A stretch of DNA of 64,000 nucleotides from Candidatus Saccharimonadota bacterium (GTDB lineage: Bacteria; Patescibacteriota; Saccharimonadia; Saccharimonadales; Saccharimonadaceae): contig QJZZ01000001.1 of the NCBI GenBank assembly GCA_003246575.1, positions 281,978 to 345,977 on the forward strand, read 5' to 3'. The first letter of the stretch is position 1, and each line of letters begins with the position of its first letter. Shown here in pieces: positions 1 through 64,000 of the stretch. The notes beneath the pieces are model-generated. The model saw nothing but the letters and a program-made list of their open reading frames with translations, did no database searches and was not told the DNA's origin. A program made the position numbers and the translations under genes.

Positions 1-1012
1 GGTTTAGGCTCGAGAGAATACTGAACAGGCTTGTTGACTTACCTGATCCAGTCGGGCCAGTGACGAGAATCATGCCGTTTGGTTCGGTCATCGCTTCGCT
101 GATAATCTTGAGGGAGTGTCCCCAGTAGCCAAGTTGTTGCAGCGTCACCGTCTTGTTCGACTCATCAAGAATACGCATAACGACTTTTTCGCCTTCTGTG
201 ATTGGCAGTGTACTGACACGGAGCGCGTATTGTCGGCCGGCGACCTTAATCTTGAAGCGGCCATCCTGTGGCACGCGACGCTCGTCAATCTTAAGGTTCG
301 AAAGGATTTTGATACGACTAATCAGCGGCGAGAGTACGCTGCGAGGCAATTGGTTTACTTCCTTGAGGACGCCGTCGATGCGGTAGCGCACCTGGACATA
401 GTCCTCGCGCGGCTCGATGTGGACGTCGCTGGCTTGTGAGCGAATTGCATATTCGAGCAGCAGGTTAACAGTTTGAGCAACAGGTGAGTCTTCGGCGACA
501 TCTGCTTCGCTGACTTCCGGACTTGCCTCTGTCTCCACGCGCTGAACATCGATAACCTGGTCGAGTTTCTTGTCGACATCACCTTTGTAGAGTTCGAGGC
601 AGCTGAGGATATTTGAGTGGGTAGCAATGTAGAGCTGGGCGTCAGTGCCGAGCTCCTTCTCGAGGAAGTTGATAGCCTGCACGTCGTCCGGGTCATCCAT
701 CGCGAAATGGATGGTCCCATCCTCATCGATCTTGAAAACGATCGCACTATACTGGCGCGCGATACGCTCCGGGAGGCGGTTCAGGGCGTCGATTGTGATA
801 TCTTCAGGGACGATTTCGACGTAGGTAAACCCGGCAAATTCTGCAAATGACTTGGTGAGTGCCTGTTCGTCGATAAGTTTTTCTTTGATGACATGCTGCT
901 GGAGGCTGATATTGGCACGTTTCGCCTCAACAGCAAGCTCCTCGAGTTGCTCGCGAGTTGCAATCTTGTTCCGTTCCAGGAGTGCAATGAGGGTGTCGTT
1001 AGAAATGCGCAT
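1..1012 (-). CDS. pilB: PilB/GspE-type assembly ATPase, N-terminal part (cut by window edge)
   Basis: Cytoplasmic hexameric ATPase that powers type IV pilus extension (GspE/PilB family). The frame is open on the minus strand from ATG at 1012 to the window edge, giving 337 residues. It shows an N-terminal MshEN/T2SSE_N-like domain (start MRISNDTLIALL), then the ATPase core with SDVHIEPRED and DGRFKIKVAGRQYALRVS, and ends just after the Walker A motif GPTGSGKS. Walker B and the zinc-binding region lie outside the window. A TACAAT box (minus strand, 1027-1032) sits 14 nt before the ATG. It is divergent from tsaE across a perfect inverted repeat. The window carries several prepilin genes that such a motor would serve. 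PilB against GspE or a competence ATPase cannot be settled from this fragment. Confidence 0.88.
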   Translation of the reverse strand, partial: MRISNDTLIALLERNKIATREQLEELAVEAKRANISLQQHVIKEKLIDEQALTKSFAEFAGFTYVEIVPEDITIDALNRLPERIARQYSAIVFKIDEDGTIHFAMDDPDDVQAINFLEKELGTDAQLYIATHSNILSCLELYKGDVDKKLDQVIDVQRVETEASPEVSEADVAEDSPVAQTVNLLLEYAIRSQASDVHIEPREDYVQVRYRIDGVLKEVNQLPRSVLSPLISRIKILSNLKIDERRVPQDGRFKIKVAGRQYALRVSTLPITEGEKVVMRILDESNKTVTLQQLGYWGHSLKIISEAMTEPNGMILVTGPTGSGKSTSLFSILSSLN

Positions 1013-1043
1013 AGTACTTACGCTTTATTGTACCGTATCAGTC

Positions 1044-1077
1044 GTCACGATACCAGACGTACTATTGGTATCGTGAC
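1044..1077. promoter_or_regulatory. 12-bp perfect inverted repeat between divergent pilB and tsaE
   Basis: GTCACGATACCA (1044-1055) is repeated perfectly in inverted orientation at 1066-1077 around a 10-nt spacer. The arms cover the expected -35 zones of both divergent genes: the tsaE -10 is TATACT at 1088-1093 and the pilB -10 is TACAAT at 1027-1032 on the minus strand, and TGGTAT lies at -35 spacing for each. No T-tract follows, so an operator or symmetric promoter is more likely than a terminator. No binding protein can be named. Confidence 0.45.
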
Positions 1078-1101
1078 TGAGGTGGGGTATACTTTTTGGA
1101 G

Positions 1102-1557
1102 ATGAAATACGATATATCGAACGACGGTGACATGAAAGCGTTTGGCGCACGCGTTGCGACTGGCATTGTGGCTGGCTGCGTTTTGGAGCTTATTGGCGAC
1201 GTTGGAGCCGGCAAGACGACATTCACAAAAGGACTTGCCAAGGCACTTGGCGTCGAGGATCCGGTGCAAAGCCCGACGTTCACTATCAGCCAAGTTTACG
1301 AGCTTCCTGATAGTCGCAGGCTGGTGCACTATGACTTTTATCGATTGACCGATGCGGGGATTCTGTCTGCTGAAATCAGCGAAGCCGTACATGACGATCG
1401 CACAATTGTTGTCGTCGAATGGGGTGACATTGTCGAAGACGTCCTGCCTGAGGATCGTCTGACACTTCGCATCGAAGCAATAGCCGAGGATGAGCGTACG
1501 GTTGAACTGATTGCCGGCGGCGAAAACGCTCGACGGGTCATGGAGGCACTTTCGTGA
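1102..1557 (+). CDS. tsaE: tRNA threonylcarbamoyladenosine biosynthesis ATPase TsaE
   Basis: TsaE is the P-loop ATPase that helps TsaB and TsaD install N6-threonylcarbamoyl on A37 of ANN-decoding tRNAs. The Walker A motif is GDVGAGKTTFTKGLA, followed by the family block VQSPTFTISQVYE, HYDFYRL and VEWGDIV. The length (151-152 aa) is normal. I prefer ATG at 1102 over TTG at 1096: TATACT at 1088-1093 is 8 nt before the ATG but only 2 nt before the TTG, so the mRNA is probably leaderless. The stop overlaps the GTG start of tsaB (1554), indicating translational coupling. Confidence 0.93.
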   Translation: MKYDISNDGDMKAFGARVATGIVAGCVLELIGDVGAGKTTFTKGLAKALGVEDPVQSPTFTISQVYELPDSRRLVHYDFYRLTDAGILSAEISEAVHDDRTIVVVEWGDIVEDVLPEDRLTLRIEAIAEDERTVELIAGGENARRVMEALS

Positions 1558-1940
1558 TTATCTTGCTCGATACCTCAACTCCGGAATGCCGCCTGACAAT
1601 CGTCGATGCTGATACACGCGTGACGCACGCCTGGCAGGCTGATCGTACGCTCGCAAAAGGGCTCCTCGCCTATATTCGCGATACACTTACGGCGCGCAGT
1701 GCCACGGTCTATGATATTACTGCCATTGGTGTTTTTCGCGGCCCGGGAAGTTTCACTGGGCTGCGTATCGGAATCACGGTCATGAATACGCTCGCGCACG
1801 AATTGCACGTTCCAATTATCGGTGCACTGGGTGATTCATGGCAGGACACTGCACTCGAGCGAATTACGGCTGGCGAGGATGATGAAATTATTCTACCCGA
1901 GTACGGTTCGGACGCAATGATCACTACACCGAAAAAATAA
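1554..1940 (+). CDS. tsaB: TsaB-like protein, unusually short
   Basis: TsaB is the inactive ASKHA-fold partner of TsaD in t6A synthesis. The N-terminal strand IILLDTSTPECRLTI and the family hallmark FRGPGSFTGLRIG (residues about 61-73) identify it. Bacterial TsaB is usually around 200-230 aa; this one stops at 128, so most of the C-terminal domain is missing while the TsaD-contacting N-terminal domain is kept. The start is GTG overlapping the tsaE stop (GTGA). The tail EIILPEYGSDAMITTPKK is not recognisable TsaB sequence. It could be a minimal functional form or a decayed gene; coupling to tsaE favours function. Confidence 0.8.
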   Translation: MIILLDTSTPECRLTIVDADTRVTHAWQADRTLAKGLLAYIRDTLTARSATVYDITAIGVFRGPGSFTGLRIGITVMNTLAHELHVPIIGALGDSWQDTALERITAGEDDEIILPEYGSDAMITTPKK

Positions 1941-2022
1941 ACGAGCTTTGCCATTGCGCCTGGAAATAAAAAAGCGCTACAATAGAGTAAGTCTGCTATT
2001 TTTCTAGACTGATTCAACAATT

Positions 2023-2050
2023 TTGACACATCGATTTACCCTTTGATACT
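2023..2050 (+). promoter_or_regulatory. Sigma-70-type promoter of rny
   Basis: TTGACA at 2023-2028, a 16-nt spacer, then GATACT at 2045-2050. The rny start codon is about 50 nt downstream, preceded by AAGGA, so this gene has a conventional leader. A second TACAAT box at 1978-1983 lies upstream, followed by a short AGTCT...AGACT hairpin of unknown role. Confidence 0.55.
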
Positions 2051-2102
2051 ACAATTCGCGCTGCCGTATACAGTGCGGGGGTAGACCGAGAAAGGAACCA
2101 CC

Positions 2103-3593
2103 ATGATAGAAGCGATTATCGCCGCGATTGCCGGAGCTGTACTTGGCGTTGGCTCAAAAACTGTGTACGAGCAACAGCAGCGTAAGGCCGGGAAGCGCAA
2201 AGCTGATCACGAGATCGAGCGAGCCGAAAAGAAAGCGGCCGATCTTTTGAAGCAAGCCAAAGAGGAAGCCGATGAACTCGAGCGCGAGCGCCGCAAGGAA
2301 ATTAAGAAGACAGAAGACCGTTTACTTGACCGACAGTCGGCGCTGGACCGTAAACTAGATGAACTTGATAAGCGCGGCGAGCGCCTCCGTGCTGGCGAAG
2401 ACGAAGTTGAGAAACTCAAAGATGAGATTCGTGATATCCGTACCCGTCAACAGGAAAAGTTAGAGAAAATTGCTGGTCTCAAAAAACAAGATGCCGCTGA
2501 AAAGCTGATGCAGATGACCGAGCGCGATGTCAAAAATGATCTTGTTGGTCTCGTTTCTAAGCTTCAGAAGGAAGCCGAAGACGATGCGGATGAGCGCGCT
2601 CAGATGATCCTCGTTACGGCCATGGAGCGTATGAGCAGTGAAGTCACGGCCGAGCGTACAGTCACAGCCGTCAAGCTGACCGACGATGAAATGAAGGGCC
2701 GCATCATCGGTAAGGAAGGGCGCAACATCCAAGCAATGCAGCGTGCGACCGGCGTTGACTTCCTTGTTGACGACACCCCAGGTATGGTCGTGCTTTCGAG
2801 CTTTGACCCTATCCGTCGCCAGGTTGCACGACTTGGTCTTGAGATGCTCATGAAAGACGGTCGTATTCACCCTGGTCGTATCGAAGAAGTATTTGCAAAA
2901 GCTGAAAAGCAAATTGAAAAAGAAGTCATGCGCGCTGGTGAAGATGCAGCTCGTGAAGTTGGTGTTGTCGGTATTCCGAAAGAACTGCTTCAGTTGCTTG
3001 GTCAATGTAAATTCCGCACCAGCTACGGTCAGAACGTTCTCTTGCACTCGACCGAGATGGCACACATCGCTGGTATGATCGCAGAAGAAATCGGCGCCGA
3101 CGTTCGCACGACCAAGATCGCTACGTTGCTCCATGACATGGGCAAGGCGGTGACGCACAAAATCGAGGGTAAGCATCATCATATCGGTGCTGAGCTTGCC
3201 AAGAAATATGGCATGAGCGACGAGATCGTTCACGCTATCATGGCGCACCACGACGATATTGAGGCTACAACACCAGAGGCATTGATTGTTCGCATCTGTG
3301 ACGCAGCCAGTGCCGCTCGCCCAGGCGCCCGTAACATCAGCGCGGAAAACTTTGCCGAACGTATGCGCGACCTCGAAAACGTCGCTACGAGCTTCCCTGG
3401 TATCGATAAAGCCTATGCAATCAGTGCTGGTCGTGAAGTCCGCGTGATTGTCCGCCCAGAAAAGATCGACGATCTCTCGAGCATCAAGCTTGCACGTGAT
3501 ATCGCCACCAAGATCGAAAGTACTATGCAGTATCCTGGTACGATCAAGGTGAACGTGATCCGTGAAACGCGAGCAATTGAATACGCGAAGTAA
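2103..3593 (+). CDS. rny: Ribonuclease Y
   Basis: Membrane-anchored endoribonuclease that starts bulk mRNA decay. An N-terminal hydrophobic segment (residues about 2-18, IEAIIAAIAGAVLGVGS) is followed by a long charged coiled coil (about 30-190), a KH domain with GRIIGKEGRNIQAM (about 203-216), and an HD phosphohydrolase domain with the metal-binding HDMGKA and later MAHHDD. The length of 496 aa is slightly shorter than the roughly 520 aa typical of Firmicutes. The start ATG has AAGGA upstream, and a strong terminator follows the stop, so the gene seems to be its own transcription unit. Confidence 0.97.
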   Translation: MIEAIIAAIAGAVLGVGSKTVYEQQQRKAGKRKADHEIERAEKKAADLLKQAKEEADELERERRKEIKKTEDRLLDRQSALDRKLDELDKRGERLRAGEDEVEKLKDEIRDIRTRQQEKLEKIAGLKKQDAAEKLMQMTERDVKNDLVGLVSKLQKEAEDDADERAQMILVTAMERMSSEVTAERTVTAVKLTDDEMKGRIIGKEGRNIQAMQRATGVDFLVDDTPGMVVLSSFDPIRRQVARLGLEMLMKDGRIHPGRIEEVFAKAEKQIEKEVMRAGEDAAREVGVVGIPKELLQLLGQCKFRTSYGQNVLLHSTEMAHIAGMIAEEIGADVRTTKIATLLHDMGKAVTHKIEGKHHHIGAELAKKYGMSDEIVHAIMAHHDDIEATTPEALIVRICDAASAARPGARNISAENFAERMRDLENVATSFPGIDKAYAISAGREVRVIVRPEKIDDLSSIKLARDIATKIESTMQYPGTIKVNVIRETRAIEYAK

Positions 3594-3610
3594 TACGGAT
3601 CTTTGATACG

Positions 3611-3640
3611 AAACACCCCGGCTATCCGCCGGGGTGTTTT
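3611..3640 (+). terminator. Rho-independent terminator after rny
   Basis: A 12-bp stem (AAACACCCCGGC, 3611-3622, pairing with 3628-3639) with a TATCC loop, ending in a T-run. Confidence 0.85.
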
Positions 3641-3678
3641 AAGAGTATACTGTAGGTAGTAATTGGAGGAGGTCTGCT

Positions 3679-4008
3679 ATGGGTCAGCTAACGGATTCGC
3701 ATGTACGGGATATTGTTCGCTCTGAGGTGCACACACTGTCAAACGATATCAGACGTGATATTGCCAAGCTTGAAAGTCGTCTCCAGGATATGCATGCGCT
3801 CCAATCTGACGTTCAGCGAACACTGCACGATATCGAACAGGTGATGGGTCAGACAAAAAATATCGCGAGCGTATCTAGTGTACTCTCTCAACTTCAGCTG
3901 TCTATCGACGACATTAGAGCGCGAGTCAAGCAGGCCGAAGAATCAAATCGCTATACTGCTGGCTATGTCGCAATGCGTCTCAAGGAACGGTACGAAAAGC
4001 ACTACTAG
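3679..4008 (+). CDS. Small coiled-coil protein of unknown function
   Basis: 109-aa, nearly all-helical, charged protein (MGQLTDSHVRDIVRSEVH...). Heptad-like spacing of L/I/V through residues 15-95 suggests a coiled coil; there is no signal peptide, membrane segment or cysteine. TATACT at 3646-3651 and a strong GGAGGAGG ribosome site at 3665-3672 precede the ATG, so expression is probably high. It overlaps the end of the convergent sortase-like gene by 4 bp. I do not recognise a family. The 86-aa protein at 41211 has a similar build but no clear sequence match. Confidence 0.7.
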   Translation: MGQLTDSHVRDIVRSEVHTLSNDIRRDIAKLESRLQDMHALQSDVQRTLHDIEQVMGQTKNIASVSSVLSQLQLSIDDIRARVKQAEESNRYTAGYVAMRLKERYEKHY

Positions 4009-4649
4009 AGTGTGTCTTCGCCGGCTGGGTTCGTCTCAATGCTCACTTCACCAAGCGAGCGCGCTTCGACGGTGATGCGTCCGTCACTCGATCCGTCGGC
4101 ACTTGCCGTGTACAGTACGAGCAGCGAGTCGCTCGATTCTGCGTGTAGTGCCTCGACTGTCTGCGAGGTGTGCACTGATTCGACCGTATAGCCGTAGCGT
4201 TTGCCGCTGTAATCTAGGATAATTTGATCACCAGAGGTGAGTTGGTCGAGATGATAAAACGGTGATGCCACTACGGTTTGCTGAGGTGTCGTCTTGATGT
4301 CGAGTCGGCGTGCGCCGATCAATATAGTGCCTGTATCTCGAGGTGTACTGCTGGCAGTGCTCATCCACGCCTGCCCGTTTGTGAGACTCTGCGTGGCGTC
4401 GGAGTAACCGATATCTATGCCAAGCTTTGGGATAACAATACGGTTGTTGTCGGCGGTTGGCACCGAGAGATTCTGGGCGTCTATGGTTTGGGGCGGCTCA
4501 AGGTAGAGCATGTAAGACGGCGCTGCATAGAGCGCGAACGCGTAAAGACCACCGCCAACGAGGGTGACAGAAACGATGATGATCGAGGCAACAAGAGCAA
4601 CACGTGAACGCGTACTTTTGCGCGAACGGTTTTCGGCAAGCTGTAGCAT
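4005..4649 (-). CDS. Sortase-fold protein lacking the catalytic His and Cys
   Basis: The protein has a cytoplasmic N-terminus, one membrane anchor (residues about 16-43) and an extracellular sortase domain recognisable from NNRIVIPKLGIDIGYS, SPFYHLDQLTSGDQI and SGKRYGYTV. The two catalytic motifs are altered: the usual TxxAGH is TILIGA (Ala113 in place of His) and the usual LxxYTC is LVLYTA (Ala182 in place of Cys), while the Arg of the third motif is kept (GRIT, Arg191). It therefore should not be a transpeptidase. I start it at ATG 4649 rather than 4661, because the upstream ATG lies inside the TATAAT box (4660-4665). It is divergent from eno. A binding, scaffold or regulatory role is inference. 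Confidence 0.75.
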   Translation of the reverse strand: MLQLAENRSRKSTRSRVALVASIIIVSVTLVGGGLYAFALYAAPSYMLYLEPPQTIDAQNLSVPTADNNRIVIPKLGIDIGYSDATQSLTNGQAWMSTASSTPRDTGTILIGARRLDIKTTPQQTVVASPFYHLDQLTSGDQIILDYSGKRYGYTVESVHTSQTVEALHAESSDSLLVLYTASADGSSDGRITVEARSLGEVSIETNPAGEDTL

Positions 4650-4659
4650 AACTGTTTTC

Positions 4660-4683
4660 ATTATACCAAAAAAGCGCTATCAT
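4660..4683. promoter_or_regulatory. Back-to-back -10 boxes for the sortase-like gene and eno
   Basis: On the minus strand TATAAT (4660-4665) lies 10 nt before ATG 4649. On the plus strand TATCAT (4678-4683) lies 7 nt before the eno ATG at 4691. The two promoters are only 12 bp apart, so their polymerases should interfere with each other. Confidence 0.5.
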
Positions 4684-4690
4684 AGAACCA

Positions 4691-5974
4691 ATGGTAAACA
4701 TATCTTCCCTCAAGGCTCGACAAGTCCTTGATTCGCGCGGTAACCCAACCGTCGAATGTGACTGTCTGCTGAGCGATGGCGCGCTTGGACGTGCCGCGGT
4801 ACCTTCTGGAGCCAGTACCGGTAGTCGCGAAGCAATTGAATTACGTGATGGTGACGGCGGCGCCTACGGTGGCAAAGCGGTGACAAAAGCGATCGCGCAC
4901 ATCCTCGATGACATTCAGCCGCTTCTTATGGACATTGATCCGTTTGATCAGCGTGCTGTTGACCAGATTATGCTCGATGCAGATGGTACGGCGAACAAAG
5001 AAAACTTTGGTGCCAATGCGATCTTGGCGGTAAGTCTTGCGGTCGCAAAAGCCTGTGCAGTTTCCAGCGGAATTCCACTCCATGACTATGTCGCAGCACT
5101 TGCGGGTACGAGCGACGAGCAGAGTATTCCACTGCCAATGATGAACATCATGAATGGCGGGCAGCATGCTCACGGTGCAACAGACTTTCAGGAGTACATG
5201 ATTATTCCTGTCGGCGCATCGTCGATTGATCAAGCAGTTGAGATGGGCGCAAATGTCTTCCACGCACTCAAGAAAGTACTCGCCGAAGCGGGCTATGCAA
5301 CCACCGTTGGTGACGAGGGCGGCTACGCACCAGCAGTACGTGATGGTAACCGAGAACCACTCGAGCATATCACCGAAGCAGTCAAGCGCGCTGGCTATGA
5401 GCCAGGCCGTGATATATCGTTTGCAATGGACGTCGCGGCAAGTGAGTTTTATCACGACGGTCGCTATGACCTTGCAACAGAAGGTCGCCGCATCGAAGCC
5501 GGTGAACTTGTCGACTACTATGATGAACTCCTCGCAAACTACCCATTGATTTCGATCGAAGATGGCTTGGACGAAAGCGACTGGGAGAACTGGCCAGTAC
5601 TGACCGAGCGACTCGGTGATCGACTGCAACTCGTCGGTGATGACCTGCTGGTTACAAACACGAAGTTGCTCGAGCAGGCAATCGAAAAAAAGGCGGCAAA
5701 CGCGATTCTCATCAAGCCGAACCAAATTGGTAGCTTGACCGAAACGATTGACGCTGTCATGCTTGCCAAGAAAAACGGCTGGCGTACGATTGTCAGTCAC
5801 CGTTCTGGCGAGACCGAAGATACGACGATTGCGCACCTCGCAGTCGGTCTCGGCGCTGAGCAGATCAAGACCGGTTCACTTTCACGAAGTGAGCGTACGA
5901 GCAAGTACAACGAATTGATGCGTATCGCTGAGTTCAACCCCGAACTCGCGCTTGCACAGCCATTTAATCAATAG
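4691..5974 (+). CDS. eno: Enolase
   Basis: Converts 2-phosphoglycerate to phosphoenolpyruvate. At 427 aa it is full length, with the N-terminal block ARQVLDSRGNPTVE, the substrate loop SGASTG, the general-acid region VGDEGGYAP, metal ligands in SIEDGLDESDW and GDDLLVTN, and the catalytic lysine in IKPNQIGSLTET; the signature SHRSGETED is intact. The probable leaderless start is 7 nt after TATCAT. It is followed 18 nt later by the fused dehydrogenase/phosphoglycerate mutase gene, which supplies its substrate, so the two likely form a glycolytic operon. Confidence 0.98.
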   Translation: MVNISSLKARQVLDSRGNPTVECDCLLSDGALGRAAVPSGASTGSREAIELRDGDGGAYGGKAVTKAIAHILDDIQPLLMDIDPFDQRAVDQIMLDADGTANKENFGANAILAVSLAVAKACAVSSGIPLHDYVAALAGTSDEQSIPLPMMNIMNGGQHAHGATDFQEYMIIPVGASSIDQAVEMGANVFHALKKVLAEAGYATTVGDEGGYAPAVRDGNREPLEHITEAVKRAGYEPGRDISFAMDVAASEFYHDGRYDLATEGRRIEAGELVDYYDELLANYPLISIEDGLDESDWENWPVLTERLGDRLQLVGDDLLVTNTKLLEQAIEKKAANAILIKPNQIGSLTETIDAVMLAKKNGWRTIVSHRSGETEDTTIAHLAVGLGAEQIKTGSLSRSERTSKYNELMRIAEFNPELALAQPFNQ

Positions 5975-5992
5975 AAAGGTACGGGTGGGGCC

Positions 5993-7636
5993 ATGGCGAC
6001 GATAGCAATTTATGATGCGACTCAGATTGATGAGCTGCAGCTGAGCGATGGCCTCCGTCATACCGATCATTATTGGCACTATATTCGTGAGCCAATCAAC
6101 CTAGAGAATGTTGATCCTGATGCTGAGGTTGTATCTATATTCGTGAGCTCGAACCTCACTCGACAGGTGATGGAGAAAATGCCCCACCTTCGTCTTGTCG
6201 CGGCGCGCTCGACTGGTTTTGATAATATCGATCTCGACTACACCAAGGAGCACGGGATTACCGTCGTAACGGTTCCAACCTATGGAGAGAATACGGTTGC
6301 CGAGTATGCATTTTCGCTGCTCCTCGCTGTGACGCGCAAACTTGTACCAACAATCACCGAAACTGAACGCGGGACGTTTCGATCGAGTGATCATGTAGGG
6401 ATCGATCTCCAGGGTCGGACGCTCGGTATCGTTGGCCTTGGACATATCGGTAAACATACCGCGCAGATCGCGCGTGGTTTTGGTATGAATGTTTTAGCAT
6501 TTGATGTCTACCAAGACGCAGCGTTTGCCGAGCAGCATCAGGTAGAGTACACGACATTTGAAAATCTACTTGAGCGGAGTGATGTCGTCAGTTTGCACGC
6601 ACCGATGATCCCAAGCAACTATCACCTCATAAACGAGCATACGATTGCGCGCATGAAGCACGGAGCGATCTTGATCAATACTGCTCGTGGCGAATTGGTT
6701 GAAAATCGAGCACTCATCATGGCCCTGCAGAGTGGGCGTCTGTCTGGCGCTGGTCTCGATACAATTGAGGGTGAGAAGTTCCTTGATCGACATCACCTCG
6801 TCGATGCAATTGTCAGCAATTCAACTGCTCCAACAAGCTACGAACACGCAACCGAAAATTACGCACTACTGCATATGCCGAATGTCGTCGTGACCGAGCA
6901 CTCAGCCTTCAACACCGCTGAGGCTATTAAGCGTATCAATGATACGACAGTCGCGAACATGATTGATTTTTGGTACGGCAAAACGCCAAATGTTGTCACG
7001 GCAAAACGAGATTCTGGTAAACTCGTCATCGTGCGACATGCTGCCAGCACCTGGAATGAAGAGGGCAGGTGGACAGGCTCGCGAGATGTTCACCTGACCG
7101 ACCATGGTCGTCTGCAAGCCGAAGGCGTCGGTGAATTACTGAAAGATACGCAATTTGATTACGCGTACACGTCGCAGCAAATTCGTTCCCAGGAAACGCT
7201 TGCGGCAATCATGCGCACCAGTGATCAGGGGCAACTTGCACACGAAGCGTCTCAGGCGCTCAATGAGCGTGACTACGGTGTCTATACAGGCATGAAAAAG
7301 CATGCAGTTGAAGAGGCTATTGGCAAGGAAGCCTATGATGAATTACGCCGTGACTGGTCAACGCCAGTTGAGGGCGGTGAGTCATTGAAGGATGTCTATC
7401 AGCGAACGATACCGTTTTATCTCAGGATTATCCTGCCTCGTTTGCGTCATGGTCAAAACATACTGATTGTTGCGCACGGCAATAGCATCCGCTCGCTCGT
7501 CAAGTACATCGAGAATGTCTCTGACGATGAGATCGGCACGCTGGAGATGCTCCAGGATGCTGCACTTATCTACGAAGTTGACACTGAAGGTCGTGCGAAA
7601 TCACGCGAACAGGTCAGCACTATTTCGAAAACATAA
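5993..7636 (+). CDS. Fusion of D-2-hydroxyacid dehydrogenase and phosphoglycerate mutase
   Basis: Two complete enzymes in one 547-aa chain. Residues 1 to about 338 are a D-isomer 2-hydroxyacid dehydrogenase (D-lactate dehydrogenase-like): NAD motif VGLGHIGKH (about 147-155), catalytic Arg in NTARGELV (about 232) and His in TEHSAFN (about 303). Residues about 342-547 are a histidine phosphatase of the cofactor-dependent phosphoglycerate mutase type: LVIVRHAASTWNEEGRWTG (His349), LNERDYGVYTG, VEGGESLKDV and VAHGNSIRSLVKYIENVS (His495), closest to GpmA. The usual RHG is RHA. It follows eno by 18 nt. The fusion would join 3PG/2PG interconversion to NADH-dependent pyruvate or hydroxyacid reduction; channelling is inference. 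The 3' end overlaps the convergent protease gene by 17 bp. Confidence 0.93.
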   Translation: MATIAIYDATQIDELQLSDGLRHTDHYWHYIREPINLENVDPDAEVVSIFVSSNLTRQVMEKMPHLRLVAARSTGFDNIDLDYTKEHGITVVTVPTYGENTVAEYAFSLLLAVTRKLVPTITETERGTFRSSDHVGIDLQGRTLGIVGLGHIGKHTAQIARGFGMNVLAFDVYQDAAFAEQHQVEYTTFENLLERSDVVSLHAPMIPSNYHLINEHTIARMKHGAILINTARGELVENRALIMALQSGRLSGAGLDTIEGEKFLDRHHLVDAIVSNSTAPTSYEHATENYALLHMPNVVVTEHSAFNTAEAIKRINDTTVANMIDFWYGKTPNVVTAKRDSGKLVIVRHAASTWNEEGRWTGSRDVHLTDHGRLQAEGVGELLKDTQFDYAYTSQQIRSQETLAAIMRTSDQGQLAHEASQALNERDYGVYTGMKKHAVEEAIGKEAYDELRRDWSTPVEGGESLKDVYQRTIPFYLRIILPRLRHGQNILIVAHGNSIRSLVKYIENVSDDEIGTLEMLQDAALIYEVDTEGRAKSREQVSTISKT

Positions 7637-9311
7637 AGTAGGTTTCGATAGAATAGTTATTTCCGCTGCGTGCGCGAAGACGCCAGTCTCCAGAACCGAG
7701 GCTCGAGCCGTACCATTGCCAGTCATTTTTGCTTGATGTCAGTTGGTAGGGAAGGTAGCGATCATAGCCATTGGAATCTTGTGCCCAAACGGTGCAGTAC
7801 ACGGCGTTTGCCGTCTCACATCCACTCGAGAGAAGTGAGGTGCTGTCGAATGAATGCTGCGAAATTTCACTGCCCGATTGATTGAGGATCGGTACTTCCG
7901 ATGCTTGCTCGAGCGCTTGAGCAACAATGACACCTTGCCGAGCGTTAATCATGCCATGACCATAGGTTGTGTTGTAGGAGCGACCAGCAAGGCCACTGAT
8001 TTTGAGGGCCGATGCATCGATGAGCGCGGTAATATCATCGACCGTACTCGTTGGGCGTTCTGCGCGTAGTAACGATGCATAACTACTGACGATTGGCGCT
8101 GCAAATGATGTTCCGTACAGGTTGGCCGAATAGGCACTCGTCTGGTTCGAAGGTGTCCACATGGTCGACGTGATAGTGCCGCTGCCCGGGGCGACGACGT
8201 CGAGAGCCGTCCCGTAGCTGCTGAAACTGGCGTGTTGCTTGCTGTCATCGACGGCACCAACAGCGATGACGTGAGAATACGCAGCCGGGTAGGCGATTGC
8301 CCCTGGATACTGCGGGTTGCAGCCAAATTCTTTGCCAGTGCCGCAATTTCCGGCTGCGGCCACAACAACCACATTGTGATCATAGGCGTATTGAACGGCG
8401 ATTCGCAGGTACGGGTCATCTGTGTAGCCGCCAAGGCTCATATTGATAATTGCGGCACCATTGTCGACGGCATAGTAGATGGCAGCGGCGATATCGCTGG
8501 TATATCCAGATCCTGAATCATCGAGTGCCTGCAGGGGCATAATTTGTGTGTGCCAGTTCATCGATGCGGTTCCGACGCCATTGTTCGAGACGGCACCAAT
8601 CAGACCAGCAGTTTCTGTGCCATGTGACACAGCGGCTCCGTTCGGATCGTCCCGTCCTGCTTGCGGATTGTTGTCTACGGCAACAAAATTCCATCCTCGC
8701 CAGTCATCGTTGTAGCCATTTTGATCATCATCACAATTGTTCGTTGACTTGTCTGCTGGAACGCCGGTCCAGCAAGGGTCACCGAAGCTGGTTGAGCCGA
8801 TTTCGCCGCTATTTGTGTACCACGCAGCACTGAGGTCTTCATGCGCGAGTGCGAAACCGCTATCGATATCAGCTACGATAACAGTACTCCCGGTCGTCAG
8901 GTCCCACGCTGCTGCCGCATTCGTATTGGTGATGACGGTAGAATTTTGCGCGTAGGGGTCATTCGGCAAGAGAAGCGCGTGGTATACGATTTCGCTCGTG
9001 ACCTGATCGGTAATTTCTGACTGCTTTGGGGCATTGGTCGTATTCGGATTTGATGGCGTAACGTCTGGTGTGGTCGACGGCTGTTCGGGCGACGAGGTTT
9101 TGTCTGGTGCCTGATCTGTCGAGGCATCGGTCGTCGTTGTGCTGGTTCCGCCCGTCGAATGGGTGTCGGATATTGATTTTGTCTCTACGAGCGAAGGCTG
9201 CTCTGGAACGAGAATTTGCGTTGGTTGATTCGGGGTGAGGAGGAGAAAGGCAGAGGCCATCGAAATGAGGCTGATGCCCGAAATGATGCTATATTTTTTG
9301 TGTATTTTCAT
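7620..9311 (-). CDS. Secreted subtilisin-family (S8) serine protease
   Basis: Extracellular serine endopeptidase of 563 aa. The N-terminus has a basic stretch and hydrophobic segment (IISGISLISMASAFLLL) that could be a signal peptide or anchor, then a Thr/Ser/Pro-rich linker to about residue 105. The catalytic triad is visible: Asp in VIVADIDSGFALAHEDL, His in AVSHGTETAGLIGA and Ser in LYGTSFAAPIVSS. About 100 residues after the catalytic domain are unassigned and end in YSIETYFMFSK. TATACT lies upstream. Possible roles are protein nutrient scavenging or processing of surface proteins of itself or a host; no target can be read from sequence. Confidence 0.93.
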   Translation of the reverse strand: MKIHKKYSIISGISLISMASAFLLLTPNQPTQILVPEQPSLVETKSISDTHSTGGTSTTTTDASTDQAPDKTSSPEQPSTTPDVTPSNPNTTNAPKQSEITDQVTSEIVYHALLLPNDPYAQNSTVITNTNAAAAWDLTTGSTVIVADIDSGFALAHEDLSAAWYTNSGEIGSTSFGDPCWTGVPADKSTNNCDDDQNGYNDDWRGWNFVAVDNNPQAGRDDPNGAAVSHGTETAGLIGAVSNNGVGTASMNWHTQIMPLQALDDSGSGYTSDIAAAIYYAVDNGAAIINMSLGGYTDDPYLRIAVQYAYDHNVVVVAAAGNCGTGKEFGCNPQYPGAIAYPAAYSHVIAVGAVDDSKQHASFSSYGTALDVVAPGSGTITSTMWTPSNQTSAYSANLYGTSFAAPIVSSYASLLRAERPTSTVDDITALIDASALKISGLAGRSYNTTYGHGMINARQGVIVAQALEQASEVPILNQSGSEISQHSFDSTSLLSSGCETANAVYCTVWAQDSNGYDRYLPYQLTSSKNDWQWYGSSLGSGDWRLRARSGNNYSIETYFMFSK

Positions 9312-9372
9312 CGTGATTTCTCAGCCACTAGTATAGTCTTGTTGGATAAAAAAAGCGAATTAGAACAGGTAG

Positions 9373-9945
9373 TTACCAGACGAATCGAGCGTCAATTTTT
9401 GCTAGACGGGCGCTGATGTATTGGGTGGCAAACCATACAAGCGAAGCGACTGCGCAAAATCCACCAACGCTTAAGGTTACCAGGTGTGTCAATCCGAGTG
9501 TGCTGTCGGGAGGTACGAGAAGGAGGAGGAACGGAACGATGACAAGCACAAGCTTCACAACCCAAGTGATACGCTCGGTCAGTGCTTTTTCACGCTTCTT
9601 TGAAATATGTTTGTGATGAGTGACGTGGGGCACGATGACTTTCGCGCTCTTGGTTGTGATAGTTCTGCCGGTCTTGCCGATTGTACGAGGTACCGCCATA
9701 ACGGCGTAAATGATGACAGCGGCAGAAAAAACGATCGCAAGTACGATGAATAGCCACGCAAGCGGTTCGGGAAGCTCAAGCGATGAGGTTGATGCGGGCT
9801 GAACGGTGTGTTCTGGTAGAAAGATACTTCTCGTAGCCTCGTTTGAAAACAGCGGTGTCGCAAGGATCACGGCAGACCAGAGCCACTGCATGATAAGCGA
9901 CAGGTAGCCGAAGACGCCAAAGGTGTTTACGATTGTTCGCTTCAT
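9373..9945 (-). CDS. Membrane protein, about four transmembrane segments, unknown
   Basis: 190-aa protein with hydrophobic segments near residues 10-30, 62-88, 127-145 and 150-172 and a basic, histidine-containing loop (VPHVTHHKHISKKREK) between the second and third. No recognised family. TAGAAT (minus strand, 9952-9957) is 6 nt before the ATG, suggesting a leaderless transcript. Confidence 0.65.
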   Translation of the reverse strand: MKRTIVNTFGVFGYLSLIMQWLWSAVILATPLFSNEATRSIFLPEHTVQPASTSSLELPEPLAWLFIVLAIVFSAAVIIYAVMAVPRTIGKTGRTITTKSAKVIVPHVTHHKHISKKREKALTERITWVVKLVLVIVPFLLLLVPPDSTLGLTHLVTLSVGGFCAVASLVWFATQYISARLAKIDARFVW

Positions 9946-10030
9946 GTGTCCATTCTACCACTAGCGGAATCCATACCAAAGTGCTACCATGATCGTAGAA
10001 TTAGCAAGGTGGGCAGATTTAGGGGAATGT

Positions 10031-10594
10031 ATGGCAGCTTCTACAAACAATCAACCTGCACCTGACGATGTCTCTGTGCGAACGAGTTGGAAGTCACTCG
10101 TTGCTATTGGTTCTGCGCTGATCGTACTGATCGCAGTCGGGTTTTATGCTGCATCGACACGGAGCGCAACCTCGAACACGGAGGTGACTCAGGCATCAAC
10201 TGACCAGGCGACTACGACCGATGATACGGCTTCACACGAGGAGTCGGCGGCAGAGACGCTGGCGAGTGCAAAAGCGGAGATTCTCGACGGTATGTCAACG
10301 GCAACGTTTGCCCTTGAGTCGGATGCCGACTATACGTATCTTGCGGGCGCTGGTGAGTCATACACGGTGCTGGCTCGACAGGCGATTGCCAAGACCGACA
10401 GCGAACTGACAACAGCAGAGCGGGTAGCGGCCGAGACGTGTCTGACGCAAAACGCCGGTGCACCACTACTGGAAATTGCCGAAGAGGTGGTAATCGCGAA
10501 GGCGGATGTTCAAGCGGCAGTTGACTGGGCGAAGGCACTATCGAGTAGCGATAAGGCTGACTGGCAATACTACGCCGATCAAGTCGACTGGTAA
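10031..10594 (+). CDS. Membrane-anchored extracytoplasmic protein, possibly LysM-like
   Basis: About 187 aa: a short cytoplasmic tail, one transmembrane helix (SLVAIGSALIVLIAVGFYAAS), a Thr/Ser/Ala linker, and an outer domain with YTYLAGAGESYTVLARQAI, which loosely recalls the opening of LysM repeats. I chose ATG 10031 because AGGGGAA lies just upstream; a longer frame from 9989 would contain the probable TAGAAT box. The LysM suggestion is weak. The next small gene is on the same strand. Confidence 0.55.
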   Translation: MAASTNNQPAPDDVSVRTSWKSLVAIGSALIVLIAVGFYAASTRSATSNTEVTQASTDQATTTDDTASHEESAAETLASAKAEILDGMSTATFALESDADYTYLAGAGESYTVLARQAIAKTDSELTTAERVAAETCLTQNAGAPLLEIAEEVVIAKADVQAAVDWAKALSSSDKADWQYYADQVDW

Positions 10595-10641
10595 TGCACT
10601 GTCGGTGGTCTGATATACTAGAGGTACAAAAAAGGGGGAAT

Positions 10642-10830
10642 ATGGCAAAAGACAAGACAATGTATAAGCACGCACCATCGGGATTCGCAATGTTTGTAGC
10701 GTATATAGGTGCACTCGTGTACTTTATCAATCACGCTGATGGATTCTGGCAAGTAGTCGCGGCGTTTTTCCAGGCAATTGTCTGGCCGGGCTTTGTCGTC
10801 TATCACGTACTCGAACGCTTGATGATGTAG
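10642..10830 (+). CDS. Small two-helix membrane protein, unknown
   Basis: 62 aa (MAKDKTMYKHAPSGF...) with two hydrophobic stretches separated by NHADGFW and a C-terminal VVYHVLERLMM. ATG 10642 is preceded by AGGGGGAA, with TATACT at 10613-10618, so a leadered transcript is likely and the longer frame from 10594 is not used. No named family. Confidence 0.65.
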   Translation: MAKDKTMYKHAPSGFAMFVAYIGALVYFINHADGFWQVVAAFFQAIVWPGFVVYHVLERLMM

Positions 10831-10853
10831 GGGCGTTCGTGACAAAAAACGAC

Positions 10854-13349
10854 TTATGCTGTGCGTCGCTTGGTTGAGCGGCGCACAAACCATTTATGGG
10901 CCTCGCCAGCGAACAGCACGGCGACCATCGCAGCTATCGACCAGCCAACGAGAAGACTCACGGGAACTGGCTGGATGTGGAAGGCGTCGGCAAGTGGCCC
11001 GAACATGACCAGCATTTGGAGGGTGAATGCAATCAGGAAGCCAATACCAAGACCGCGGTTGAGTGTTGTGAGGCGGCGAAATGCAGACGCGTATTCACTC
11101 CGTGCATTGAGCGCGTTCATCCACTGGGCCGCGATCAGAATCATGAACGCGATAGTTTGAATTTCGGCGAGCGAGAACCCTTGATTCTCGAGAGTGATAA
11201 TTGCAGTAATCGTGACGATTGCGATAGTCGCTGCGATAACCACAATGCGTGAGATGAGGACACGACTGAGGATAGGTTCTTTGGGGCGGCGTGGTGGGCG
11301 GCGCATATGACCGTCTTCTGCTGGCTCGAGACCGAGGGGAAGTACCATTGCGGTATCGGTGACAAGGTTAATCCATAGGATCTGGATGGCAGTGACAGGC
11401 AAGGGAAGTCCGAATGCAAGCGCGCCAATCATAGTGACAACTTCGCCGATGGTGGTCGAGAGAAGGTAGAACAGCATGCGGCGAATATTGTCATAAATGC
11501 GTCGTCCTTCACCGATGGCCTTGATGATAGTCGAGAAGCTGTCTTTGAGCAGCACGATATCGCCGGTGTCGCGTGCAATATCGTTGCCCGAGCCCATGGC
11601 AAACCCTACGTGAGCATTGGCGAGAGCTGGCACATCGTTCACGCCGTCACCTGTCATGGCAGTGATTTCTGTTTCCTTGAGACTCTGAAGGATGCGGTAT
11701 TTGTCTTCAGGTAGAATGCGCGCGAAGACCGAATGTTGTCGCGTTGCTGTCTGTAGTGCAGCGGACTCTTTCGGGAGGTCTTGACCAGTAATCACTTCCG
11801 AGGGATGCGAGGCGAGACCGACAGATTTTGCAATCGAAAGTGCAGTTTCAAAATGGTCGCCGGTAATGAGTTTGACGTTGATGCCGGCCGCATGTGCAGC
11901 GCGAATTGCGCGTGCGGTGTCGGGGCGAAGTTCGTCGGCAAAGGCGACGAACCCGACAAAGCTAAGCCGCTTTTCGATATGAAGCAAGTCGACGGGAGCG
12001 GTGGCTATGCCAGAAGCGAATGCAACAGCGATAACACGGTAGCCATTCGATGCCATCTGATGCATGACGGACTCAGCTTCGTGGCGCTCTGCGGCGGAAG
12101 TATGTGCGTTTGCGAGAATATGCTCCGGACTGCCTTTGACGATGAGCTCACCGGATTTTTGGTAGTAGGCTCCACTCATGCGTGAGGTTGCGTCAAATGG
12201 ATAGAGGCGCGTTGGATTGCTGATCGAATGCACCGCACTTTCCGCAATTGCAATATCAAGCGGATCGGCCTTCGAAGCTTTGCTGTCGATGGTACGCTGA
12301 ATCATGGATAGCGCGGTGGTGGTTTTGAGTGGCGACCAGTTTTCGACAACCGATAAATGATTTTTTGTCAGTGTGCCCGTCTTGTCGGTCGCAATTGTGG
12401 TGATGAGTCCGACGTCTTCGATGGCTTTGAACGAGCGGACCAACGCGTGCTGTTTGGCCATGCGGCGCATGCCGAGAACGATGATGACAGTGAGCGCCAC
12501 TGGAAGACCCTCGGGTACGGCGGAGACGCTGAGCGAAAGCGCAAAGCGAATCGCCTCGCCGGTTGGAATACCGCGAATCAGCGCCAGAATGAAAACCAGC
12601 ACAACGATAACGGCGATAATTTTTATCAGCAGAGCGACGAGTTTGTCGATTTTCATCTGAACGGGGCTTTGCTCGGTCTCGCCACTCGCAAGATCGGCGA
12701 TGCGGCCAAACTCGGTACGCGATCCAGTCGCAACGACAACCGCCTGCGCTGCGCCGGCGACAACATAGGTACCTTGAAACGCCATATTGTCTTGTTCGTA
12801 GATTTGTCGTGTCGATGTCAGTGTCGACGCATGTTTCTGGATCGGAACGGATTCGCCGGTCAGTGCTGATTCATCAACTTGCAAAGAATCAGTATGAACG
12901 ACGCGCACATCGGCCGGTATACGATCGCCTTCCTGGACGATGATGACATCACCGGGAACCAGTTCGGTGGAAGATATCTCAACATCTTTGTCGTTGCGTC
13001 GTACGAGCACGGTGCTTTCGGAATGTTTTTTGAGGCTGCGGAGTACGCGTTGTGTAGCGTAGTGTTGTGTGTAAAAGACAATTGCATTGATGAAGATGAT
13101 GATACCGATAATGATGCTATCGAGCACTTCGTGGCTGAGGAGACTGGCGAGTGCGGCTGTGACAAGAACGGCAACGAAGACGTTTCGAAACGGCTCAATG
13201 ATGGTTTTCCAAAGCGAATCGGTCTTGCCATCAAGCTGGTTGAGTCCGTACTCCTGCTGGCGTCGCTTCACTTCTGAGCTGGATAGGCCATGATCGGAAG
13301 TCTCGAGAATCTGATAGAGTTTTTGTTTTGTTTCGGTGTACCAAAGCAT
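10854..13349 (-). CDS. P2-type cation-transporting ATPase (Ca2+-type)
   Basis: Primary cation pump of the P2 (PacL/PMR1-like) class, about 831 aa. In order: N-terminal cation ATPase domain, actuator motif TGESVP, M4 motif SAVPEGLPVALTV, phosphorylation motif DKTGTLTKN, hinge MTGDGVNDVPAL and a C-terminal group of membrane helices. The PEGLP motif fits Ca2+/Mn2+-type pumps; the true ion is inferred. I start at ATG 13349 (MLWYTETKQ): TATACT on the minus strand (13357-13362) is 7 nt before it, whereas the earlier ATG is only about 1 nt from the box. Confidence 0.93.
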   Translation of the reverse strand: MLWYTETKQKLYQILETSDHGLSSSEVKRRQQEYGLNQLDGKTDSLWKTIIEPFRNVFVAVLVTAALASLLSHEVLDSIIIGIIIFINAIVFYTQHYATQRVLRSLKKHSESTVLVRRNDKDVEISSTELVPGDVIIVQEGDRIPADVRVVHTDSLQVDESALTGESVPIQKHASTLTSTRQIYEQDNMAFQGTYVVAGAAQAVVVATGSRTEFGRIADLASGETEQSPVQMKIDKLVALLIKIIAVIVVLVFILALIRGIPTGEAIRFALSLSVSAVPEGLPVALTVIIVLGMRRMAKQHALVRSFKAIEDVGLITTIATDKTGTLTKNHLSVVENWSPLKTTTALSMIQRTIDSKASKADPLDIAIAESAVHSISNPTRLYPFDATSRMSGAYYQKSGELIVKGSPEHILANAHTSAAERHEAESVMHQMASNGYRVIAVAFASGIATAPVDLLHIEKRLSFVGFVAFADELRPDTARAIRAAHAAGINVKLITGDHFETALSIAKSVGLASHPSEVITGQDLPKESAALQTATRQHSVFARILPEDKYRILQSLKETEITAMTGDGVNDVPALANAHVGFAMGSGNDIARDTGDIVLLKDSFSTIIKAIGEGRRIYDNIRRMLFYLLSTTIGEVVTMIGALAFGLPLPVTAIQILWINLVTDTAMVLPLGLEPAEDGHMRRPPRRPKEPILSRVLISRIVVIAATIAIVTITAIITLENQGFSLAEIQTIAFMILIAAQWMNALNARSEYASAFRRLTTLNRGLGIGFLIAFTLQMLVMFGPLADAFHIQPVPVSLLVGWSIAAMVAVLFAGEAHKWFVRRSTKRRTA

Positions 13350-13419
13350 AAGCATTAGTATACAGTATTTCGTGCCACGGTTCGACAGCAAACCGTGTCG
13401 CTTATGCTATACTTTAGCT

Positions 13420-13899
13420 ATGAGCTACAAGAGGTCATCTCGCGGTTTTATCCTTCCATCGGTGGTCATTGCGTCGGTTGTGATGCTGGCTGTTCTTGTA
13501 ACGGCAGTTGGCGTGACAGTGAGCGTACGTTCAACACTGAATGAGCAATACTACAATGAACTCGCGAGTGACGCAGCGGAGTCGGGGAGCGTGTACGCAA
13601 CCTATTGCGCGGAGAGTGGTGCATTAGTGTTGAATACGCCGATAACACCCGCCACTGATTGTACGGGCGCGACGGTTGGTGGTGCGAGCTTGTATATTAT
13701 TTCAACGACTAATTTGCGTACAACGTATACGGCGACACTCGTGTCATCAGGTGCGAGCGGACAGGTGGTTGAAATTACCGGAACGACCGAACGACTGCGC
13801 ACCTCAAACGGAAATGTATATGAGACAAAAACACAAACGCTGCGCCAGGTGACAGTCTATAACTCCGACGCTCAAAGCTATACAACCCAGCGATATTAG
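13420..13899 (+). CDS. Pilin-like exported protein (atypical type IV prepilin N-terminus)
   Basis: 159 aa with a basic N-terminus, then RG/FILPSVVIASVVMLAVLV, which resembles a class III prepilin leader followed by a hydrophobic helix. The conserved Glu at mature position 5 is absent (FILPS instead of FTLVE), so it may be a minor-pilin or PilX-like protein, or an ordinary anchored one. The rest is Thr/Ser-rich with a likely disulfide pair in the TYCAES...TDCTGA region. TATACT (13408-13413) is 6 nt before the ATG. It is convergent with the next pilin gene, with adjacent stops. Confidence 0.65.
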   Translation: MSYKRSSRGFILPSVVIASVVMLAVLVTAVGVTVSVRSTLNEQYYNELASDAAESGSVYATYCAESGALVLNTPITPATDCTGATVGGASLYIISTTNLRTTYTATLVSSGASGQVVEITGTTERLRTSNGNVYETKTQTLRQVTVYNSDAQSYTTQRY

Positions 13900-14478
13900 C
13901 TATAGGTGATATTCGAAACAGATTCCGTCTTGAAGTAGGAGCGAATCACGCTGATACACACTACCCGAGGGGTCTATTCCGCATTCCGTGAGTTCTTCGT
14001 TGAAGTGTTCCGTGGTTGACGCAGAGGGTGATTCAACAGAATAGAATACCATGCCATGATCATTCGACGGCAGTTGATAGGCTGCAATGCTCACGAGTCC
14101 ATCTGAGGCAGATTGAGCAATATTTGGCGGAAGATCTTGGGTAAAACCTGCCGGCAGGTACCCACTTGCAACGAGTGTATCCTCCACGGTGCAGGTATAC
14201 ATGCTCGTTCCAAACCATCCGTTCACACCATCGGGACACTCAGTTGCAGATCCAATTGCAACAGTTGAACCCCAGCCGCCTGCGGGAAAGTGTCCTTTGT
14301 TCACGATAAACAGCTGAATCGCGTCTGCAATTTTGGTGGCGCCATCTTGAACCTTGAGGTTTCGCGCTCGCATTTGTCCACCATTGTAAGCGACTGCAAT
14401 AATAGAAGCCAAGATCCCGATAACGATAGTAACGATAATAAGTTCGACGAGAGTGAAGCCGGGGGCGTTCTTTTTCAT
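13900..14478 (-). CDS. Type IV pilin-like protein
   Basis: 192 aa. MKKNAPG/FTLVELIIVTIVIG is a standard prepilin peptidase site with Glu5, followed by the hydrophobic N-terminal helix and a globular domain with cysteine pairs (ATECPDG, MYTCTVE, TECGID, DGICFEYHL). I use ATG 14478 directly before this motif; the much longer open frame upstream runs through a tRNA-Pro gene and is not real. It could be a major or a minor pilin. Confidence 0.9.
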   Translation of the reverse strand: MKKNAPGFTLVELIIVTIVIGILASIIAVAYNGGQMRARNLKVQDGATKIADAIQLFIVNKGHFPAGGWGSTVAIGSATECPDGVNGWFGTSMYTCTVEDTLVASGYLPAGFTQDLPPNIAQSASDGLVSIAAYQLPSNDHGMVFYSVESPSASTTEHFNEELTECGIDPSGSVYQRDSLLLQDGICFEYHL

Positions 14479-14585
14479 GTAGTTACTATGACAAAGCTGG
14501 CAGGTAGGGTCAATAGCATAAGTGGAATGGTTGACCGCCTCATAATAGAAAATATCCGTAGCCAAAAGGGTACGGATATTTTCTG

Positions 14586-14661
14586 TGGTCGGGGTGAAAG
14601 GGCTCAAACCTTCGACCTCTCGGTCCCAAACCGAGCGCGCTATCAACTGCGCCACACCCCG
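14586..14661 (-). tRNA. tRNA-Pro (TGG)
   Basis: Cloverleaf with acceptor CGGGGTG/CACCCCG, discriminator A, encoded CCA, anticodon stem CTCGG/CCGAG and loop TTTGGGA (anticodon TGG). The D-loop is AGTTGATA and the T-loop TTTGAGC: position 19 is A and position 56 is T, a matched replacement of the nearly universal G19-C56 tertiary pair. Confidence 0.95.
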
Positions 14662-14711
14662 ATATGTTGTGTATCGGATGATATTGTAGCAAATATTTTT
14701 CAATAATGCTA

Positions 14712-14788
14712 TGGTCGGGGTGACTGGAATTGAACCAGCGACCTCGCCGTCCCGAACGGCGCGCGCTACCAGGCTGCGCCACACCCCG
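14712..14788 (-). tRNA. tRNA-Pro (CGG)
   Basis: Acceptor CGGGGTG/CACCCCG, encoded CCA, anticodon stem CGCCG/CGGCG and loop TTCGGGA (anticodon CGG). The D-loop AGCCTGGTA and T-loop TTCAATT are normal. It sits 50 bp upstream of tRNA-Pro(TGG) on the same strand and is probably co-transcribed with it. Confidence 0.95.
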
Positions 14789-14872
14789 ACATCTGATAAC
14801 AGTATAGCGCGTGAAACCACCGCCGCATAGAGGCGATTGCGCAGTATATCGGTGGCGCGGTACAATACGATC

Positions 14873-16417
14873 ATGAAACGAATCAAATCTTTGCCTTCAC
14901 AATTACTCCGACGTCCGAAACTCATACTTGCGTTTATTCTCGTCGCATTCTCTACAGTAGTACTCGGCAATATTACACGTTGGTCAATATGGTTCGATGA
15001 AGGCTTCAGCCTTTATATGACACGCTTTAGTTTCATGGACATTGTTCACCTGACGGCTGCTGACGTGCATCCGCCGCTTTTTTACTGGGCGCTAAAGCTG
15101 TGGATGATGCTGTTTGGGACATCTGATCTTGCGGCCCGTTCGATGAGTTTATTCTTCGCACTTATCGGCTTGGTTGGCCTGTATTATGTCATCAAAAAAC
15201 TCTTCTCGAATGAACGCTGGGCGCTCCTGGGCGTAGCGGCGGTAGTACTTTCGCCGATGCTCGTCCGCTTCAGCGATGAGGCGCGTATGTACACAATGGT
15301 TTTTGCTATTGTGATGTGGGCTACCTACGTTTTACTCAGGGCGCTCGAGTCGAGCGGACGTAAGTGGTGGATTGTGTACGGGGTGCTGATCGCGCTCGGC
15401 ATGTACACACATTATTTTGTTGCGCTCGCATGGTTGGCTCACTGGGCGTGGCGCTGGTGGGAAGTTCGGGCTGGACGTCAAAAAAAGCTCTTCACGAAGC
15501 AATGGGTGTGGGCGCACGTACTCGCTGTTGGGCTGTTTGCCGCTTGGGTTCCGGTCGTCATCTATCAGTTTGCGGTTGTGCAGGCAGGATTTTGGATTCC
15601 ACCGCTCTCGGCGTATACACCGATTGACTATGTGTCTAATGCCTTACTGTATCGTCAGTACGGCGAGGTAACTGGGTGGTGGGCGTTATTATTCTATGCG
15701 AGTGCCGCGGCACTCGTGTATCTTATATGGTACGCTTGGCGCAACGTACCAAAAAAGCATGCACGTTCATTGAGGCTGCTATTCTCTATCGCATTCGTTC
15801 CTCCTGTGCTATTAGCTGTCGCATCAATCCCTCCGCTTAGCTCGTCCTTTATCGACCGATACATTATGTATGCACAGTTATCGATGATGGTGCTTGCTGC
15901 GATTGGATTTGCTCTTCTGTATGCGCAACGCAAGCGACTTGCCATCTGGCTCGGGATTGTATTCATCGCTACAGCGGGTCTGGGGTCGTACAACGTGTAT
16001 TATTACGGTAACTACAACAAGAATTCATCGACGTCGATTCGAGTTAAAGAAGTAATCAGTCAAATCGATCAAGCTGGAACGTTTGGTGAGCCAATCATTG
16101 CCGCATCGCCGTGGGTATACTATGAGGCGAGTGCATATGACAGTGCTGAGCATAGAGTGTACTTTGTCGATGCCAACACAAGCTACGAATATGGTTCACT
16201 TGAAATGCTTCGCACGAGTGATATAGGAAAGATTAAAGACCTTGCCGCATTCACATCGTTGCACCGATATGTCTGGGTGGTTGATAACCATCCTGATGGT
16301 GACGTAGTGCCACTCGAATCGTCATGGGTTCGCGTGAAGACAATCGATGCATTTGACTCGATCGATGGTAACGTGAAATATCGCGCATCGCTCTTTGATA
16401 CGCAAGCGGAGCAGTAA
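14873..16417 (+). CDS. GT39/ArnT-like membrane glycosyltransferase
   Basis: 514 aa with about ten hydrophobic segments and the catalytic signature of dolichyl/polyprenyl-phosphate glycosyltransferases: WSIWFDEGFSLYMTRFS (acidic residues in the first outer loop), then VHPPLFYWALKLWMMLFG and RSMSLFFALIG. Such enzymes move a sugar from a polyprenyl phosphate to proteins or lipids on the outer membrane face; pilins and surface proteins are possible acceptors here (inference). The start is ATG 14873, 6 nt after TACAAT (14861-14866). Confidence 0.88.
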   Translation: MKRIKSLPSQLLRRPKLILAFILVAFSTVVLGNITRWSIWFDEGFSLYMTRFSFMDIVHLTAADVHPPLFYWALKLWMMLFGTSDLAARSMSLFFALIGLVGLYYVIKKLFSNERWALLGVAAVVLSPMLVRFSDEARMYTMVFAIVMWATYVLLRALESSGRKWWIVYGVLIALGMYTHYFVALAWLAHWAWRWWEVRAGRQKKLFTKQWVWAHVLAVGLFAAWVPVVIYQFAVVQAGFWIPPLSAYTPIDYVSNALLYRQYGEVTGWWALLFYASAAALVYLIWYAWRNVPKKHARSLRLLFSIAFVPPVLLAVASIPPLSSSFIDRYIMYAQLSMMVLAAIGFALLYAQRKRLAIWLGIVFIATAGLGSYNVYYYGNYNKNSSTSIRVKEVISQIDQAGTFGEPIIAASPWVYYEASAYDSAEHRVYFVDANTSYEYGSLEMLRTSDIGKIKDLAAFTSLHRYVWVVDNHPDGDVVPLESSWVRVKTIDAFDSIDGNVKYRASLFDTQAEQ

Positions 16418-16435
16418 TAGGTATATACTGAGTAT

Positions 16436-16897
16436 ATGAAGACGCCTCCATATACCGCACCCACATTCTCGCTTCTAAATGCAGCTGGCACGCCCGTGTC
16501 GCTGAGTGAGTATCGCGGTCGTTGGGTGGTTGTGTACTTTTATCCAAAAGACGAAACGCCTGGATGCACGGTAGAAGCCTGTAGTATTCGTGATTCGCAT
16601 GACGAGTTGACATCTGCGGGCGTAACGGTGATCGGTATCAGCAAAGATTCTGTCGAGAGCCATGCGAAATTTGCGCGTCGACACGAGCTGAATTTTGAAA
16701 TTCTATCCGACGAGTCCGGCGAAACGATCGAAGCGTACGGTGCATGGGGTTCGAAGATGTTTGGAAAGCTTGGCATACAGCGCAAGACATTTGTCATCAA
16801 TCCTGACGGTCAGGTAGTGAAAGTGTATGGTCGCGTAACACCTGCGGGGCATGGTGGTCAGCTACTGAGTGACATCCTGCAACTGCAGCACTCCTAG
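16436..16897 (+). CDS. bcp: Thiol peroxidase, Bcp/PrxQ family
   Basis: 153-aa atypical 2-Cys peroxiredoxin that reduces peroxides with thioredoxin. YFYPKDETPGCTVEACSIRD contains the peroxidatic Cys and the resolving Cys five residues later, as in Bcp, followed by GVTVIGISKDSVESHAKF and KTFVINPDG. TATACT (16424-16429) is 6 nt before the ATG, with no Shine-Dalgarno, suggesting a leaderless mRNA. Confidence 0.95.
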   Translation: MKTPPYTAPTFSLLNAAGTPVSLSEYRGRWVVVYFYPKDETPGCTVEACSIRDSHDELTSAGVTVIGISKDSVESHAKFARRHELNFEILSDESGETIEAYGAWGSKMFGKLGIQRKTFVINPDGQVVKVYGRVTPAGHGGQLLSDILQLQHS

Positions 16898-16934
16898 ATT
16901 CCGGTGCGGGAATTACATGGTATACTGAGTAATT

Positions 16935-17240
16935 ATGTTAGAAGCAATCGCGTTCTATGCGCCCGCACTAATCGCACTCAGAGTGTATACATCGATACGC
17001 AAAAATGAAAAACTGGCAATGCCGCGTCTTGTTATGAATTACGGCCTTTTTTTGGTCCTCATCAATTTGGTGCTGTATCTGATATTTGGATTGTTGATGG
17101 GGCAGGAGATTCAGGGAATGCACGATGAGCTGCTCTTGGAATACCTTGTGAGCGCTGCTGTACTCGCTGTAGTTCTGCCAGTAGTCGTGCGCATGCTTGA
17201 GGCATCGATTTCGATTGAAATTAAGCGTATACGTCGATGA
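16935..17240 (+). CDS. Small integral membrane protein, unknown
   Basis: 101 aa with three hydrophobic stretches (about residues 3-17, 35-60 and 70-90). TATACT (16921-16926) is 8 nt before the ATG. Its stop overlaps the ATG of the phosphoglycerol-transferase-like gene (ATGA), so the two are translationally coupled and probably act together at the membrane. No family recognised. Confidence 0.7.
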   Translation: MLEAIAFYAPALIALRVYTSIRKNEKLAMPRLVMNYGLFLVLINLVLYLIFGLLMGQEIQGMHDELLLEYLVSAAVLAVVLPVVVRMLEASISIEIKRIRR

Positions 17241-18796
17241 CTAGTTTGGCGCGTCTAGGACGGTACAGTGCGCTGGCTGGTGTGCATGTACTAGTGCTCT
17301 TGACGGTACTTGGTATCATTGCAAGCATCTACAGAAATATTCACTTTAGCGGCTCTGGCATCGATGAAATATTGTTCTATATGACGAATGGTATCGAAAG
17401 TACGGGCAATTCGTCGAATTTCACGACGGTGGCGCTCGCAAACTTGCCGCTACTGGTGATCATGTATGGCCTCTTGGCTGTTCCGATTTCGGGTTTTCTG
17501 CAGCGCCGTGTCCAGGTGCACATAACGCTGCGCCGTGGTCGCACGCGATCACCATTCGTGTACGATCCCGCACTGAGGAGGCTGCGCCAGCAGTACCTCT
17601 ACGCAGGCATTCTGTTTCTAGCGAGTGCAGTATTTTTACTCAACAGTTTTCATGTTCTGTCGTATGTGGCATCGATTAGCCAATCTAGCAGAGTATTCGA
17701 AGAGCACTATGTTGATCCGAGAAGCGTGGGTATGGAGTTCCCCGACCAAAAACGCAATCTCGTGTATATCTATATGGAATCAATGGAAAACACAGTTGCC
17801 TCTATCAAGAATGGCGGCCGGATGCCGACGTCACGCATACCTGAGCTTGAAGATCTAGCCCTGGACAATACCTCATTTTCAAATACAGCTTCTGGACTAG
17901 GCGGTGCGCAACCCGCAACCGGCACGACCTGGACGGTTGCGGGCATGGTCGCGCAGTCGGCGGGGGTGCCACTGAGCCATTCGCTCTTCAATACGGACAA
18001 TGGAGGTGAAACGGACTTTACTCGATTCATCCCCGGCGCATACACCATCGGAGATGTTTTGCACGAACACGGCTATAATCAATCGTTCTTGATGGGGTCG
18101 GATGCTGCATTCGGTGGGCGAGATAAGCTGCTGCAGCAGCATGGTGATGTCGCTATTCGCGATCTTGATTACTATAAAAGCATCGGTGAGTTGCCCGAGG
18201 AGTATCACGTATGGTGGGGCTTTGAAGATAGTAAACTATTTCAGTTTGCGCGTGAAGAGGCAATGAAACTTGCGAGCGAGGATGCGCCGTTTAGTCTGAG
18301 TATATTGACGGCAAATACGCATTTTACTGACGGCTACGTAGACTCAGGGTGTGCGCATAGTTTCGAACGGCAATATGATGACGTCCATGCATGTTCATCT
18401 GCACAAGTAGTGGCGTTTGTCCGCTGGATTCAGTCGCAGCCATTCGGGGCAAATACGACGATTGTACTGATCGGTGATCATCTCGGAATGCAGACGTTGT
18501 ATTATGATGACGCAATTGGCAGCGACGGCTATACGAGGACGGTATATAACGCGTTTGTTAACTCGAGTGTAACAACAACGCAAACGCACAATCGAGCATT
18601 TACGACATTCGACATGTATCCTTCGACACTCGCGGCGATGGGGGTAAAAATCGAAGGCGATCGTTTAGGTCTTGGTGTCAACTTGTTCTCCGATCTGCCA
18701 ACGTTACTCGAAACATACGGAGGTGATATAGACGCGCTCAACGCAGAGTTATCGAAACGATCGTCACTGTACGAGAGCTCAGTTCTGCGGCGCTAA
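17237..18796 (+). CDS. Sulfatase-family phosphoglycerol transferase (OpgB/LtaS-like)
   Basis: 519 aa: several N-terminal transmembrane helices, then an extracellular alkaline-phosphatase-fold domain starting near NLVYIYMESMENTVAS. The nucleophile region GTTWTVAGMVAQSAGVPLS resembles OpgB more than LtaS, and FLMGSDAAFGGRDK, HVWWGFEDSKLF and IGDHLGMQ (metal ligands) support the family. It probably moves phosphoglycerol units from a lipid to a glycan or envelope polymer; the acceptor is unknown. It is coupled to the preceding small membrane protein. Confidence 0.88.
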   Translation: MTSLARLGRYSALAGVHVLVLLTVLGIIASIYRNIHFSGSGIDEILFYMTNGIESTGNSSNFTTVALANLPLLVIMYGLLAVPISGFLQRRVQVHITLRRGRTRSPFVYDPALRRLRQQYLYAGILFLASAVFLLNSFHVLSYVASISQSSRVFEEHYVDPRSVGMEFPDQKRNLVYIYMESMENTVASIKNGGRMPTSRIPELEDLALDNTSFSNTASGLGGAQPATGTTWTVAGMVAQSAGVPLSHSLFNTDNGGETDFTRFIPGAYTIGDVLHEHGYNQSFLMGSDAAFGGRDKLLQQHGDVAIRDLDYYKSIGELPEEYHVWWGFEDSKLFQFAREEAMKLASEDAPFSLSILTANTHFTDGYVDSGCAHSFERQYDDVHACSSAQVVAFVRWIQSQPFGANTTIVLIGDHLGMQTLYYDDAIGSDGYTRTVYNAFVNSSVTTTQTHNRAFTTFDMYPSTLAAMGVKIEGDRLGLGVNLFSDLPTLLETYGGDIDALNAELSKRSSLYESSVLRR

Positions 18797-18810
18797 CAAG
18801 GGACGCGCAA

Positions 18811-19533
18811 TTAGCGAGGTCGGTTCATAGCCGTCTCGCGCGCATGCTGCGCCAGCGAGTCATCGATATCGGCTGGGGTGAACTCGCCGTATTTGCGCAT
18901 GCACGCTTGCTCAATCAGCCAATCTGCGATGACGGGATTCTTTGGTAGCAGTGATCCATGAAGGTAAGTGCCAATGACGTTATTGAAGCAGGCCCCTTCG
19001 GTATGATCCTTGCCGTTGTTGCCGGCGCCTTTTGTGACAGTTCCGAGGAGTTGGGTAGTATCTGCGAGATAGGTGAGTCCTGAATGGTTTTCGTAGCCGA
19101 CGATGTCGCCAAATCTTTCTGAATGCGTAATGATATTGCCAATCAGTCGCTCGTTGGATCCATAGGTCTCTATGTCGAGGATGCCAATACCCTTGATCAT
19201 GTCGCCGTCCTTGGTTTTGAAGAAATGGCCGAAGAGCTGGTAGAGCCCACAGATGGCAAGCATTGGTACGTTATCTTCTGCGAGCTCGCGAAGTGTTGGT
19301 GCAAGCTGCTGGAGATCATCTTGAATCTTGAGCTGACCACTATCTTGACCGCCGCCACCGATGACGATATCAATATCCTTTGGAAATTCATCTCCGGGAT
19401 TGTAGTCGATGACTTCGGCTGAGATGCCATGTCGCTCGGCGCGGCGAAGCACAGTCAGGGTGTTGCCCCAATCGCCATAGATATTCATATCACGTGGGTA
19501 GAGCTGCAGGATGCGAAGTGATTTCTGTGTCAT
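18811..19533 (-). CDS. gatD: Lipid II isoglutaminyl synthase, glutaminase subunit GatD
   Basis: Class I glutamine amidotransferase that supplies ammonia to MurT to amidate D-Glu of lipid II. LQLYPRDMNIYGDWGN is typical of GatD; the nucleophile Cys is in AICGLYQLFG and the catalytic His in GTYLHGSLLPKNP. 240 aa is normal. The ATG overlaps the murT stop (ATGA), giving a murT-gatD operon. Confidence 0.94.
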   Translation of the reverse strand: MTQKSLRILQLYPRDMNIYGDWGNTLTVLRRAERHGISAEVIDYNPGDEFPKDIDIVIGGGGQDSGQLKIQDDLQQLAPTLRELAEDNVPMLAICGLYQLFGHFFKTKDGDMIKGIGILDIETYGSNERLIGNIITHSERFGDIVGYENHSGLTYLADTTQLLGTVTKGAGNNGKDHTEGACFNNVIGTYLHGSLLPKNPVIADWLIEQACMRKYGEFTPADIDDSLAQHARETAMNRPR

Positions 19534-20819
19534 GAAATAACCTCGACTTCAGCAATTTTGCTCAGTTCTTTTCGCAGTGCAAGCATGGCGGTGTAGGTGC
19601 AAAAAATACGCTTCGGGCTGTCGGAATGCGTGCTCAGAAACTGTTTAAGTGCAGCCGAAAGGGAAGGGTTGACAGTATCAAACTGCACCTTGTCGTAGTC
19701 GAGCCGGAGCGCCATGTCGTAGGCGCGGACACCGGACACCATGGCAACGCCTTGTTGGACTAGTGATTCAAAGTCTACGTCCCACAGCCAGCTCATATCG
19801 CGGCCATCTGCGTAATTGTCATTGATAGCGATCATAATTGCAGTGTCGGCTGAGTCGAATGACGACAAGCTAAGACGGAATCCACTTGGATTTTTGACGA
19901 GCACCAGTTCGAGGGGCTGACCATCGACAATGATTGTTTCGCCGCGGCCAAATGCAGGCTCGACCGATTCGAGGGCGGTGAACATTGCGGATTCGTCCAG
20001 ATCGGCTTGCATGATAAGTCGAGTAAGTGCGACAGCCCCGACCGCATTCTGAACGTTGTAGACGCCTTTGAGCTTGAGGCTCACAGAGTGATCGGTATCG
20101 GCATAGCGGATGACGGCAGATTGACCGTCGACGGATACAAGCGAAGTGTCATTGTTGAGAATCGTAGATTGAGTTGTGGTGACGACGGCATCCGCTTCGC
20201 GCATAGAGTCGTCTGACGGAAAGAGTTTCAGCAGCTGAGCGTCAACGCCGTACGAGCGAACTGTTTTCGCTGAAACGTCACCGTAAAACGCCGTCGAGCC
20301 GATGCGCGGGTCATCGCGATTGATGACGATGCCGTCGGTCGTTGCCTCGGCAATGGTTTTGAGTAGGCGTGCTGTATGATCGATTTCGCCAAACCTATCG
20401 AGCTGGTCGCGAAGGACGTTGAGAAAGAGGCTATAAGTGGGTTTGACGCGTCGCACGAAGTGCACGGCATGCGCTTCATCGAGTTCGAGTACGGCGATGT
20501 CGGCATCGAGTTTCCCTAGGGCGTTGACACTACCGAGAAGTGCAGCTGTAACGCCGCGAGTAAAGTTTGAGCCGGTACGGTTCGTGAAAACCGTCAGACC
20601 TTGAGATTCGAGGAGTTCAACAACCATCTTGGTGGTCGTGGTTTTGCCGTTTGTGCCACTAATCAATACGACGCCGCGCGGGAGTTGCGCCAGTGTGCGC
20701 TGCATAAACCCTGGATCGATGCGTTCGGCAACTAGGCCTGGTAGTGCAGACCCGCCGCCGCGTAGGCGCATGAGCTGCTTGATCGTCTTGCCGACCAAGA
20801 TAGTGCTTTGTGTTCGCAT
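19530..20819 (-). CDS. murT: Lipid II isoglutaminyl synthase, Mur-ligase subunit MurT, without zinc ribbon
   Basis: Mur-ligase-fold partner of GatD, acting at the inner membrane face. The P-loop is SGTNGKTTTTKM, followed by VLELDEAHAVHF and NVLRDQLDRFGE; the DUF1727 C-terminal hallmark RDMSWLWDVDF is present. Characterised MurT proteins carry a four-cysteine zinc ribbon in the middle domain; this one has a single Cys near the C-terminus, so the ribbon is absent. TATAAT (20827-20832, minus strand) is 7 nt before the ATG. It lies 59 bp from the divergent gene at 20879. Confidence 0.93.
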   Translation of the reverse strand: MRTQSTILVGKTIKQLMRLRGGGSALPGLVAERIDPGFMQRTLAQLPRGVVLISGTNGKTTTTKMVVELLESQGLTVFTNRTGSNFTRGVTAALLGSVNALGKLDADIAVLELDEAHAVHFVRRVKPTYSLFLNVLRDQLDRFGEIDHTARLLKTIAEATTDGIVINRDDPRIGSTAFYGDVSAKTVRSYGVDAQLLKLFPSDDSMREADAVVTTTQSTILNNDTSLVSVDGQSAVIRYADTDHSVSLKLKGVYNVQNAVGAVALTRLIMQADLDESAMFTALESVEPAFGRGETIIVDGQPLELVLVKNPSGFRLSLSSFDSADTAIMIAINDNYADGRDMSWLWDVDFESLVQQGVAMVSGVRAYDMALRLDYDKVQFDTVNPSLSAALKQFLSTHSDSPKRIFCTYTAMLALRKELSKIAEVEVIS

Positions 20820-20878
20820 ACGGTATATTATACCGAATTTTCTGGTGTAAACAGGGATAATCAGCTACAATTATGCAT

Positions 20879-21265
20879 ATGGCTATTGTGGGCATCTTGC
20901 TGTGGTGGTACACCGACGGATGGAAGCAAACGCTCCGATCAAGTGGGGCACGACTTCGATCACTCCTCGACTATTTTTCGATAGATATACTTTTGCGTAC
21001 CCTTTTTTCGCCGTTCCGTCAGATCGCTGCAAGCGGCGTTGACGGGCCAATTGGCCTCAAGTTGCGTGCGTTTGGTGATAGACTCGTATCACGTCTGGTT
21101 GGTGCGGTGGTCCGAACGATTGTCATGCTTGTAGGAATAACGACGATTCTCCTTATGTTCGTATGGAGTGTGATCAGTGCTGTCTTGTGGGGTATTCTAC
21201 CGCTCTTGCCGATCATTGGACTGATTTTGATGCTTATAGGATGGATACCGTGGAAGATCCTATAG
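20879..21265 (+). CDS. Membrane protein preceding the Clp-like ATPase
   Basis: About 128 aa. An N-terminal hydrophobic stretch (MAIVGILLWWYTDGW) is followed by a basic amphipathic region (LDYFSIDILLRTLFSPFRQI) and a long hydrophobic pair (about 77-125). The start is ATG 20879, 7 nt after TACAAT (20866-20871); the earlier ATG at 20873 is too close to the box. Its end overlaps the next gene by 25 bp, so it is probably a membrane partner of that ATPase. No named family. Confidence 0.7.
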   Translation: MAIVGILLWWYTDGWKQTLRSSGARLRSLLDYFSIDILLRTLFSPFRQIAASGVDGPIGLKLRAFGDRLVSRLVGAVVRTIVMLVGITTILLMFVWSVISAVLWGILPLLPIIGLILMLIGWIPWKIL

Positions 21266-23676
21266 CCTATAACTATCACAGTGTGCGTGCGGGTAAGGCG
21301 CGCCTCGCGGTGCACTTGCAGGGTATGCCGGTGCAACTGCTTGTGGTAACTGCCTGGATGCTCGTTGTCCTCGGCGCACTACTTGTAGTTAGCGGTATGG
21401 CGCTCGGTTGGCTCGTCGGTTCGCTCGGCGTGCTGCCATGGATGTTTGCACAGTGGTATCGCGGCGAACTTCGGCATCTTCCGACTGGAAAAGGCAGTTC
21501 GGTAGATGATTTGATGTCTGGTGATGTCTTGGGGCAACTTCCTGCGAAGCCAACACCTCAGGATGTCGCAAAAGCAGTCGGAAATGTGACAAGCGGTCAG
21601 TTCATGGGGGTTCGGTTTGGCCTTACGCCAACACTTCTCGGTCATCTCGCGTCGTCCGATCCCAATGATATGCCAGCACTCTGGCGGGAAGCTGAAGCCG
21701 TTCGTGATCAGGCGGGTGTGCCACATTATAGTGGAAGTGTGCTCGCGGCTGCACTTGTGCGAACCACGCCTGGCTATAAACAGTTAATTGCACAAATTCA
21801 CCTCGATGATGGTGACATGATCGAGGGTGTTCGCTGGCAGCAGCATGTGCGCGATATTATCACGAATTTTTCCAAACCACGCCGTACTGGGGGAATCGCT
21901 CGCGACTGGTCATTCGGTTATATTCCGCTCCTGAGCCGGTTTGGACAAAATATCTCGCAGCAAATCCAGGGAGGCGACATCTTGGCAGTTGACGTTGCGT
22001 CGCATATCGAGGCGGTTGCACAGCTGACGCAGACATTCGCGAATAATGGCAGGCAGAACGCTGCACTGGTCGGTCCAAGCGGTGCGGGTAAGACAACAAT
22101 CATTCATGCATTTGCGCAGCAGCTCCTCGACGCAGATGCTAAGCTACCAGACTCACTCAAATTTCGTCAGGTCTTCATCCTCGACTCATCGGCACTGATT
22201 GCTTCTGCGCCAGGCCGTGGTGAACTCGAAGAATTGATTATGCGTGTCCTGGGCGAGGCCTATCATGCGAAAAATATCATCGTATGCCTAGACAATGCGC
22301 AGCTATTTTTCGAAGAAGGCATCGGTTCGGTCAATCTAACAAACGTCATCCAGCCGATTATCGAAGCAGGCAATCTGCGCATGATTCTTAGTATGGATGA
22401 GCAGCGCTATCTCGAAATTGCCGACAAGAACCCGAGTCTTGTAAACTCGCTTAATCGCATATCGGTAGCGCCGGCAACTCAGGCTGAGACGATGCTTGTC
22501 ATGCAGGAGAAACTGCTGCGCGTCGAACCTCAGCAGAACGCTCTGTATACATATCAGGCACTCAAGGAAGCCTATCGTTTGAGCGAGCGCTATATGCATG
22601 ATATTGCTCAACCTGGTCGTTCGATTAAGCTGCTCGAATCGGCTGCAAACTATAGTGAGAATCGTCTCGTGACCATGAATTCTGTGCAGCTTGCGATCGA
22701 GAAGACGATGGACGTGAAGGTGTCTGTTGCTAGCGAAGGGGCTGATCGTGAAAAACTCTTGAATCTTGAGAAAACAATTCACGAGCGAATGATCAATCAG
22801 AAACGTGCCGTGCAAGTGGTGAGTGATGCGCTGAGGCGTGCACGAACGGGCGTGCGCAACGAGAACCGTCCAATTGGCACCTTCTTGTTCCTTGGGCCGA
22901 CCGGTGTTGGGAAGACAGAGCTGGCGAAAGCGCTCGCCGATGTCTATTTTGGCGGTGAAGGTAAGATGATTCGCCTCGATCTTAATGAATTTGTTCGTCC
23001 AGATGATGTCGCACGTTTGATCGCGGATGGCGCACGTAACGCTGGCAGTCTGACGGCGCAGGTTATGAAGCAGCCGTTCAGCGTTGTACTGCTCGATGAG
23101 ATAGAAAAGGCAGCGCCAGAAGTTCTGTCGACGCTTCTCCAGATGCTCGACGAAGGAATCTTGCGTGACGAAAAGAATCGTGAAGTCAGTTTCCGCGATG
23201 CCATCATCGTTGCGACGAGCAACGCTGGAGCTGATAGGATCCGAGAATATATCGAACGTGGCTATGATGTTGGCCAGTTTGAGGCGCAGATTACCGATGA
23301 GCTGATTAGCTCTGGCCAGTTCCGGCCTGAGTTCTTGAACCGTTTTGATGAAATCGTTGTCTTTACACCACTTACGAAAGAGGACCTTCTGAAGGTTGTC
23401 GATATCATGATAGCTGGCGTCAACAAGACACTTGCACCGCAGCACATTGCGGTTGAGGTTGAGCCTGAAGCGAAGCAGGTTCTCGTCGATAAGGGGTATG
23501 ATCCACGTCTCGGTGCCCGCCCAATGCGCCGTATCGTCCAGAAGGCGGTTGAGAATACGATCGCCAAAGCGATGCTGGCTGGCATTCTCGATAATGGCGG
23601 CAAACTGGTACTCAAGAAGATACATATCAATCTTGCACTTGGTATCGCTGACGATGCATCTGATGAATCGGAGTAG
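21241..23676 (+). CDS. Membrane-anchored double-AAA+ ClpB/ClpC-like ATPase
   Basis: 811 aa: two transmembrane segments (about 30-72), a helical region possibly like Clp N-repeats (about 100-190), AAA-1 (about 250-420) and AAA-2 (about 530-790). AAA-1 has Walker A GPSGAGKTT but the Walker B is VCLDNAQLF: Asn352 replaces the catalytic Glu, and the usual arginine-finger region is altered (LVNSLNR). AAA-2 is intact (GPTGVGKTE; VVLLDEIEKA; FRPEFLNRFDEI; GYDPRLGARPMRRI). No middle coiled coil and no obvious IGF/LGF ClpP-docking loop is visible, so a disaggregase or unfoldase rather than a ClpP partner seems likely. The start overlaps the preceding membrane gene. Confidence 0.88.
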   Translation: MDTVEDPIAYNYHSVRAGKARLAVHLQGMPVQLLVVTAWMLVVLGALLVVSGMALGWLVGSLGVLPWMFAQWYRGELRHLPTGKGSSVDDLMSGDVLGQLPAKPTPQDVAKAVGNVTSGQFMGVRFGLTPTLLGHLASSDPNDMPALWREAEAVRDQAGVPHYSGSVLAAALVRTTPGYKQLIAQIHLDDGDMIEGVRWQQHVRDIITNFSKPRRTGGIARDWSFGYIPLLSRFGQNISQQIQGGDILAVDVASHIEAVAQLTQTFANNGRQNAALVGPSGAGKTTIIHAFAQQLLDADAKLPDSLKFRQVFILDSSALIASAPGRGELEELIMRVLGEAYHAKNIIVCLDNAQLFFEEGIGSVNLTNVIQPIIEAGNLRMILSMDEQRYLEIADKNPSLVNSLNRISVAPATQAETMLVMQEKLLRVEPQQNALYTYQALKEAYRLSERYMHDIAQPGRSIKLLESAANYSENRLVTMNSVQLAIEKTMDVKVSVASEGADREKLLNLEKTIHERMINQKRAVQVVSDALRRARTGVRNENRPIGTFLFLGPTGVGKTELAKALADVYFGGEGKMIRLDLNEFVRPDDVARLIADGARNAGSLTAQVMKQPFSVVLLDEIEKAAPEVLSTLLQMLDEGILRDEKNREVSFRDAIIVATSNAGADRIREYIERGYDVGQFEAQITDELISSGQFRPEFLNRFDEIVVFTPLTKEDLLKVVDIMIAGVNKTLAPQHIAVEVEPEAKQVLVDKGYDPRLGARPMRRIVQKAVENTIAKAMLAGILDNGGKLVLKKIHINLALGIADDASDESE

Positions 23677-23715
23677 ATTGCAGTCGTAGCACTGTCGACG
23701 TATACTCTAGGTACG

Positions 23716-24069
23716 ATGAATTCAAATGACGTTGATGAATATCTTGCGAGGTTTGGCGGTGAAACCAGGGAGCGGCTTGATTACATGCGCAGGCTAATCC
23801 ATGAACAGGTACCAGATGCTGTCGAATCGCTTGCCTATGGACTTGTTGCCTACAAGTACAAGAAAAAACCGCTTGTCTATTTTGGTGTATTTAAAACTCA
23901 TATTGGGTTTTATGCGACACCAAATGGTCACGAGGCATTCGCCAAAGATTTCTCAGCCTATAAACAGGGTAAGGGATCGGTGCAGTTTCCGCTTGATCAG
24001 CCACTACCAATCGAATTGATTTGCAGGGTTGTTGAACATAGACGGCGTACTATCGATACTACGCAGTAG
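23716..24069 (+). CDS. DUF1801/YdhG-like protein
   Basis: 117 aa with the DUF1801 features VDEYLARFGGETRERLDYMRRLIHEQVPDAVE, AYGLVAYKYKKKPLVYFGVFKTHIGFYA near the middle and LDQPLPIELI. The fold resembles iron-carrier-like small proteins, but the biochemical role is unknown. TATACT (23701-23706) is 9 nt before the ATG. The 3' end overlaps the convergent gene by 11 bp. Confidence 0.8.
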   Translation: MNSNDVDEYLARFGGETRERLDYMRRLIHEQVPDAVESLAYGLVAYKYKKKPLVYFGVFKTHIGFYATPNGHEAFAKDFSAYKQGKGSVQFPLDQPLPIELICRVVEHRRRTIDTTQ

Positions 24070-25513
24070 GTATTGTTTCGCGCATGACGAGTACTTGCTC
24101 GAATCCAATAACCCAACCAGTCATACGGATGCTTTTGTAAAAGCGTGTTTGCAGCATGTCTCCATTGGTGTCATAAACTTCAGGGAAACCTTTGAATGTG
24201 ATGATATTCTTTTTGTACTTTTCGATATGATAATCGGCTTCTTTCAAATACGCACGGTCGCCAGTTTGTACATAGAGTCGTAGATTAACCTTGATATATT
24301 CCATGCCCCAGAAACTCCAAATCGAGTCTCCGCCGTAAGACGCCACCGCCAATCGAACTGCCAGGAACTGACGATGTGCACGCGTTTCATTCTGATATTT
24401 GATGGCAAACGGTCGTGCGATCTTGTGCTTGCGTATGTATTCGATAGAACGCTCGTAGTATGCTCGCTCGTCCGAGCTGGATGTATCGAGAAACCCGGTT
24501 GAAAGCACAATGAGCCAGTCGGATGAGTAATTCTTTTGGGCAAGTCCTTCGCTCGATAGGTCTTCGAGGAAATACCCTTCTTTTTCGAGCCAGTAGGTAG
24601 ACAGGATCGATTGCTTGTATCGCTCGAGAAGATCGAGATCCGTATCGATGACGCCAAGCTTCATGGCAAGCTGGGTTGTCTTCCAGTGCACGACGTTATC
24701 GTAGAATGCGGATGATCGCTTGGTGATATCTTTTGCGCCAGACATGTGAAAGCCTTTTTTGATGAGCAAGGATTCATCATCGAATACCGTCGCATGGTAC
24801 TCCGCGTATAGTTGTGTCAATAGTCCAGCATATTCTTTGAGTAGCTCATTGGCTGCTGGTGTTGTATCTACGCTGCGAGATGATTGACGGTAGAGCGATG
24901 CGCCCGCATCTTCGACACCAACAAGAGTTGCAAGTGCGTAGAGTATGCCAAATAGACTATCGGACGGATAGCTATAAAAGTTGATATTTGTCGTTGCGTA
25001 GCGACCAGTAGGGATGATGGTCGTTTTCAAGATAGGTGACTTTGCAAAAGAACCGAGTGCGAAAGCGACGGTCTGAAGGTAGACTTCCTGGCGGTTATGC
25101 CAGTCTGCTTCATCGTAAAATATATTGCCATCAAGCATCGGGTAGTAAAAAACGCCGAGGTTGCGGACAAAAAGACCATTGAAATGATCCCCTGAAATGA
25201 GGAGTAATTTCTCGGGATTGAAGCGCAAAGTATGAATGTCTTTGATGATTGATTCGACAGTATCGCTTTTTGATGAAGCCTGGTGAACGTAGCGAGTACT
25301 CAAAATGTACAGGCCGCACTGATACCATGCAAACAATTTCCAGAGCGGGCTTGTTCGTACGATGAGCCTATGGTTGTGATTAATGATCTGCTTGGTTTGT
25401 TTGCTCAGTTTGGCGCGGTACGGAAGTCGCACGATACTGAATTTCGCGAAGGGATTAGTCAGGTACGTTGCCGAGAACGTCGACAACAAAAATGCAATGA
25501 TAATTTCTAACAT
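24059..25513 (-). CDS. Conserved protein, probably anchored, glycosidase-like helical fold
   Basis: 484 aa. A short N-terminal hydrophobic segment (IIIAFLLSTFSATYL) could anchor it. The body is rich in aromatic residues and helix-like repeats (NFYSYPSDSLFGILYALATLV, YSSDWLIVLSTGF, GGDSIWSFWGMEYIKVNLRLY), recalling alpha/alpha-toroid carbohydrate enzymes, but I cannot identify catalytic residues and do not assign an activity. It lies directly upstream (5') of tRNA-Arg(TCT) in mirrored order on the same strand. Confidence 0.6.
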   Translation of the reverse strand: MLEIIIAFLLSTFSATYLTNPFAKFSIVRLPYRAKLSKQTKQIINHNHRLIVRTSPLWKLFAWYQCGLYILSTRYVHQASSKSDTVESIIKDIHTLRFNPEKLLLISGDHFNGLFVRNLGVFYYPMLDGNIFYDEADWHNRQEVYLQTVAFALGSFAKSPILKTTIIPTGRYATTNINFYSYPSDSLFGILYALATLVGVEDAGASLYRQSSRSVDTTPAANELLKEYAGLLTQLYAEYHATVFDDESLLIKKGFHMSGAKDITKRSSAFYDNVVHWKTTQLAMKLGVIDTDLDLLERYKQSILSTYWLEKEGYFLEDLSSEGLAQKNYSSDWLIVLSTGFLDTSSSDERAYYERSIEYIRKHKIARPFAIKYQNETRAHRQFLAVRLAVASYGGDSIWSFWGMEYIKVNLRLYVQTGDRAYLKEADYHIEKYKKNIITFKGFPEVYDTNGDMLQTRFYKSIRMTGWVIGFEQVLVMRETIPTA

Positions 25514-25535
25514 AGATTCCTAATATGTGGCGTTG

Positions 25536-25612
25536 TGGTACCCCGGGCAGGGTTCGAACCTGCGACCTTAGGCTTAGAAGTCCTCTGCTCTATCCAACTG
25601 AGCTACCGGGGC
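25536..25612 (-). tRNA. tRNA-Arg (TCT)
   Basis: Acceptor GCCCCGG/CCGGGGT, discriminator A, encoded CCA, D-arm GCTC/GAGC, T-loop TTCGAAC, anticodon loop CTTCTAA (TCT). The anticodon stem GAGGA/GCCTA has apparent G27-A43 and A31-G39 mismatches at its two ends, leaving three Watson-Crick pairs. Confidence 0.9.
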
Positions 25613-25764
25613 TGACGCTAAAGGAGGGGCTTGCCCTTCCAAATCCTGCGCGAAGTGAATTCGTCACATAATTTTCCATCCCCTAAAGCCTTTGCATACG
25701 CTCGGTTTTAAAAGATGTGACAGGCTGCTTGTATTTTTCGAGCAGCATGCTGAGGGGTATTATA

Positions 25765-26145
25765 CTATTTTTTCTTCGATTTGGCAGGTGCGGTCATGTG
25801 TGTATGGCCGAAACCAGTTGGGTGCTTGAGTCCAAATCCAAGTGCACGGTCAACGAAGATATGGAACAGCCACAATAAGGCGATGAAAAGTGCCGCCTCG
25901 CTCAGCGTGAAGACGTAGAACATTGCGAGGAGTCCTGGGCCAACAAGGCTGTGGCCGATGTTGTAGATGAGTGCGCCAACTCGTTTGTTGAATAAATACC
26001 CAATCATAGTGATATCAAAGGCGAGAAAAAGAACAGGTAGCCAATACCAGGCAAATTCACCGACCTTGATATAAAACATCGCCACAAGTACGGCGAGCAG
26101 GAGGTATTCAAATTTTACGAGAGTGTGGAGCGCTTTGTGATACAT
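25765..26145 (-). CDS. DUF4260 membrane protein
   Basis: 126-aa polytopic membrane protein with four hydrophobic segments and the DUF4260 features FAFDITMIGYLFN-type second helix, YNIGHSLVGPGLL, LWLFHIFVDRALGFGLKHPTGF and C-terminal HTHMTAPAKSKKK. The function of the family is unknown. I prefer ATG 26145 because AGGA lies upstream; a GTG at 26181 would sit almost inside the TATACT box. The 25613-25764 stretch downstream has only small hairpins before tRNA-Arg. Confidence 0.8.
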   Translation of the reverse strand: MYHKALHTLVKFEYLLLAVLVAMFYIKVGEFAWYWLPVLFLAFDITMIGYLFNKRVGALIYNIGHSLVGPGLLAMFYVFTLSEAALFIALLWLFHIFVDRALGFGLKHPTGFGHTHMTAPAKSKKK

Positions 26146-26266
26146 AGGGTGGTGGTCCTGTTTGTTGGTGTAATGTACCACCAGTATATCACTTGTGGTT
26201 TATTTTCTGTAATCTAGGTTTTTTATGTATCGTGATTTTTTGAGCCATATCCTATAATGAAGATAC

Positions 26267-28081
26267 ATGAAAAAGCGCTTGTCATCGGTGCGGCACTATC
26301 CCTATTTTTATGCGACGGTACTTATTCTTGTTGTGGCAATTTGTCTTGCCTTGATTGGATATACCAATTTTGCCCGAATGATCATTATTGCATTTAGCGC
26401 ACTCATGGCGGTTAAACTGGCAACGGCAATGGTCAGAGATATGTTTCGGGGTCGCTATGGTGTTGATATTCTTGCTGTTGCGGCAATCGCTGCAACGATA
26501 GTAACCAACGAGTATTGGGCGACAATCGTGATTGTATTTATGATGACAGGTGGGGAAGCGCTTGAGGATTACGCAGCAGAGAGGGCGAAGCGTGAGCTGA
26601 CCGACCTACTTGAGAGGGCGCCGACCACGGCACACAAAAAAATCGGCAGCACCTATACTGACGTAGCGATCGATGAAGTAGCGGATGGTGACATTCTTCG
26701 TGTTCTTCCCGGTGAGGTTGTTCCAGTCGACGCGATTGTTCTGAGTGGCAATTCATATCTTGATGAATCCTCTTTAACAGGAGAAAGCATTCCGGTTCCT
26801 GTCAGCAAAGATGATGAAGTTATGAGTGGTGCAGTTAATGGCGAGTCGCCGATTGAAATAAAAGCGCTGCGCAGTGCCGAGAATAGTCAGTACGCGCAAA
26901 TTATTGCACTTGTAAAGTCAGCGGGCGAAGAGAAATCACCGTTTGTTCGACTGGCCGACAGGTATGCTGTGCCATTTACGGCTGTATCGTTTGTGATTGC
27001 AGGCATTGCATGGTGGTATAGCGGCGATCCAGTGCGATTTGCACAAGTATTGGTTGTTGCTACTCCTTGTCCTTTGCTGCTCGCTGCGCCGATAGCAATG
27101 ATTAGTGGTATGAGTCGCGCAGCAAAGCATGGAATCATCATCAAGAGTGGCGGCATTCTTGAGCAGGCATCGCGTGTACGCTCTGCTGCATTCGATAAGA
27201 CGGGCACACTTACGACAAATGAGTTAATTGTTGCGCGCATAGAAAGCGTTGATAGTGATGAAGACGAGGTCCTTCGACTGAGCGCGAGTGTTGAGCAGGA
27301 CTCGACTCATATGACAGCACGCGCTATTGTTCGTGAGGCGCAGAGCCGAAATGTAGACCTTGTCGTTTGCCAGGATGTTGATGAAATTGCCGGTAAGGGT
27401 GTGCGAGCACAGAGCGGCGAGAGTGTTATTTTGGTGGGGCGAAAAACCTTTCTGATTGCTGAGGGTATAGACGAGCATGCGCTGCCCGAGGCAAATACTA
27501 CGGCAACACTGGTGGCAAAGGATGGTCGCTATGTGGGTGCCGTTTACTTTACTGATACTGTGCGCGAAGAGAGCCGAGGCGTAATCGAACGCCTGCGTTC
27601 TATGGGGGTGGGGTCAATTGCAATGGTGACGGGTGACTCGCGCGGAACAGCTGGTTTGATTGCAGAACAGGTGGGGATTGATTCAGTACATGCGGAGTGC
27701 TTACCGAAGGACAAGCTCGACATCATAACGAACATGCAACCTCGTCCAGTTATGATGACTGGAGATGGGCTTAATGACGCGCCGGTATTGGCTGGCTCTG
27801 ATGTTGGCGTTGCGATGGGGGCAAAAGGCGCGACAGCGGCGAGTGAATCCGCAGACGTTGTCATTATGCTTGACGATATCAGCAAGGTAGCTGATTTGGT
27901 TCAGATTTCAAAAAATACCATTACAATCGCGCTACAAAGTATCATCGTTGGTATCGCACTCAGTATAGTTTTGATGCTTGTCGCCGCCACCGGGGTAATA
28001 CCTGCCGTCGTGGGCGCGGGTTTACAGGAGGTGGTCGACGTGATCGTCATCTTGAATGCCCTTCGTGCGCACCGTGACTAG
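26267..28081 (+). CDS. P1B-type heavy-metal ATPase with TPC motif
   Basis: 604-aa transition-metal exporter. It has the actuator motif SLTGESIPV, membrane metal-site motif VVATPCPLLLAAPIAM, phosphorylation motif FDKTGTLTTN and hinge MMTGDGLNDAPVL. It lacks an N-terminal metal-binding domain and has no C-terminal extension. The usual CPC/SPC is TPC, so the common Cu+ (CPC) or Zn2+/Cd2+ (CPC) assignments should not be assumed; TPC variants have been linked to Ni/Fe-type pumps. TATAAT (26253-26258) is 8 nt before the ATG. Confidence 0.93.
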   Translation: MKKRLSSVRHYPYFYATVLILVVAICLALIGYTNFARMIIIAFSALMAVKLATAMVRDMFRGRYGVDILAVAAIAATIVTNEYWATIVIVFMMTGGEALEDYAAERAKRELTDLLERAPTTAHKKIGSTYTDVAIDEVADGDILRVLPGEVVPVDAIVLSGNSYLDESSLTGESIPVPVSKDDEVMSGAVNGESPIEIKALRSAENSQYAQIIALVKSAGEEKSPFVRLADRYAVPFTAVSFVIAGIAWWYSGDPVRFAQVLVVATPCPLLLAAPIAMISGMSRAAKHGIIIKSGGILEQASRVRSAAFDKTGTLTTNELIVARIESVDSDEDEVLRLSASVEQDSTHMTARAIVREAQSRNVDLVVCQDVDEIAGKGVRAQSGESVILVGRKTFLIAEGIDEHALPEANTTATLVAKDGRYVGAVYFTDTVREESRGVIERLRSMGVGSIAMVTGDSRGTAGLIAEQVGIDSVHAECLPKDKLDIITNMQPRPVMMTGDGLNDAPVLAGSDVGVAMGAKGATAASESADVVIMLDDISKVADLVQISKNTITIALQSIIVGIALSIVLMLVAATGVIPAVVGAGLQEVVDVIVILNALRAHRD

Positions 28082-28109
28082 GGCGTGAGAGCTGGAATAG
28101 GGGAATACC

Positions 28110-28676
28110 CTATTTTGTAGCGAACCAAGCAGCTGCATCACTCCACGCATCTCGTTTCGCACCGCGCTGCTCAGAGATGCCCGCATCGTACACTTCGGCA
28201 ATCGTCATGCCGTCATCTTCTAGTTCGACTACACGCATAATTGGTGGGCCAGTTTCGCCTCGAGGTTCGGTGACGAAGACGCCGGTGAGGCGTTTATTGA
28301 ATGTGACGATGCCGGCTTCGTCGATATACGCGAGGTACTGATCGAGATATACGGTGCGGTCGGTCTTGTCCTGCAGAAGGTTTAAAAAATCACGGGGTTC
28401 GAACCAGTGGTTAATTGATTTCATGTATGGACCCGGGAATCCATTTAGTGCGGGAATCGACCACGAGTCGTCACTCACAAGAACTGGTGCGCCGACGAGC
28501 TCGAATGCCTTTCGTGCTTTGTCGGCAAGGATCGCTTCTGACTCTTCTCCTTGGATTTCGTCGATCTCAATAAATACCTGTTCGAGCTCAATGCCATGCG
28601 CGGCAAACGCACGTTTGCCAAGAGCGAATTTCTGTGCGTTGCCGGTTGCGCAGTAGAGCTTTTTTCGATCTGTCAT
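28110..28676 (-). CDS. Inosine/xanthosine triphosphate pyrophosphatase-like (HAM1/RdgB family)
   Basis: 188-aa member of the Ham1/RdgB house-cleaning NTPases that hydrolyse ITP/XTP to the monophosphate. YCATGNAQKFALGKRAF is the substrate-binding start, LVSDDSWSIPALNGFPGPYMK the metal/base region, and SEQRGAKRDAWSDAAAWF the C-terminal block. The sequence is divergent (for example SDDS where SGLEVDALN is common), so the substrate may differ. TATACT (minus strand, 28683-28688) is 6 nt before the ATG. Confidence 0.85.
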   Translation of the reverse strand: MTDRKKLYCATGNAQKFALGKRAFAAHGIELEQVFIEIDEIQGEESEAILADKARKAFELVGAPVLVSDDSWSIPALNGFPGPYMKSINHWFEPRDFLNLLQDKTDRTVYLDQYLAYIDEAGIVTFNKRLTGVFVTEPRGETGPPIMRVVELEDDGMTIAEVYDAGISEQRGAKRDAWSDAAAWFATK

Positions 28677-28690
28677 AGTGTTAGTATAGC

Positions 28691-28728
28691 AAAGTAAAAC
28701 CCCGACTCGAGAGCCAGGGTTTTACTTT
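28691..28728 (-). terminator. Hairpin between tRNA-Gly and the HAM1-like gene
   Basis: Perfect 12-bp stem AAAGTAAAACCC (28691-28702) with 28717-28728, 14-nt loop. On the minus strand it starts at the last base of the tRNA CCA and ends in TTTTACTTT, fitting termination of the His-Gly tRNA transcript. Confidence 0.65.
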
Positions 28729-28802
28729 GGTGCGGGTGGGGAGAATCGAACTCCCGTCCCAAGTTTGGAAAACTTGTATACTAACCGTTGTACTACACCC
28801 GC
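28728..28802 (-). tRNA. tRNA-Gly (TCC)
   Basis: Acceptor GCGGGTG/CACCCGC, discriminator A, encoded CCA, anticodon stem CAAGT/ACTTG with loop TTTCCAA (TCC), T-loop TTCGATT. It lies 3 bp downstream of tRNA-His in the same unit. Confidence 0.95.
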
Positions 28803-28805
28803 ATA

Positions 28806-28883
28806 TGGGGCGAATGATGGGGTTCGAACCCACGGCCTCCGGTGCCACAAACCAGCGCTCTAACCTGCTGAGCTACATCCGCC
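28806..28883 (-). tRNA. tRNA-His (GTG)
   Basis: Acceptor GCGGATG/CATTCGC with the extra G-1 opposite discriminator C73, encoded CCA, anticodon stem CTGGT/ACCGG with loop TTGTGGC (GTG). A TACAAT box lies a short distance upstream on the minus strand. Confidence 0.95.
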
Positions 28884-28930
28884 GTACAATAGAAAGCTTC
28901 GCTATTGTAACACGTGACAGGGGTTTTGAG

Positions 28931-29521
28931 CTAGTCTATAGACGCAATTTGTTTGAGCGCGGCAAGAATGCTGTGAACGGATTCCTCGACTGGCTGCTCT
29001 GCGTTGATGACTAATGACGTGATATCGGTAGCAAGGCCATGAAAGGGTGTGGCTGCCGAGATGAATCGCTGCATGGCTTCTTTTGGGATAACGCGCCCGT
29101 CAACCTCAGCACGAGATGCAGCGCGGGCGAGCGCGGTATCGGCGGAGACTTGCGCTTCTACGAGAAGAATACGGAGTTTGGCGTCTGCCTGGAATGCGTA
29201 TTCTCGCAGACTCTTAGCTAACAATTCGAATCCATTCTTATCAGAAAAGGCCTGATTCCAGATGCCAATCGTGCCGCTTGAGATAGCTCGTTGCGCCTGG
29301 GCACGGAGGTAGCGATAGGGATGAAAGCGTTCATCGACATCCTGCGTATGGAGTTCGGCGACGAGAGATGTATACGTCTCGGATGTCATGTCGATTTCGT
29401 CAGGGTCGATGATTACAGAGGGGGCTTTCAGTGATTCAGACAGCGCATGCGCGATAGTAGACTTGCCGCTACCAGGGATGCCTCGGATGATGATGAATAC
29501 GGTGGGGTTGCTTGCAGTCAT
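28931..29521 (-). CDS. P-loop kinase-like protein (AAA_33/zeta-type)
   Basis: 196 aa with an N-terminal Walker A motif, IRGIPGSGKSTIAHALSESL, and IIDPDEIDM, the layout of small-molecule or polynucleotide kinases of the AAA_33/PNK/zeta group. RAASRAEVDGRVIPKEAMQRF is like the lid region of these kinases. The substrate cannot be read. TATACT lies 12 nt before the ATG. There is no neighbouring antitoxin-like gene, so a toxin role is not supported. Confidence 0.75.
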   Translation of the reverse strand: MTASNPTVFIIIRGIPGSGKSTIAHALSESLKAPSVIIDPDEIDMTSETYTSLVAELHTQDVDERFHPYRYLRAQAQRAISSGTIGIWNQAFSDKNGFELLAKSLREYAFQADAKLRILLVEAQVSADTALARAASRAEVDGRVIPKEAMQRFISAATPFHGLATDITSLVINAEQPVEESVHSILAALKQIASID

Positions 29522-29594
29522 AGTAGTGACTTTAGTATACTACGGGCTGGAGCTATCAAGAAAACTAACATCTTGACTATTCGAAACACACGTT

Positions 29595-30620
29595 ATGTTT
29601 GAATCTCAACTCACAGATCAACTTGCTATCGCGTTTGCTATCGCGTTCTTTGCTTTCGTTATGACGATGGCGCTGACACCGATTTACACTTATTTTGCCT
29701 ACAAGCACAAACTTTGGAAGCAGAAGCGAACTCATTCAACCACCGGTGAAGCTCTCACCGTAGTTGCGGAGCAGAGTACTCGTAAGCGAAATGTCCCAAC
29801 CATGGCAGGGCTTATCGTGATTCTCACGACCATCATCATCACGGTACTTTTCAATCTCGATCGCAATCAGACCTGGCTTCCGCTCGCGGCATTGATTGGG
29901 GGCGCTGCTATCGGCATTATCGATGACATCATCAATGTTCGCGGTAATGGCACTGGCGTTGCTGGACTTCGTGCGCCGATCAAATTCGCTATGATTACTG
30001 CGGTTGCGGGTATTATTGCGTGGTATTTCTACTACAAGCTTGGCTATAGCTCGATTCATATTCCGTTCGGTGGTGAATGGAATCTTGGCTGGTTCATCAT
30101 TCCACTCTTCATGCTTGTGATCGTTAGTACGGGAAATGCGGTGAATATTAGTGACGGTCTCGATGGGCTCGCCGGTGGACTTCTGATCAGTTCGTTCGGT
30201 GTCTTTGGATTGATTGCCGCTCTACAGGGTAATTATGGTATCGCAATTTTCTGCATGACGCTTGTGGGGGGTCTCCTTGCGTATACGTGGTTCAATATTC
30301 CACCGGCACGATTTTTCATGGGTGATGTTGGCTCGTTTGCGTTCGGTACAACACTTGGCGTTGTGGCGATGCTCACAAATACATTCTTCTTGCTGCCATT
30401 GATTGCTATCGTCTTTGTGATTGAAGCTGGTTCGAGTACGATTCAGATTTTGTCAAAGAAGTTCTTCGGCCGTCGCGTTTTCATCTCGGCACCACTACAC
30501 CATCACTTGCAGGCACTTGAGTGGCCAAAGACAAAAGTCACCATGCGTTTCTGGGTGATTGGTCAGGTCGCTGCAGCACTTGGCGCTATTCTTGCCCTTA
30601 TGGGCGGCTTCGTCAAATAG
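29595..30620 (+). CDS. mraY: Phospho-N-acetylmuramoyl-pentapeptide transferase
   Basis: Polytopic enzyme that makes lipid I from UDP-MurNAc-pentapeptide and undecaprenyl phosphate. 341 aa with about ten helices; key motifs are VPTMAGLIVI, GIIDDIINV, NAVNISDGLDGLAGGL (catalytic Asp), ARFFMGDVGSFAFG and the histidine loop APLHHHLQALEWPKTKV. TTGACT lies upstream but no clear -10 is seen. The 3' end overlaps the convergent CysQ-like gene by 8 bp. It is not in an mra cluster here. Confidence 0.96.
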   Translation: MFESQLTDQLAIAFAIAFFAFVMTMALTPIYTYFAYKHKLWKQKRTHSTTGEALTVVAEQSTRKRNVPTMAGLIVILTTIIITVLFNLDRNQTWLPLAALIGGAAIGIIDDIINVRGNGTGVAGLRAPIKFAMITAVAGIIAWYFYYKLGYSSIHIPFGGEWNLGWFIIPLFMLVIVSTGNAVNISDGLDGLAGGLLISSFGVFGLIAALQGNYGIAIFCMTLVGGLLAYTWFNIPPARFFMGDVGSFAFGTTLGVVAMLTNTFFLLPLIAIVFVIEAGSSTIQILSKKFFGRRVFISAPLHHHLQALEWPKTKVTMRFWVIGQVAAALGAILALMGGFVK

Positions 30621-31404
30621 CGGGCGAGGCAGCGATAAAATCACCGGCGAGTAATGATTCGTCTTGGTAGGTGATAGCGCTGCCGTCGGGGCGAGTGACG
30701 CGTCCACCGGCACCTTCGAGAAATGCGTGCTGTGGTGCGAGGTCCCATGCATGGAGTCCACTTCCCATGCGTGGAAATGCGTCGGCGCGTCCTTCGGCAA
30801 TAGCCACTGCTTTGAGCTGTGAGCCGATGCTTTCTATACGTGCGTCTGCGAAGTTCTCGGCGATATAGCGTGCCGTCTCTGGCTCGTGATGCGAGCGGCT
30901 GGCGATGATAACATTTTGTCGTTCTGATGATGCTTTCAGTTTGCTGACCACATCATCCGGCGCAATGCTGAAACTACCGTAGTTTTTTCCGCCGACGTAG
31001 GTCATGCCTGTAGCTGGTGCATAAATCATACCGAAAACCGGTATTCCGGACTCAATGAGCGCGATGCCGATGGTGAATTCGTCGGATTGTTTCAAGAATT
31101 CTTTTGTGCCATCGAGTGGATCGACGAGCCAAAAAAGGTCGCCGCCGATGAGCTGCTTGTTTTCGTCTTCGCCGTTTTCTTCGCTTACGATCGGAATGTT
31201 CGGGTCGTAGTTTCTGAATGCTTCTAAGATGATGGCATTGGATGCAAGGTCGGCTTTGGTGACGGGCGAGCCATCACCTTTCGTAGCGACTTCGATATCC
31301 GTCTTGTAGTACGGCATAATCGCCCGACCTGCGCGCCTGAGTACGTCTATGTAGCGTGAGAGCGGCTGGGCGAGTGGGGCGATAGTTTGGGGTAGGATAT
31401 CCAT
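30613..31404 (-). CDS. cysQ: CysQ-like 3'(2'),5'-bisphosphate nucleotidase (IMPase family)
   Basis: 263-aa Mg2+/Li+-type phosphatase. Metal ligands are in IVSEENGEDE and FWLVDPLDGTKEFLKQSDEFTIGI, and the C-terminal HAWDLAPQHAFLEGAGG block is typical. The WLVDPLDGTKEF sequence is closer to CysQ than to inositol monophosphatase; substrates such as pAp or nanoRNA are inferred. It lies 8 bp downstream of murA on the same strand, probably co-transcribed. Confidence 0.87.
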   Translation of the reverse strand: MDILPQTIAPLAQPLSRYIDVLRRAGRAIMPYYKTDIEVATKGDGSPVTKADLASNAIILEAFRNYDPNIPIVSEENGEDENKQLIGGDLFWLVDPLDGTKEFLKQSDEFTIGIALIESGIPVFGMIYAPATGMTYVGGKNYGSFSIAPDDVVSKLKASSERQNVIIASRSHHEPETARYIAENFADARIESIGSQLKAVAIAEGRADAFPRMGSGLHAWDLAPQHAFLEGAGGRVTRPDGSAITYQDESLLAGDFIAASPAI

Positions 31405-31412
31405 GTCTTCGC

Positions 31413-32945
31413 CTAGATGCTGTCGACGACCTCAATGTGGCCGCCAATGCTGTTGATACGGTTTGCGAAGTCTTCGTAGCCACGGTTGATGCTATAGATA
31501 TCACGGAGCACAGAGATGCCAGGCGCGGCAAGCATCGCAAGAAGGATGACGACAGATGGGCGAAGTGCTGGTGGGGCGATAACTTCGCCAGCTTTCCATT
31601 TGGTTGGTCCTGTGATGTAGACACGGTGAAGGTCGGCAAGCTCAACCTGGCCGCCTAGCTTGGTGAGCTCGGTGAAGTAAATGGCGCGGTTTTCATAACT
31701 CCAGTCATGCACGAGCGTGCGTCCTTCTGCCATGGTGGCGATAAGGCCAAGGAAGGGGAGATTATCCATGTTTACGCCAGGGAAGGGCAGACTGTGGAGC
31801 TTGTCTTTCGGCGCAGTCAGCATTGATTCGTGAAGCGTGATGTCAACGAGGCGAGTGCGACCATTGTCGGCGAAGTATTCGTCGGTGAGCGTGTACTGGA
31901 GGCCCATTTGACCAAGAATTGCCAGTTCAAGCTCGGTGAATTCGATTGGCACGCGACGAACCGTGATCGAAGACTTAGTGACGACACCTGCAGCGATCAA
32001 GCTCATGGCTTCGATTGGGTCCTCGCTCGGAGAGTATTCAACATTTTTGTTGATTGACGAAACGCCACGAATCTTGAGGACGGTCGTACCGATACCCTCA
32101 ATCTTGACGCCGAGCTTTTCGAGATAAAAGCAGAGGTCTTGTACCATGTAGTTCGGGCTGGCATTGCGGATAGTCGTCTCACCATCGAAGCCTGCAGCAG
32201 CCATGATGACATTTTCGGTCACAGTGTCGCCGCGCTCCGTGAGGACGATGGCGCCCGACGGGCCTTGAGGACGTGAAACGGCGTGATAATAATCGGTTCC
32301 GGCTGCGGCTTCAACATCGAGGCCGAAGGCGCTGAGTCCGACCATGTGCGGCTCAACGGTGCGTGTACCAAGGTTACAGCCACCGGCGAACGGCAATTTG
32401 AAATCATCGTATGAGTGGAGGAGTGGGCCAAGGAACATGATGATAGTTCGAGTACGCTTGGCGGCTTCGACGTCGATATCCTCGAGGCGAAGACGGGCTG
32501 GTGGGGTGATTTCAAGGTCGTTATTTGGCAGCCAGCGACATTTGACGCCAATGCTTTCAAGCACTTCAATGATACGATTGATTTCTTCGATGCGAGCGAC
32601 ACGGCGCAGTGTCGTCTTGCCTTTGTTCATAAGACTCGCGCAGAGGAGTGCGACAGAAGCATTCTTGCTTGTCTTGACATCGATGCTGCCGCTGAGCTTG
32701 GTGCCGCCATGGATGACGAAGTTTGTCTTGCCAGAGTGATTGATATTGATGACAGATGTCTCGAGCACTTCCGAGATGCGCGCCACCATGTCGATGCTGA
32801 GGTTTTGCTTACCACTTTCGATACGGTTGATAGCCGACTGACTCGTGCCGATGGCGCTCGCCAGTTCTGCTTGGGTCATTTTGCGTTTGATGCGATTTTT
32901 TTGAATAAGCGAACCAATATCTTGGAGGTAATTGAGTGAATCCAT
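31413..32945 (-). CDS. murA: UDP-GlcNAc enolpyruvyl transferase fused to an N-terminal XRE-type HTH
   Basis: 510 aa against about 420 for standard MurA. Residues about 10-66 are a Cro/C1-type helix-turn-helix (IQKNRIKRKMTQAELASAIG, SQSAINRIESGKQNLS). From about residue 70 a full MurA follows: KTSKNASVALL (substrate Lys-Asn), PFAGGCNLGTR with the catalytic Cys that fosfomycin alkylates, ISPNYMV-like ASPNYMVQD and LPFPGVNMDNLPF. The start is supported by TATAAT (32952-32957, minus strand) 6 nt before the ATG, which places the HTH inside the protein. It could bind DNA, possibly its own promoter, or RNA; that is inference. Confidence 0.93.
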   Translation of the reverse strand: MDSLNYLQDIGSLIQKNRIKRKMTQAELASAIGTSQSAINRIESGKQNLSIDMVARISEVLETSVININHSGKTNFVIHGGTKLSGSIDVKTSKNASVALLCASLMNKGKTTLRRVARIEEINRIIEVLESIGVKCRWLPNNDLEITPPARLRLEDIDVEAAKRTRTIIMFLGPLLHSYDDFKLPFAGGCNLGTRTVEPHMVGLSAFGLDVEAAAGTDYYHAVSRPQGPSGAIVLTERGDTVTENVIMAAAGFDGETTIRNASPNYMVQDLCFYLEKLGVKIEGIGTTVLKIRGVSSINKNVEYSPSEDPIEAMSLIAAGVVTKSSITVRRVPIEFTELELAILGQMGLQYTLTDEYFADNGRTRLVDITLHESMLTAPKDKLHSLPFPGVNMDNLPFLGLIATMAEGRTLVHDWSYENRAIYFTELTKLGGQVELADLHRVYITGPTKWKAGEVIAPPALRPSVVILLAMLAAPGISVLRDIYSINRGYEDFANRINSIGGHIEVVDSI

Positions 32946-33065
32946 GCGTCTATTATATCACGAATGATATATTTGCAAGCAATTCGTGAATAAATTATAC
33001 TACCTACATGATATAGCATGCGTAACGATTGGCGTGGGAAAATATAACAGTAGAGGGAGAATCTC

Positions 33066-34343
33066 ATGATTGATGTTACGGTAGCAAATCTTATTGCCGA
33101 AGAGGCACAACGACAGACGGAAGGGCTTGAACTGATACCGAGCGAGAACTATGTTTCTGCGGATGTACTCGAGGCGCTCGGTAGTATTTTTACAAACAAA
33201 TACTCCGAAGGATATCCGGGTAAGCGCTACTATGGCGGCCAGGAAAACACCGACGTGCTTGAGCAGCTCGCTATCGACCGAGCCAAGGAGTTGTTTGGTG
33301 CGGATCATGCGAATGTACAGCCGCACTCTGGTGCACCAGCGAATGAAGCCGTGTACTATGCCTGGCTCGAACCAGGTGATACGGTACTAGCCATGGATCT
33401 CGGCCACGGCGGTCACTTGACGCATGGCAACCCAATGACTCGCTCCGCGCATCTTTACAACTTCATTCCATACAAGGTAAAGAATGTTGACACAGGCGAG
33501 ATTGACTATGATGAATTGATTCGTCTCGCACGAGAGCACAGGCCGAAGCTGCTACTTGCGGGCTTTAGCGCCTATCCGCGTGAGCTCGATTATGCCAAGT
33601 TTGCCGAGGCGGCCAAAGCTGCCGGTCCGCAGTGCCTTCTGATGGCCGACATGGCACATATCGCCGGGCTGATTGTTGGCGGCGTCGCTAAGAATCCGTT
33701 TGACTACGGGTTTCACGTCATTACGACGACAACACACAAGACGCTGCGTGGTCCACGCGGTGGGCTGATTCTCTCGAAAGGCGTTGTCTCAACGCCACTC
33801 CGAGCGCCCGAGAAGACAGTCGAGAATATTCCAACCCTGATCGACCGCGCTATCTTTCCGGGAACACAAGGGGGGCCGCACATGCATACGATCGCTGCGA
33901 AGGCTGTGGCATTTGGCGAGGCGCTCAAGCCTGAATTTAAAGCCTATGCTCAGCAGGTCGTCAAAAATGCGAGTACATTGGCTGACGCTATGATCGAAGA
34001 GGGGTTCGTGCTCGTTGGTGGCGGTACGAGCAATCACCTCATTCTTGCCGACGTTGAACGAAGTTTTGGTGTGAATGGCAAACTTGCCGAGGAAGCGCTC
34101 GACAAGATTGGTTTAACGCTCAATAAAAACTCCGTTCCTGATGACCCGAACCCACCGTTCCGTCCGAGCGGTATCCGTCTCGGAACACCGGCGCTGACAA
34201 CTCGCGGGATAACCGAAGAGTCAATGCCGCTGATTGCGCGCTGGATGCGCCAAGCGATTGATGTTCGAGATGATGAGGCTCATCTTGCTGAGTTGCGGGA
34301 CGAAGTGAAGGCATTTTTGGCTGATTACCCAGTGCCAGCCTGA
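33066..34343 (+). CDS. glyA: Serine hydroxymethyltransferase
   Basis: PLP enzyme interconverting serine and glycine with one-carbon transfer to tetrahydrofolate. 425 aa, full length: LIPSENYVSADVLEALGS, YPGKRYYGGQENTD, the PLP lysine in HVITTTTHKTLRGPRGG and C-terminal PFRPSGIRLGTPALTTRG. AGGGAGA precedes the ATG. With folD at 45067 it makes up a minimal folate one-carbon route. A strong terminator follows. Confidence 0.98.
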   Translation: MIDVTVANLIAEEAQRQTEGLELIPSENYVSADVLEALGSIFTNKYSEGYPGKRYYGGQENTDVLEQLAIDRAKELFGADHANVQPHSGAPANEAVYYAWLEPGDTVLAMDLGHGGHLTHGNPMTRSAHLYNFIPYKVKNVDTGEIDYDELIRLAREHRPKLLLAGFSAYPRELDYAKFAEAAKAAGPQCLLMADMAHIAGLIVGGVAKNPFDYGFHVITTTTHKTLRGPRGGLILSKGVVSTPLRAPEKTVENIPTLIDRAIFPGTQGGPHMHTIAAKAVAFGEALKPEFKAYAQQVVKNASTLADAMIEEGFVLVGGGTSNHLILADVERSFGVNGKLAEEALDKIGLTLNKNSVPDDPNPPFRPSGIRLGTPALTTRGITEESMPLIARWMRQAIDVRDDEAHLAELRDEVKAFLADYPVPA

Positions 34344-34365
34344 GATAATCTACTCAAAACCCAAA

Positions 34366-34393
34366 AAAAACACACTCGCGAGAGTGTGTTTTT
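34366..34393. terminator. Bidirectional terminator between glyA and a pilin gene
   Basis: CACACTC (34371-34377) pairs with 34382-34388 around a GCGA tetraloop, extended by A-run/T-run pairing on both flanks. It should end both the rightward glyA and the leftward pilin transcripts. Confidence 0.85.
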
Positions 34394-34411
34394 AGTAGGC
34401 TTAGTAGAGAA

Positions 34412-34864
34412 CTATGCGCCGTAATGCACAGATGCTTCAGCTGGAGTGCTGAGCGAGTAGTCCCAGTAGTAGACGTTACCACCAGTGGCGGTTCCGTTAA
34501 TACGGACGGTTGAGCCGCTAAGTGCAGTACCGCTAGTGAGGGCGGTTGTGCTCATGATGGTGTCTGTTGTGTCGGTGACGATTGGTGTCGTAGATGCAAC
34601 GCCGACTGCAGTAAGGTTGTCAATCTTTGACTCTGCGGTAGCCTGTATTTGGGTTTTTGTTGTTGGGTAACTGCCGTTTACGGCGTTGTATGCCTCAAGT
34701 TTTTTGACCATCTGGCTTGCAAGCTCTTTGCCAACTGTTGCTTTTGCACGGTTCTGTACACCGTTGTACGCAACGACTGAGATAGCCGCAAGAATAGCGA
34801 TAACAACGATAACGATCAACAGCTCAACGAGCGTGAAACCGCGTGAATTACGTTTGTTTGTCAT
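34412..34864 (-). CDS. Type IV major-pilin-like protein A
   Basis: 150 aa. NSRG/FTLVELLIVIVVIAILA is a textbook prepilin leader with Glu5. A helical stem is followed by a small, Thr/Ser-rich head ending VYYWDYSLSTPAEASVHYGA; there are no cysteines. GGGGGC lies upstream of the ATG. The first 40 residues and the leader are identical at DNA level to the pilin at 34997, while the heads differ, so these are paralogues in tandem. Confidence 0.93.
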   Translation of the reverse strand: MTNKRNSRGFTLVELLIVIVVIAILAAISVVAYNGVQNRAKATVGKELASQMVKKLEAYNAVNGSYPTTKTQIQATAESKIDNLTAVGVASTTPIVTDTTDTIMSTTALTSGTALSGSTVRINGTATGGNVYYWDYSLSTPAEASVHYGA

Positions 34865-34880
34865 GTAGGTGTGCCCCCTA
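34743..34880 (-). repeat. 138-bp perfect direct repeat, copy 1
   Basis: Identical base for base to 35349-35486 (offset 606). It covers the ribosome-site region, the start codon and about the first 40 codons of pilin A. Identity at synonymous positions and in the untranslated leader shows recent duplication or gene conversion. Confidence 0.95.
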
Positions 34881-34948
34881 GTTTAATACATTAATTTGTA
34901 TGATTTTATAGTAGCAAATTGCTTATGCTGGTGCAATATTCCATTATG

Positions 34949-34976
34949 AAAATTGGCGCCGTATGGCGCCAATTTT
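34949..34976 (-). terminator. Terminator after pilin B
   Basis: AAAATTGGCGCC (34949-34960) pairs perfectly with 34965-34976 around GTAT. It ends in a T-run on either strand and lies 20 bp past the pilin B stop. Confidence 0.85.
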
Positions 34977-34996
34977 GCTATTCACTGACAAGTCAA

Positions 34997-35470
34997 TTAG
35001 CTTGCGCAGCCTGCTCCAGCTTTTATCTGGGTGAGTTCACTGCCGCTTGCAGCAGTGTAGTCCCAGTACCAGATGTTTGCGCCACCGGCGCATGACCAGG
35101 CCGAGACGACCGTACCATTGGCTGCGGTTGATGCCGTCAGAGTCGATCCGTCATTGAATGCAGTTGCGGCAATCATTGCGCTAGCTTTATCGAGTACCGC
35201 TTCTGGCGCAGATGTGCCGGCTGTTGTGTTGAGGTTTGCGCCAGTTGTTGCCGCACCGCCTGTGCTCACGAGGTAACTACCCTTGATTGCATTGAGTGCT
35301 TCAAACTTTTTCTGGATAGTTGATGCAGTCTCCTGGCCGGCTGCTTTCTTTGCACGGTTCTGTACACCGTTGTACGCAACGACTGAGATAGCCGCAAGAA
35401 TAGCGATAACAACGATAACGATCAACAGCTCAACGAGCGTGAAACCGCGTGAATTACGTTTGTTTGTCAT
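34997..35470 (-). CDS. Type IV major-pilin-like protein B
   Basis: 157 aa with the same leader and stem as pilin A (NSRG/FTLVELLIVIVVIAILA) but a different head that contains a cysteine pair (AWSCAGG ... AGAGCAS) likely to form a C-terminal disulfide loop, and a shared IWYWDYTAASGS motif. It has its own GGGGGC ribosome site and terminator, so it can be expressed separately from pilin A. Confidence 0.93.
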   Translation of the reverse strand: MTNKRNSRGFTLVELLIVIVVIAILAAISVVAYNGVQNRAKKAAGQETASTIQKKFEALNAIKGSYLVSTGGAATTGANLNTTAGTSAPEAVLDKASAMIAATAFNDGSTLTASTAANGTVVSAWSCAGGANIWYWDYTAASGSELTQIKAGAGCAS

Positions 35471-35486
35471 GTAGGTGTGCCCCCTA
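35349..35486 (-). repeat. 138-bp perfect direct repeat, copy 2
   Basis: Second copy of the 34743-34880 repeat, in the 5' region and N-terminal codons of pilin B. The pair is a ready substrate for homologous recombination that would delete or swap pilin heads. Confidence 0.95.
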
Positions 35487-35559
35487 ATTGGTATAGATTA
35501 ATTAGTTTATGCTTATATTCTAACAATTCATCAATGCTTGAGCAAGTGTAAGCTGAAAT

Positions 35560-37617
35560 CTATTGCTCTGCCATGAATGAGATGCTATCAAGCGCTGACC
35601 AGCCGCTGTTGGCGCCTTCGCGAATGAGAATATCTCCAGTTGATGTTACATCGAATCGACATGCGGCGTTTACGCAGCTGGCTAGCCCGAGGATAGTGCG
35701 TGCTGGTCGGTAGCCCGCAGGCAGGGTATAGATGACTGTGCCACTTGTCGTTGTGCCGTTACGGATGAGGCCTTTTAGTGTAACAACACCATCCGCAGCC
35801 TTGATGTAGGAAGGTGTGGCATACCCTGGGTATGCCACCCAGCCGTTCTGTAGTGTCCCCATAGCGTGCCAGCCTCCATAGGTGGTATCTGGTGTCGTCG
35901 AGTAGAACATCTCTTGCAGTGAAACATACGCGTTGAGCGCAACACCCTTTGCCTGTATTTCGTTAGCTGCTGCTGACGCACTAAGTGACGTAAATGAATC
36001 GTTTGCCGCTGAAGCGAGGTGGAGGTACTCCGCCGATGCGTATCCTGCGGCAGTACCGATGATGCGGGTATTATCCGTCGTGGTTCCGCTTTTGACGAGG
36101 CCTCGCGTAAAGACGCGGCCAGAGCTATCTTTCGTGTAGCCGGCTTGCACCCAGCTACCACCGTAGTTTGCCCAGCCATTCGCAAACGTCGGTGTTTGCC
36201 ATGTATATCCACCAGATGCAGCGAGGAATTTAACGCCATCAAGTGAGGTCCAGCTTGTTGACATATTCGCTGCGATAACGCGGCCATCCGGCCAAACTTC
36301 TACTCGGCTGGCGGATGTACCCGACTTCATTGTTGCGAACATGAGGCCGCCTTCGTTTGCAGGTCGAAAGTTTGGTGGAAGTGTAAAGATGGTTTCGCCG
36401 ACTGTGTATGCACCGCCGTTCTTCGTGAGCAACCCCTTCAGTATGACGAGACCAGTTGACGTTTTTGTGTAGCCCACAGATTGATAGCCGCCGTCGTAGT
36501 TCACCCAGCCGTTTTGGAGATCGGGCGTATTCCATAATGGTATAGATGTACAGGCGTACCCAAATGGTGATGTTCCCACCTCGTTGTTGGCGTAGACGGT
36601 TGCGCAAACCGACTGACCTCTCTCGGCCGCTCTGGAGAACGTTGTGCTTAAAGATTTGTTCGCCCCCATTTGGTATGCACCGCCATTGACGCTATAGGTT
36701 ACCGTATACATCTCGGCACCAAATACTTTTGGCCACGAGAATGTTGCCGTATCGCCCCCCTCTACGGTGGCAGTTACCATTGGTGTGTCGGGGATGGAAG
36801 TAGCTATGGGGAGATTATTAATGCGGGTTACCTGTGTGGAGGCGGTTTCTGTTATGGTATTCCCGGCCGCTCGGCCGGCTATGGTAATGCTGACACTGAT
36901 TTTTTCAGCTTGGCGTGGGTCACTCGTACTAGTGCCAGCGGGTGTGTAGTAATTTACTGCAAGATTTGTGACGCTCGTAAGTATCTTTTCGTCGTATGAC
37001 TGGCAGGGTGTGCCATTAAGAGTGCTGCCGACGGGACAGCTATCGCGTTGCCATGGGGCGGCGCACGTCGTGTTGGCATCAGGGCTACCGCTTTGGTTCC
37101 AGTCTCGCACTACTTGGCGCCGCCATAGCGTGCTTGTGCCATCGCCGTTGTCAGTTTGAAAGTAGATTACGCGTAGGAGTAGTGGACGATTCGCACCGAC
37201 ATCTGCGCTGCCACACGCGTTGGGCTGATTGGCGTAATACACAGATTGACGAGAAGTATCATATGGGCTTGCTGTCGTTGCTTGCTGGGTAAAAATTATG
37301 TCATCTGATGATGTATCGAATGACGAGGTGTTGCCATCTTTGCCTTGGGGTGCACTGACGTAGGAAAACGTTTGCATGAAGTTTGTACTGATTTTTGCAT
37401 CCTCTTCGATTCGATTGATGGCACTCTGTACACGATAAGTTGTTCCAGCGCGCGTATTCGAAAGAAGTGTATCACCCGTCAGGCTGACCATAGCAGCAAT
37501 CAGGCCACCAATGACTAGGATCGCGATAGGGGCGACAACAAGCATTTCGACTAGGGTAAAGCCATCTCTATTAGCCGACGGGGCGGATTGGAAGCGAACG
37601 CGCAAGTCCTTGATCAT
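35560..37617 (-). CDS. Giant prepilin-like protein with Fn3 and three tail-fibre-like modules
   Basis: 685 aa. A prepilin-type N-terminus (NRDG/FTLVEMLVVAPIAIL, Glu5 present) is followed by a pilin-like region to about 270, a fibronectin-III-like domain (about 278-360), and three related modules (about 365-467, 478-575, 588-685). Each module shows NGWvnYgG..., a strand like VILKGLL or VTLKGLIRNGT, a TLPaGYRPA motif and a closing WxSLDxxxF. This module is like C-terminal domains of phage tail-fibre and other adhesive proteins. I use ATG 37617, which overlaps the previous stop (ATGA), not the longer frame. A pilus-tip adhesin for a partner cell is the natural inference. Confidence 0.82.
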   Translation of the reverse strand: MIKDLRVRFQSAPSANRDGFTLVEMLVVAPIAILVIGGLIAAMVSLTGDTLLSNTRAGTTYRVQSAINRIEEDAKISTNFMQTFSYVSAPQGKDGNTSSFDTSSDDIIFTQQATTASPYDTSRQSVYYANQPNACGSADVGANRPLLLRVIYFQTDNGDGTSTLWRRQVVRDWNQSGSPDANTTCAAPWQRDSCPVGSTLNGTPCQSYDEKILTSVTNLAVNYYTPAGTSTSDPRQAEKISVSITIAGRAAGNTITETASTQVTRINNLPIATSIPDTPMVTATVEGGDTATFSWPKVFGAEMYTVTYSVNGGAYQMGANKSLSTTFSRAAERGQSVCATVYANNEVGTSPFGYACTSIPLWNTPDLQNGWVNYDGGYQSVGYTKTSTGLVILKGLLTKNGGAYTVGETIFTLPPNFRPANEGGLMFATMKSGTSASRVEVWPDGRVIAANMSTSWTSLDGVKFLAASGGYTWQTPTFANGWANYGGSWVQAGYTKDSSGRVFTRGLVKSGTTTDNTRIIGTAAGYASAEYLHLASAANDSFTSLSASAAANEIQAKGVALNAYVSLQEMFYSTTPDTTYGGWHAMGTLQNGWVAYPGYATPSYIKAADGVVTLKGLIRNGTTTSGTVIYTLPAGYRPARTILGLASCVNAACRFDVTSTGDILIREGANSGWSALDSISFMAEQ

Positions 37618-39251
37618 ACGGTACCCACCCATGCGATTCCATCAAGAGACACCCATGGGCCAGTTCCAGCGATGAAAAGCACGTTGCACCCGCCGGATGG
37701 GGTGCCCGCCTCGATGTCTATGCGTGCGTATGCGTCACTAGCAATGGCTGCGTATATTTGACGGGAACTTGGACAGAGGCCAAGATTACCAGGGATGGTG
37801 CCGATGACTCCAAGGTTTCCCGGACGTGCAAGCCCGGTTAGCATGACAATACCGTCACTCGCCTTGTTGCTGTAGCGGGGCGAAGGAAAGCGCGACTCGG
37901 GGATTTCATAAGAAGTCCAGCCGTTTGAGAGAGAGAGGAGGTTCCATCCGCTATAGGTGTATGGATAGGTGAAGATATTGATGCTTTTTCCTAGGCTGGT
38001 ACAGCTGTCACCCTTTGCGAGGACGCTATAATTAACGTCATCAAATCCGTGGTATAACATCGTAGTGGTGCAGGCATTTTGCGCAGGCCAATGTTGGTAT
38101 TTATACGGCTTCATGGCTGGATCAACAGTCAGTTCAACGGTTCCATTCGCAGTTGTGCCGTTGTAGATCATGCCCTGGATACGCGTGCGTCCAACTGAGT
38201 CAACCATGTAAGCCGGTGATGCCCAGCGTGCATCGGCGTTTTTGAAGCTAAGCCATCCGTTGTAGGTTCTTGTCTGCGTGAAATCCGACAACTGATCACC
38301 GGTCTGGAAGTTGATTCCGTCAAGCGATACCCAGGATCCCGCCCCGTAGAGGCGGACATCTCCGTTGTCGTGAATATCAAGTCGTATCTTTGTGCTGTCG
38401 CTGCTCGTTGGAAGCGAGAACCATTGATTTGTTGCTGGTCGATATCCTTCGGGGAGCGTGCACACCGTGACATCTGCAGCGGTGCTTCCTGATTTGATAA
38501 GACCAGACAGGACGACGACGCCCGCTGAAGTTTTAGTGAAGGTGGCTGGTCCATACGGATTTCCATAGGGAACCCATCCGTTCTTGAGAGTGCAGGCGAC
38601 GGTAGATGGTATTGTGACGTTGACAGTTGTTACCGGTGAACCACCAGTATGATTTGTGGCGGATACATGAAAACTCACCGAATCATTTCGACTCGTGTTG
38701 ACTTTGTAGCTCGTCGCATTAATGTCTCCAACAGTTGTCAACGAGCCGTTCTTGGTATATGAGACCGTGTATGATTCGGCTCCTGCTACCGGACTCCAAT
38801 TAAAGGTCACAGATTGCGTCGCGTCTACCGAATAGGTTGTCGATGGTCCGTTGCCGATCGTAGAATTGGCAGGATTATTGCGATAGGTAATTGACCGAGT
38901 CACCTGTTGTGGCCCGGATTCATCATATCCTACGGTGACTGATACCATGCTGATCGCAGACGAAGTCCCGTAAGGACAGGTAATGGACAGATTCGCTGTT
39001 GCGCTCGGTAGTGTCGAATAGGATGGCAGCGAAAGTGATGAGGTTAGGGTGCTACAGGGCGATGTGGTGCTTGCCTCGCTTTCACGCATAAGGCTATAGG
39101 CGATGCCGCTTGCCTCGGAGCGGCGCTGTGCGCCTGATGAATCCCTGAGGACGACCGTGTAAAGCTGATAGCCCGATCCAAGAAGAGCGGCGGCAATAAT
39201 TAATGCCACGAGGAGCTCTACGGTACTAAAGGCTTGCTGGAACCGACTCAT
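37614..39251 (-). CDS. Giant prepilin-like protein with Fn3 and three tail-fibre-like modules
   Basis: 545 aa. The leader QQA/FSTVELLVALIIAAALLG has Ala instead of Gly before the cleavage site but keeps Glu5. It has an Fn3-like domain (about 140-214) and modules at about 221-316 (LKNGWVPYG, LSGLIKSGS, TLPEGYRPA, WVSLDGINF), 329-440 and 442-545 (SNGWTSYE, MLTGLARPG, WVSLDGIAW). It is the middle gene of an operon with ATGA overlaps on both sides. It is a paralogue of the downstream 685-aa protein but clearly diverged. Probable minor pilin/adhesin. Confidence 0.82.
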   Translation of the reverse strand: MSRFQQAFSTVELLVALIIAAALLGSGYQLYTVVLRDSSGAQRRSEASGIAYSLMRESEASTTSPCSTLTSSLSLPSYSTLPSATANLSITCPYGTSSAISMVSVTVGYDESGPQQVTRSITYRNNPANSTIGNGPSTTYSVDATQSVTFNWSPVAGAESYTVSYTKNGSLTTVGDINATSYKVNTSRNDSVSFHVSATNHTGGSPVTTVNVTIPSTVACTLKNGWVPYGNPYGPATFTKTSAGVVVLSGLIKSGSTAADVTVCTLPEGYRPATNQWFSLPTSSDSTKIRLDIHDNGDVRLYGAGSWVSLDGINFQTGDQLSDFTQTRTYNGWLSFKNADARWASPAYMVDSVGRTRIQGMIYNGTTANGTVELTVDPAMKPYKYQHWPAQNACTTTMLYHGFDDVNYSVLAKGDSCTSLGKSINIFTYPYTYSGWNLLSLSNGWTSYEIPESRFPSPRYSNKASDGIVMLTGLARPGNLGVIGTIPGNLGLCPSSRQIYAAIASDAYARIDIEAGTPSGGCNVLFIAGTGPWVSLDGIAWVGTV

Positions 39252-39841
39252 TGATGCTCGCTCACGATCGTGTGCAGGGCGCCGCCGTCTGCTTCACCGC
39301 GCCAATATAAGTTGTAGCGGACGCACCCACCATTCATACAGACTTGATTGCTCGTATCTACCGGTTCGTACACGTAGGTGTTAACTGTCGTGAGGGCTTC
39401 GATCGTTGTTGTATTTCCGGCTGCTCCGCAGCTTGATGAACAGACAGGGATAAGGTCGATGCTATTTCGGCCTGGCGCGGAGAATGTCTTATCGGTAGTG
39501 CCAGTGAACTCACGCTCGAGATATCCGTCGGTGACCTGCACTGGTGAAAATCCACTCACCGACTGTCCGCTTGCGTGAAGCAGTTCATTGACTCCCGGAT
39601 ATGTACCCGGGCCGAGTGACCAGCCAGCAGATGCGAGGGGATTGCCGTTACGGTAGCGGGCTTCAAGGCCTCGCGCTATAGATGTGGTGTCGGCATTCCG
39701 TTCGTCATCACGTGAGTGTGCCTGGGAGCTGCCGATGTTGATAGTCGCAAGCGTCAAGAGGATTGCCATGATGACCATGACAGAGATAAGCTCGATGATT
39801 GTGAACCCTGCTCTAGCTGATTCTCCACGTCGTACACGCAT
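39248..39841 (-). CDS. Minor-pilin-like protein, first gene of the adhesin operon
   Basis: 197 aa. ARAG/FTIIELISVMVIMAILL is a clear prepilin leader with Glu5; the globular region has cysteines in PVCSSSCGAAG and NQVCMNGGCVRYNLYW. Its stop overlaps the ATG of the next gene. By position it may prime or cap a pilus that carries the two large modular pilins. A TATGCT/TATATA-like box lies a few bases before the ATG. Confidence 0.87.
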   Translation of the reverse strand: MRVRRGESARAGFTIIELISVMVIMAILLTLATINIGSSQAHSRDDERNADTTSIARGLEARYRNGNPLASAGWSLGPGTYPGVNELLHASGQSVSGFSPVQVTDGYLEREFTGTTDKTFSAPGRNSIDLIPVCSSSCGAAGNTTTIEALTTVNTYVYEPVDTSNQVCMNGGCVRYNLYWRGEADGGALHTIVSEHQ

Positions 39842-39889
39842 GTATATAGCATAAGTGGTTTGACGGATGAGCGCAAGCCAAAAAGTGGT

Positions 39890-40909
39890 CTATATCTCGA
39901 GAGGCTCTTGTTCGATTTGAATGCGAAACTTTGTTTGCACGCCAGCCGCGATTTCGGCGCGCGCAGCAGCTAGGTCGCTGTAGCCAGTCGCCGATTCATT
40001 GATGAGCACGAGCGCGTTCTTGTCATGTACGCGCATCCCATGGAGGAGTTGACCCTTGAATCCAGCCTGTTCGATCAGCCATCCGGTTGGAATCTTGTGG
40101 CGACCGTCTGGCATGTCGAAGTTTGGCATTGTCGGATACGACGCGATCAGTTCTTCAAATAGCCAGTTGTCTACGATGGCGTTTTTGAAAAATGAGCCTG
40201 CATTCGGGTGAAGGGCAGGGTCTGGCAGCTTGGCAAAACGAATTGCAAGTACACCATCTCGCACGGTTTGTGGTGTGAAAAATGTGATGGCATTTGTGTC
40301 AAAGTAGTCTTGGAGTGCTTTGTAGAACGGTGGCTGCGGGGCCGTCTTGCTGAGCTGTATGGTGACCGTAGTGATAATATAGCGCTGGTAGTCATCGCCA
40401 CGAAAGATACTGTGGCGATACGAGAAACTGCACTCTGCAGCAGGGAGTGTAACCATGCCGAGGGATTTCGTGTCGTAGGCATCAACGCTCACGGTAACAT
40501 CGCCGACTTCTTGGCCATACGCGCCAATATTTTGAACCGGTGCCGCTCCGACAGTACCTGGAACTCCAGACAGCGCTTCAATACCCGAAAGATTACGCTC
40601 GACGGTTTTTTTGACGATGTCGTCCCAGTTTTCGCCGGCTCCGATACGGATTGTTGTACTGCTCTGCGTATCCTCAATAATTTCAAACCCTTGGATCCGA
40701 TTATGGATGACGATGCCATCAAAGCGTTCGTCGTTAGCGATCGTATTGCTTCCTCCGCCAAGTATGTAGGTTGGAACGTTTTGTGCCTTGGCCTGCTTGA
40801 CGATAGTATCGATATCCTCGATAGAATGAACGTCGGCAAAGAAGCGGGCATTACCGCCAAGTCGCATTGTCGTGTAGTGGTCGAGGGGGACATTGGTACG
40901 TACTTGCAT
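39890..40909 (-). CDS. murB: UDP-N-acetylenolpyruvoylglucosamine reductase
   Basis: FAD- and NADPH-dependent second step of UDP-MurNAc synthesis. 339 aa from ATG 40909: VPLDHYTTMRLGGNARFF, FAD-binding ILGGGSNTIANDERFDG, SGVPGTVGAAPVQNIGAYGQE, CSFSYRHSIFRG and the catalytic Ser in NAGSFFKNAIV. Length and the YRxSIF loop fit type I (E. coli-like) MurB. The start is fixed by TATACT (minus strand, 40917-40922) 7 nt upstream, with GGAGG in between; the longer frame would read through the promoter. Confidence 0.95.
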   Translation of the reverse strand: MQVRTNVPLDHYTTMRLGGNARFFADVHSIEDIDTIVKQAKAQNVPTYILGGGSNTIANDERFDGIVIHNRIQGFEIIEDTQSSTTIRIGAGENWDDIVKKTVERNLSGIEALSGVPGTVGAAPVQNIGAYGQEVGDVTVSVDAYDTKSLGMVTLPAAECSFSYRHSIFRGDDYQRYIITTVTIQLSKTAPQPPFYKALQDYFDTNAITFFTPQTVRDGVLAIRFAKLPDPALHPNAGSFFKNAIVDNWLFEELIASYPTMPNFDMPDGRHKIPTGWLIEQAGFKGQLLHGMRVHDKNALVLINESATGYSDLAAARAEIAAGVQTKFRIQIEQEPLEI

Positions 40910-40947
40910 GACCTCCAGTATACCACCCCACAGAGGTACGCAATATG

Positions 40948-40976
40948 TTGACATACACACAATGGGGAGTTATAAT
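40948..40976 (+). promoter_or_regulatory. Consensus sigma-70 promoter of the structured-RNA locus
   Basis: TTGACA (40948-40953), a 17-bp spacer, TATAAT (40971-40976): a perfect match to the bacterial consensus and the strongest promoter in the window. Transcription should start near 40983, just before the closing stem of the RNA at 40984. Confidence 0.85.
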
Positions 40977-40983
40977 ATGTGAT

Positions 40984-41109
40984 GCAAAGAGGTTGATCGA
41001 CCTTGAAACGTATTCTGTATTTGGTCGCTTGGAATACGCGGAGTCAATAGCGAAACCGGGCAGCCGTTCTCTCTTGCTGAGAGCTGGTACCCAAAGTTCA
41101 GCTCTTTGC
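40984..41109 (+). ncRNA. Candidate structured RNA: three hairpins closed by an 8-bp stem
   Basis: GCAAAGAG (40984-40991) pairs with CTCTTTGC (41102-41109). Inside are GGTTGATCGACC (40991-41002), CGTATTC/GAATACG (41009-41015 with 41032-41038), and a longer hairpin at 41058-41092 built from GGG/CCC, CAG/CTG and CTCTC/GAGAG. This multi-branch fold lies at the start of a transcript driven by a consensus promoter and about 100 nt ahead of a small gene, so it could be a stable RNA or a cis-regulatory leader. I checked by eye for T-box, SAM-I, TPP, c-di-GMP-I, SRP and RNase P landmarks and found none convincing. The 41110-41210 stretch has nothing further that I recognise. Confidence 0.5.
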
Positions 41110-41210
41110 GTTAAACAACATCGTCCATTAACATCTATGGTCACTTGTTAGCGTAGGCCGCCAAAATAGCAGGGTAAGGTTACTAACCATTACAAAAAGC
41201 GAGGGTCACC

Positions 41211-41471
41211 ATGAACAACATTACAAAAGTTGACATGCAGGAGCTGCTTCGGCAGCTGCAACGAGACCTAGAGCGTGTACTCACCTCTAGGCAGGCTACG
41301 ATTACAACGCTCACACGCATGGTGGAGCACGTTTTAACGCAGATGAACGAGCAACAGCAGATGTCACGTCAGGTGAATGAAGAAGTTAATCGTCTTAGCA
41401 AACGTCTCCCGGTGGTAGAGCGTTCCCTGTCTGATTTTCGGTCAGACCTACAGAGCATAGTGCAGCGCTAG
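41211..41471 (+). CDS. Small coiled-coil protein within the structured-RNA transcript
   Basis: 86 aa, fully helical and polar (MNNITKVDMQELLRQLQRDLERVL...), with heptad-spaced hydrophobic residues and no membrane segment or cysteine. GCGAGGG lies 6-7 nt before the ATG. It is preceded by about 227 nt of leader with a strong fold and followed by about 160 nt of folded RNA and a terminator, which is unusual for this compact genome. Function unknown; it may be a small RNA-associated or phage-like protein, without evidence for either. Confidence 0.6.
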   Translation: MNNITKVDMQELLRQLQRDLERVLTSRQATITTLTRMVEHVLTQMNEQQQMSRQVNEEVNRLSKRLPVVERSLSDFRSDLQSIVQR

Positions 41472-41547
41472 TCACTGTGCAGTGTGTTACTCGCAAAGAT
41501 AAACATCTGTATTTGCCTCGCTAACCGACCATTCCGTTATGTCTCCA

Positions 41548-41627
41548 CATTATGGCTTGCCATGATGGGCGAATAGGGAGTTTGACGCACAATACCTCAC
41601 CCCGTATGGTGTGCGGTTTTACCCTAT
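41548..41627 (+). ncRNA. Folded 3' region: two consecutive hairpins
   Basis: CATTATGGC (41548-41556) pairs with GCCATGATG (41559-41567). A second, long hairpin has nested stems ATAGGG/CCCTAT (41573-41578 with 41622-41627), CGCACA/TGTGCG (41586-41591 with 41610-41615) and ATAC/GTAT (41592-41595 with 41604-41607). It may be the 3' UTR of the 86-aa gene or part of a longer functional RNA. Confidence 0.45.
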
Positions 41628-41633
41628 AGCAAG

Positions 41634-41666
41634 AGAGGGCTGCCAAGCTAGGCAGTCCTCTTTTGT
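41634..41666. terminator. Terminator closing the structured-RNA locus
   Basis: An 11-bp stem AGAGGGCTGCC (41634-41644) with 41651-41661, containing one G-U pair, then TTTTGTTT. It also lies immediately past the stop of the convergent gene at 41668. Confidence 0.85.
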
Positions 41667-41667
41667 T

Positions 41668-42168
41668 TTACCATGGACAAATAGGTGTTTCAGTGCCAGG
41701 TTGGATCTCTTGTCCGCCCCAGACGAGCGCGTGATTCGACCAAAATTCAAAACTCGTTGCGTCGGCATAAGGACTATTTGGAGTGGCTGGCGTTAGGGGA
41801 CCGAGCCACGCACTGTAGAGCTCATAGGTGGTATCGTCGATTTTGAGTAGAATCACCGTCACCATCGAAGATGGCTGCGGCGCACGGGACTTGGTGAACC
41901 TGAGGAGACTGTCGCGATTTGTACGCATAGCGTAGACGATTTCGTCGGTTTCATCTGTCTCGACGAGGTCTGAATTGCCAATGACCGTGCCTGTATCGGT
42001 GTCAAACTTGATAGTATCTCCTTCAAGGTTGGTTGCCTGAATGATAGCTTCGACAAGTGGTCGAATTTGCGGGGTATCGGCAAGGTGAGTGGCGGCATGT
42101 GAATGAATAGGGTCAAAAACAACAGTGATGTTATTCCTTGATGTCGCGAAAAAATGCTTGCCTACCAT
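41668..42168 (-). CDS. Unknown protein, second gene of the pseudokinase pair
   Basis: About 166 aa (MVGKHFFATSRNNITVVFDPIHSH...). Notable blocks are SLLRFTKSRAPQPSSMVTVILLKID and YELYSAWLGPLTPATP. The mix of strands and the Arg/Ser/His-containing segments vaguely recall small nuclease-toxin folds, but no catalytic set can be defended. Two starts are possible: ATG 42168, with TACTAT 6 nt upstream, or TTG 42204 overlapping the upstream stop (TTGA) by coupling. It is read in the same direction as, and directly after, the kinase-like gene. Confidence 0.6.
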   Translation of the reverse strand: MVGKHFFATSRNNITVVFDPIHSHAATHLADTPQIRPLVEAIIQATNLEGDTIKFDTDTGTVIGNSDLVETDETDEIVYAMRTNRDSLLRFTKSRAPQPSSMVTVILLKIDDTTYELYSAWLGPLTPATPNSPYADATSFEFWSNHALVWGGQEIQPGTETPICPW

Positions 42169-42200
42169 ATCGATATAGTAGCAGACACCACAGGTTGGTC

Positions 42201-42914
42201 TCAATCAGATCGGGGTGCTTGTCGGGTGAGGCGGAGGCCATTGATGGCGACGCTTGATGATATCCCGTAGCCTGGCTGATCGATGATGCATAGTTGCGAC
42301 TTAGTGTAGTCGATAGCTGATGGTTCGATAAGAATATTACCAGCATTGAGTTGTGACCAGCGATGCAACCCTATATCATTGAGACCAAGGCGCATAAGGG
42401 GATGATGTACCGACGCTTTTATGCGGTTTTGGACGTGGTGCCGAAGTTCTTCTACGCTAAGTGTATTTTGGGCATCTTGCTGTATCCATGATTTTAGCGA
42501 TTGCCATCCCGCCATGTATTGCTGAAATGAGACATAGTGAGGTTTATTCTTGCTTTTTATGGCGATTAGCTGATCGGGCACTGTCAGATTTGCGGCGTCA
42601 ACAAGATGCGAATCGAGCGTTCGCAGGAATAGATGCTGGTGAAAAAGGTTCTCTGTGCTACTGTTTGCGGTATATTCCCATCCGTTTTTGCCGGTAGTTG
42701 GAGTTGAGATTTTAACGGCGATGTCACCAAACTGTCGTACGATCGAGTTACGCCCACCTCCTATGTATGGCAGAGAGTCGAAGGCATGTTCGGGAAATTG
42801 TGGCGTAGCAAGAAATGCTTGCACCATATCGAGCAGTTCTGGCGTGTCGCCGAGTAGCTCGTTTCCGGTGGTGGTGCCAATGATACGCGCTGTATCGATA
42901 TGGAGTTGTGTCAT
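42201..42914 (-). CDS. Kinase-fold protein lacking the catalytic aspartate
   Basis: 237 aa. IGGGRNSIVRQFGDIAVKIS matches a Gly-rich loop plus the ATP-binding Lys (about Lys68). WSQLNAGNILIE aligns with the HGDLHPGNILVD loop of aminoglycoside/HipA/RIO-like kinases, but Gln188 replaces the catalytic Asp; CIIDQPGYG gives the metal-binding Asp212. It looks like a pseudokinase or an atypical phosphotransferase. AGAGGAAGAG precedes the ATG and TATACT lies further up. With the gene at 41668 it forms a two-gene cassette beside tRNA-Lys. Confidence 0.65.
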   Translation of the reverse strand: MTQLHIDTARIIGTTTGNELLGDTPELLDMVQAFLATPQFPEHAFDSLPYIGGGRNSIVRQFGDIAVKISTPTTGKNGWEYTANSSTENLFHQHLFLRTLDSHLVDAANLTVPDQLIAIKSKNKPHYVSFQQYMAGWQSLKSWIQQDAQNTLSVEELRHHVQNRIKASVHHPLMRLGLNDIGLHRWSQLNAGNILIEPSAIDYTKSQLCIIDQPGYGISSSVAINGLRLTRQAPRSD

Positions 42915-42964
42915 CTCTTCCTCTTAGACTGTTCAGTATATCACGCGCCAAAGAGCATCTTGCC

Positions 42965-43000
42965 AAGTAAAAACACCTACACAGGTAGGTGTTTTTACTT
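42965..43000 (-). terminator. Terminator of tRNA-Lys
   Basis: Perfect 16-bp stem AAGTAAAAACACCTAC (42965-42980) with 42985-43000 around ACAG; its first base is the last A of the tRNA CCA. Confidence 0.88.
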
Positions 43001-43076
43001 GGAGGGCCAGGTGGGGCTTGAACCCACGACACCCTGCTTAAGAGGCAGGTGCTCTAACCAGCTGAGCTACTGGCCC
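43000..43076 (-). tRNA. tRNA-Lys (CTT)
   Basis: Acceptor GGGCCAG/CTGGCCC, discriminator T, encoded CCA, anticodon stem CCTGC/GCAGG with loop CTCTTAA (CTT), T-loop TTCAAGC. Confidence 0.95.
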
Positions 43077-43112
43077 ATAGTGTAATTGTATCAAAAGGTG
43101 CGCCAGCATCTT

Positions 43113-43191
43113 AGCTGGTTAGAGCATGTGCTCGATCTATTTTGGTACAAGGGACTATCGCCGCCTGGTACGAGCCGAGCTACTGGCCCAT
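43113..43191. repeat. Fragments of tRNA-Lys upstream of the intact gene
   Basis: GAGCTACTGGCCCAT at 43177-43191 is a direct copy of 43064-43078 (the 5' acceptor/D-stem end of tRNA-Lys). AGCTGGTTAGAGCA at 43113-43126 is an inverted copy of its D-arm (43050-43063). The stretch between holds no gene. The pieces could be remnants of a second tRNA or of a past integration at this tRNA. Confidence 0.6.
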
Positions 43192-43309
43192 TCGAATGAA
43201 TCAGAGGTCAGTATAGCAAATCCTATTGCTTTTGTCTACACCCTGCGAGGCATCATAGCCACCTGCATCTATACGTAACGGGGGATAACTGCTATAATTT
43301 AGCGCAATG

Positions 43310-43385
43310 CACCCGTAGCTCAGCGGATTAGAGTACTTGGCTTCGAACCAAGTGGTCGCAAGTTCGAATCTTGCCGGGTGTACCA
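43310..43385 (+). tRNA. tRNA-Arg (TCG)
   Basis: Acceptor GCACCCG/CGGGTGT, discriminator A, encoded CCA, anticodon stem CTTGG/CCAAG with loop CTTCGAA (TCG), T-loop TTCGAAT. TATAAT at 43293-43298 lies just upstream. Confidence 0.95.
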
Positions 43386-43391
43386 AGAAAG

Positions 43392-43417
43392 TATCCTCAC
43401 AGTGTGGGGGTATTTTT
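43392..43417 (+). terminator. Terminator of tRNA-Arg(TCG)
   Basis: TATCCTCAC (43392-43400) pairs with 43404-43412 (with G-U pairs), followed by TTTTT. Confidence 0.65.
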
Positions 43418-43497
43418 GTTGTGTGGCGAGGAACCAATGATGTGGCGTGCCTCCGATGGTAATTTGGACCAAAATACGGTATAATTAACAGAAGTTT

Positions 43498-45063
43498 ATG
43501 AAGAATCTCAACCACAACGGAACAGTACTTGTTCACGGGCTAAAAGCTCAGGAAGAAAAGGAGCGCACCCACGCCGAAGCCTCAAAGCGTGAAGAAAAGG
43601 TCAACGTTGTTGGTGCCGGTGGAGCGCTGACGGCTGCGTACGAGCAACTTCGTATTGCCGCTGAAAATACCGAAGAGCACCTGCTTCTCCAGAATGCGAT
43701 TCGGCGGTTCTATCGTCGCACGTTCATCACTCGTGACGAGGCGTTGATTGACCGTAGCGGTAATGAGCTTGCTGTCGAGCTGACGCTCGCTGGATATGTA
43801 CCAAATGACTCGCTGAGTCGTAAGCAAATCGATGAAGTTTCCAAGCTCGCCAAGCAGTACTACGCTGCATACGAGCGTATCCAATCTGATCGTCACCTCT
43901 CAACTGATCGCGCCAGCAAATGGGTGCTCGATGTCCTTGCGGTCACGATCGAGCACATGCTCAACGATCACGGTCGTCGTGAAGTGTTTATCGAATTTGC
44001 CTACAACGAGCTCGAGGGTATGCTCGATGCCAAGGCGACAATTGGTCACGAAACGGCTGACTTCGGCGCACTGCTTTACATTGCGGTTCAGCGGGCACTT
44101 TTGAAGCTCGACACTGCGGCTATTCGCACATCACTCTTGAAGCGGTACCAAGTGTCTATCGATACCTTCGACCAGTATGTCGCTATCAACCAACGACTCG
44201 ATGACCTGATCGAATCACCGGATGCGGACAAGCTTTATCACACCGTCGACCGTCTCGGCGCGCCACTCCGCATCATACGTCGTATGATTGACGATCGTTC
44301 TGATTTGACGTCGCTGCTTGCCAATCGTGAGGCGTTTCTCGAGGAATATGAAAAGCAGGTGGCGATGGAGTATGAGCGCGTTAGTAAGCGCGTCAACCGT
44401 GCGATTGTTCGTAGCATTATCTTCCTGATTATTACAAAATTCTTGATTGGTATCGCCATCGAAGTGCCATATGATTTCTGGCATTACGGTGAAATTATCT
44501 GGCTACCACTGATTATTAACCTTTTCTTCCCGCCGGTCTATATGTTTGCACTGCGCATGACGCATCTTTTGCCGGGCTATGCCAATACGACAGCGCTCGT
44601 TGAGCGTATCGACGGTATGCTCTATGGCGGTGAATCACTGATGCTTAGCCGCGCATCACTTCGGGGTCGTGGCTATAGCCGAACATTCTCGGCGCTCTAT
44701 GCGATCACGGGCATCTTGGTATTCGCTGGTGTGATGTACGGCTTGATGCTCCTCCACTTCTCGCTTGTCGCAATCGGTATCTTCTTCGTCTTCCTGTCGG
44801 CGGCAAGTTTCCTCGGCTTCCGTTTGAGCCGCCTGATCCGTGAAATCGAAGTTGGGCATAGCGCACAAAATGGCATCACCTTTATCCGCGACCTACTCTA
44901 CCTACCATTCGTTGTTGTTGGCCAGTGGATGAGCGATAAGTATAGCAAAGTCAATATCGTCACGATTATTCTTGATATGCTGATCGAGCTTCCACTCAAG
45001 ACGATTCTGCGGTTGATTCGTCAGTGGTCAGCCTTTATCGATGATCGAAAGGATCGCATCTAG
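43498..45063 (+). CDS. Large membrane protein of unknown function
   Basis: 521 aa: a soluble, helical, charged N-terminal half (to about 300) that starts MKNLNHNGTVLVHGLKAQ and may be cytoplasmic, followed by about four to five transmembrane segments (about 304-322, 335-352, 402-445) and a C-terminal amphipathic stretch. TATAAT at 43480-43485 is 12 nt before the ATG. The folD GTG is 3 bp after the stop, so they share an operon, but nothing else links it to folate. No family recognised. Confidence 0.7.
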   Translation: MKNLNHNGTVLVHGLKAQEEKERTHAEASKREEKVNVVGAGGALTAAYEQLRIAAENTEEHLLLQNAIRRFYRRTFITRDEALIDRSGNELAVELTLAGYVPNDSLSRKQIDEVSKLAKQYYAAYERIQSDRHLSTDRASKWVLDVLAVTIEHMLNDHGRREVFIEFAYNELEGMLDAKATIGHETADFGALLYIAVQRALLKLDTAAIRTSLLKRYQVSIDTFDQYVAINQRLDDLIESPDADKLYHTVDRLGAPLRIIRRMIDDRSDLTSLLANREAFLEEYEKQVAMEYERVSKRVNRAIVRSIIFLIITKFLIGIAIEVPYDFWHYGEIIWLPLIINLFFPPVYMFALRMTHLLPGYANTTALVERIDGMLYGGESLMLSRASLRGRGYSRTFSALYAITGILVFAGVMYGLMLLHFSLVAIGIFFVFLSAASFLGFRLSRLIREIEVGHSAQNGITFIRDLLYLPFVVVGQWMSDKYSKVNIVTIILDMLIELPLKTILRLIRQWSAFIDDRKDRI

Positions 45064-45066
45064 CCC

Positions 45067-45891
45067 GTGGCGCGTAAGCTTCTTAACGGCACCGAACTGG
45101 CGGGCTTTATCAAGCAGCGCCAAGCCAAGCAAGTGCGCATGCTCCGACAGGCGCATCACATCTTGCCACGACTCGTTATCCTGAAAACGGTCGGCGCAAG
45201 CGAGGTTATCAACACCTATGTTCGCATGAAGGAGCGTTATGGCGCGGATATCCTCATTGATGTTGATGTCGTGACCTGCGAACAAGCTGACTTACTGGCA
45301 GAAATCGAGAAGGCGAATGCCGATAGTGGCGTACAGGGCATTGTCGTTCAGCTTCCTCTCGACGACCCGAGTCAGACAGAGCAGGTAGTCGGGACGATTG
45401 CCCCGGAAAAAGATGTCGATGGACTTGGTCAAAAGGCTGTATATATTAGCGCGACGGCCGAAGCAATTGACTGGCTCTTGTCCGGCTACTCCGTAGATCT
45501 CACTGGAAAGAAAATCGCCTTGCTTGGTCGTGGCAAACTCGTGGGCGCGCCACTCGAGAAGCTTTGGGCTGGTCAAGGCTATGACGTGACGGTGCTCGAC
45601 CGCTCATCTGAAAATATCGACGAAACGCTGCGTGCGAGCGATGTTATCGTTAGCGCAACCGGAGTTGCTAATATCTTGCATGACGAAAACGTACCACAGG
45701 GCGCGGTCGTGGTTGACGCCGGTACGGCAGCTGAAGACGGCGTACTTGTCGGGGATAGCGACGCTCGTTTGCAGGCTCGTCGTGATATCACGATTACACC
45801 GCCAAAGGGTGGTGTTGGTCCGCTGACGGTGTCATTGATGTTTGATCATGTGATCCGTGCGTGTCTTACACAGATCGAAACGAACGAATAG
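45067..45891 (+). CDS. folD: Methylenetetrahydrofolate dehydrogenase/cyclohydrolase FolD
   Basis: Bifunctional enzyme making 10-formyl-THF. 274 aa with the catalytic YVRMKERYGAD (Lys), GIVVQLPLDDPSQTEQV, the Rossmann segment IALLGRGKLVGAPLEKLW and TPPKGGVGPLTVSLM. GTG start at 45067, 3 bp after the upstream stop. Some active-site positions differ from typical FolD (QLPLD for QLPLP), but all key motifs are recognisable. Its stop abuts the convergent response-regulator stop. Confidence 0.93.
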   Translation: MARKLLNGTELAGFIKQRQAKQVRMLRQAHHILPRLVILKTVGASEVINTYVRMKERYGADILIDVDVVTCEQADLLAEIEKANADSGVQGIVVQLPLDDPSQTEQVVGTIAPEKDVDGLGQKAVYISATAEAIDWLLSGYSVDLTGKKIALLGRGKLVGAPLEKLWAGQGYDVTVLDRSSENIDETLRASDVIVSATGVANILHDENVPQGAVVVDAGTAAEDGVLVGDSDARLQARRDITITPPKGGVGPLTVSLMFDHVIRACLTQIETNE

Positions 45892-46266
45892 CTATTCTGG
45901 TAGGCCAAGAGTCTTTTTGACACGGGCAACAACTTGCTTCGGTGTCAGGTCTGCCTTGACGATGTAGTTGGTGACGTTGAGCTTTTTGAGTTCATCTGGC
46001 GCTTCTTCGCGTCCAAGATTGGTCAATATCAAAACTGGGACATCTTTGCCCCAGTCGTGTGAACGAATTTCAGTGAGTGCCTCGACGCCGTTCATCTGTG
46101 GCATCTGGAGGTCAAGCAGAATGATGTCGGGCGAGACCTTCTCAACCATTTCAACGCCGCGCAGGCCATTGTCTGCCATGTTCACTTCGAACCCATCGGC
46201 TTCGAACTTCATACGGTACATTTGGCTGATAACTGGATCGTCTTCAATGATTGCAATTTTCGTCAT
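45892..46266 (-). CDS. Single-domain response regulator (CheY-like)
   Basis: 124-aa receiver domain only. The acidic pair is in IIEDDP, phosphoacceptor Asp52 in ILLDLQMPQMNG, Thr/Ser in VLILTN and the conserved Lys in YIVKADL. No output domain. TATGCT (minus strand, 46273-46278) is 6 nt before the ATG. The only histidine kinase nearby is at 47510, a possible partner. Confidence 0.92.
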   Translation of the reverse strand: MTKIAIIEDDPVISQMYRMKFEADGFEVNMADNGLRGVEMVEKVSPDIILLDLQMPQMNGVEALTEIRSHDWGKDVPVLILTNLGREEAPDELKKLNVTNYIVKADLTPKQVVARVKKTLGLPE

Positions 46267-46351
46267 ATCTGTAGCATAGTGTAGTTAATACAAGAATGAA
46301 AAGCAACATGTATTGCTTATTTATATAATTAGTGTTATAATATATTCAATA

Positions 46352-47488
46352 ATGTCAGCAGAAACACCTATAAATCCAGTTGAATCAGCCGCACGCGCTG
46401 CGCACTCTGCTCGTAGAGCGGGATATCAAGTAACGCTACTTACGCTCGCGCATAGCGAAAAGCAGCCACATACCGAAAGACTTTTTGTGGAGCAAAGCCT
46501 CGATGGTATTTCCCTATTAGTACATCGGGTACATGATGTCGATAACGACACGTCACCACTTGCACTAAATATTCGATCAAAAATCCAGCATGCCGATGAC
46601 ATTCTGCGCGAACATCCAGAGCTCGAGAAGCCTGAGGTCATCACCAACGAAGACGGTGAAAAGACCATTGATTTGAAAGATAACCCAGTGTCCGAAATGC
46701 TTTACGGTCAGTCGGAGACATTGAGACACTGGTTCACAAAGCTCGTCCCAAGTGCCTTTGCGTTACTACCCTTGCAGCATCCTGATGCTGAGATATTGCC
46801 GAGTGGCGACGCCATCGATGATGTCGCGCGCGCGTTCTTCAGATATGGTCTCGACGCCACGTCGATTCGTTCACGCGCAGAAGTGATGCGACGTATTATC
46901 GTATCGAGCGTGGAGCGTACACATGATGCTAGCAATGGTCCGTTGAAATATTATGCGCTCGGCTCTGGTGCAGCTGATCCGAATTTTGCTGCGATTGCTT
47001 CGATGCAACAAAGTGGCATTGATGTTGAATTTCATGCTGTTGATATGGATAAGGCAGTTCTGGACTACATGCCGAACGTTGCTAAGCTACACGGCGTTGA
47101 TTATGAAAAGACGGCAACCCCACATCAGAATAATTTGATTCGAGATTTGATTTTGACGGATCGACTTATCAACGAGCTCGGCGAAGGGAGTGCCGAGGTC
47201 GTCGATGTGATGGGTGTCTTTGAGTATTTTGATGAGGCAATGGCACGAAAGCTTCTCGCGCAGGCATACCGACTCGTGAAGCCCGGCGGAACATTGATCA
47301 TTGGCAATATGTTGAGTAGCCGTGAACAGCTCGAATTCAACCAGCGCGGCGTTGGGTGGACGGGTATCAAACCACGTTCTATCGACGAAGTTCGTCAGCT
47401 GATCGAAGACTGTGAACTGGAAGCAACCTTCCATATGGCAGCAGATGGGGTATATCTTGTCCCCGAAATACGCAAGCCGCTCGCGTAG
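46352..47488 (+). CDS. Class I SAM-dependent methyltransferase-like protein
   Basis: 378 aa. The C-terminal half has a Rossmann methyltransferase pattern: YYALGSGAADPNFAAI (glycine-rich motif I), FHAVDMDKAVLDYM (acidic end of strand 2), VVDVMGVFEYFDEAMARKLL and LVKPGGTLIIGNML. The N-terminal half (about 1-170) is unassigned and charged. The substrate is unknown. I take ATG 46352 (MSAETPINPVESA) as the start; TATAAT (46336-46341) lies 10 nt before it and would fall inside a longer frame. Confidence 0.78.
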   Translation: MSAETPINPVESAARAAHSARRAGYQVTLLTLAHSEKQPHTERLFVEQSLDGISLLVHRVHDVDNDTSPLALNIRSKIQHADDILREHPELEKPEVITNEDGEKTIDLKDNPVSEMLYGQSETLRHWFTKLVPSAFALLPLQHPDAEILPSGDAIDDVARAFFRYGLDATSIRSRAEVMRRIIVSSVERTHDASNGPLKYYALGSGAADPNFAAIASMQQSGIDVEFHAVDMDKAVLDYMPNVAKLHGVDYEKTATPHQNNLIRDLILTDRLINELGEGSAEVVDVMGVFEYFDEAMARKLLAQAYRLVKPGGTLIIGNMLSSREQLEFNQRGVGWTGIKPRSIDEVRQLIEDCELEATFHMAADGVYLVPEIRKPLA

Positions 47489-47509
47489 TGTGATATAAAT
47501 ATAAGCAGT

Positions 47510-49657
47510 ATGGGTGGACTATCGCTGCTACTGATTATATTTACTGGGCTGCCCGCAGCACTATTGGCTACGCTCGTTCTCTATGGTGCGCGTGACGGAG
47601 CGTCGAGTCGTTCATTTGCGTATTTTGCGTACTCTATGGCGTTTTGGGCCTTTGGTCTCGCTGGATATCTCGCTGTTGCAGACTATGAGCGGTTAGAGGC
47701 ATTTCGTACGATTTATTACATCGCAGCCGCAACGCTCATTCATGGATTGTTTCTCTTTTCGCATGCATTTCGAAAAACCGCCGCAATGACAAAAGTGACT
47801 ATCATAAGCTCGCTTCCAACGCTATTGATAGTTTTGATGGTCGCTGCAATTGGTGTTGTTGGAAGCGTGAGTGACATGGGTCGATTTGATGTAGACATTT
47901 TCTATCCAGAGTACGTGCTATATACAATCTATTTTGTCTCATATGCGGTGCTGACATTTTTGAATTTATACGCAGTCTATGACAGTGAAATAACGCACAA
48001 GCGACGATTTCAGTTCCGCAGTATCATTATTACGATTGCAGTGACGCTTGCGGCTGCATCGACATTTGACCTCTTTTTGCCGCTCTTCGGCGTGTATACA
48101 CTCATTATGGTTGGACCTTTCTTTATTGTACCGGTCGCACTTATCTTCTTCCGGCTAATAATGGTCCACGGACTCTTTAGTATCCGAACAGCTGCCGTGC
48201 GTACACTTGCGTACGTACTTTCATTGATCGCTATGGCCGCAATCTATTTTGGCCTAGCATATATTGCGTCAATCACTCTCTTTAAGGGCGCATCCACAGC
48301 AGCAGTTAGCATGAGTCCTATTAACATTATCCTCGCGCTCATCCTGGCGTTTTTGTTCCAGCCAATCCGTCAGTTTTTCGACAAAGTTACTAATACGATT
48401 TTCTTCCGCGATCGGTACGACACCGATGAATTTCTTGGTCGGCTTGGTGAGATTCTAACCTCGACGACACGTTTACATCAATTGCTAAAAAATGCCGCAC
48501 AGGAAATAGAGACTACTATCAAGGCGTCGCACGTCACCTTCGTTGTGTATCGTGAAAGTGGCAAAGAAATGGCAGTTGGATCTGACGGATTGGTAGGCGT
48601 TAAGGATGAAGGGCGAGAAGCGGTCGAGCAGCTTCTTGATGTAGCGCCAGGTACAATTGTGAGTGTTGAGGAATTCAGCGAAAACGGAGCACTACACAAG
48701 GCAACGCTCCGAACACTACGTGGTCAGCACGTTACGCTCGTGCTGCGGCTTGGTTCCGTTGGATATGTCACGTTTGGGGACCACAAATCGGGCGGGTATA
48801 CTCGCCGTGATGAGCGGACGCTCGAAACCGTAAGTGATGAGCTGGAGATTGCCATACAGAATGCCCGTTCAATCCAGGAGGTTCGAGATCTCAACACCCA
48901 TCTCGAGCAGCGTATCGATAGCGCCACTAAGGAGCTGCGTCGTTCAAATGAGAAGCTGCGTAAACTCGACGAGACAAAAGACGAATTCTTGTCGATGGCA
49001 TCGCACCAACTTCGCACGCCACTGACGGGTATCAAAGGATACCTGAGTATGGTGCTCGATGGTGATGTTGGTGAGATCAACGAGCAGCAGAAGCAACTGC
49101 TCACAGAGGCGTTCGCCGGCAGTGAACGCATGGTGCGACTGATTGGCGACTTTTTGAATGTGTCGCGCCTACAGACTGGCAAGTTCATGCTTGATCGTAA
49201 GTCGCTCGATCTCTCCGAGCTCGTTGGCGAGGAGGTTGAGTCAATTCGCTCGATGGCGACGACGCGCGATATGATCTTGCACTACAAGGCGCCGAAACGA
49301 TTCCCGACCCTTGAGCTAGACGATGATAAGATTCGTCAAGTCGTCATGAACTTTATCGATAATGCCATTTATTATTCACGGTCACCATCGACGATTGTCG
49401 TGAAGCTGTTTGTCGAGGATGATCAGGCGGTATTCGAAGTGCATGACCACGGAATAGGTGTGCCTAAAGAGGCGCTCGAAAAGTTATTTACCAAGTTCTT
49501 CCGTGCGGACAATGCGCGTAGGCAGCGACCTGATGGAACAGGTGTTGGCCTGTATCTTGCAAAGAAGGTGATTACGGAGCATCACGGCGAACTCATACTG
49601 GAATCAACGGAGGGCAAGGGAAGCGTCTTTGGCTTTCGGTTGCCAATCAAAAAATAA
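47510..49657 (+). CDS. Membrane sensor histidine kinase with N-terminal 7TM-type region and GAF-like domain
   Basis: 715 aa. About eight hydrophobic helices (to about 290) form the sensor, followed by a GAF-like region (about 320-450), a short coiled coil (LEQRIDSATKELRRSNEKLRKLD split over two helices), HisKA with the phosphohistidine in MASHQLRTPLTGI, and HATPase_c with VVMNFIDNAIYYS, HDHGIGVP, FFRADNARR and GTGVGLYLAKKV. The signal is unknown. It is probably the partner of a receiver such as the one at 45892. Confidence 0.93.
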   Translation: MGGLSLLLIIFTGLPAALLATLVLYGARDGASSRSFAYFAYSMAFWAFGLAGYLAVADYERLEAFRTIYYIAAATLIHGLFLFSHAFRKTAAMTKVTIISSLPTLLIVLMVAAIGVVGSVSDMGRFDVDIFYPEYVLYTIYFVSYAVLTFLNLYAVYDSEITHKRRFQFRSIIITIAVTLAAASTFDLFLPLFGVYTLIMVGPFFIVPVALIFFRLIMVHGLFSIRTAAVRTLAYVLSLIAMAAIYFGLAYIASITLFKGASTAAVSMSPINIILALILAFLFQPIRQFFDKVTNTIFFRDRYDTDEFLGRLGEILTSTTRLHQLLKNAAQEIETTIKASHVTFVVYRESGKEMAVGSDGLVGVKDEGREAVEQLLDVAPGTIVSVEEFSENGALHKATLRTLRGQHVTLVLRLGSVGYVTFGDHKSGGYTRRDERTLETVSDELEIAIQNARSIQEVRDLNTHLEQRIDSATKELRRSNEKLRKLDETKDEFLSMASHQLRTPLTGIKGYLSMVLDGDVGEINEQQKQLLTEAFAGSERMVRLIGDFLNVSRLQTGKFMLDRKSLDLSELVGEEVESIRSMATTRDMILHYKAPKRFPTLELDDDKIRQVVMNFIDNAIYYSRSPSTIVVKLFVEDDQAVFEVHDHGIGVPKEALEKLFTKFFRADNARRQRPDGTGVGLYLAKKVITEHHGELILESTEGKGSVFGFRLPIKK

Positions 49658-49683
49658 AACCACCCCTAGACTGGGGTGGTTTT
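49656..49683. terminator. Terminator between the histidine kinase and the LPHTG protein
   Basis: AAAACCACCCC (49656-49666) pairs perfectly with 49673-49683 around TAGACT; T-runs on either strand. Confidence 0.85.
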
Positions 49684-49728
49684 TGAGTGAGAGATTCCTC
49701 TCGGTTCGTGAGCGGTCAGTCTCTCGTG

Positions 49729-51273
49729 TTAACTACGGCGGCTAGCGATGTAGTAGTAGGTTGCGGCGGTAAGGCTACCGACACCAAGGATTGAACCAAG
49801 TGTGTCTGCGATACCTGTATGTGGCAGCTCAGTGATTATTTCACACTTTGCGAGGTCGGTAGTGTAGTCGCTATTGTCAGCGTCATCCTTATCGACCTTG
49901 ATGATAGTCTTTGTACTGATCTTACAAACTTCTACCTTACATTCATCGCTATTGACGTCAGCGTAGTCACCTTCGTCGTTGCGTGAAACGGTGATGATAT
50001 CGCCAGTTTCTGGGTTACACACCTGGACGTCTTCACACTGGGTAAGGTCAGTCGTGTAGCGGGCGTCGCCGGCGTCAGATTTCTTGATCCAGACGATAGT
50101 GTTGGTATCGGTGTCACATACTTGAATCTTGATACTAACTGTTGCGGTGTCGCAATCGTCAGGGCTGCCTGGGATGCTCGTCGTGTCGACGCAAGCCGTG
50201 TTGACAGTCTTGTCGGCAGTTGTAGCATCAGCGGTGGCATTGATCTTAACAGTGAAACTTTCACCAACGGCAAGGCTGTCTACGCTGTATGTCCAGGCGT
50301 TGTTCGCGATTGTACCGACATTTGCTGAAGCAAAGGTGATACCTGCTGGAGCGGTGTCGCTAACGGTAACGTTCTGCAGTGTGACATCGCCGGTGTTGGT
50401 GACAACGAGTTCGTATTCAAATGGTTCGCCAACGTTTACGGTGATATCTTCCTGGTTGTTAATGGTCTTCTCGATGTTGATCTTAGGGGTTGCAGAGATA
50501 GTGATAGTCGAGCTACACGCTGCAGATGAGACAACTTGGCCGTTTACATTGAATCGCGGAGTAACGGTCATAGTGTACGACTTGCTGCTCGAGAGTTCAG
50601 GATAGGTATGGGTGATTGGGTTTTCTGTGGTGGTCGTCTTTGTGCCATCGCCGAAGTCATAGACGAAGTCTTTGAGGGTTGCGCCGTTCTTGGCGGTAAC
50701 ACTCGTTGTGAACTTGCGTGTGTCACGGCTAATAGTAGCGACGCTGACAGAATCACATTTGTATTCTGGCGGCACGACAACGTTTGTTGCGCTAATCGGG
50801 TTACCACAATCGAAGATTGCTGCACCGATGAATCGTCCCTGTGCGTCAAAGAAGACCATGGCGTTCTGTTGGCTTGTCGCGAAAATCGCTGATGGTCGAC
50901 GCTCGTAGTAGGTAGTGCCGTTATAGGTCTTTTTTGTACTTCCGGAAACCATGTACTGGCGGCCGTGGCTCCATGCATTGTTGGCTACGATTTTGCCATC
51001 GGCAACGACGTCGCCAGATTTTGTGACATAACCAGCTTTGTAGGCAGCGGTATGTACGGTATCCGAGCTAATGCCAACACCAGAGAAGATGTTGCGTACG
51101 CTCGCGCTTGCGTCATATTTTGCCCGTAGCTGCGATATGTCATCGAAGCCACATTTGATAACTGCATTCGATGAGCAGTCATCGGCGTATGCAGCGCCAG
51201 AGAAGTTGCTGACTGCAAAAAATCCAGCAACAGCCACTACAAGAGCCGTTAATAGTTTAGTAATACCTCGCAT
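49729..51273 (-). CDS. LPXTG-type surface protein (LPHTG) with PKD-like and DUF11 domains
   Basis: 514 aa. Signal peptide (MRGITKLLTALVVAVAGFFAVS, likely cut after AYA), an N-terminal domain with SHGRQYMVSG, a PKD-like domain with FVYDFGDGTKT (about 200-265), a DUF11-type repeat (VGEPFEYELVVTNTGDVTLQNVTV and following), two Cys-containing segments (CDTDTNTIVWIKK and CKISTKTIIKVDK) and a sorting signal ELPHTG, hydrophobic stretch, SRRS. The start at 51273 is supported by GGAGGA 8 nt upstream. It should be anchored by an active sortase, and the one sortase-like gene in this window lacks catalytic residues. Confidence 0.88.
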   Translation of the reverse strand: MRGITKLLTALVVAVAGFFAVSNFSGAAYADDCSSNAVIKCGFDDISQLRAKYDASASVRNIFSGVGISSDTVHTAAYKAGYVTKSGDVVADGKIVANNAWSHGRQYMVSGSTKKTYNGTTYYERRPSAIFATSQQNAMVFFDAQGRFIGAAIFDCGNPISATNVVVPPEYKCDSVSVATISRDTRKFTTSVTAKNGATLKDFVYDFGDGTKTTTTENPITHTYPELSSSKSYTMTVTPRFNVNGQVVSSAACSSTITISATPKINIEKTINNQEDITVNVGEPFEYELVVTNTGDVTLQNVTVSDTAPAGITFASANVGTIANNAWTYSVDSLAVGESFTVKINATADATTADKTVNTACVDTTSIPGSPDDCDTATVSIKIQVCDTDTNTIVWIKKSDAGDARYTTDLTQCEDVQVCNPETGDIITVSRNDEGDYADVNSDECKVEVCKISTKTIIKVDKDDADNSDYTTDLAKCEIITELPHTGIADTLGSILGVGSLTAATYYYIASRRS

Positions 51274-51327
51274 TATAATTCCTCCGTCGGCACTCCACAT
51301 ACCGTTATTCGAATTATTATCTATAGT

Positions 51328-51356
51328 ATAATATCATGGTTGTGTAAAATAGTCAA
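51328..51356 (-). promoter_or_regulatory. Promoter of the LPHTG protein gene
   Basis: On the minus strand: TTGACT (51351-51356), 17-bp spacer, TATTAT (51328-51333). The start codon is about 55 nt downstream with a good ribosome site. Confidence 0.6.
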
Positions 51357-51440
51357 TACTATTTACAATAAAACTAAATAAACACAAGCGTTATAGAAAA
51401 GGGGCTTTTCAAAAGGGATATAAGCTGCTATACTAATCTA

Positions 51441-51627
51441 GATTTTGGTCTCATCGTCTAATGTGAGAAACACCTGTGGTGTTTCGCAAGGCCGGAAGCC
51501 CGGATGAGGTTCATCCTCACCGAGCTGAGACGGGCCCGCGAAAAATTTCAAAGAAATTTTATCGTGGGTAGGACACCAGGCTGTCCGTTGTCACGTAGCC
51601 GCTGATGTACAGAATCAGTACTTTTTA
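51441..51627 (+). ncRNA. tRNA-Glu 5' half split in its D-loop by a folded insert
   Basis: The first 15 nt of tRNA-Glu (51447-51461, identical to 51637-51651) and its next TAGGACACCAGG (51569-51580, identical to 51656-51667) are present, but the CGGT between them is replaced by a 107-nt insert (51462-51568). The insert region folds: CGTCT/AGACG (51455-51459 with 51528-51532), GTGAG/CTCAC (51463-51467 with 51516-51520), AAACACC/GGTGTTT (51468-51474 with 51478-51484), CCGG-AAGC-CCGG (51492-51503), then CCCGCGA/TCGTGGG enclosing AAAATTTC/GAAATTTT (51535-51568). TATACT (51429-51434) is placed to start transcription near 51441. After the CCAGG the tRNA match stops. UAA next to the first helix plus GCAAGGCCGG and AAGCCCGGAU recall twister ribozymes, without a clear second pseudoknot. 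Confidence 0.5.
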
Positions 51628-51636
51628 TCCCCAGAT

Positions 51637-51711
51637 GGTCTCATCGTCTAACGGTTAGGACACCAGGTTTTCATCCTGGCAATTCGGGTTCGATTCCCGG
51701 TGAGATCACCA
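51637..51711 (+). tRNA. tRNA-Glu (TTC)
   Basis: Acceptor GGTCTCA/TGAGATC (one G-U), discriminator A, encoded CCA, anticodon stem CCAGG/CCTGG with loop TTTTCAT (TTC), T-loop TTCGATT. Copies of its 5' part lie upstream and of its 3' end downstream. Confidence 0.95.
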
Positions 51712-51712
51712 A
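51693..51712 (+). repeat. 20-bp tRNA-Glu 3'-end repeat, copy inside the tRNA
   Basis: ATTCCCGGTGAGATCACCAA at 51693-51712 recurs exactly at 51831-51850, 138 bp on. A 3'-end duplication is the pattern left by site-specific integration into a tRNA, but the enclosed segment holds no gene. Confidence 0.85.
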
Positions 51713-51717
51713 AGAAA

Positions 51718-51755
51718 GCAGCTCAGGCTTCAGCCTTGGGCTGTTTTCTTTTGCG
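51718..51755 (+). terminator. Imperfect terminator after tRNA-Glu
   Basis: CAGC and AGGC pair with GCCT and GCTG around TTCA, with a small internal loop, followed by TTTTCTTTT. Confidence 0.55.
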
Positions 51756-51830
51756 CTTGCGCGTGAAGTGAACCCGTCGCGGTTCGCTATTGCCCGGCAA
51801 ACTTGTTTGCGACGGCGCAATATACTTTGT

Positions 51831-51850
51831 ATTCCCGGTGAGATCACCAA
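51831..51850 (+). repeat. 20-bp tRNA-Glu 3'-end repeat, downstream copy
   Basis: Exact copy of 51693-51712 without the rest of a tRNA. The same AAGAAA follows both copies with a one-base difference. The 51713-51830 interval has no coding sequence. Confidence 0.85.
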
Positions 51851-51890
51851 GAAAAACGCCTCAGCCGTATATGGTTGGGGCGTTTTTCTT
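51849..51890. terminator. Strong terminator after the tRNA-Glu repeat
   Basis: AAGAAAAACGCC (51849-51860) pairs perfectly with 51879-51890 and ends in TTTTTCTTT. It begins right at the CCA-like end of the repeat, as a tRNA terminator would. Confidence 0.8.
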
Positions 51891-51999
51891 TGGATGAATT
51901 CATTTTTCATGCATATCAGGCAGCTTAATGCGTACGTAGCGTCATAGGTACATGCGTCAGGATACTTCTCAGGCGAAGTATCATTGCTATAATCGAGCT

Positions 52000-52593
52000 A
52001 TGCAGAGAAGGTATGTAGCAATAATTGGTTTGGTCGTGGTCCTGTCGTTCGCGGGCATCCTGCTGTGGAATTCTCGCGTTAATTTTGTTCCGCACCTGAT
52101 CTCTCAAGTAGTGTCGGCAAGGGGCGAAAGTTTCCCTGGGATCGATGAATCAAACTTAACTCCTGCGCAAAAGCGGATTGTTAGCATCGCGAGGACTGAA
52201 TTCATGGAGCAGCCCGAGTATACGAAATATACAGAGGGCAATAAAGAAGCGTGGTGTGCTGATTTCGTAAGCTGGGTATATATGTCCGCTGGAGTTCCAT
52301 TTACGAATCAAAATTCAGGATCATGGAGAATCCCCGGCACGTATACGCTTAGAGACTACCTAGAAAAAGAGGGGTTGCTGCGTCTAGCGAAGTCCGATTA
52401 CGAGCCGAAAACAGGAGACTTGATGCTGTATGATAATCCGAATTCCTTCGGTCAACACGTCAATATCGTTGTGACTGTACATAGTGACGGGTCTGTTACG
52501 ACGATTGGAGGAAATGAACCTGGTGGAATACGCGTCAAAACGCATAGTGCATACAAAGAGCCCGGATTTGTTGGCTATGGCGTTCTTGAGTAG
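52000..52593 (+). CDS. Membrane-anchored CHAP-domain peptidoglycan hydrolase
   Basis: 197 aa. One N-terminal transmembrane segment (VAIIGLVVVLSFAGILLW) and an outer CHAP (NlpC/P60-like) domain: catalytic Cys in AWCADFVSWVY, His in FGQHVNIVVTV, then TIGGNEPGG. Such enzymes cut peptidoglycan amides. The start is ATG 52000, 6 nt after TATAAT (51988-51993). Its role could be self wall remodelling or attack on a partner's wall. Confidence 0.85.
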   Translation: MQRRYVAIIGLVVVLSFAGILLWNSRVNFVPHLISQVVSARGESFPGIDESNLTPAQKRIVSIARTEFMEQPEYTKYTEGNKEAWCADFVSWVYMSAGVPFTNQNSGSWRIPGTYTLRDYLEKEGLLRLAKSDYEPKTGDLMLYDNPNSFGQHVNIVVTVHSDGSVTTIGGNEPGGIRVKTHSAYKEPGFVGYGVLE

Positions 52594-52710
52594 ACAGCTG
52601 GTGTGATAGCTGGATGTATTCCGGTGTACCGAAGGTTACGCAGTTTTTTACTTGATGACGTGCCGTACGCTATACTAAAACCATACATTTCAAACTAAGA
52701 AAGATCTCTT

Positions 52711-53430
52711 ATGTCAGCTACAGAAAAAACCGAATATAACGTACCGTCAGACACGCTCGATAACGGACTCCTCAACAAGCTTCGTGCTGCTGTTCTTGGT
52801 GCCAACGACGGTATCGTCAGTACCTCAAGTGTCGTTATGGGTGTCGCTGGTGCGACAGGCGAGAAGGATGCCATCGTTACGGCGGGGCTTGCGGCACTGG
52901 TTGCCGGTGCGCTCAGTATGGCAGTTGGCGAGTACGTCTCTGTCAGTAGTCAGTCCGATGCAGAAAAGGCGTACATCGAAGCAGAAAAGAAAGAGCTTGC
53001 GGACGACCCAGAAGGTGAACTCGATGAACTCAAGCGCGAGTACATGAAGCAAGGGGTGAGTGAAAAAACAGCCCTGCAGGTCGCCAAGGAAGTAACCGCC
53101 AAAGATGCGCTAAAAGCGCATCTCCATATGCACTTCAATTTTAATCCAGACGATATCAATAGCCCGATGCAAGCAGCCGTTGCCTCGCTCGTGTCGTTTA
53201 CGGCGGGTGGACTGGTGCCGTTCCTGGCGATTGTATTTGCCCCAGAAGAGCAACGTATAGGTGTCGCGATTGGCGCTGTGCTCGTTGCGCTATTCCTGAC
53301 AGGCTACCTGAGCGCAACGGCAGGTAAGGCATCTCGTCGTCGCGCAGTGATCCGTGTGGTTCTCGGTGGACTCGCTGCCATGATTATCACCTACTATGTT
53401 GGTGTGCTCTTCGGGACGACAATTCAATAA
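52711..53430 (+). CDS. VIT1/CCC1-family iron/manganese transporter
   Basis: 239 aa with the family pattern of two N-terminal helices, a charged cytoplasmic loop (DAEKAYIEAEKKELADDPEG to KDALKAHLHMHFNFNPDD) and three C-terminal helices. LRAAVLGANDGIVSTSSVVMGVAGA and GALSMAVGEYVSVSSQSDAEK are hallmark motifs. It moves Fe2+ or Mn2+, normally out of the cytosol; the direction here is inferred. TATACT lies about 35 nt upstream, so the leader is longer than in many neighbours. Confidence 0.9.
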   Translation: MSATEKTEYNVPSDTLDNGLLNKLRAAVLGANDGIVSTSSVVMGVAGATGEKDAIVTAGLAALVAGALSMAVGEYVSVSSQSDAEKAYIEAEKKELADDPEGELDELKREYMKQGVSEKTALQVAKEVTAKDALKAHLHMHFNFNPDDINSPMQAAVASLVSFTAGGLVPFLAIVFAPEEQRIGVAIGAVLVALFLTGYLSATAGKASRRRAVIRVVLGGLAAMIITYYVGVLFGTTIQ

Positions 53431-53539
53431 TTTCGACCGATACACGCACCCGCAAAGAGGCGTCTCCTTGCATTTCAAGATACTTATGCTTATGATGAAG
53501 ATATCGAATATCAGGATCTATAAAAACAGGGAAGGGTAT

Positions 53540-55897
53540 ATGCACAAACACATCAAGTTTTTTAACGAGGTCGATCTTAGCGACATTCCCGAAGTTGGAG
53601 GCAAAAATGCGTCCCTCGGTGAAATGTATCAGCACCTGGCGCCGAAAGGCATCAACTTGCCGAACGGATTCGCGACGACGAGTAGTAGCTACTACTACTT
53701 CATCGAACAGGCTGGCATCAAGGATCGCATCCAGCGTGTACTTGATGGGTTGGATATCCATGACGTCAAAGACCTGAAACGCCGCGGCGCCAAGATTCGC
53801 GGTATCATCATGAAAGCCAAGCTGCCAGCAGATTTTGAGGCAGAGATTGCCGAAGGCTACAAAAACCTCAGCGAGCAGTGTGGCAAAAAGAACGTTGTGG
53901 TTGCGGTTCGCTCAAGTGCAACAGCCGAAGACCTGCCAAACGCGTCATTTGCCGGCCAGCAGGAAACCTATCTCAACATTAGCGGCCAAAAGAATGTTCT
54001 CTTGAAGGCAAAGGAGTGTATCTCTTCACTCTTCACTGACCGTGCTATTGTGTACCGTGAAGAAAATGGCTTCGACCACATGAAAGTCGCCCTCAGCGTT
54101 GGCATCCAACAGATGGTTGCTGTTCGCTCAGAGGCAGCCGGCGTTATGTTCACGGTTGATACCGAAACAGGGTTCGAAAATGCTGTCGTCATCACCAGTA
54201 TCTATGGCATCGGTGAGAATATCGTTCAGGGACGTGTTAGCCCAGATGAATTTACCGTCTTCAAGCCAACGCTCGCCATCCTCAAGAAGCGTGTTGGCTC
54301 AAAGAAAGAAAAGATGGTGCCGGTCAGCGGCTCAAAGACCAAGAACATCAAGGTCAGCCTCAAAGACCAGCAGCGCTTTAGCATCACTGACGACCAGGTG
54401 ACGACACTTGCCAAATGGGGTCTTGAGATTGAAAAGCACTACGGTCGCCACATGGACATCGAATGGGCACTCGACGAAGACGACGGCAAGCTCTACATCG
54501 TTCAGGCTCGTGGCGAAACAGTCCAATCGAACAAGGATCATTCGGTTATCGAAGAATACAAGCTCAAAGAAGGTGGTCAAATCCTGACCCAGGGCAAGAG
54601 TGTTGGTAGCAAGATCGGCGTTGGCAAGGTCAACAAGATCATGGGCACCGAAGATATGTCAAAGTTCAAAGAAGGTGATGTACTCGTTACCGAAATGACC
54701 GACCCAGACTGGGTGCCTATCATGAAGATGGCCAGCGCTATCGTCACCGACAAGGGTGGACGAACCTGCCACGCGGCAATCGTTTCGCGCGAACTTGGCA
54801 TCCCTTGTGTTGTCGGTACGGGTAACGGCAGCGAAGTTATCAAGGCAGGCCAGAAGGTGACCGTTGACTGTTCTGGCGGTGACGACGGCGTCGTGTACGC
54901 TGGTGCACTCAGCTTCGACATCAACCGCACTAGCGTCAAAGACCTCAAGCGCCCAAAGACCAAGATGATGATGAATATCGGTTCACCTGACCACGCGTTT
55001 ACCTACGCTCAGATTCCAAACGATGGTGTCGGCTTGGCGCGTGAAGAGTTTATCATCGACTCACATATCAAGATTCACCCACTCGCACTGCTGCACTTTG
55101 ACCAGGTCAAGGATCCAATCGCGCGTCAGCAGATTGAAGAATTGACAGCTGGCTACAAGAGCAAGGCGCAGTACTTTATCGACAAGCTTGCTGAAGGTAT
55201 CTCGATCATCGGCGCAGCCTTCTATCCGAACGACGTCATCATTCGTTTCAGTGACTTCAAGACGAACGAATACGCCAACCTCATCGGTGGTCAGCAGTTT
55301 GAGCCGAAAGAAGAGAACCCAATGCTTGGCTGGCGTGGTGCGAGTCGCTACTACTCGAAGGAGTACCGCGAGGCATTCGCGCTCGAGTGTATGGCGATGC
55401 GTAAAGTTCGTGACACGATGGGTATCGCCAACGTCAAAGCTATGGTGCCATTCTGTCGTAACCTCGACGAAGCGCACAAAGTGCTCGACATCATGAAAAA
55501 GACTGGCCTCGAGCGCGGCAAGAACGGCTTCCAGGTCTACATGATGGTAGAAATCCCTTCAAATGTCTTGCTCGCAGAACAGTTCGCTCAACTCTTCGAC
55601 GGTTTCTCGATCGGTTCAAACGACCTGACACAATTGACGCTTGGTGTCGACCGTGACAACCACACCGTTGCTCATGTCTACGATGAAAACAACGAAGCGG
55701 TCAAAGCGCTCATCCGTAGCGTTATCAAGGTCGCCAAAAAGACCAAGACAAAGGTCGGCATCTGTGGCCAGGCGCCATCGGATTACCCAGAATTTGCACG
55801 CTTCCTCGTCGAAGCTGGTATCGATAGCATCTCGCTTGCCCCTGATACAGTTATCAAGACGACGATTGATATCGCCAAAACAGAAGCTCGCCTGTAA
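53540..55897 (+). CDS. ppsA: Phosphoenolpyruvate synthase
   Basis: ATP + pyruvate + water to PEP + AMP + Pi. 785 aa: N-terminal ATP-grasp domain (GGKNASLGEM, VAVRSSATAEDLPNASFAGQQ), the swivelling phosphohistidine domain (GGRTCHAAIVSRELGIPCVVG), and the C-terminal PEP-binding barrel (GFSIGSNDLTQLTLGVDRD, KVGICGQAPSDYPEFA with the catalytic Cys). AGGGAAGGG precedes ATG 53540; a longer frame has no such site. It is directly upstream of pyruvate kinase, so the two opposing PEP/pyruvate enzymes sit side by side. Confidence 0.96.
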   Translation: MHKHIKFFNEVDLSDIPEVGGKNASLGEMYQHLAPKGINLPNGFATTSSSYYYFIEQAGIKDRIQRVLDGLDIHDVKDLKRRGAKIRGIIMKAKLPADFEAEIAEGYKNLSEQCGKKNVVVAVRSSATAEDLPNASFAGQQETYLNISGQKNVLLKAKECISSLFTDRAIVYREENGFDHMKVALSVGIQQMVAVRSEAAGVMFTVDTETGFENAVVITSIYGIGENIVQGRVSPDEFTVFKPTLAILKKRVGSKKEKMVPVSGSKTKNIKVSLKDQQRFSITDDQVTTLAKWGLEIEKHYGRHMDIEWALDEDDGKLYIVQARGETVQSNKDHSVIEEYKLKEGGQILTQGKSVGSKIGVGKVNKIMGTEDMSKFKEGDVLVTEMTDPDWVPIMKMASAIVTDKGGRTCHAAIVSRELGIPCVVGTGNGSEVIKAGQKVTVDCSGGDDGVVYAGALSFDINRTSVKDLKRPKTKMMMNIGSPDHAFTYAQIPNDGVGLAREEFIIDSHIKIHPLALLHFDQVKDPIARQQIEELTAGYKSKAQYFIDKLAEGISIIGAAFYPNDVIIRFSDFKTNEYANLIGGQQFEPKEENPMLGWRGASRYYSKEYREAFALECMAMRKVRDTMGIANVKAMVPFCRNLDEAHKVLDIMKKTGLERGKNGFQVYMMVEIPSNVLLAEQFAQLFDGFSIGSNDLTQLTLGVDRDNHTVAHVYDENNEAVKALIRSVIKVAKKTKTKVGICGQAPSDYPEFARFLVEAGIDSISLAPDTVIKTTIDIAKTEARL

Positions 55898-55948
55898 AGA
55901 TCCCGCCAGAGTAGTGCAATTGGTGAAGTTTGTGCGATACTAGAGAGT

Positions 55949-57418
55949 ATGCAAACTTCACCAACTACTCAGGGTGACTCGCTCACCATTCTCAAACGTA
56001 CTAAAATTATTGCGACGGTCGGTCCTGCGACTGACAGCTATGAAAAAGTCCGCGATCTTATCGCTGCAGGCGCCAATGGCCTCCGCCTCAACTTTAGCCA
56101 CGGTACCCACGAAAGCCACGGCAAGTTTATAAAGTGGATTCGTGATGCGTCCGAAGAGCTCGGCAAGCCTGTGGCGATTCTTCAAGACCTCCAGGGTCCA
56201 AAGATCCGTCTCGGTGAGCTCGTTGACAATCATTACGACGTCAAAGAAGGCGATGAGCTACAACTTACGTATGGTATTGAGCACGATGGTGGCTCGAATT
56301 TGCCAATTCAGTACGACCTCAGCACCAAGGTAAAACCGGGTGAACGCGTCTACATGTTTGACGGCAAGGTGCGTGGTGAAGTCACAGCCATCGAAGGCAA
56401 GACGATTACGGTTCTGATCAAAAATGACGGCTTCTTGATGAGCAAGAAAGGCTTCAACTTGCCTGACACCGATTTTGCTGGTGACGTTATCACTGAAAAA
56501 GACTACCGCGACATCGACTACGGTGTGACGCAGGACATCGACTTCATTGCCTTGAGCTTCGTGCAATCAGCCACTGATATGGAAGTCCTTCGGGGTTACT
56601 TGGCCGCCAAGGAGCGTGAGGACATTCATGTTATCGCCAAGGTTGAGACAAAGGCTGCCATCGAACCAGACGCCCTCGAGCAGATTGTTGAAGTCAGTGA
56701 CGGCGTCATGGTGGCCCGCGGTGACCTCGCTGTTGAAGTTGGTGCAGAAATCGTGCCTGTTGTGCAACGCCAGATCATCAGCCTTTGCCAGAAGCACGCC
56801 AAGATCAGCATCGTGGCGACACAGATGATGAGCAGCATGGTAGACAACCCAGAACCAACCCGTGCAGAAGTGAGTGACATCTCGACGGCTGTCGTCTTTG
56901 GTGCTGACGTTGCAATGCTCAGCGACGAGACTGCTAATGGCTCATACCCAATCGAAGCCGTCAAAAGCATGAAGCGCGTTATCGTTCACACGCAAGAAAA
57001 TGTGCCACTTCACGCACTTGACGCACCTGTTTCTGGTGATTCACACTCGATGGCGATTTGCCAGGCGGCAGTACATCTCGCACATGATCTCGGTACTGCA
57101 GGTATCGTGACAGAGACAAAGTCGGGTGCGACGGCTCAGAATATTTCAGCACACCGTCCAGAACGCGTCATCTTTTCGGTCACGAGTGATCGTCGTGTCG
57201 CACAGCAGCTGGCGCTTCTCTATGCAACCAAGAGCTTCCTAAAGCCAGATGGTGACAAAGCTGGACTCGAATTGACCGCAGAACTCGTTGGGCGCAAGTT
57301 TGTGAGCCCGGATGCCTCAGTGGTGATCGTCAGTGGGCGACAGCCGGGACTCAAGGGCGCAACCGATACCATTCGTATCCGACGCGTGATCGAGACGGTT
57401 TCGTCAAATACTAAATAG
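55949..57418 (+). CDS. pyk: Pyruvate kinase
   Basis: 489 aa, full length. KRTKIIATVGPATDSYEKV, RLNFSHGTHE, LQDLQGPKIRLGEL, the signature IAKVETKAAIEPDALE, GVMVARGDLAVEV and AMLSDETANGSYPIEAV are intact. GATACT (55936-55941) is 7 nt before the ATG, suggesting a leaderless mRNA separate from ppsA. The C-terminal domain is present and closes with RIRRVIETVSSNTK. Confidence 0.98.
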   Translation: MQTSPTTQGDSLTILKRTKIIATVGPATDSYEKVRDLIAAGANGLRLNFSHGTHESHGKFIKWIRDASEELGKPVAILQDLQGPKIRLGELVDNHYDVKEGDELQLTYGIEHDGGSNLPIQYDLSTKVKPGERVYMFDGKVRGEVTAIEGKTITVLIKNDGFLMSKKGFNLPDTDFAGDVITEKDYRDIDYGVTQDIDFIALSFVQSATDMEVLRGYLAAKEREDIHVIAKVETKAAIEPDALEQIVEVSDGVMVARGDLAVEVGAEIVPVVQRQIISLCQKHAKISIVATQMMSSMVDNPEPTRAEVSDISTAVVFGADVAMLSDETANGSYPIEAVKSMKRVIVHTQENVPLHALDAPVSGDSHSMAICQAAVHLAHDLGTAGIVTETKSGATAQNISAHRPERVIFSVTSDRRVAQQLALLYATKSFLKPDGDKAGLELTAELVGRKFVSPDASVVIVSGRQPGLKGATDTIRIRRVIETVSSNTK

Positions 57419-57436
57419 TTTGATACACTAAAGGTA

Positions 57437-58672
57437 ATGAAAACGGTGGGCAAAATTTTTCACAAGCGCAGTATGCGCAAAGCGCCACTTGCTGGCAAAA
57501 CGGTTCTGGTACGAGCCGACTATAACGTACCGATGCGCGATGGCGTTATTCAGGATGACTTCCGCATCCGTTCGTCAGTGCCGACGATCAAGCGACTCCT
57601 GGCCGACGGCTGCAAGGTGGTGATTATCAGTCACCTCGGTCGTCCTGACGGCAAGCGCGTCGAAGAATTCAGTCTCGAGCCAGCAGCGCAGCGACTGGCA
57701 GAGCTGCTTGAGCAGGAGATTCGTTTCGTTGACGATTGCATCGGCCCTAGGGTTAAAATGGCTATCAAGCGTGCACCGTCAAAATCCGTACTCATGCTTG
57801 AGAATGTGCGCTTTTATGCTGAAGAAGAGGCAAATGATCAAGACTTTGCGCGCCAGATTGCCGAAGATAGCGGCGCGCAGTATTTTGTCCAGGATGGGTT
57901 TGGTGTTGTACACCGCGCTCACGCCAGTACAGAAGCAATCACGCACTTTTTGCCGAGCGTAGCAGGACTGCTGCTCGAGCGCGAATATGAGCGTATCGTT
58001 GGTGCCATGAAGCAGCCTCGTCGACCGCTGGTTGCATTGCTTGGCGGCGCGAAAGTGAGCGACAAAATTCAAGTCATCAATCGTCTCGTGAAGGTTGCTG
58101 ATCAAATCGTTATCGGCGGCGCGATGGCCAATACCTTCTTGGCGCATGCCGGTAAGCCAATCGGGAAAAGCAAAGCGGAAACAGACCAAGACGAAGTTAT
58201 TTCAGGGATTTATGAGGCAATTAGTCGGAAGGTCTCTGCTGAATTTCGAGATAATTTTCTCGTACTCCCGACAGACGTAGCTGTTGCGAAAGCCGTTGAT
58301 GCGAGTCAGGAGCGTCGTGTAATTCCTGTTGATGAGGTTGCTGAGGATGATCTCATTCTCGATATCGGTGACGCATCGATCGAACGGGCTGCTGCTGCAT
58401 TGAGGCGTGCTCATACGGTGATTTGGAACGGGACACTTGGTATGGCAGAATTTCCTGCATTCGCGCACGGCTCTGCTCGTGCGGCACTTGAACTAGCCGA
58501 ACATCCAGAAATTGCCTCGATTATCGGTGGTGGCGACACGGCTGATTTTGTACTCCACTGGGATGCAAGAGGAGGCGACAGCTTCACGCACGTCTCGACT
58601 GGTGGTGGCGCGAGCCTGGAGCTGATGGCTGGCGAAAAACTACCAGGCATAGAAGCACTCCTTGATGCATAG
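57437..58672 (+). CDS. pgk: Phosphoglycerate kinase
   Basis: 411 aa. VLVRADYNVPMRDG, SHLGRPDGKRVEEFSL, the substrate region FVQDGFGVVHRAHAST, LLGGAKVSDKIQV and the nucleotide-binding SIIGGGDTADFV with FTHVSTGGGASLELM identify it. TACACT (57424-57429) is 7 nt before the ATG; the gene is 18 bp after pyk. It forms a run with tpiA. Confidence 0.97.
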   Translation: MKTVGKIFHKRSMRKAPLAGKTVLVRADYNVPMRDGVIQDDFRIRSSVPTIKRLLADGCKVVIISHLGRPDGKRVEEFSLEPAAQRLAELLEQEIRFVDDCIGPRVKMAIKRAPSKSVLMLENVRFYAEEEANDQDFARQIAEDSGAQYFVQDGFGVVHRAHASTEAITHFLPSVAGLLLEREYERIVGAMKQPRRPLVALLGGAKVSDKIQVINRLVKVADQIVIGGAMANTFLAHAGKPIGKSKAETDQDEVISGIYEAISRKVSAEFRDNFLVLPTDVAVAKAVDASQERRVIPVDEVAEDDLILDIGDASIERAAAALRRAHTVIWNGTLGMAEFPAFAHGSARAALELAEHPEIASIIGGGDTADFVLHWDARGGDSFTHVSTGGGASLELMAGEKLPGIEALLDA

Positions 58673-58748
58673 AAGCACCCTCCTGGGTTGTACTTTTTGC
58701 AGCCAAACTGATACACTAATGACAAATAACCGTAAGCAAGAATAACGA

Positions 58749-59522
58749 GTGGGTAAACACCTTATTATCGCCAACTGGAAGATGAACCTCACCATTCATG
58801 AGGGCAGCTTGTTGGTGCACAAACTAAGCGAACTGACGCAGAACCATCGCACAGTTGATGTTGTATTGGCGCCGGGTTTTCTGAATTTGCAGTCGCTCAA
58901 TCTTCAGATCGATCACTCAAAGTTCAAGCTATGCGCACAGAATTTCTATTGGCGTGATGCCGGCGCCTTCACCGGGGAAGTATCTGCCAATCAGCTTCGC
59001 GGACTCGTCAGCTATGCGTTGGTTGGACACTCTGAACGTCGTCATATATTCGGTGAAGCTGGCCGTGAAATTGGACGTAAAGTTCAAGCGGCGATTCGCC
59101 ACGACATCAAGCCGGTGCTCTGCGTTGGTGAGACAGCAATGGAACGTGGTGACGGCGAAACAAACGACGTACTACACGATCAGCTTGTCGCCGGCCTCGC
59201 GAATGTTACGAGTGACGACATGAAGCATGTCATCATCGCCTACGAACCAGTCTGGGCAATCGGCTCTGGTAATAGCGCAACGCCTGACGATGTCGAGAAA
59301 GCCTCGGCGATGATTCGTCGTCAGATTCAGCATATGTTTGGCGCACAGGTTGCACGTGATGTACAGGTGCTCTATGGCGGCAGTGTCTCGATGGACAATG
59401 CCCGAGGCTACCTTGATACAAAAGGCGTGAACGGACTATTGATCGGTGGCGCAAGTCTTCATGCTGACCAATTCGCAAGTATTATCAAAACAGCACATCA
59501 ATCCCTAAGCGGCAAGAAATAG
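58749..59522 (+). CDS. tpiA: Triosephosphate isomerase
   Basis: 257 aa. IANWKMNLTI (Asn-Lys), GHSERRHIFGE (electrophile His), AYEPVWAIGSG (catalytic Glu) and LYGGSVSMDN (phosphate loop) are all present. The start is GTG at 58749. The next gene starts 11 bp after the stop. Confidence 0.97.
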   Translation: MGKHLIIANWKMNLTIHEGSLLVHKLSELTQNHRTVDVVLAPGFLNLQSLNLQIDHSKFKLCAQNFYWRDAGAFTGEVSANQLRGLVSYALVGHSERRHIFGEAGREIGRKVQAAIRHDIKPVLCVGETAMERGDGETNDVLHDQLVAGLANVTSDDMKHVIIAYEPVWAIGSGNSATPDDVEKASAMIRRQIQHMFGAQVARDVQVLYGGSVSMDNARGYLDTKGVNGLLIGGASLHADQFASIIKTAHQSLSGKK

Positions 59523-59533
59523 GAGCGAGCTAT

Positions 59534-60616
59534 ATGTCGGACATTGATTTTGAAGAACTAGACAAGGCGGTGACATCGCTGATGGGTTCGAATACTCCCA
59601 CTGTTCCACAAAAGCAGGAAGAGACGACGCCTTCTCCGGCGCAAGCTGAGCCAACGACTACAGTTGCTGCGGAAATTGACACCCCAGAAGTTACGGTGCC
59701 GGCACCAGAGGTCCAGGACTCTCCAGTGAGCGCAAGGGCTGCGGAAACTGTTGTCGAGCCACAGACTCAAGCTCCTGTGCCGGTTGTTGCTAGCACACAA
59801 TCTACCGAGTCGCTCGCCACCAAGCGACGCGGACAGTTCATGGACATGAAGCATCCTTCGGCCGACATGACGACAGTGGGCAAGCCAGCGACACCATCGC
59901 GCGTCGGCATGACAATTGCACCTACTGAAACGATTGAGGTGCCAGAAGTTGTCGCCGAGGAACAGACGACCACGGACGAAGTATCTACGGAGACGCCAGA
60001 CGTGCCGGTGGAGACTGCTGCGCCATCTTCGCCATTTTTGCCGGATGCCAAAGTAGAGAAGCGTCCACTTGGGAGCCCTGCAGCCGCTACCGCTACAGAG
60101 AGTGTTCCGATCGATATGAGCGATATACTGCCCCCTGCTGAAGGCGATGATGAGGCAACGGTCGACTCGCTGACACTACCAAACGAGCTTCATCCTTCGG
60201 TACTTCAGGTTGAATCTGATTCAACTTACCAACCAGAAGATGAAAGTCCTGCCGTATCTGAACTTGAAGCTACTGCTGCGCCTGAAGTCGACGAAGCAGC
60301 TGCCGATGAAGTGAAATTGAGTGAGCGTCCGAGCCCTGTCGATGCAAAGGATGAAATCCTGCAATCGAAAAAAGATGCAATTCTCGAGTCCGCTTCGATC
60401 CCTCCACAGTATAAGGTCAAGGATCAGCCAGTGGCAGGACCCGATGAGCCACATGCCAACCTGTATGACAGCGCTGCTGATCATCCTGCAACATTTGATT
60501 CGCCCAAAAAATCATCACACCTCGGCGTGATTATCATGATTGTGGTGCTTATTATCCTCGGAGCAGGCGGCGGTGCCGTACTTTACTTGTATCAAGCAGG
60601 ATCTCTCGGCTTCTAG
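59534..60616 (+). CDS. Acidic disordered protein with a C-terminal membrane anchor
   Basis: 360 aa. About 330 residues rich in Pro, Thr, Glu, Ala and Val with no cysteines, probably disordered, then one transmembrane helix (VIIMIVVLIILGAGGGAVLYLY) and a short AGSLGF tail. No signal peptide, so it is likely tail-anchored with the acidic region in the cytoplasm. AGGAGCGAGC precedes the ATG. No family recognised; short repeats such as PEV..PV are compositional. Confidence 0.7.
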   Translation: MSDIDFEELDKAVTSLMGSNTPTVPQKQEETTPSPAQAEPTTTVAAEIDTPEVTVPAPEVQDSPVSARAAETVVEPQTQAPVPVVASTQSTESLATKRRGQFMDMKHPSADMTTVGKPATPSRVGMTIAPTETIEVPEVVAEEQTTTDEVSTETPDVPVETAAPSSPFLPDAKVEKRPLGSPAAATATESVPIDMSDILPPAEGDDEATVDSLTLPNELHPSVLQVESDSTYQPEDESPAVSELEATAAPEVDEAAADEVKLSERPSPVDAKDEILQSKKDAILESASIPPQYKVKDQPVAGPDEPHANLYDSAADHPATFDSPKKSSHLGVIIMIVVLIILGAGGGAVLYLYQAGSLGF

Positions 60617-60633
60617 CTGGTACAATAGAACGA

Positions 60634-62757
60634 ATGGATATTCGCGAGGGATTAAATACCGCTCAGGTACGAGCGCTTGATGTTGTCGAGGGGCCGCTAT
60701 TGATATTAGCCGGTGCTGGCAGTGGCAAAACAAAAACACTGACACACCGCATAGCGCATCTGATCGCAAATGAAGGCATCTGGCCGCAAGAAATTCTGGC
60801 CGTGACATTTACCAATAAGGCTGCTCGCGAGATGCGCGAACGGTTGTGGGCGCTGCTCGAAGGGGTGCAAGCGGGTGAATCAGTCCCGCGTGGATTCATG
60901 CCATGGATGGGGACATTCCACGGCGTATGTGTTCGCTTGCTGCGACAGTACGGTGACCGTATCAATATACGAACTAACTTTGTCATTTATGATGAAGATG
61001 ATCGTCTTGGCCTTATCAAAAAATCCCTGAGGGATCTCGGGCTCAGCGACAAGCAAATCAAGCCTCGCTCGGTGAGCGCTGCTATTTCTGGGGCGAAAAA
61101 CCAATTGATTTCGCCAGCCGGCTACAGTGCATCGGCACAGATGCCGTTCCAGAAAGATATTGCTAAAGTCTACGAACAGTACGAAACGCTCAAGGTGCAA
61201 GCGGGTGCGCTTGACTTCGATGATTTGCTCATCGAAACGGTGCGGCTCCTCAAAGATCATGAGCCAACTCGAAGCGCGTTGCGAGCGCAGTTCAAGCATA
61301 TTTTGATCGATGAGTATCAGGATACCAACGCAGCTCAATATGCGATCGTCAAATATCTCGTCAATGATCAGCGGAATATCTGTGTTGTCGGTGACGACTG
61401 GCAATCGATTTATAGCTGGCGCGGCGCAGATTATACAAATATCCTAAATTTTGAGCGTGATTTTCCTGGTGCTGAGGTGATCAAGCTCGAACAGAACTAT
61501 CGTTCGACTGGCGCGATCCTCGATGCTGCGCATCAGGTTATCACCAAGAACACCGAACGCACAGACAAGAAGCTTTGGACGGAAGCAGGGCAGGGTATGC
61601 CAGTGGAAATTCACCAGGTGTATGACGAGGCTGAAGAGGCGTATGCGCTCGCCGCTCGTATCCAAGCTCAGGTCGGTATCGGCGCCCGTCGCTATGGTGA
61701 TTTTGCTGTCCTGTATCGTATGAATGCGCTCAGCTATATCATCGAGCGCTCTCTCCTCAGTATGCATATCCCCTATCAAATTGTGGGCGGTGTGCGCTTT
61801 TATGATCGTGCCGAGATCAAAGACATGATTGCCTATCTTCGCTTGATATATCAGCCGCAAGATATCATGAGTTTCACACGTATCGTTAATGTGCCGAAAC
61901 GTGGTCTTGGCACGACGAGCGTCGAAAAATTCCTCATCTGGCAAGGGAGCTCGGGTATGGATATCGTGGCCGCGCTCAATAACATCGATCTCGTTGGCGG
62001 GATTACTCCTCGAGCTCGCGTGGCATTTTCGCACCTTGGCGAATTATTACGATCAGCGCAAGTCAAAGTCCAAAACGAGATTGGTCCAAGCGAACTCGTT
62101 GAATGGCTTCTCGACGCGGCGGGGTACCGTGATCACGTGCTCGATGGTACGCCAGCAAGCGAAGAGCGTATCGAAAACCTTGACGCACTGATTTCTGATG
62201 CGCGTTCATTTGCGACTGTGCCAGATTTTCTCGAAGAAGTAAGCTTGATGTCGAGCGCCGATACGGCGAGCTCGGGCGAAAAAGTGACGTTGATGACGCT
62301 TCACGCCGCCAAGGGTCTGGAATTTCCAGTCGTGTGGATGGTTGGACTTGAAGAAGGGGTCTTTCCGCATTCGCGCGTGTTTGATGCCGGTCCAAGCGAG
62401 CTCGAGGAAGAACGTCGTCTCTGCTATGTTGGTATGACCCGTGCGCGTGAGGAGCTGCACATGAGCTACGCCTCGAGTCGTTTGCAGCATGGACAGCGTG
62501 ACTACAATATGCCAAGCCGATTCCTGTCAGATATGGGTCACAAGGTCGCCTCGATGCCGCTTGGGCGCGCACGTGCGACGAGTGATTTTGACGAGTTTTC
62601 TCAAGAGCCACAATTTGATATCGGGGATCGAGTCAAGTCGATGCAATTCGGCATGGGTGAGATCGTTGATATTGACGGAATGGCCGTGACGGTTGAGTTT
62701 GATTCGGGAACACGCAAGAAGCTCAACGTTGAGTATGCGCGCCTCGAACGGCTCTAA
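60634..62757 (+). CDS. pcrA: UvrD/PcrA-type DNA helicase
   Basis: 707-aa superfamily 1A helicase for repair and replication restart. Motif I is LAGAGSGKTKTLTHRI, Ia VTFTNKAAREMRERL, II ILIDEYQDTNAAQY, III GDDWQSIYSWRGAD, IV EQNYRSTGAILDAA, V VTLMTLHAAKGLEFPVVW and VI CYVGMTRAREELHMSYA. A C-terminal Tudor-like segment (RVKSMQFGMGEIVDIDGMAVTV) is also typical of PcrA. TACAAT (60621-60626) is 7 nt before the ATG. Confidence 0.96.
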   Translation: MDIREGLNTAQVRALDVVEGPLLILAGAGSGKTKTLTHRIAHLIANEGIWPQEILAVTFTNKAAREMRERLWALLEGVQAGESVPRGFMPWMGTFHGVCVRLLRQYGDRINIRTNFVIYDEDDRLGLIKKSLRDLGLSDKQIKPRSVSAAISGAKNQLISPAGYSASAQMPFQKDIAKVYEQYETLKVQAGALDFDDLLIETVRLLKDHEPTRSALRAQFKHILIDEYQDTNAAQYAIVKYLVNDQRNICVVGDDWQSIYSWRGADYTNILNFERDFPGAEVIKLEQNYRSTGAILDAAHQVITKNTERTDKKLWTEAGQGMPVEIHQVYDEAEEAYALAARIQAQVGIGARRYGDFAVLYRMNALSYIIERSLLSMHIPYQIVGGVRFYDRAEIKDMIAYLRLIYQPQDIMSFTRIVNVPKRGLGTTSVEKFLIWQGSSGMDIVAALNNIDLVGGITPRARVAFSHLGELLRSAQVKVQNEIGPSELVEWLLDAAGYRDHVLDGTPASEERIENLDALISDARSFATVPDFLEEVSLMSSADTASSGEKVTLMTLHAAKGLEFPVVWMVGLEEGVFPHSRVFDAGPSELEEERRLCYVGMTRAREELHMSYASSRLQHGQRDYNMPSRFLSDMGHKVASMPLGRARATSDFDEFSQEPQFDIGDRVKSMQFGMGEIVDIDGMAVTVEFDSGTRKKLNVEYARLERL

Positions 62758-62821
62758 TACAGAGGTAGCGACACGGTTCGGAATTCGTATTTTTTGTGTC
62801 GTTTTGCTATAATTGATGGCA

Positions 62822-64000
62822 ATGATATCTCTTGGAGAATCTACAACGAGACCAACGTTGCGCATTGGCTCACGGTTTATCGATCGACGGCACGTGATTG
62901 TTGCGTTTGTCGCCCTGCTTTTCGTGTTGTTTTTGAGTTTTGCCGTCCGTGCGACCTATGCAGAAAGCGACAATGTGTCCCGAACTGGTCGCCATGTTCT
63001 AACGGTATATGATGATGGCGTCGAGAAGGGTGTCCTAACAGAGGCGAACACGCTTCGTGGGGCGCTTGACCAGGCCGGCATCGAAGTCGGTGATAACGAC
63101 GTGACTGAGCCGAGCCTAGACGAAGAGCTCGTGGCTGCGACGTATGATGTTAACATCTACCGAGCTCGCCCCGTGTCTATTCATGATGGCGCGGTTGTTA
63201 TGAAGGTCATGACACCGTACCGCTCTGCGCAGCAGATCGCAAAACAGGTTGGACTGTCACTTCACACCGAAGACGTCGTATCGCTTGAATCATCGAATGA
63301 TGTTGTGAGCGACGGTGCGATTGAGCGCCTTGTCGTTGACCGTGCAACACCGGTCTCGTTTACATTTTATGGTGATACCAAAACAGCCTACACGCAAGGT
63401 GTGACTGTAGGTGAGATGCTAACCGCAAAGGGCATCGAACTGGGCGAGAATGACAAAGTCTCGCCGAGTCTCGATACGCCGATCACCGCTGGCATGGAAG
63501 TGAATCTCTGGCGCGAAGGCACGCAAACGGTAACGCGTGATGAGGCGATTGAATATCCGACACGAGAAATCCAAGACGCAGATCATCCCGTCGGCTATCG
63601 CAAGGTGACGACCGAGGGTGTCGATGGTGCGCGAACCGTTACCTATGAAATTACTATGAAAAATGGCGTTGAAGTCGCAAAGAAAGAAATTAACGCCGTT
63701 GTACACAAAGAGGCGACCGAAGAAGTCGTCGTGGTCGGTATCAAAGTTGAGTTGCCTGCGGGATCTCATGAGGATTGGATGGCAGCAGCTGGTATCGCAT
63801 CGAGTGATTATGGCTACGTCAATTATATCGTTGGTCGCGAGTCGGGCTGGTCACCGACCAAATCCAACTACGCAGGATCTGGTGCCTACGGACTTTGTCA
63901 GGCACTGCCTGCGAGCAAGATGTCGTCTGCTGGTGGCGATTACCTAACAAACCCAATCACACAGCTCAAATGGTGTAATGGCTATGCAGTTGGTCGGTAT
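62822..64000 (+). CDS. DUF348/G5-domain wall protein with a C-terminal lytic-transglycosylase-like domain (cut by window edge)
   Basis: 393 codons, open at the window end. A basic N-terminus and a transmembrane/signal segment (VIVAFVALLFVLFLSFAVRATYA) are followed by YabE-type DUF348 repeats (two, about 60-110 and 115-170 plus a third at about 180-225), a G5 domain with VTTEGVDGARTVTYEITMKNGVEV, and then YVNYIVGRESGWSPTKSNYAGSGAYGLCQALPASKM, which matches the start of lysozyme-like transglycosylases (catalytic Glu in GRESGW). The arrangement is like RpfB/YabE proteins that cut glycan strands. The start is ATG 62822, 8 nt after TATAAT (62808-62813). Confidence 0.87.
   Translation, partial: MISLGESTTRPTLRIGSRFIDRRHVIVAFVALLFVLFLSFAVRATYAESDNVSRTGRHVLTVYDDGVEKGVLTEANTLRGALDQAGIEVGDNDVTEPSLDEELVAATYDVNIYRARPVSIHDGAVVMKVMTPYRSAQQIAKQVGLSLHTEDVVSLESSNDVVSDGAIERLVVDRATPVSFTFYGDTKTAYTQGVTVGEMLTAKGIELGENDKVSPSLDTPITAGMEVNLWREGTQTVTRDEAIEYPTREIQDADHPVGYRKVTTEGVDGARTVTYEITMKNGVEVAKKEINAVVHKEATEEVVVVGIKVELPAGSHEDWMAAAGIASSDYGYVNYIVGRESGWSPTKSNYAGSGAYGLCQALPASKMSSAGGDYLTNPITQLKWCNGYAVGRY

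Follow-up and report, generated by a model that had tools for sequence, protein, structure and literature searches.

Minor type IV pilins carrying modules of phage receptor-binding type in a genome of the Saccharimonadaceae

Background

Cultivated Saccharibacteria grow on Actinobacteria (PMC11665869), and host recognition by these bacteria has been described as largely unknown (PMC12206443). The closest described system is that of TM7x (Nanosynbacter lyticus), in which locus one of the type IV pilus (T4P) genes encodes T4P-1, used for motility, and locus two encodes T4P-2, used for host binding (Grossman et al. 2025, PMC12206443). A separate locus three encodes five pilins, including PilX2, a minor pilin with a C-terminal RCC1 beta-propeller (PMC12206443). 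This pilin-borne propeller has already been implicated in host binding by TM7x, as deletion of pilX2 lowers that binding (PMC12206443).

Modular pilins are also already known. In PilB and PilC of Streptococcus sanguinis (Raynaud et al. 2021, PMC8179133), an unrelated binding module is grafted behind a prepilin leader and a pilin stem, and in the pilus adhesin PilB it is the grafted module that binds the ligands. The sections of that paper on which we draw describe modular type IV pilins as widespread and architecturally diverse, with exposure at the tip proposed, and include vWA, lectin and carbohydrate-binding domains among their cargo; a phage receptor-binding head is not named in those sections.

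Heads of that kind belong to the receptor-binding proteins (RBPs) of siphophages that infect Gram-positive hosts, such as gp15 of Listeria phage PSA, ORF49 of Lactococcus phage TP901-1 and the RBP of phage p2. They are mounted on the phage tail in a distal, C-terminal position and their role in phages is receptor recognition. The phage receptor-binding head is trimeric.

In this paper we describe a pilin operon of a saccharibacterial genome (GCA_003246575.1; 0.93 Mb, 98.6% complete, 22 places bearing the N_methyl domain) in which two minor pilins carry modules of this phage type. The window analysed is a stretch of 64,000 nucleotides of contig QJZZ01000001.1 (positions 281,978 to 345,977), and coordinates refer to this window. 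The small size of the genome, its gene content and the closeness of its T4P gene sets to those of TM7x point to Saccharibacteria. Judging from its cultivated kin, the organism is probably an epibiont.

Results

The pilin operon

Three pilin genes follow one another on the minus strand, here called slot 1 (39248-39841, 197 aa), slot 2 (37614-39251, 545 aa) and slot 3 (35560-37617, 685 aa). The genes are linked to one another where stop and start codons overlap as ATGA (39248-39251 and 37614-37617), and an in-frame ATG at 37632 would give slot 3 an alternative product of 690 aa. Two short major-pilin-like genes lie 3' of them on the same strand, one of 157 aa (34997-35470; N_methyl 38.7 bits; a conserved neighbour) and one of 150 aa (34412-34864); their N-termini are identical to each other, and the second gene is followed by a terminator-like hairpin with a T-run. 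The operon is flanked upstream by murB (39890-40960, minus strand; MurB_C and FAD_binding_4) and downstream by glyA on the opposite strand (33066-34343, plus strand; SHMT, 512 bits), both in conserved synteny. Beyond glyA lies a 510-aa gene whose product combines HTH and EPSP-synthase (murA-type) domains by Pfam.

The initial annotation read the three overlapping genes as one small and two giant prepilins, and the coordinates, overlaps and leaders bear this out. The slot-1 protein, which has no extra domain, passes the Pfam N_methyl cut-off of 21.2 bits at 22.9 bits, and the leaders of the 545-aa and 685-aa proteins fall under it at 12.5 and 12.1 bits. The slot-3 leader is canonical (RDG/FTLVEMLVV), and its G, F, T and E are invariant across 21 sequences, namely the protein and its homologues. 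Slot 2 has Ala at position -1 (QQA/FSTVELL), where its homologues have Gly; because of this residue and the score of about 12 bits, its leader is the weakest of the three. A prepilin leader is kept by the homologues in each of the 20 other genomes that were examined. The proteins have the class III signal peptide of modular type IV pilins (short leader, G-1, F/M+1, E+5, hydrophobic alpha-1N), from which slot 2 deviates as stated, and the two large ones carry a module that is not T4P-specific C-terminal to a stem that exists bare in relatives.

Domain architecture

The slot-2 protein consists of a short pilin stem, an Fn3-like domain (approximately 38607-38876) and three modules, A (38304-38597), B (37974-38282) and C (37626-37946). 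The slot-3 protein has the same order behind a stem of about 270 aa: Fn3 (36544-36774), module A (36220-36534), module B (35899-36201) and module C (35569-35862), all on the minus strand. The structural model of the 685-aa protein (mean pLDDT 84) predicts a helix of 55 residues (22-76), a pilin beta domain, Fn3 and three modules. With the full-length model, Foldseek returned mostly Fn3 domains and nothing informative for the stem. The slot-3 Fn3 was not detected by Pfam, and its predicted fold is that of integrin beta4 FnIII (4wtw_B; TM-score by target 0.80, 1.9 A); the slot-2 domain is 33% identical to it. An Fn3-like domain, proposed earlier for both large prepilins, is accordingly found in each.

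A triplet of distinct modules

The genome contains six modules, every one within slots 2 and 3. They are about 100 aa in size and stand in tandem, and NGW and several Gly are among the residues that do not vary between them. Their E-values range from 1e-26 to 1e-40 (132 bits for slot-2 module A by hmmsearch) with a profile that was itself built from these six modules; since matches to PHROG tail and virion families, which are independent of that profile, reach 8e-30, the resemblance is not due to chance. No Pfam or NCBIfam model matches the modules. When scored with class profiles, slot-2 modules A, B and C were each matched best by their own class (93.7 against 79.9 and 60.0; 56.8 against 20.3 and 14.4; 55.6 against 42.1 and 22.9, respectively). 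Slot-3 modules A and B were delimited by hmmsearch.

The initial annotation had described three related modules per protein, marked by shared motifs. The modules themselves are present, six in all; the motifs hold only in part, as the B modules lack both TLPxGYRPA and the WxSLDGIxF ending and TLPxGYRPA is degenerate in module C of the 545-aa protein. The set is therefore a triplet of distinct classes rather than of equal repeats, and by sequence comparison the modules form a conserved A-B-C triplet. At matching positions the modules of slot 2 and slot 3 share 28-37% identity, and on this ground a recent origin of either triplet by duplication of the other is rejected. The likeness of the 545-aa protein to Kelch and designed SAKe proteins (phmmer, best E 2.7e-5) contains no single significant stretch and reflects summation over repeats. 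In module C the surface loops are no more variable than the strands (mean entropy 1.46 and 1.87, respectively), so there is no hypervariable-loop signal in this module.

The fold of module C

Slot-3 module C was modelled alone with AF2 (pLDDT 96.4, pTM 0.86). A fold unrelated to receptor-binding domains would have counted against the phage reading, and the opposite was seen: every PDB match at ranks 1-29 in Foldseek is a phage protein, in one case a Pseudomonas phage tail needle and in the other 28 a receptor-binding protein or a baseplate that bears one. The best match is Listeria phage PSA gp15 (6r5w, Foldseek E 7.5e-5), and the heads of TP901-1 ORF49 and the p2 RBP gave TM-scores by query of 0.5-0.7. 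The profile match of the module to the PSA gp15 sequence itself is only 0.017. Tail proteins make up most of the named matches in the viral structure library; they come from phages of Streptomyces, Microbacterium, Arthrobacter and other bacteria, with TM-scores of up to 0.91 for minor tail proteins. Profile search and structure prediction of a single module both lead to phage tail proteins, in agreement with the earlier assignment of the modules to the phage-tail, receptor-binding type. By their predicted fold, shared with PSA gp15, TP901-1 and p2, and by their sequence relation to tail and receptor-binding proteins, the modules belong to the phage receptor-binding proteins. Position is alike as well, distal and C-terminal, and the differences are in the mounting (a pilin here, a tail in siphophages) and in the presence of three heads per chain. 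Three heads in a single pilin chain could form a pseudo-trimer.

Phage relatives of the module and the triplet

Among 50,697 phage records, module C matched 78 (best tblastn value 4e-13 for a single module) and the slot-3 triplet matched 97. Single modules end tail proteins in phages of Streptococcus, Streptomyces, Bacillus, Staphylococcus and Paenibacillus and in a few phages of Gram-negative bacteria. In nine of ten phage loci inspected, the module, or the last of the triplet, is the C-terminal end of a tail or presumed tail protein, and in several of these loci a holin, endolysin or baseplate gene follows closely downstream.

Whole triplets have a much narrower distribution. At least 80% of the slot-3 triplet was covered at one place in 33 records, of which 28 are Microbacterium phages with one co-linear piece; the remaining five are Streptomyces phages in which a single short module was matched three times. 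With the triplet of the 545-aa protein as an independent query, all 22 records above 80% were Microbacterium phages. Co-linear one-piece matches to at least 90% of the triplet were confined, for both queries, to Microbacterium phages (2e-21 and 4e-20) within the 50,697 records. In Pumpernickel (gp98), A3Wally (gp101) and Truong (gp37) the triplet is C-terminal with its order kept and is 25-31% identical to the pilin triplets, but the N-terminal part of the protein is a tail protein and not a pilin. These proteins are known by the annotation 'minor tail protein', and their receptor binding is putative; the Truong gene lies two genes before the endolysin gene. When class profiles were applied to three phages, the middle module was of class B and the last of class C in all three, and the first of class A in two. 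Across these phage triplets and those of slot 2 and the relatives L078, L027 and L031, 19 of 21 positions agree. Because class order and co-linearity are shared, the A-B-C triplet is one unit common to Microbacterium phages and pilins.

A search for loci with protein queries found one cyanobacterial locus and five viral contigs. Uncultured viral contigs also bear the triplet, and one locus, L152, has four module-like stretches in one frame. A search of plasmids gave only two weak single-module places.

Distribution in the family

Of 295 genomes sampled from the family, 50 contain modules, and 42 of these have exactly three; by genus the count is 13 of 61. Samples of 393 genomes from the order and 380 from the phylum yielded none outside the family. 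In all 20 relatives examined with their flanks the module protein begins with a prepilin leader. The order murB, slot 1, slot 2, slot 3, major pilin(s), glyA is kept in 20 relatives, with rare rearrangements, and a slot-1 homologue stands at the matching place in nearly all relatives. Of 151 genomes of the family, 85 have the slot-3 stem, and many of these encode it at the matching locus as a protein of 255-300 aa without cargo. The operon is thus conserved across the family, usually without modules, and as most relatives have no triplet it cannot be the sole device of host recognition.

Turnover and exchange of the heads

The cargo changes while the stems persist. The triplet was seen on three stems, that of slot 3 (most cases), that of slot 2 (the window and L078) and, in L027, one that resembles a major pilin. 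A genus-mate of L027, L031, also matches but has its N-terminus cut off. In slot 3 the cargo, where there is any, is the triplet, Fn3 only (L137), CBM_4_9 (L131) or, in L130, a region of a phage tail protein (phrog_5939). Slot 2 varies from a bare stem of about 130 aa to Fn3 with the triplet, as in the window; LamG occupies it in L063, L080 and L130 by Pfam and in L074 and L077 by likeness, and in L078, where slot 3 is bare, it carries Ig, the triplet and LamG. Mapped on the stem tree, presence and absence of the triplet require nine changes (8-10 in bootstraps), at least five of them on well-supported branches.

One case of exchange is well resolved and involves three genomes. The stems of G009 and G090 are 98% identical at the amino acid level (dN 0.01), and murB and glyA are 97% identical, whereas the modules are 60-75% identical with dN of 0.19-0.30 and saturated synonymous sites. 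Module C of G009 is closest to that of G126 (84% nucleotide identity, dS 0.63), from which its stem is far removed (74%, dS 1.85). Stem and distal modules of G009 therefore differ in history, and heads have been exchanged by recombination. That the modules diverged through diversifying selection alone is not supported, as the saturation of synonymous sites in the modules of G009 and G090 indicates replacement by recombination, demonstrated for module C of G009. Two other close pairs gave no excess of module divergence (stem/modules 89/87% and 79/80%).

Pilus machinery

Prepilins left unprocessed by a prepilin peptidase would have counted against the pilin reading; the genome does have one A24 prepilin peptidase (PF06750 and PF01478), along with two pilM/pilB/pilC sets and four T2SSE ATPases. 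One assembly set, on contig C3, comprises pilM, pilB, a shorter, pilT-like T2SSE ATPase, pilC and the prepilin peptidase. The second, on contig C1 (275-283 kb), comprises pilB, pilC, pilM and pilN beside recA-recX and has no pilT; it reaches the left edge of the window, where the gene of its PilB-type ATPase (1-1012, minus strand) runs off, about 36 kb from the pilin operon. By gene content the two sets match the described TM7x loci one and two, and a position beside recA-recX with no pilT is the mark of T4P-2, the host-binding thin pilus of clade G1 Saccharibacteria. Three RCC1-bearing pilins are encoded elsewhere in the genome, and in the relative L142 an RCC1 gene lies inside the pilin operon. 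Since the operon consists of minor pilins and major pilin without machinery, and given the RCC1 gene of L142, T4P-2 is the likelier home of these pilins, a preference based on gene content and not on orthology with TM7x genes.

Discussion

The genome shares with TM7x the two machineries, the second beside recA-recX and without pilT, and a separate cluster of minor and major pilins; the TM7x minor pilin that has been implicated in host binding likewise bears a large C-terminal domain. The cargo differs, being an RCC1 beta-propeller in PilX2 and Fn3 with phage RBP triplets in the minor pilins of the window. Compared with S. sanguinis PilB and PilC (PMC8179133), the build of leader, stem and grafted module is the same, and the distinguishing points are that the cargo is a triplet of RBP heads, that two such pilins occur in one operon and that cargo is exchanged between stems and genomes. 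A literature search, with most subscription journals and preprints outside its scope, found nothing joining Saccharibacteria or pilins with phage receptor-binding heads.

We consider it likely that these modular minor pilins present phage-type receptor-binding heads with which the cell grips its host, probably an actinobacterium. The operon would supply a type IV pilus of a saccharibacterial epibiont with its set of minor pilins. The pilin stem would anchor the slot-2 and slot-3 proteins in the filament; their bulk makes a place at the tip or close to it the most likely, and Fn3 would act as a spacer from which the A-B-C triplet is displayed outward. On the actinobacterial host the triplet may bind a structure of the cell surface, with a cell-wall glycopolymer as the probable ligand; the pilus would then tether the epibiont before close adhesion. 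Host choice may be retuned much as in phages, by heads that are exchanged, gained and lost on constant pilin stems, and heads that have been gained, lost or swapped are good candidates for the host-recognising part. The actinobacterial hosts of cultivated kin and the occurrence of whole-triplet homologues in phages of an actinobacterium fit a shared type of receptor without proving it.

The same pilins might bind something other than a host bacterium, such as biofilm matrix, kin cells or mucosal or mineral surfaces. In free-living bacteria, T4P adhesins have ligands of eukaryotic or matrix origin (PMC8179133), and LamG and CBM, which take the place of the triplet in relatives, are general glycan binders. 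Among the phage records searched, however, whole-triplet matches are found only in Microbacterium phages, which infect actinobacteria, the module fold is specialised in phages for receptors on bacterial surfaces, and TM7x T4P-2 mutants lose host binding (PMC12206443), so that we regard a non-host ligand as unlikely. Homology of the triplet to Microbacterium phage tail proteins would also suit heads that compete for phage receptors and shield the host from actinophages, with attachment as a by-product, and TM7x is reported to alter the phage susceptibility of its host (cited in PMC12206443 and PMC11665869). That effect is, however, ascribed to repressed expression of the receptor (PMC11665869), and low-copy minor pilins are unlikely to saturate the receptors of a host; we think shielding a most improbable function.

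It has also to be asked whether the modules bind at all. The large pilins could be tips of a pseudopilus or DNA-uptake pilus in which the modules play a structural or scaffolding part and have no receptor, and the leaders of slots 1 and 3 do weakly match pseudopilin profiles of the GspH/GspG type, in a group of Saccharibacteria that is naturally competent (PMC11665869). A scaffold, however, sits badly with modules that turn over, that diverge about ten times faster than the stem at the protein level in the close pair G009/G090, and that are missing from most relatives, which retain the operon; this makes the scaffold reading very unlikely. That the modules are of phage type might suggest a prophage remnant, a chimeric assembly or chance resemblance, a suggestion that is hardly credible, as open frames with matching architecture and operon recur in 19 other genomes and in the slot-2 variant of L078, and the count of three modules is kept in most module-positive genomes of the family. 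Conservation of the locus refutes it.

Host gripping by phage-type heads on minor pilins is thus the reading that we retain. A further step can be offered tentatively, and with rather more doubt than confidence: a family of epibionts may have captured the three-headed, receptor-binding end of a tail protein of actinophage type, mount it on pili, evolve their host range as phages do and rival phages for receptors on actinobacterial hosts that both have in common. The direction from phage to bacterium is suggested by breadth of distribution only, because the module tree has few supported deep branches.

Conclusions

The locus joins two fields, in that a phage receptor-binding cassette appears to be reused on a bacterial pilus. 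The list of pilin stems has a use of its own, since any new C-terminal domain on such a stem becomes a candidate host-binding domain. The system also offers expressible fragments of about 330 aa with a known fold, a recombining series of alleles, natural losses, and phage homologues with known hosts, and the host choice of an epibiont would therefore be directly testable.

Alternative carriers and cargo in relatives

In the relative G139 the slot-3 pilin (L130 5844-7955) lacks the A-B-C triplet of phage receptor-binding-head modules; its place is taken by another phage tail-protein region, phrog_5939 (2e-16), which is a second, independent cargo of phage type. A third, major-pilin-like stem bears Fn3 and the triplet in two relatives of one genus, at L027 (contig C21 of G167) and at L031 (contig C37 of G208, where the protein is cut off at its N-terminus and matches that of L027), and each of these genomes has another triplet protein besides. 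A cyanobacterial contig (Phormidesmis priestleyi, L092 5392-6522) also encodes a fibre-like protein with a single module close to its end, and the genes around this one, judged by eye, look like phage-tail or contractile-injection-system genes.

Pilus genes and flanks in the window

The two major-pilin-like genes (34412-34864 and 34997-35470) are identical in DNA from the ribosome-binding region through the leader and the N-terminal helix; downstream they diverge strongly, as would be expected after a duplication accompanied by gene conversion or by cassette exchange of the exposed domain. A gene (31413-32945) whose product joins an N-terminal helix-turn-helix of Cro/C1 type to a murA-type EPSP synthase domain is kept adjoining the pilin locus in relatives. 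A PilB-type ATPase (1-1012) is part of a second type IV pilus assembly set, which adjoins recA-recX and is without pilT. The prepilin motif of the frame listed at 13900-14970 lies at residues 167-191, so translation of this pilin probably begins well within that frame.

RCC1 proteins and prepilins elsewhere in the genome

Outside the window, G000, the genome that holds it, has a row of prepilins of ~370 aa at C1:248-261 kb, and a Fib_succ_major domain is present in one of these. Three further large open frames (C1:247105, C4:31216 and C4:34845) encode both RCC1 repeats and a prepilin leader and in this resemble PilX2, the TM7x minor pilin with an RCC1 beta-propeller. An open frame of 6,781 codons (C2:3475-13047) contains ~30 RCC1 repeats, and its predicted product is likely a giant surface adhesin.
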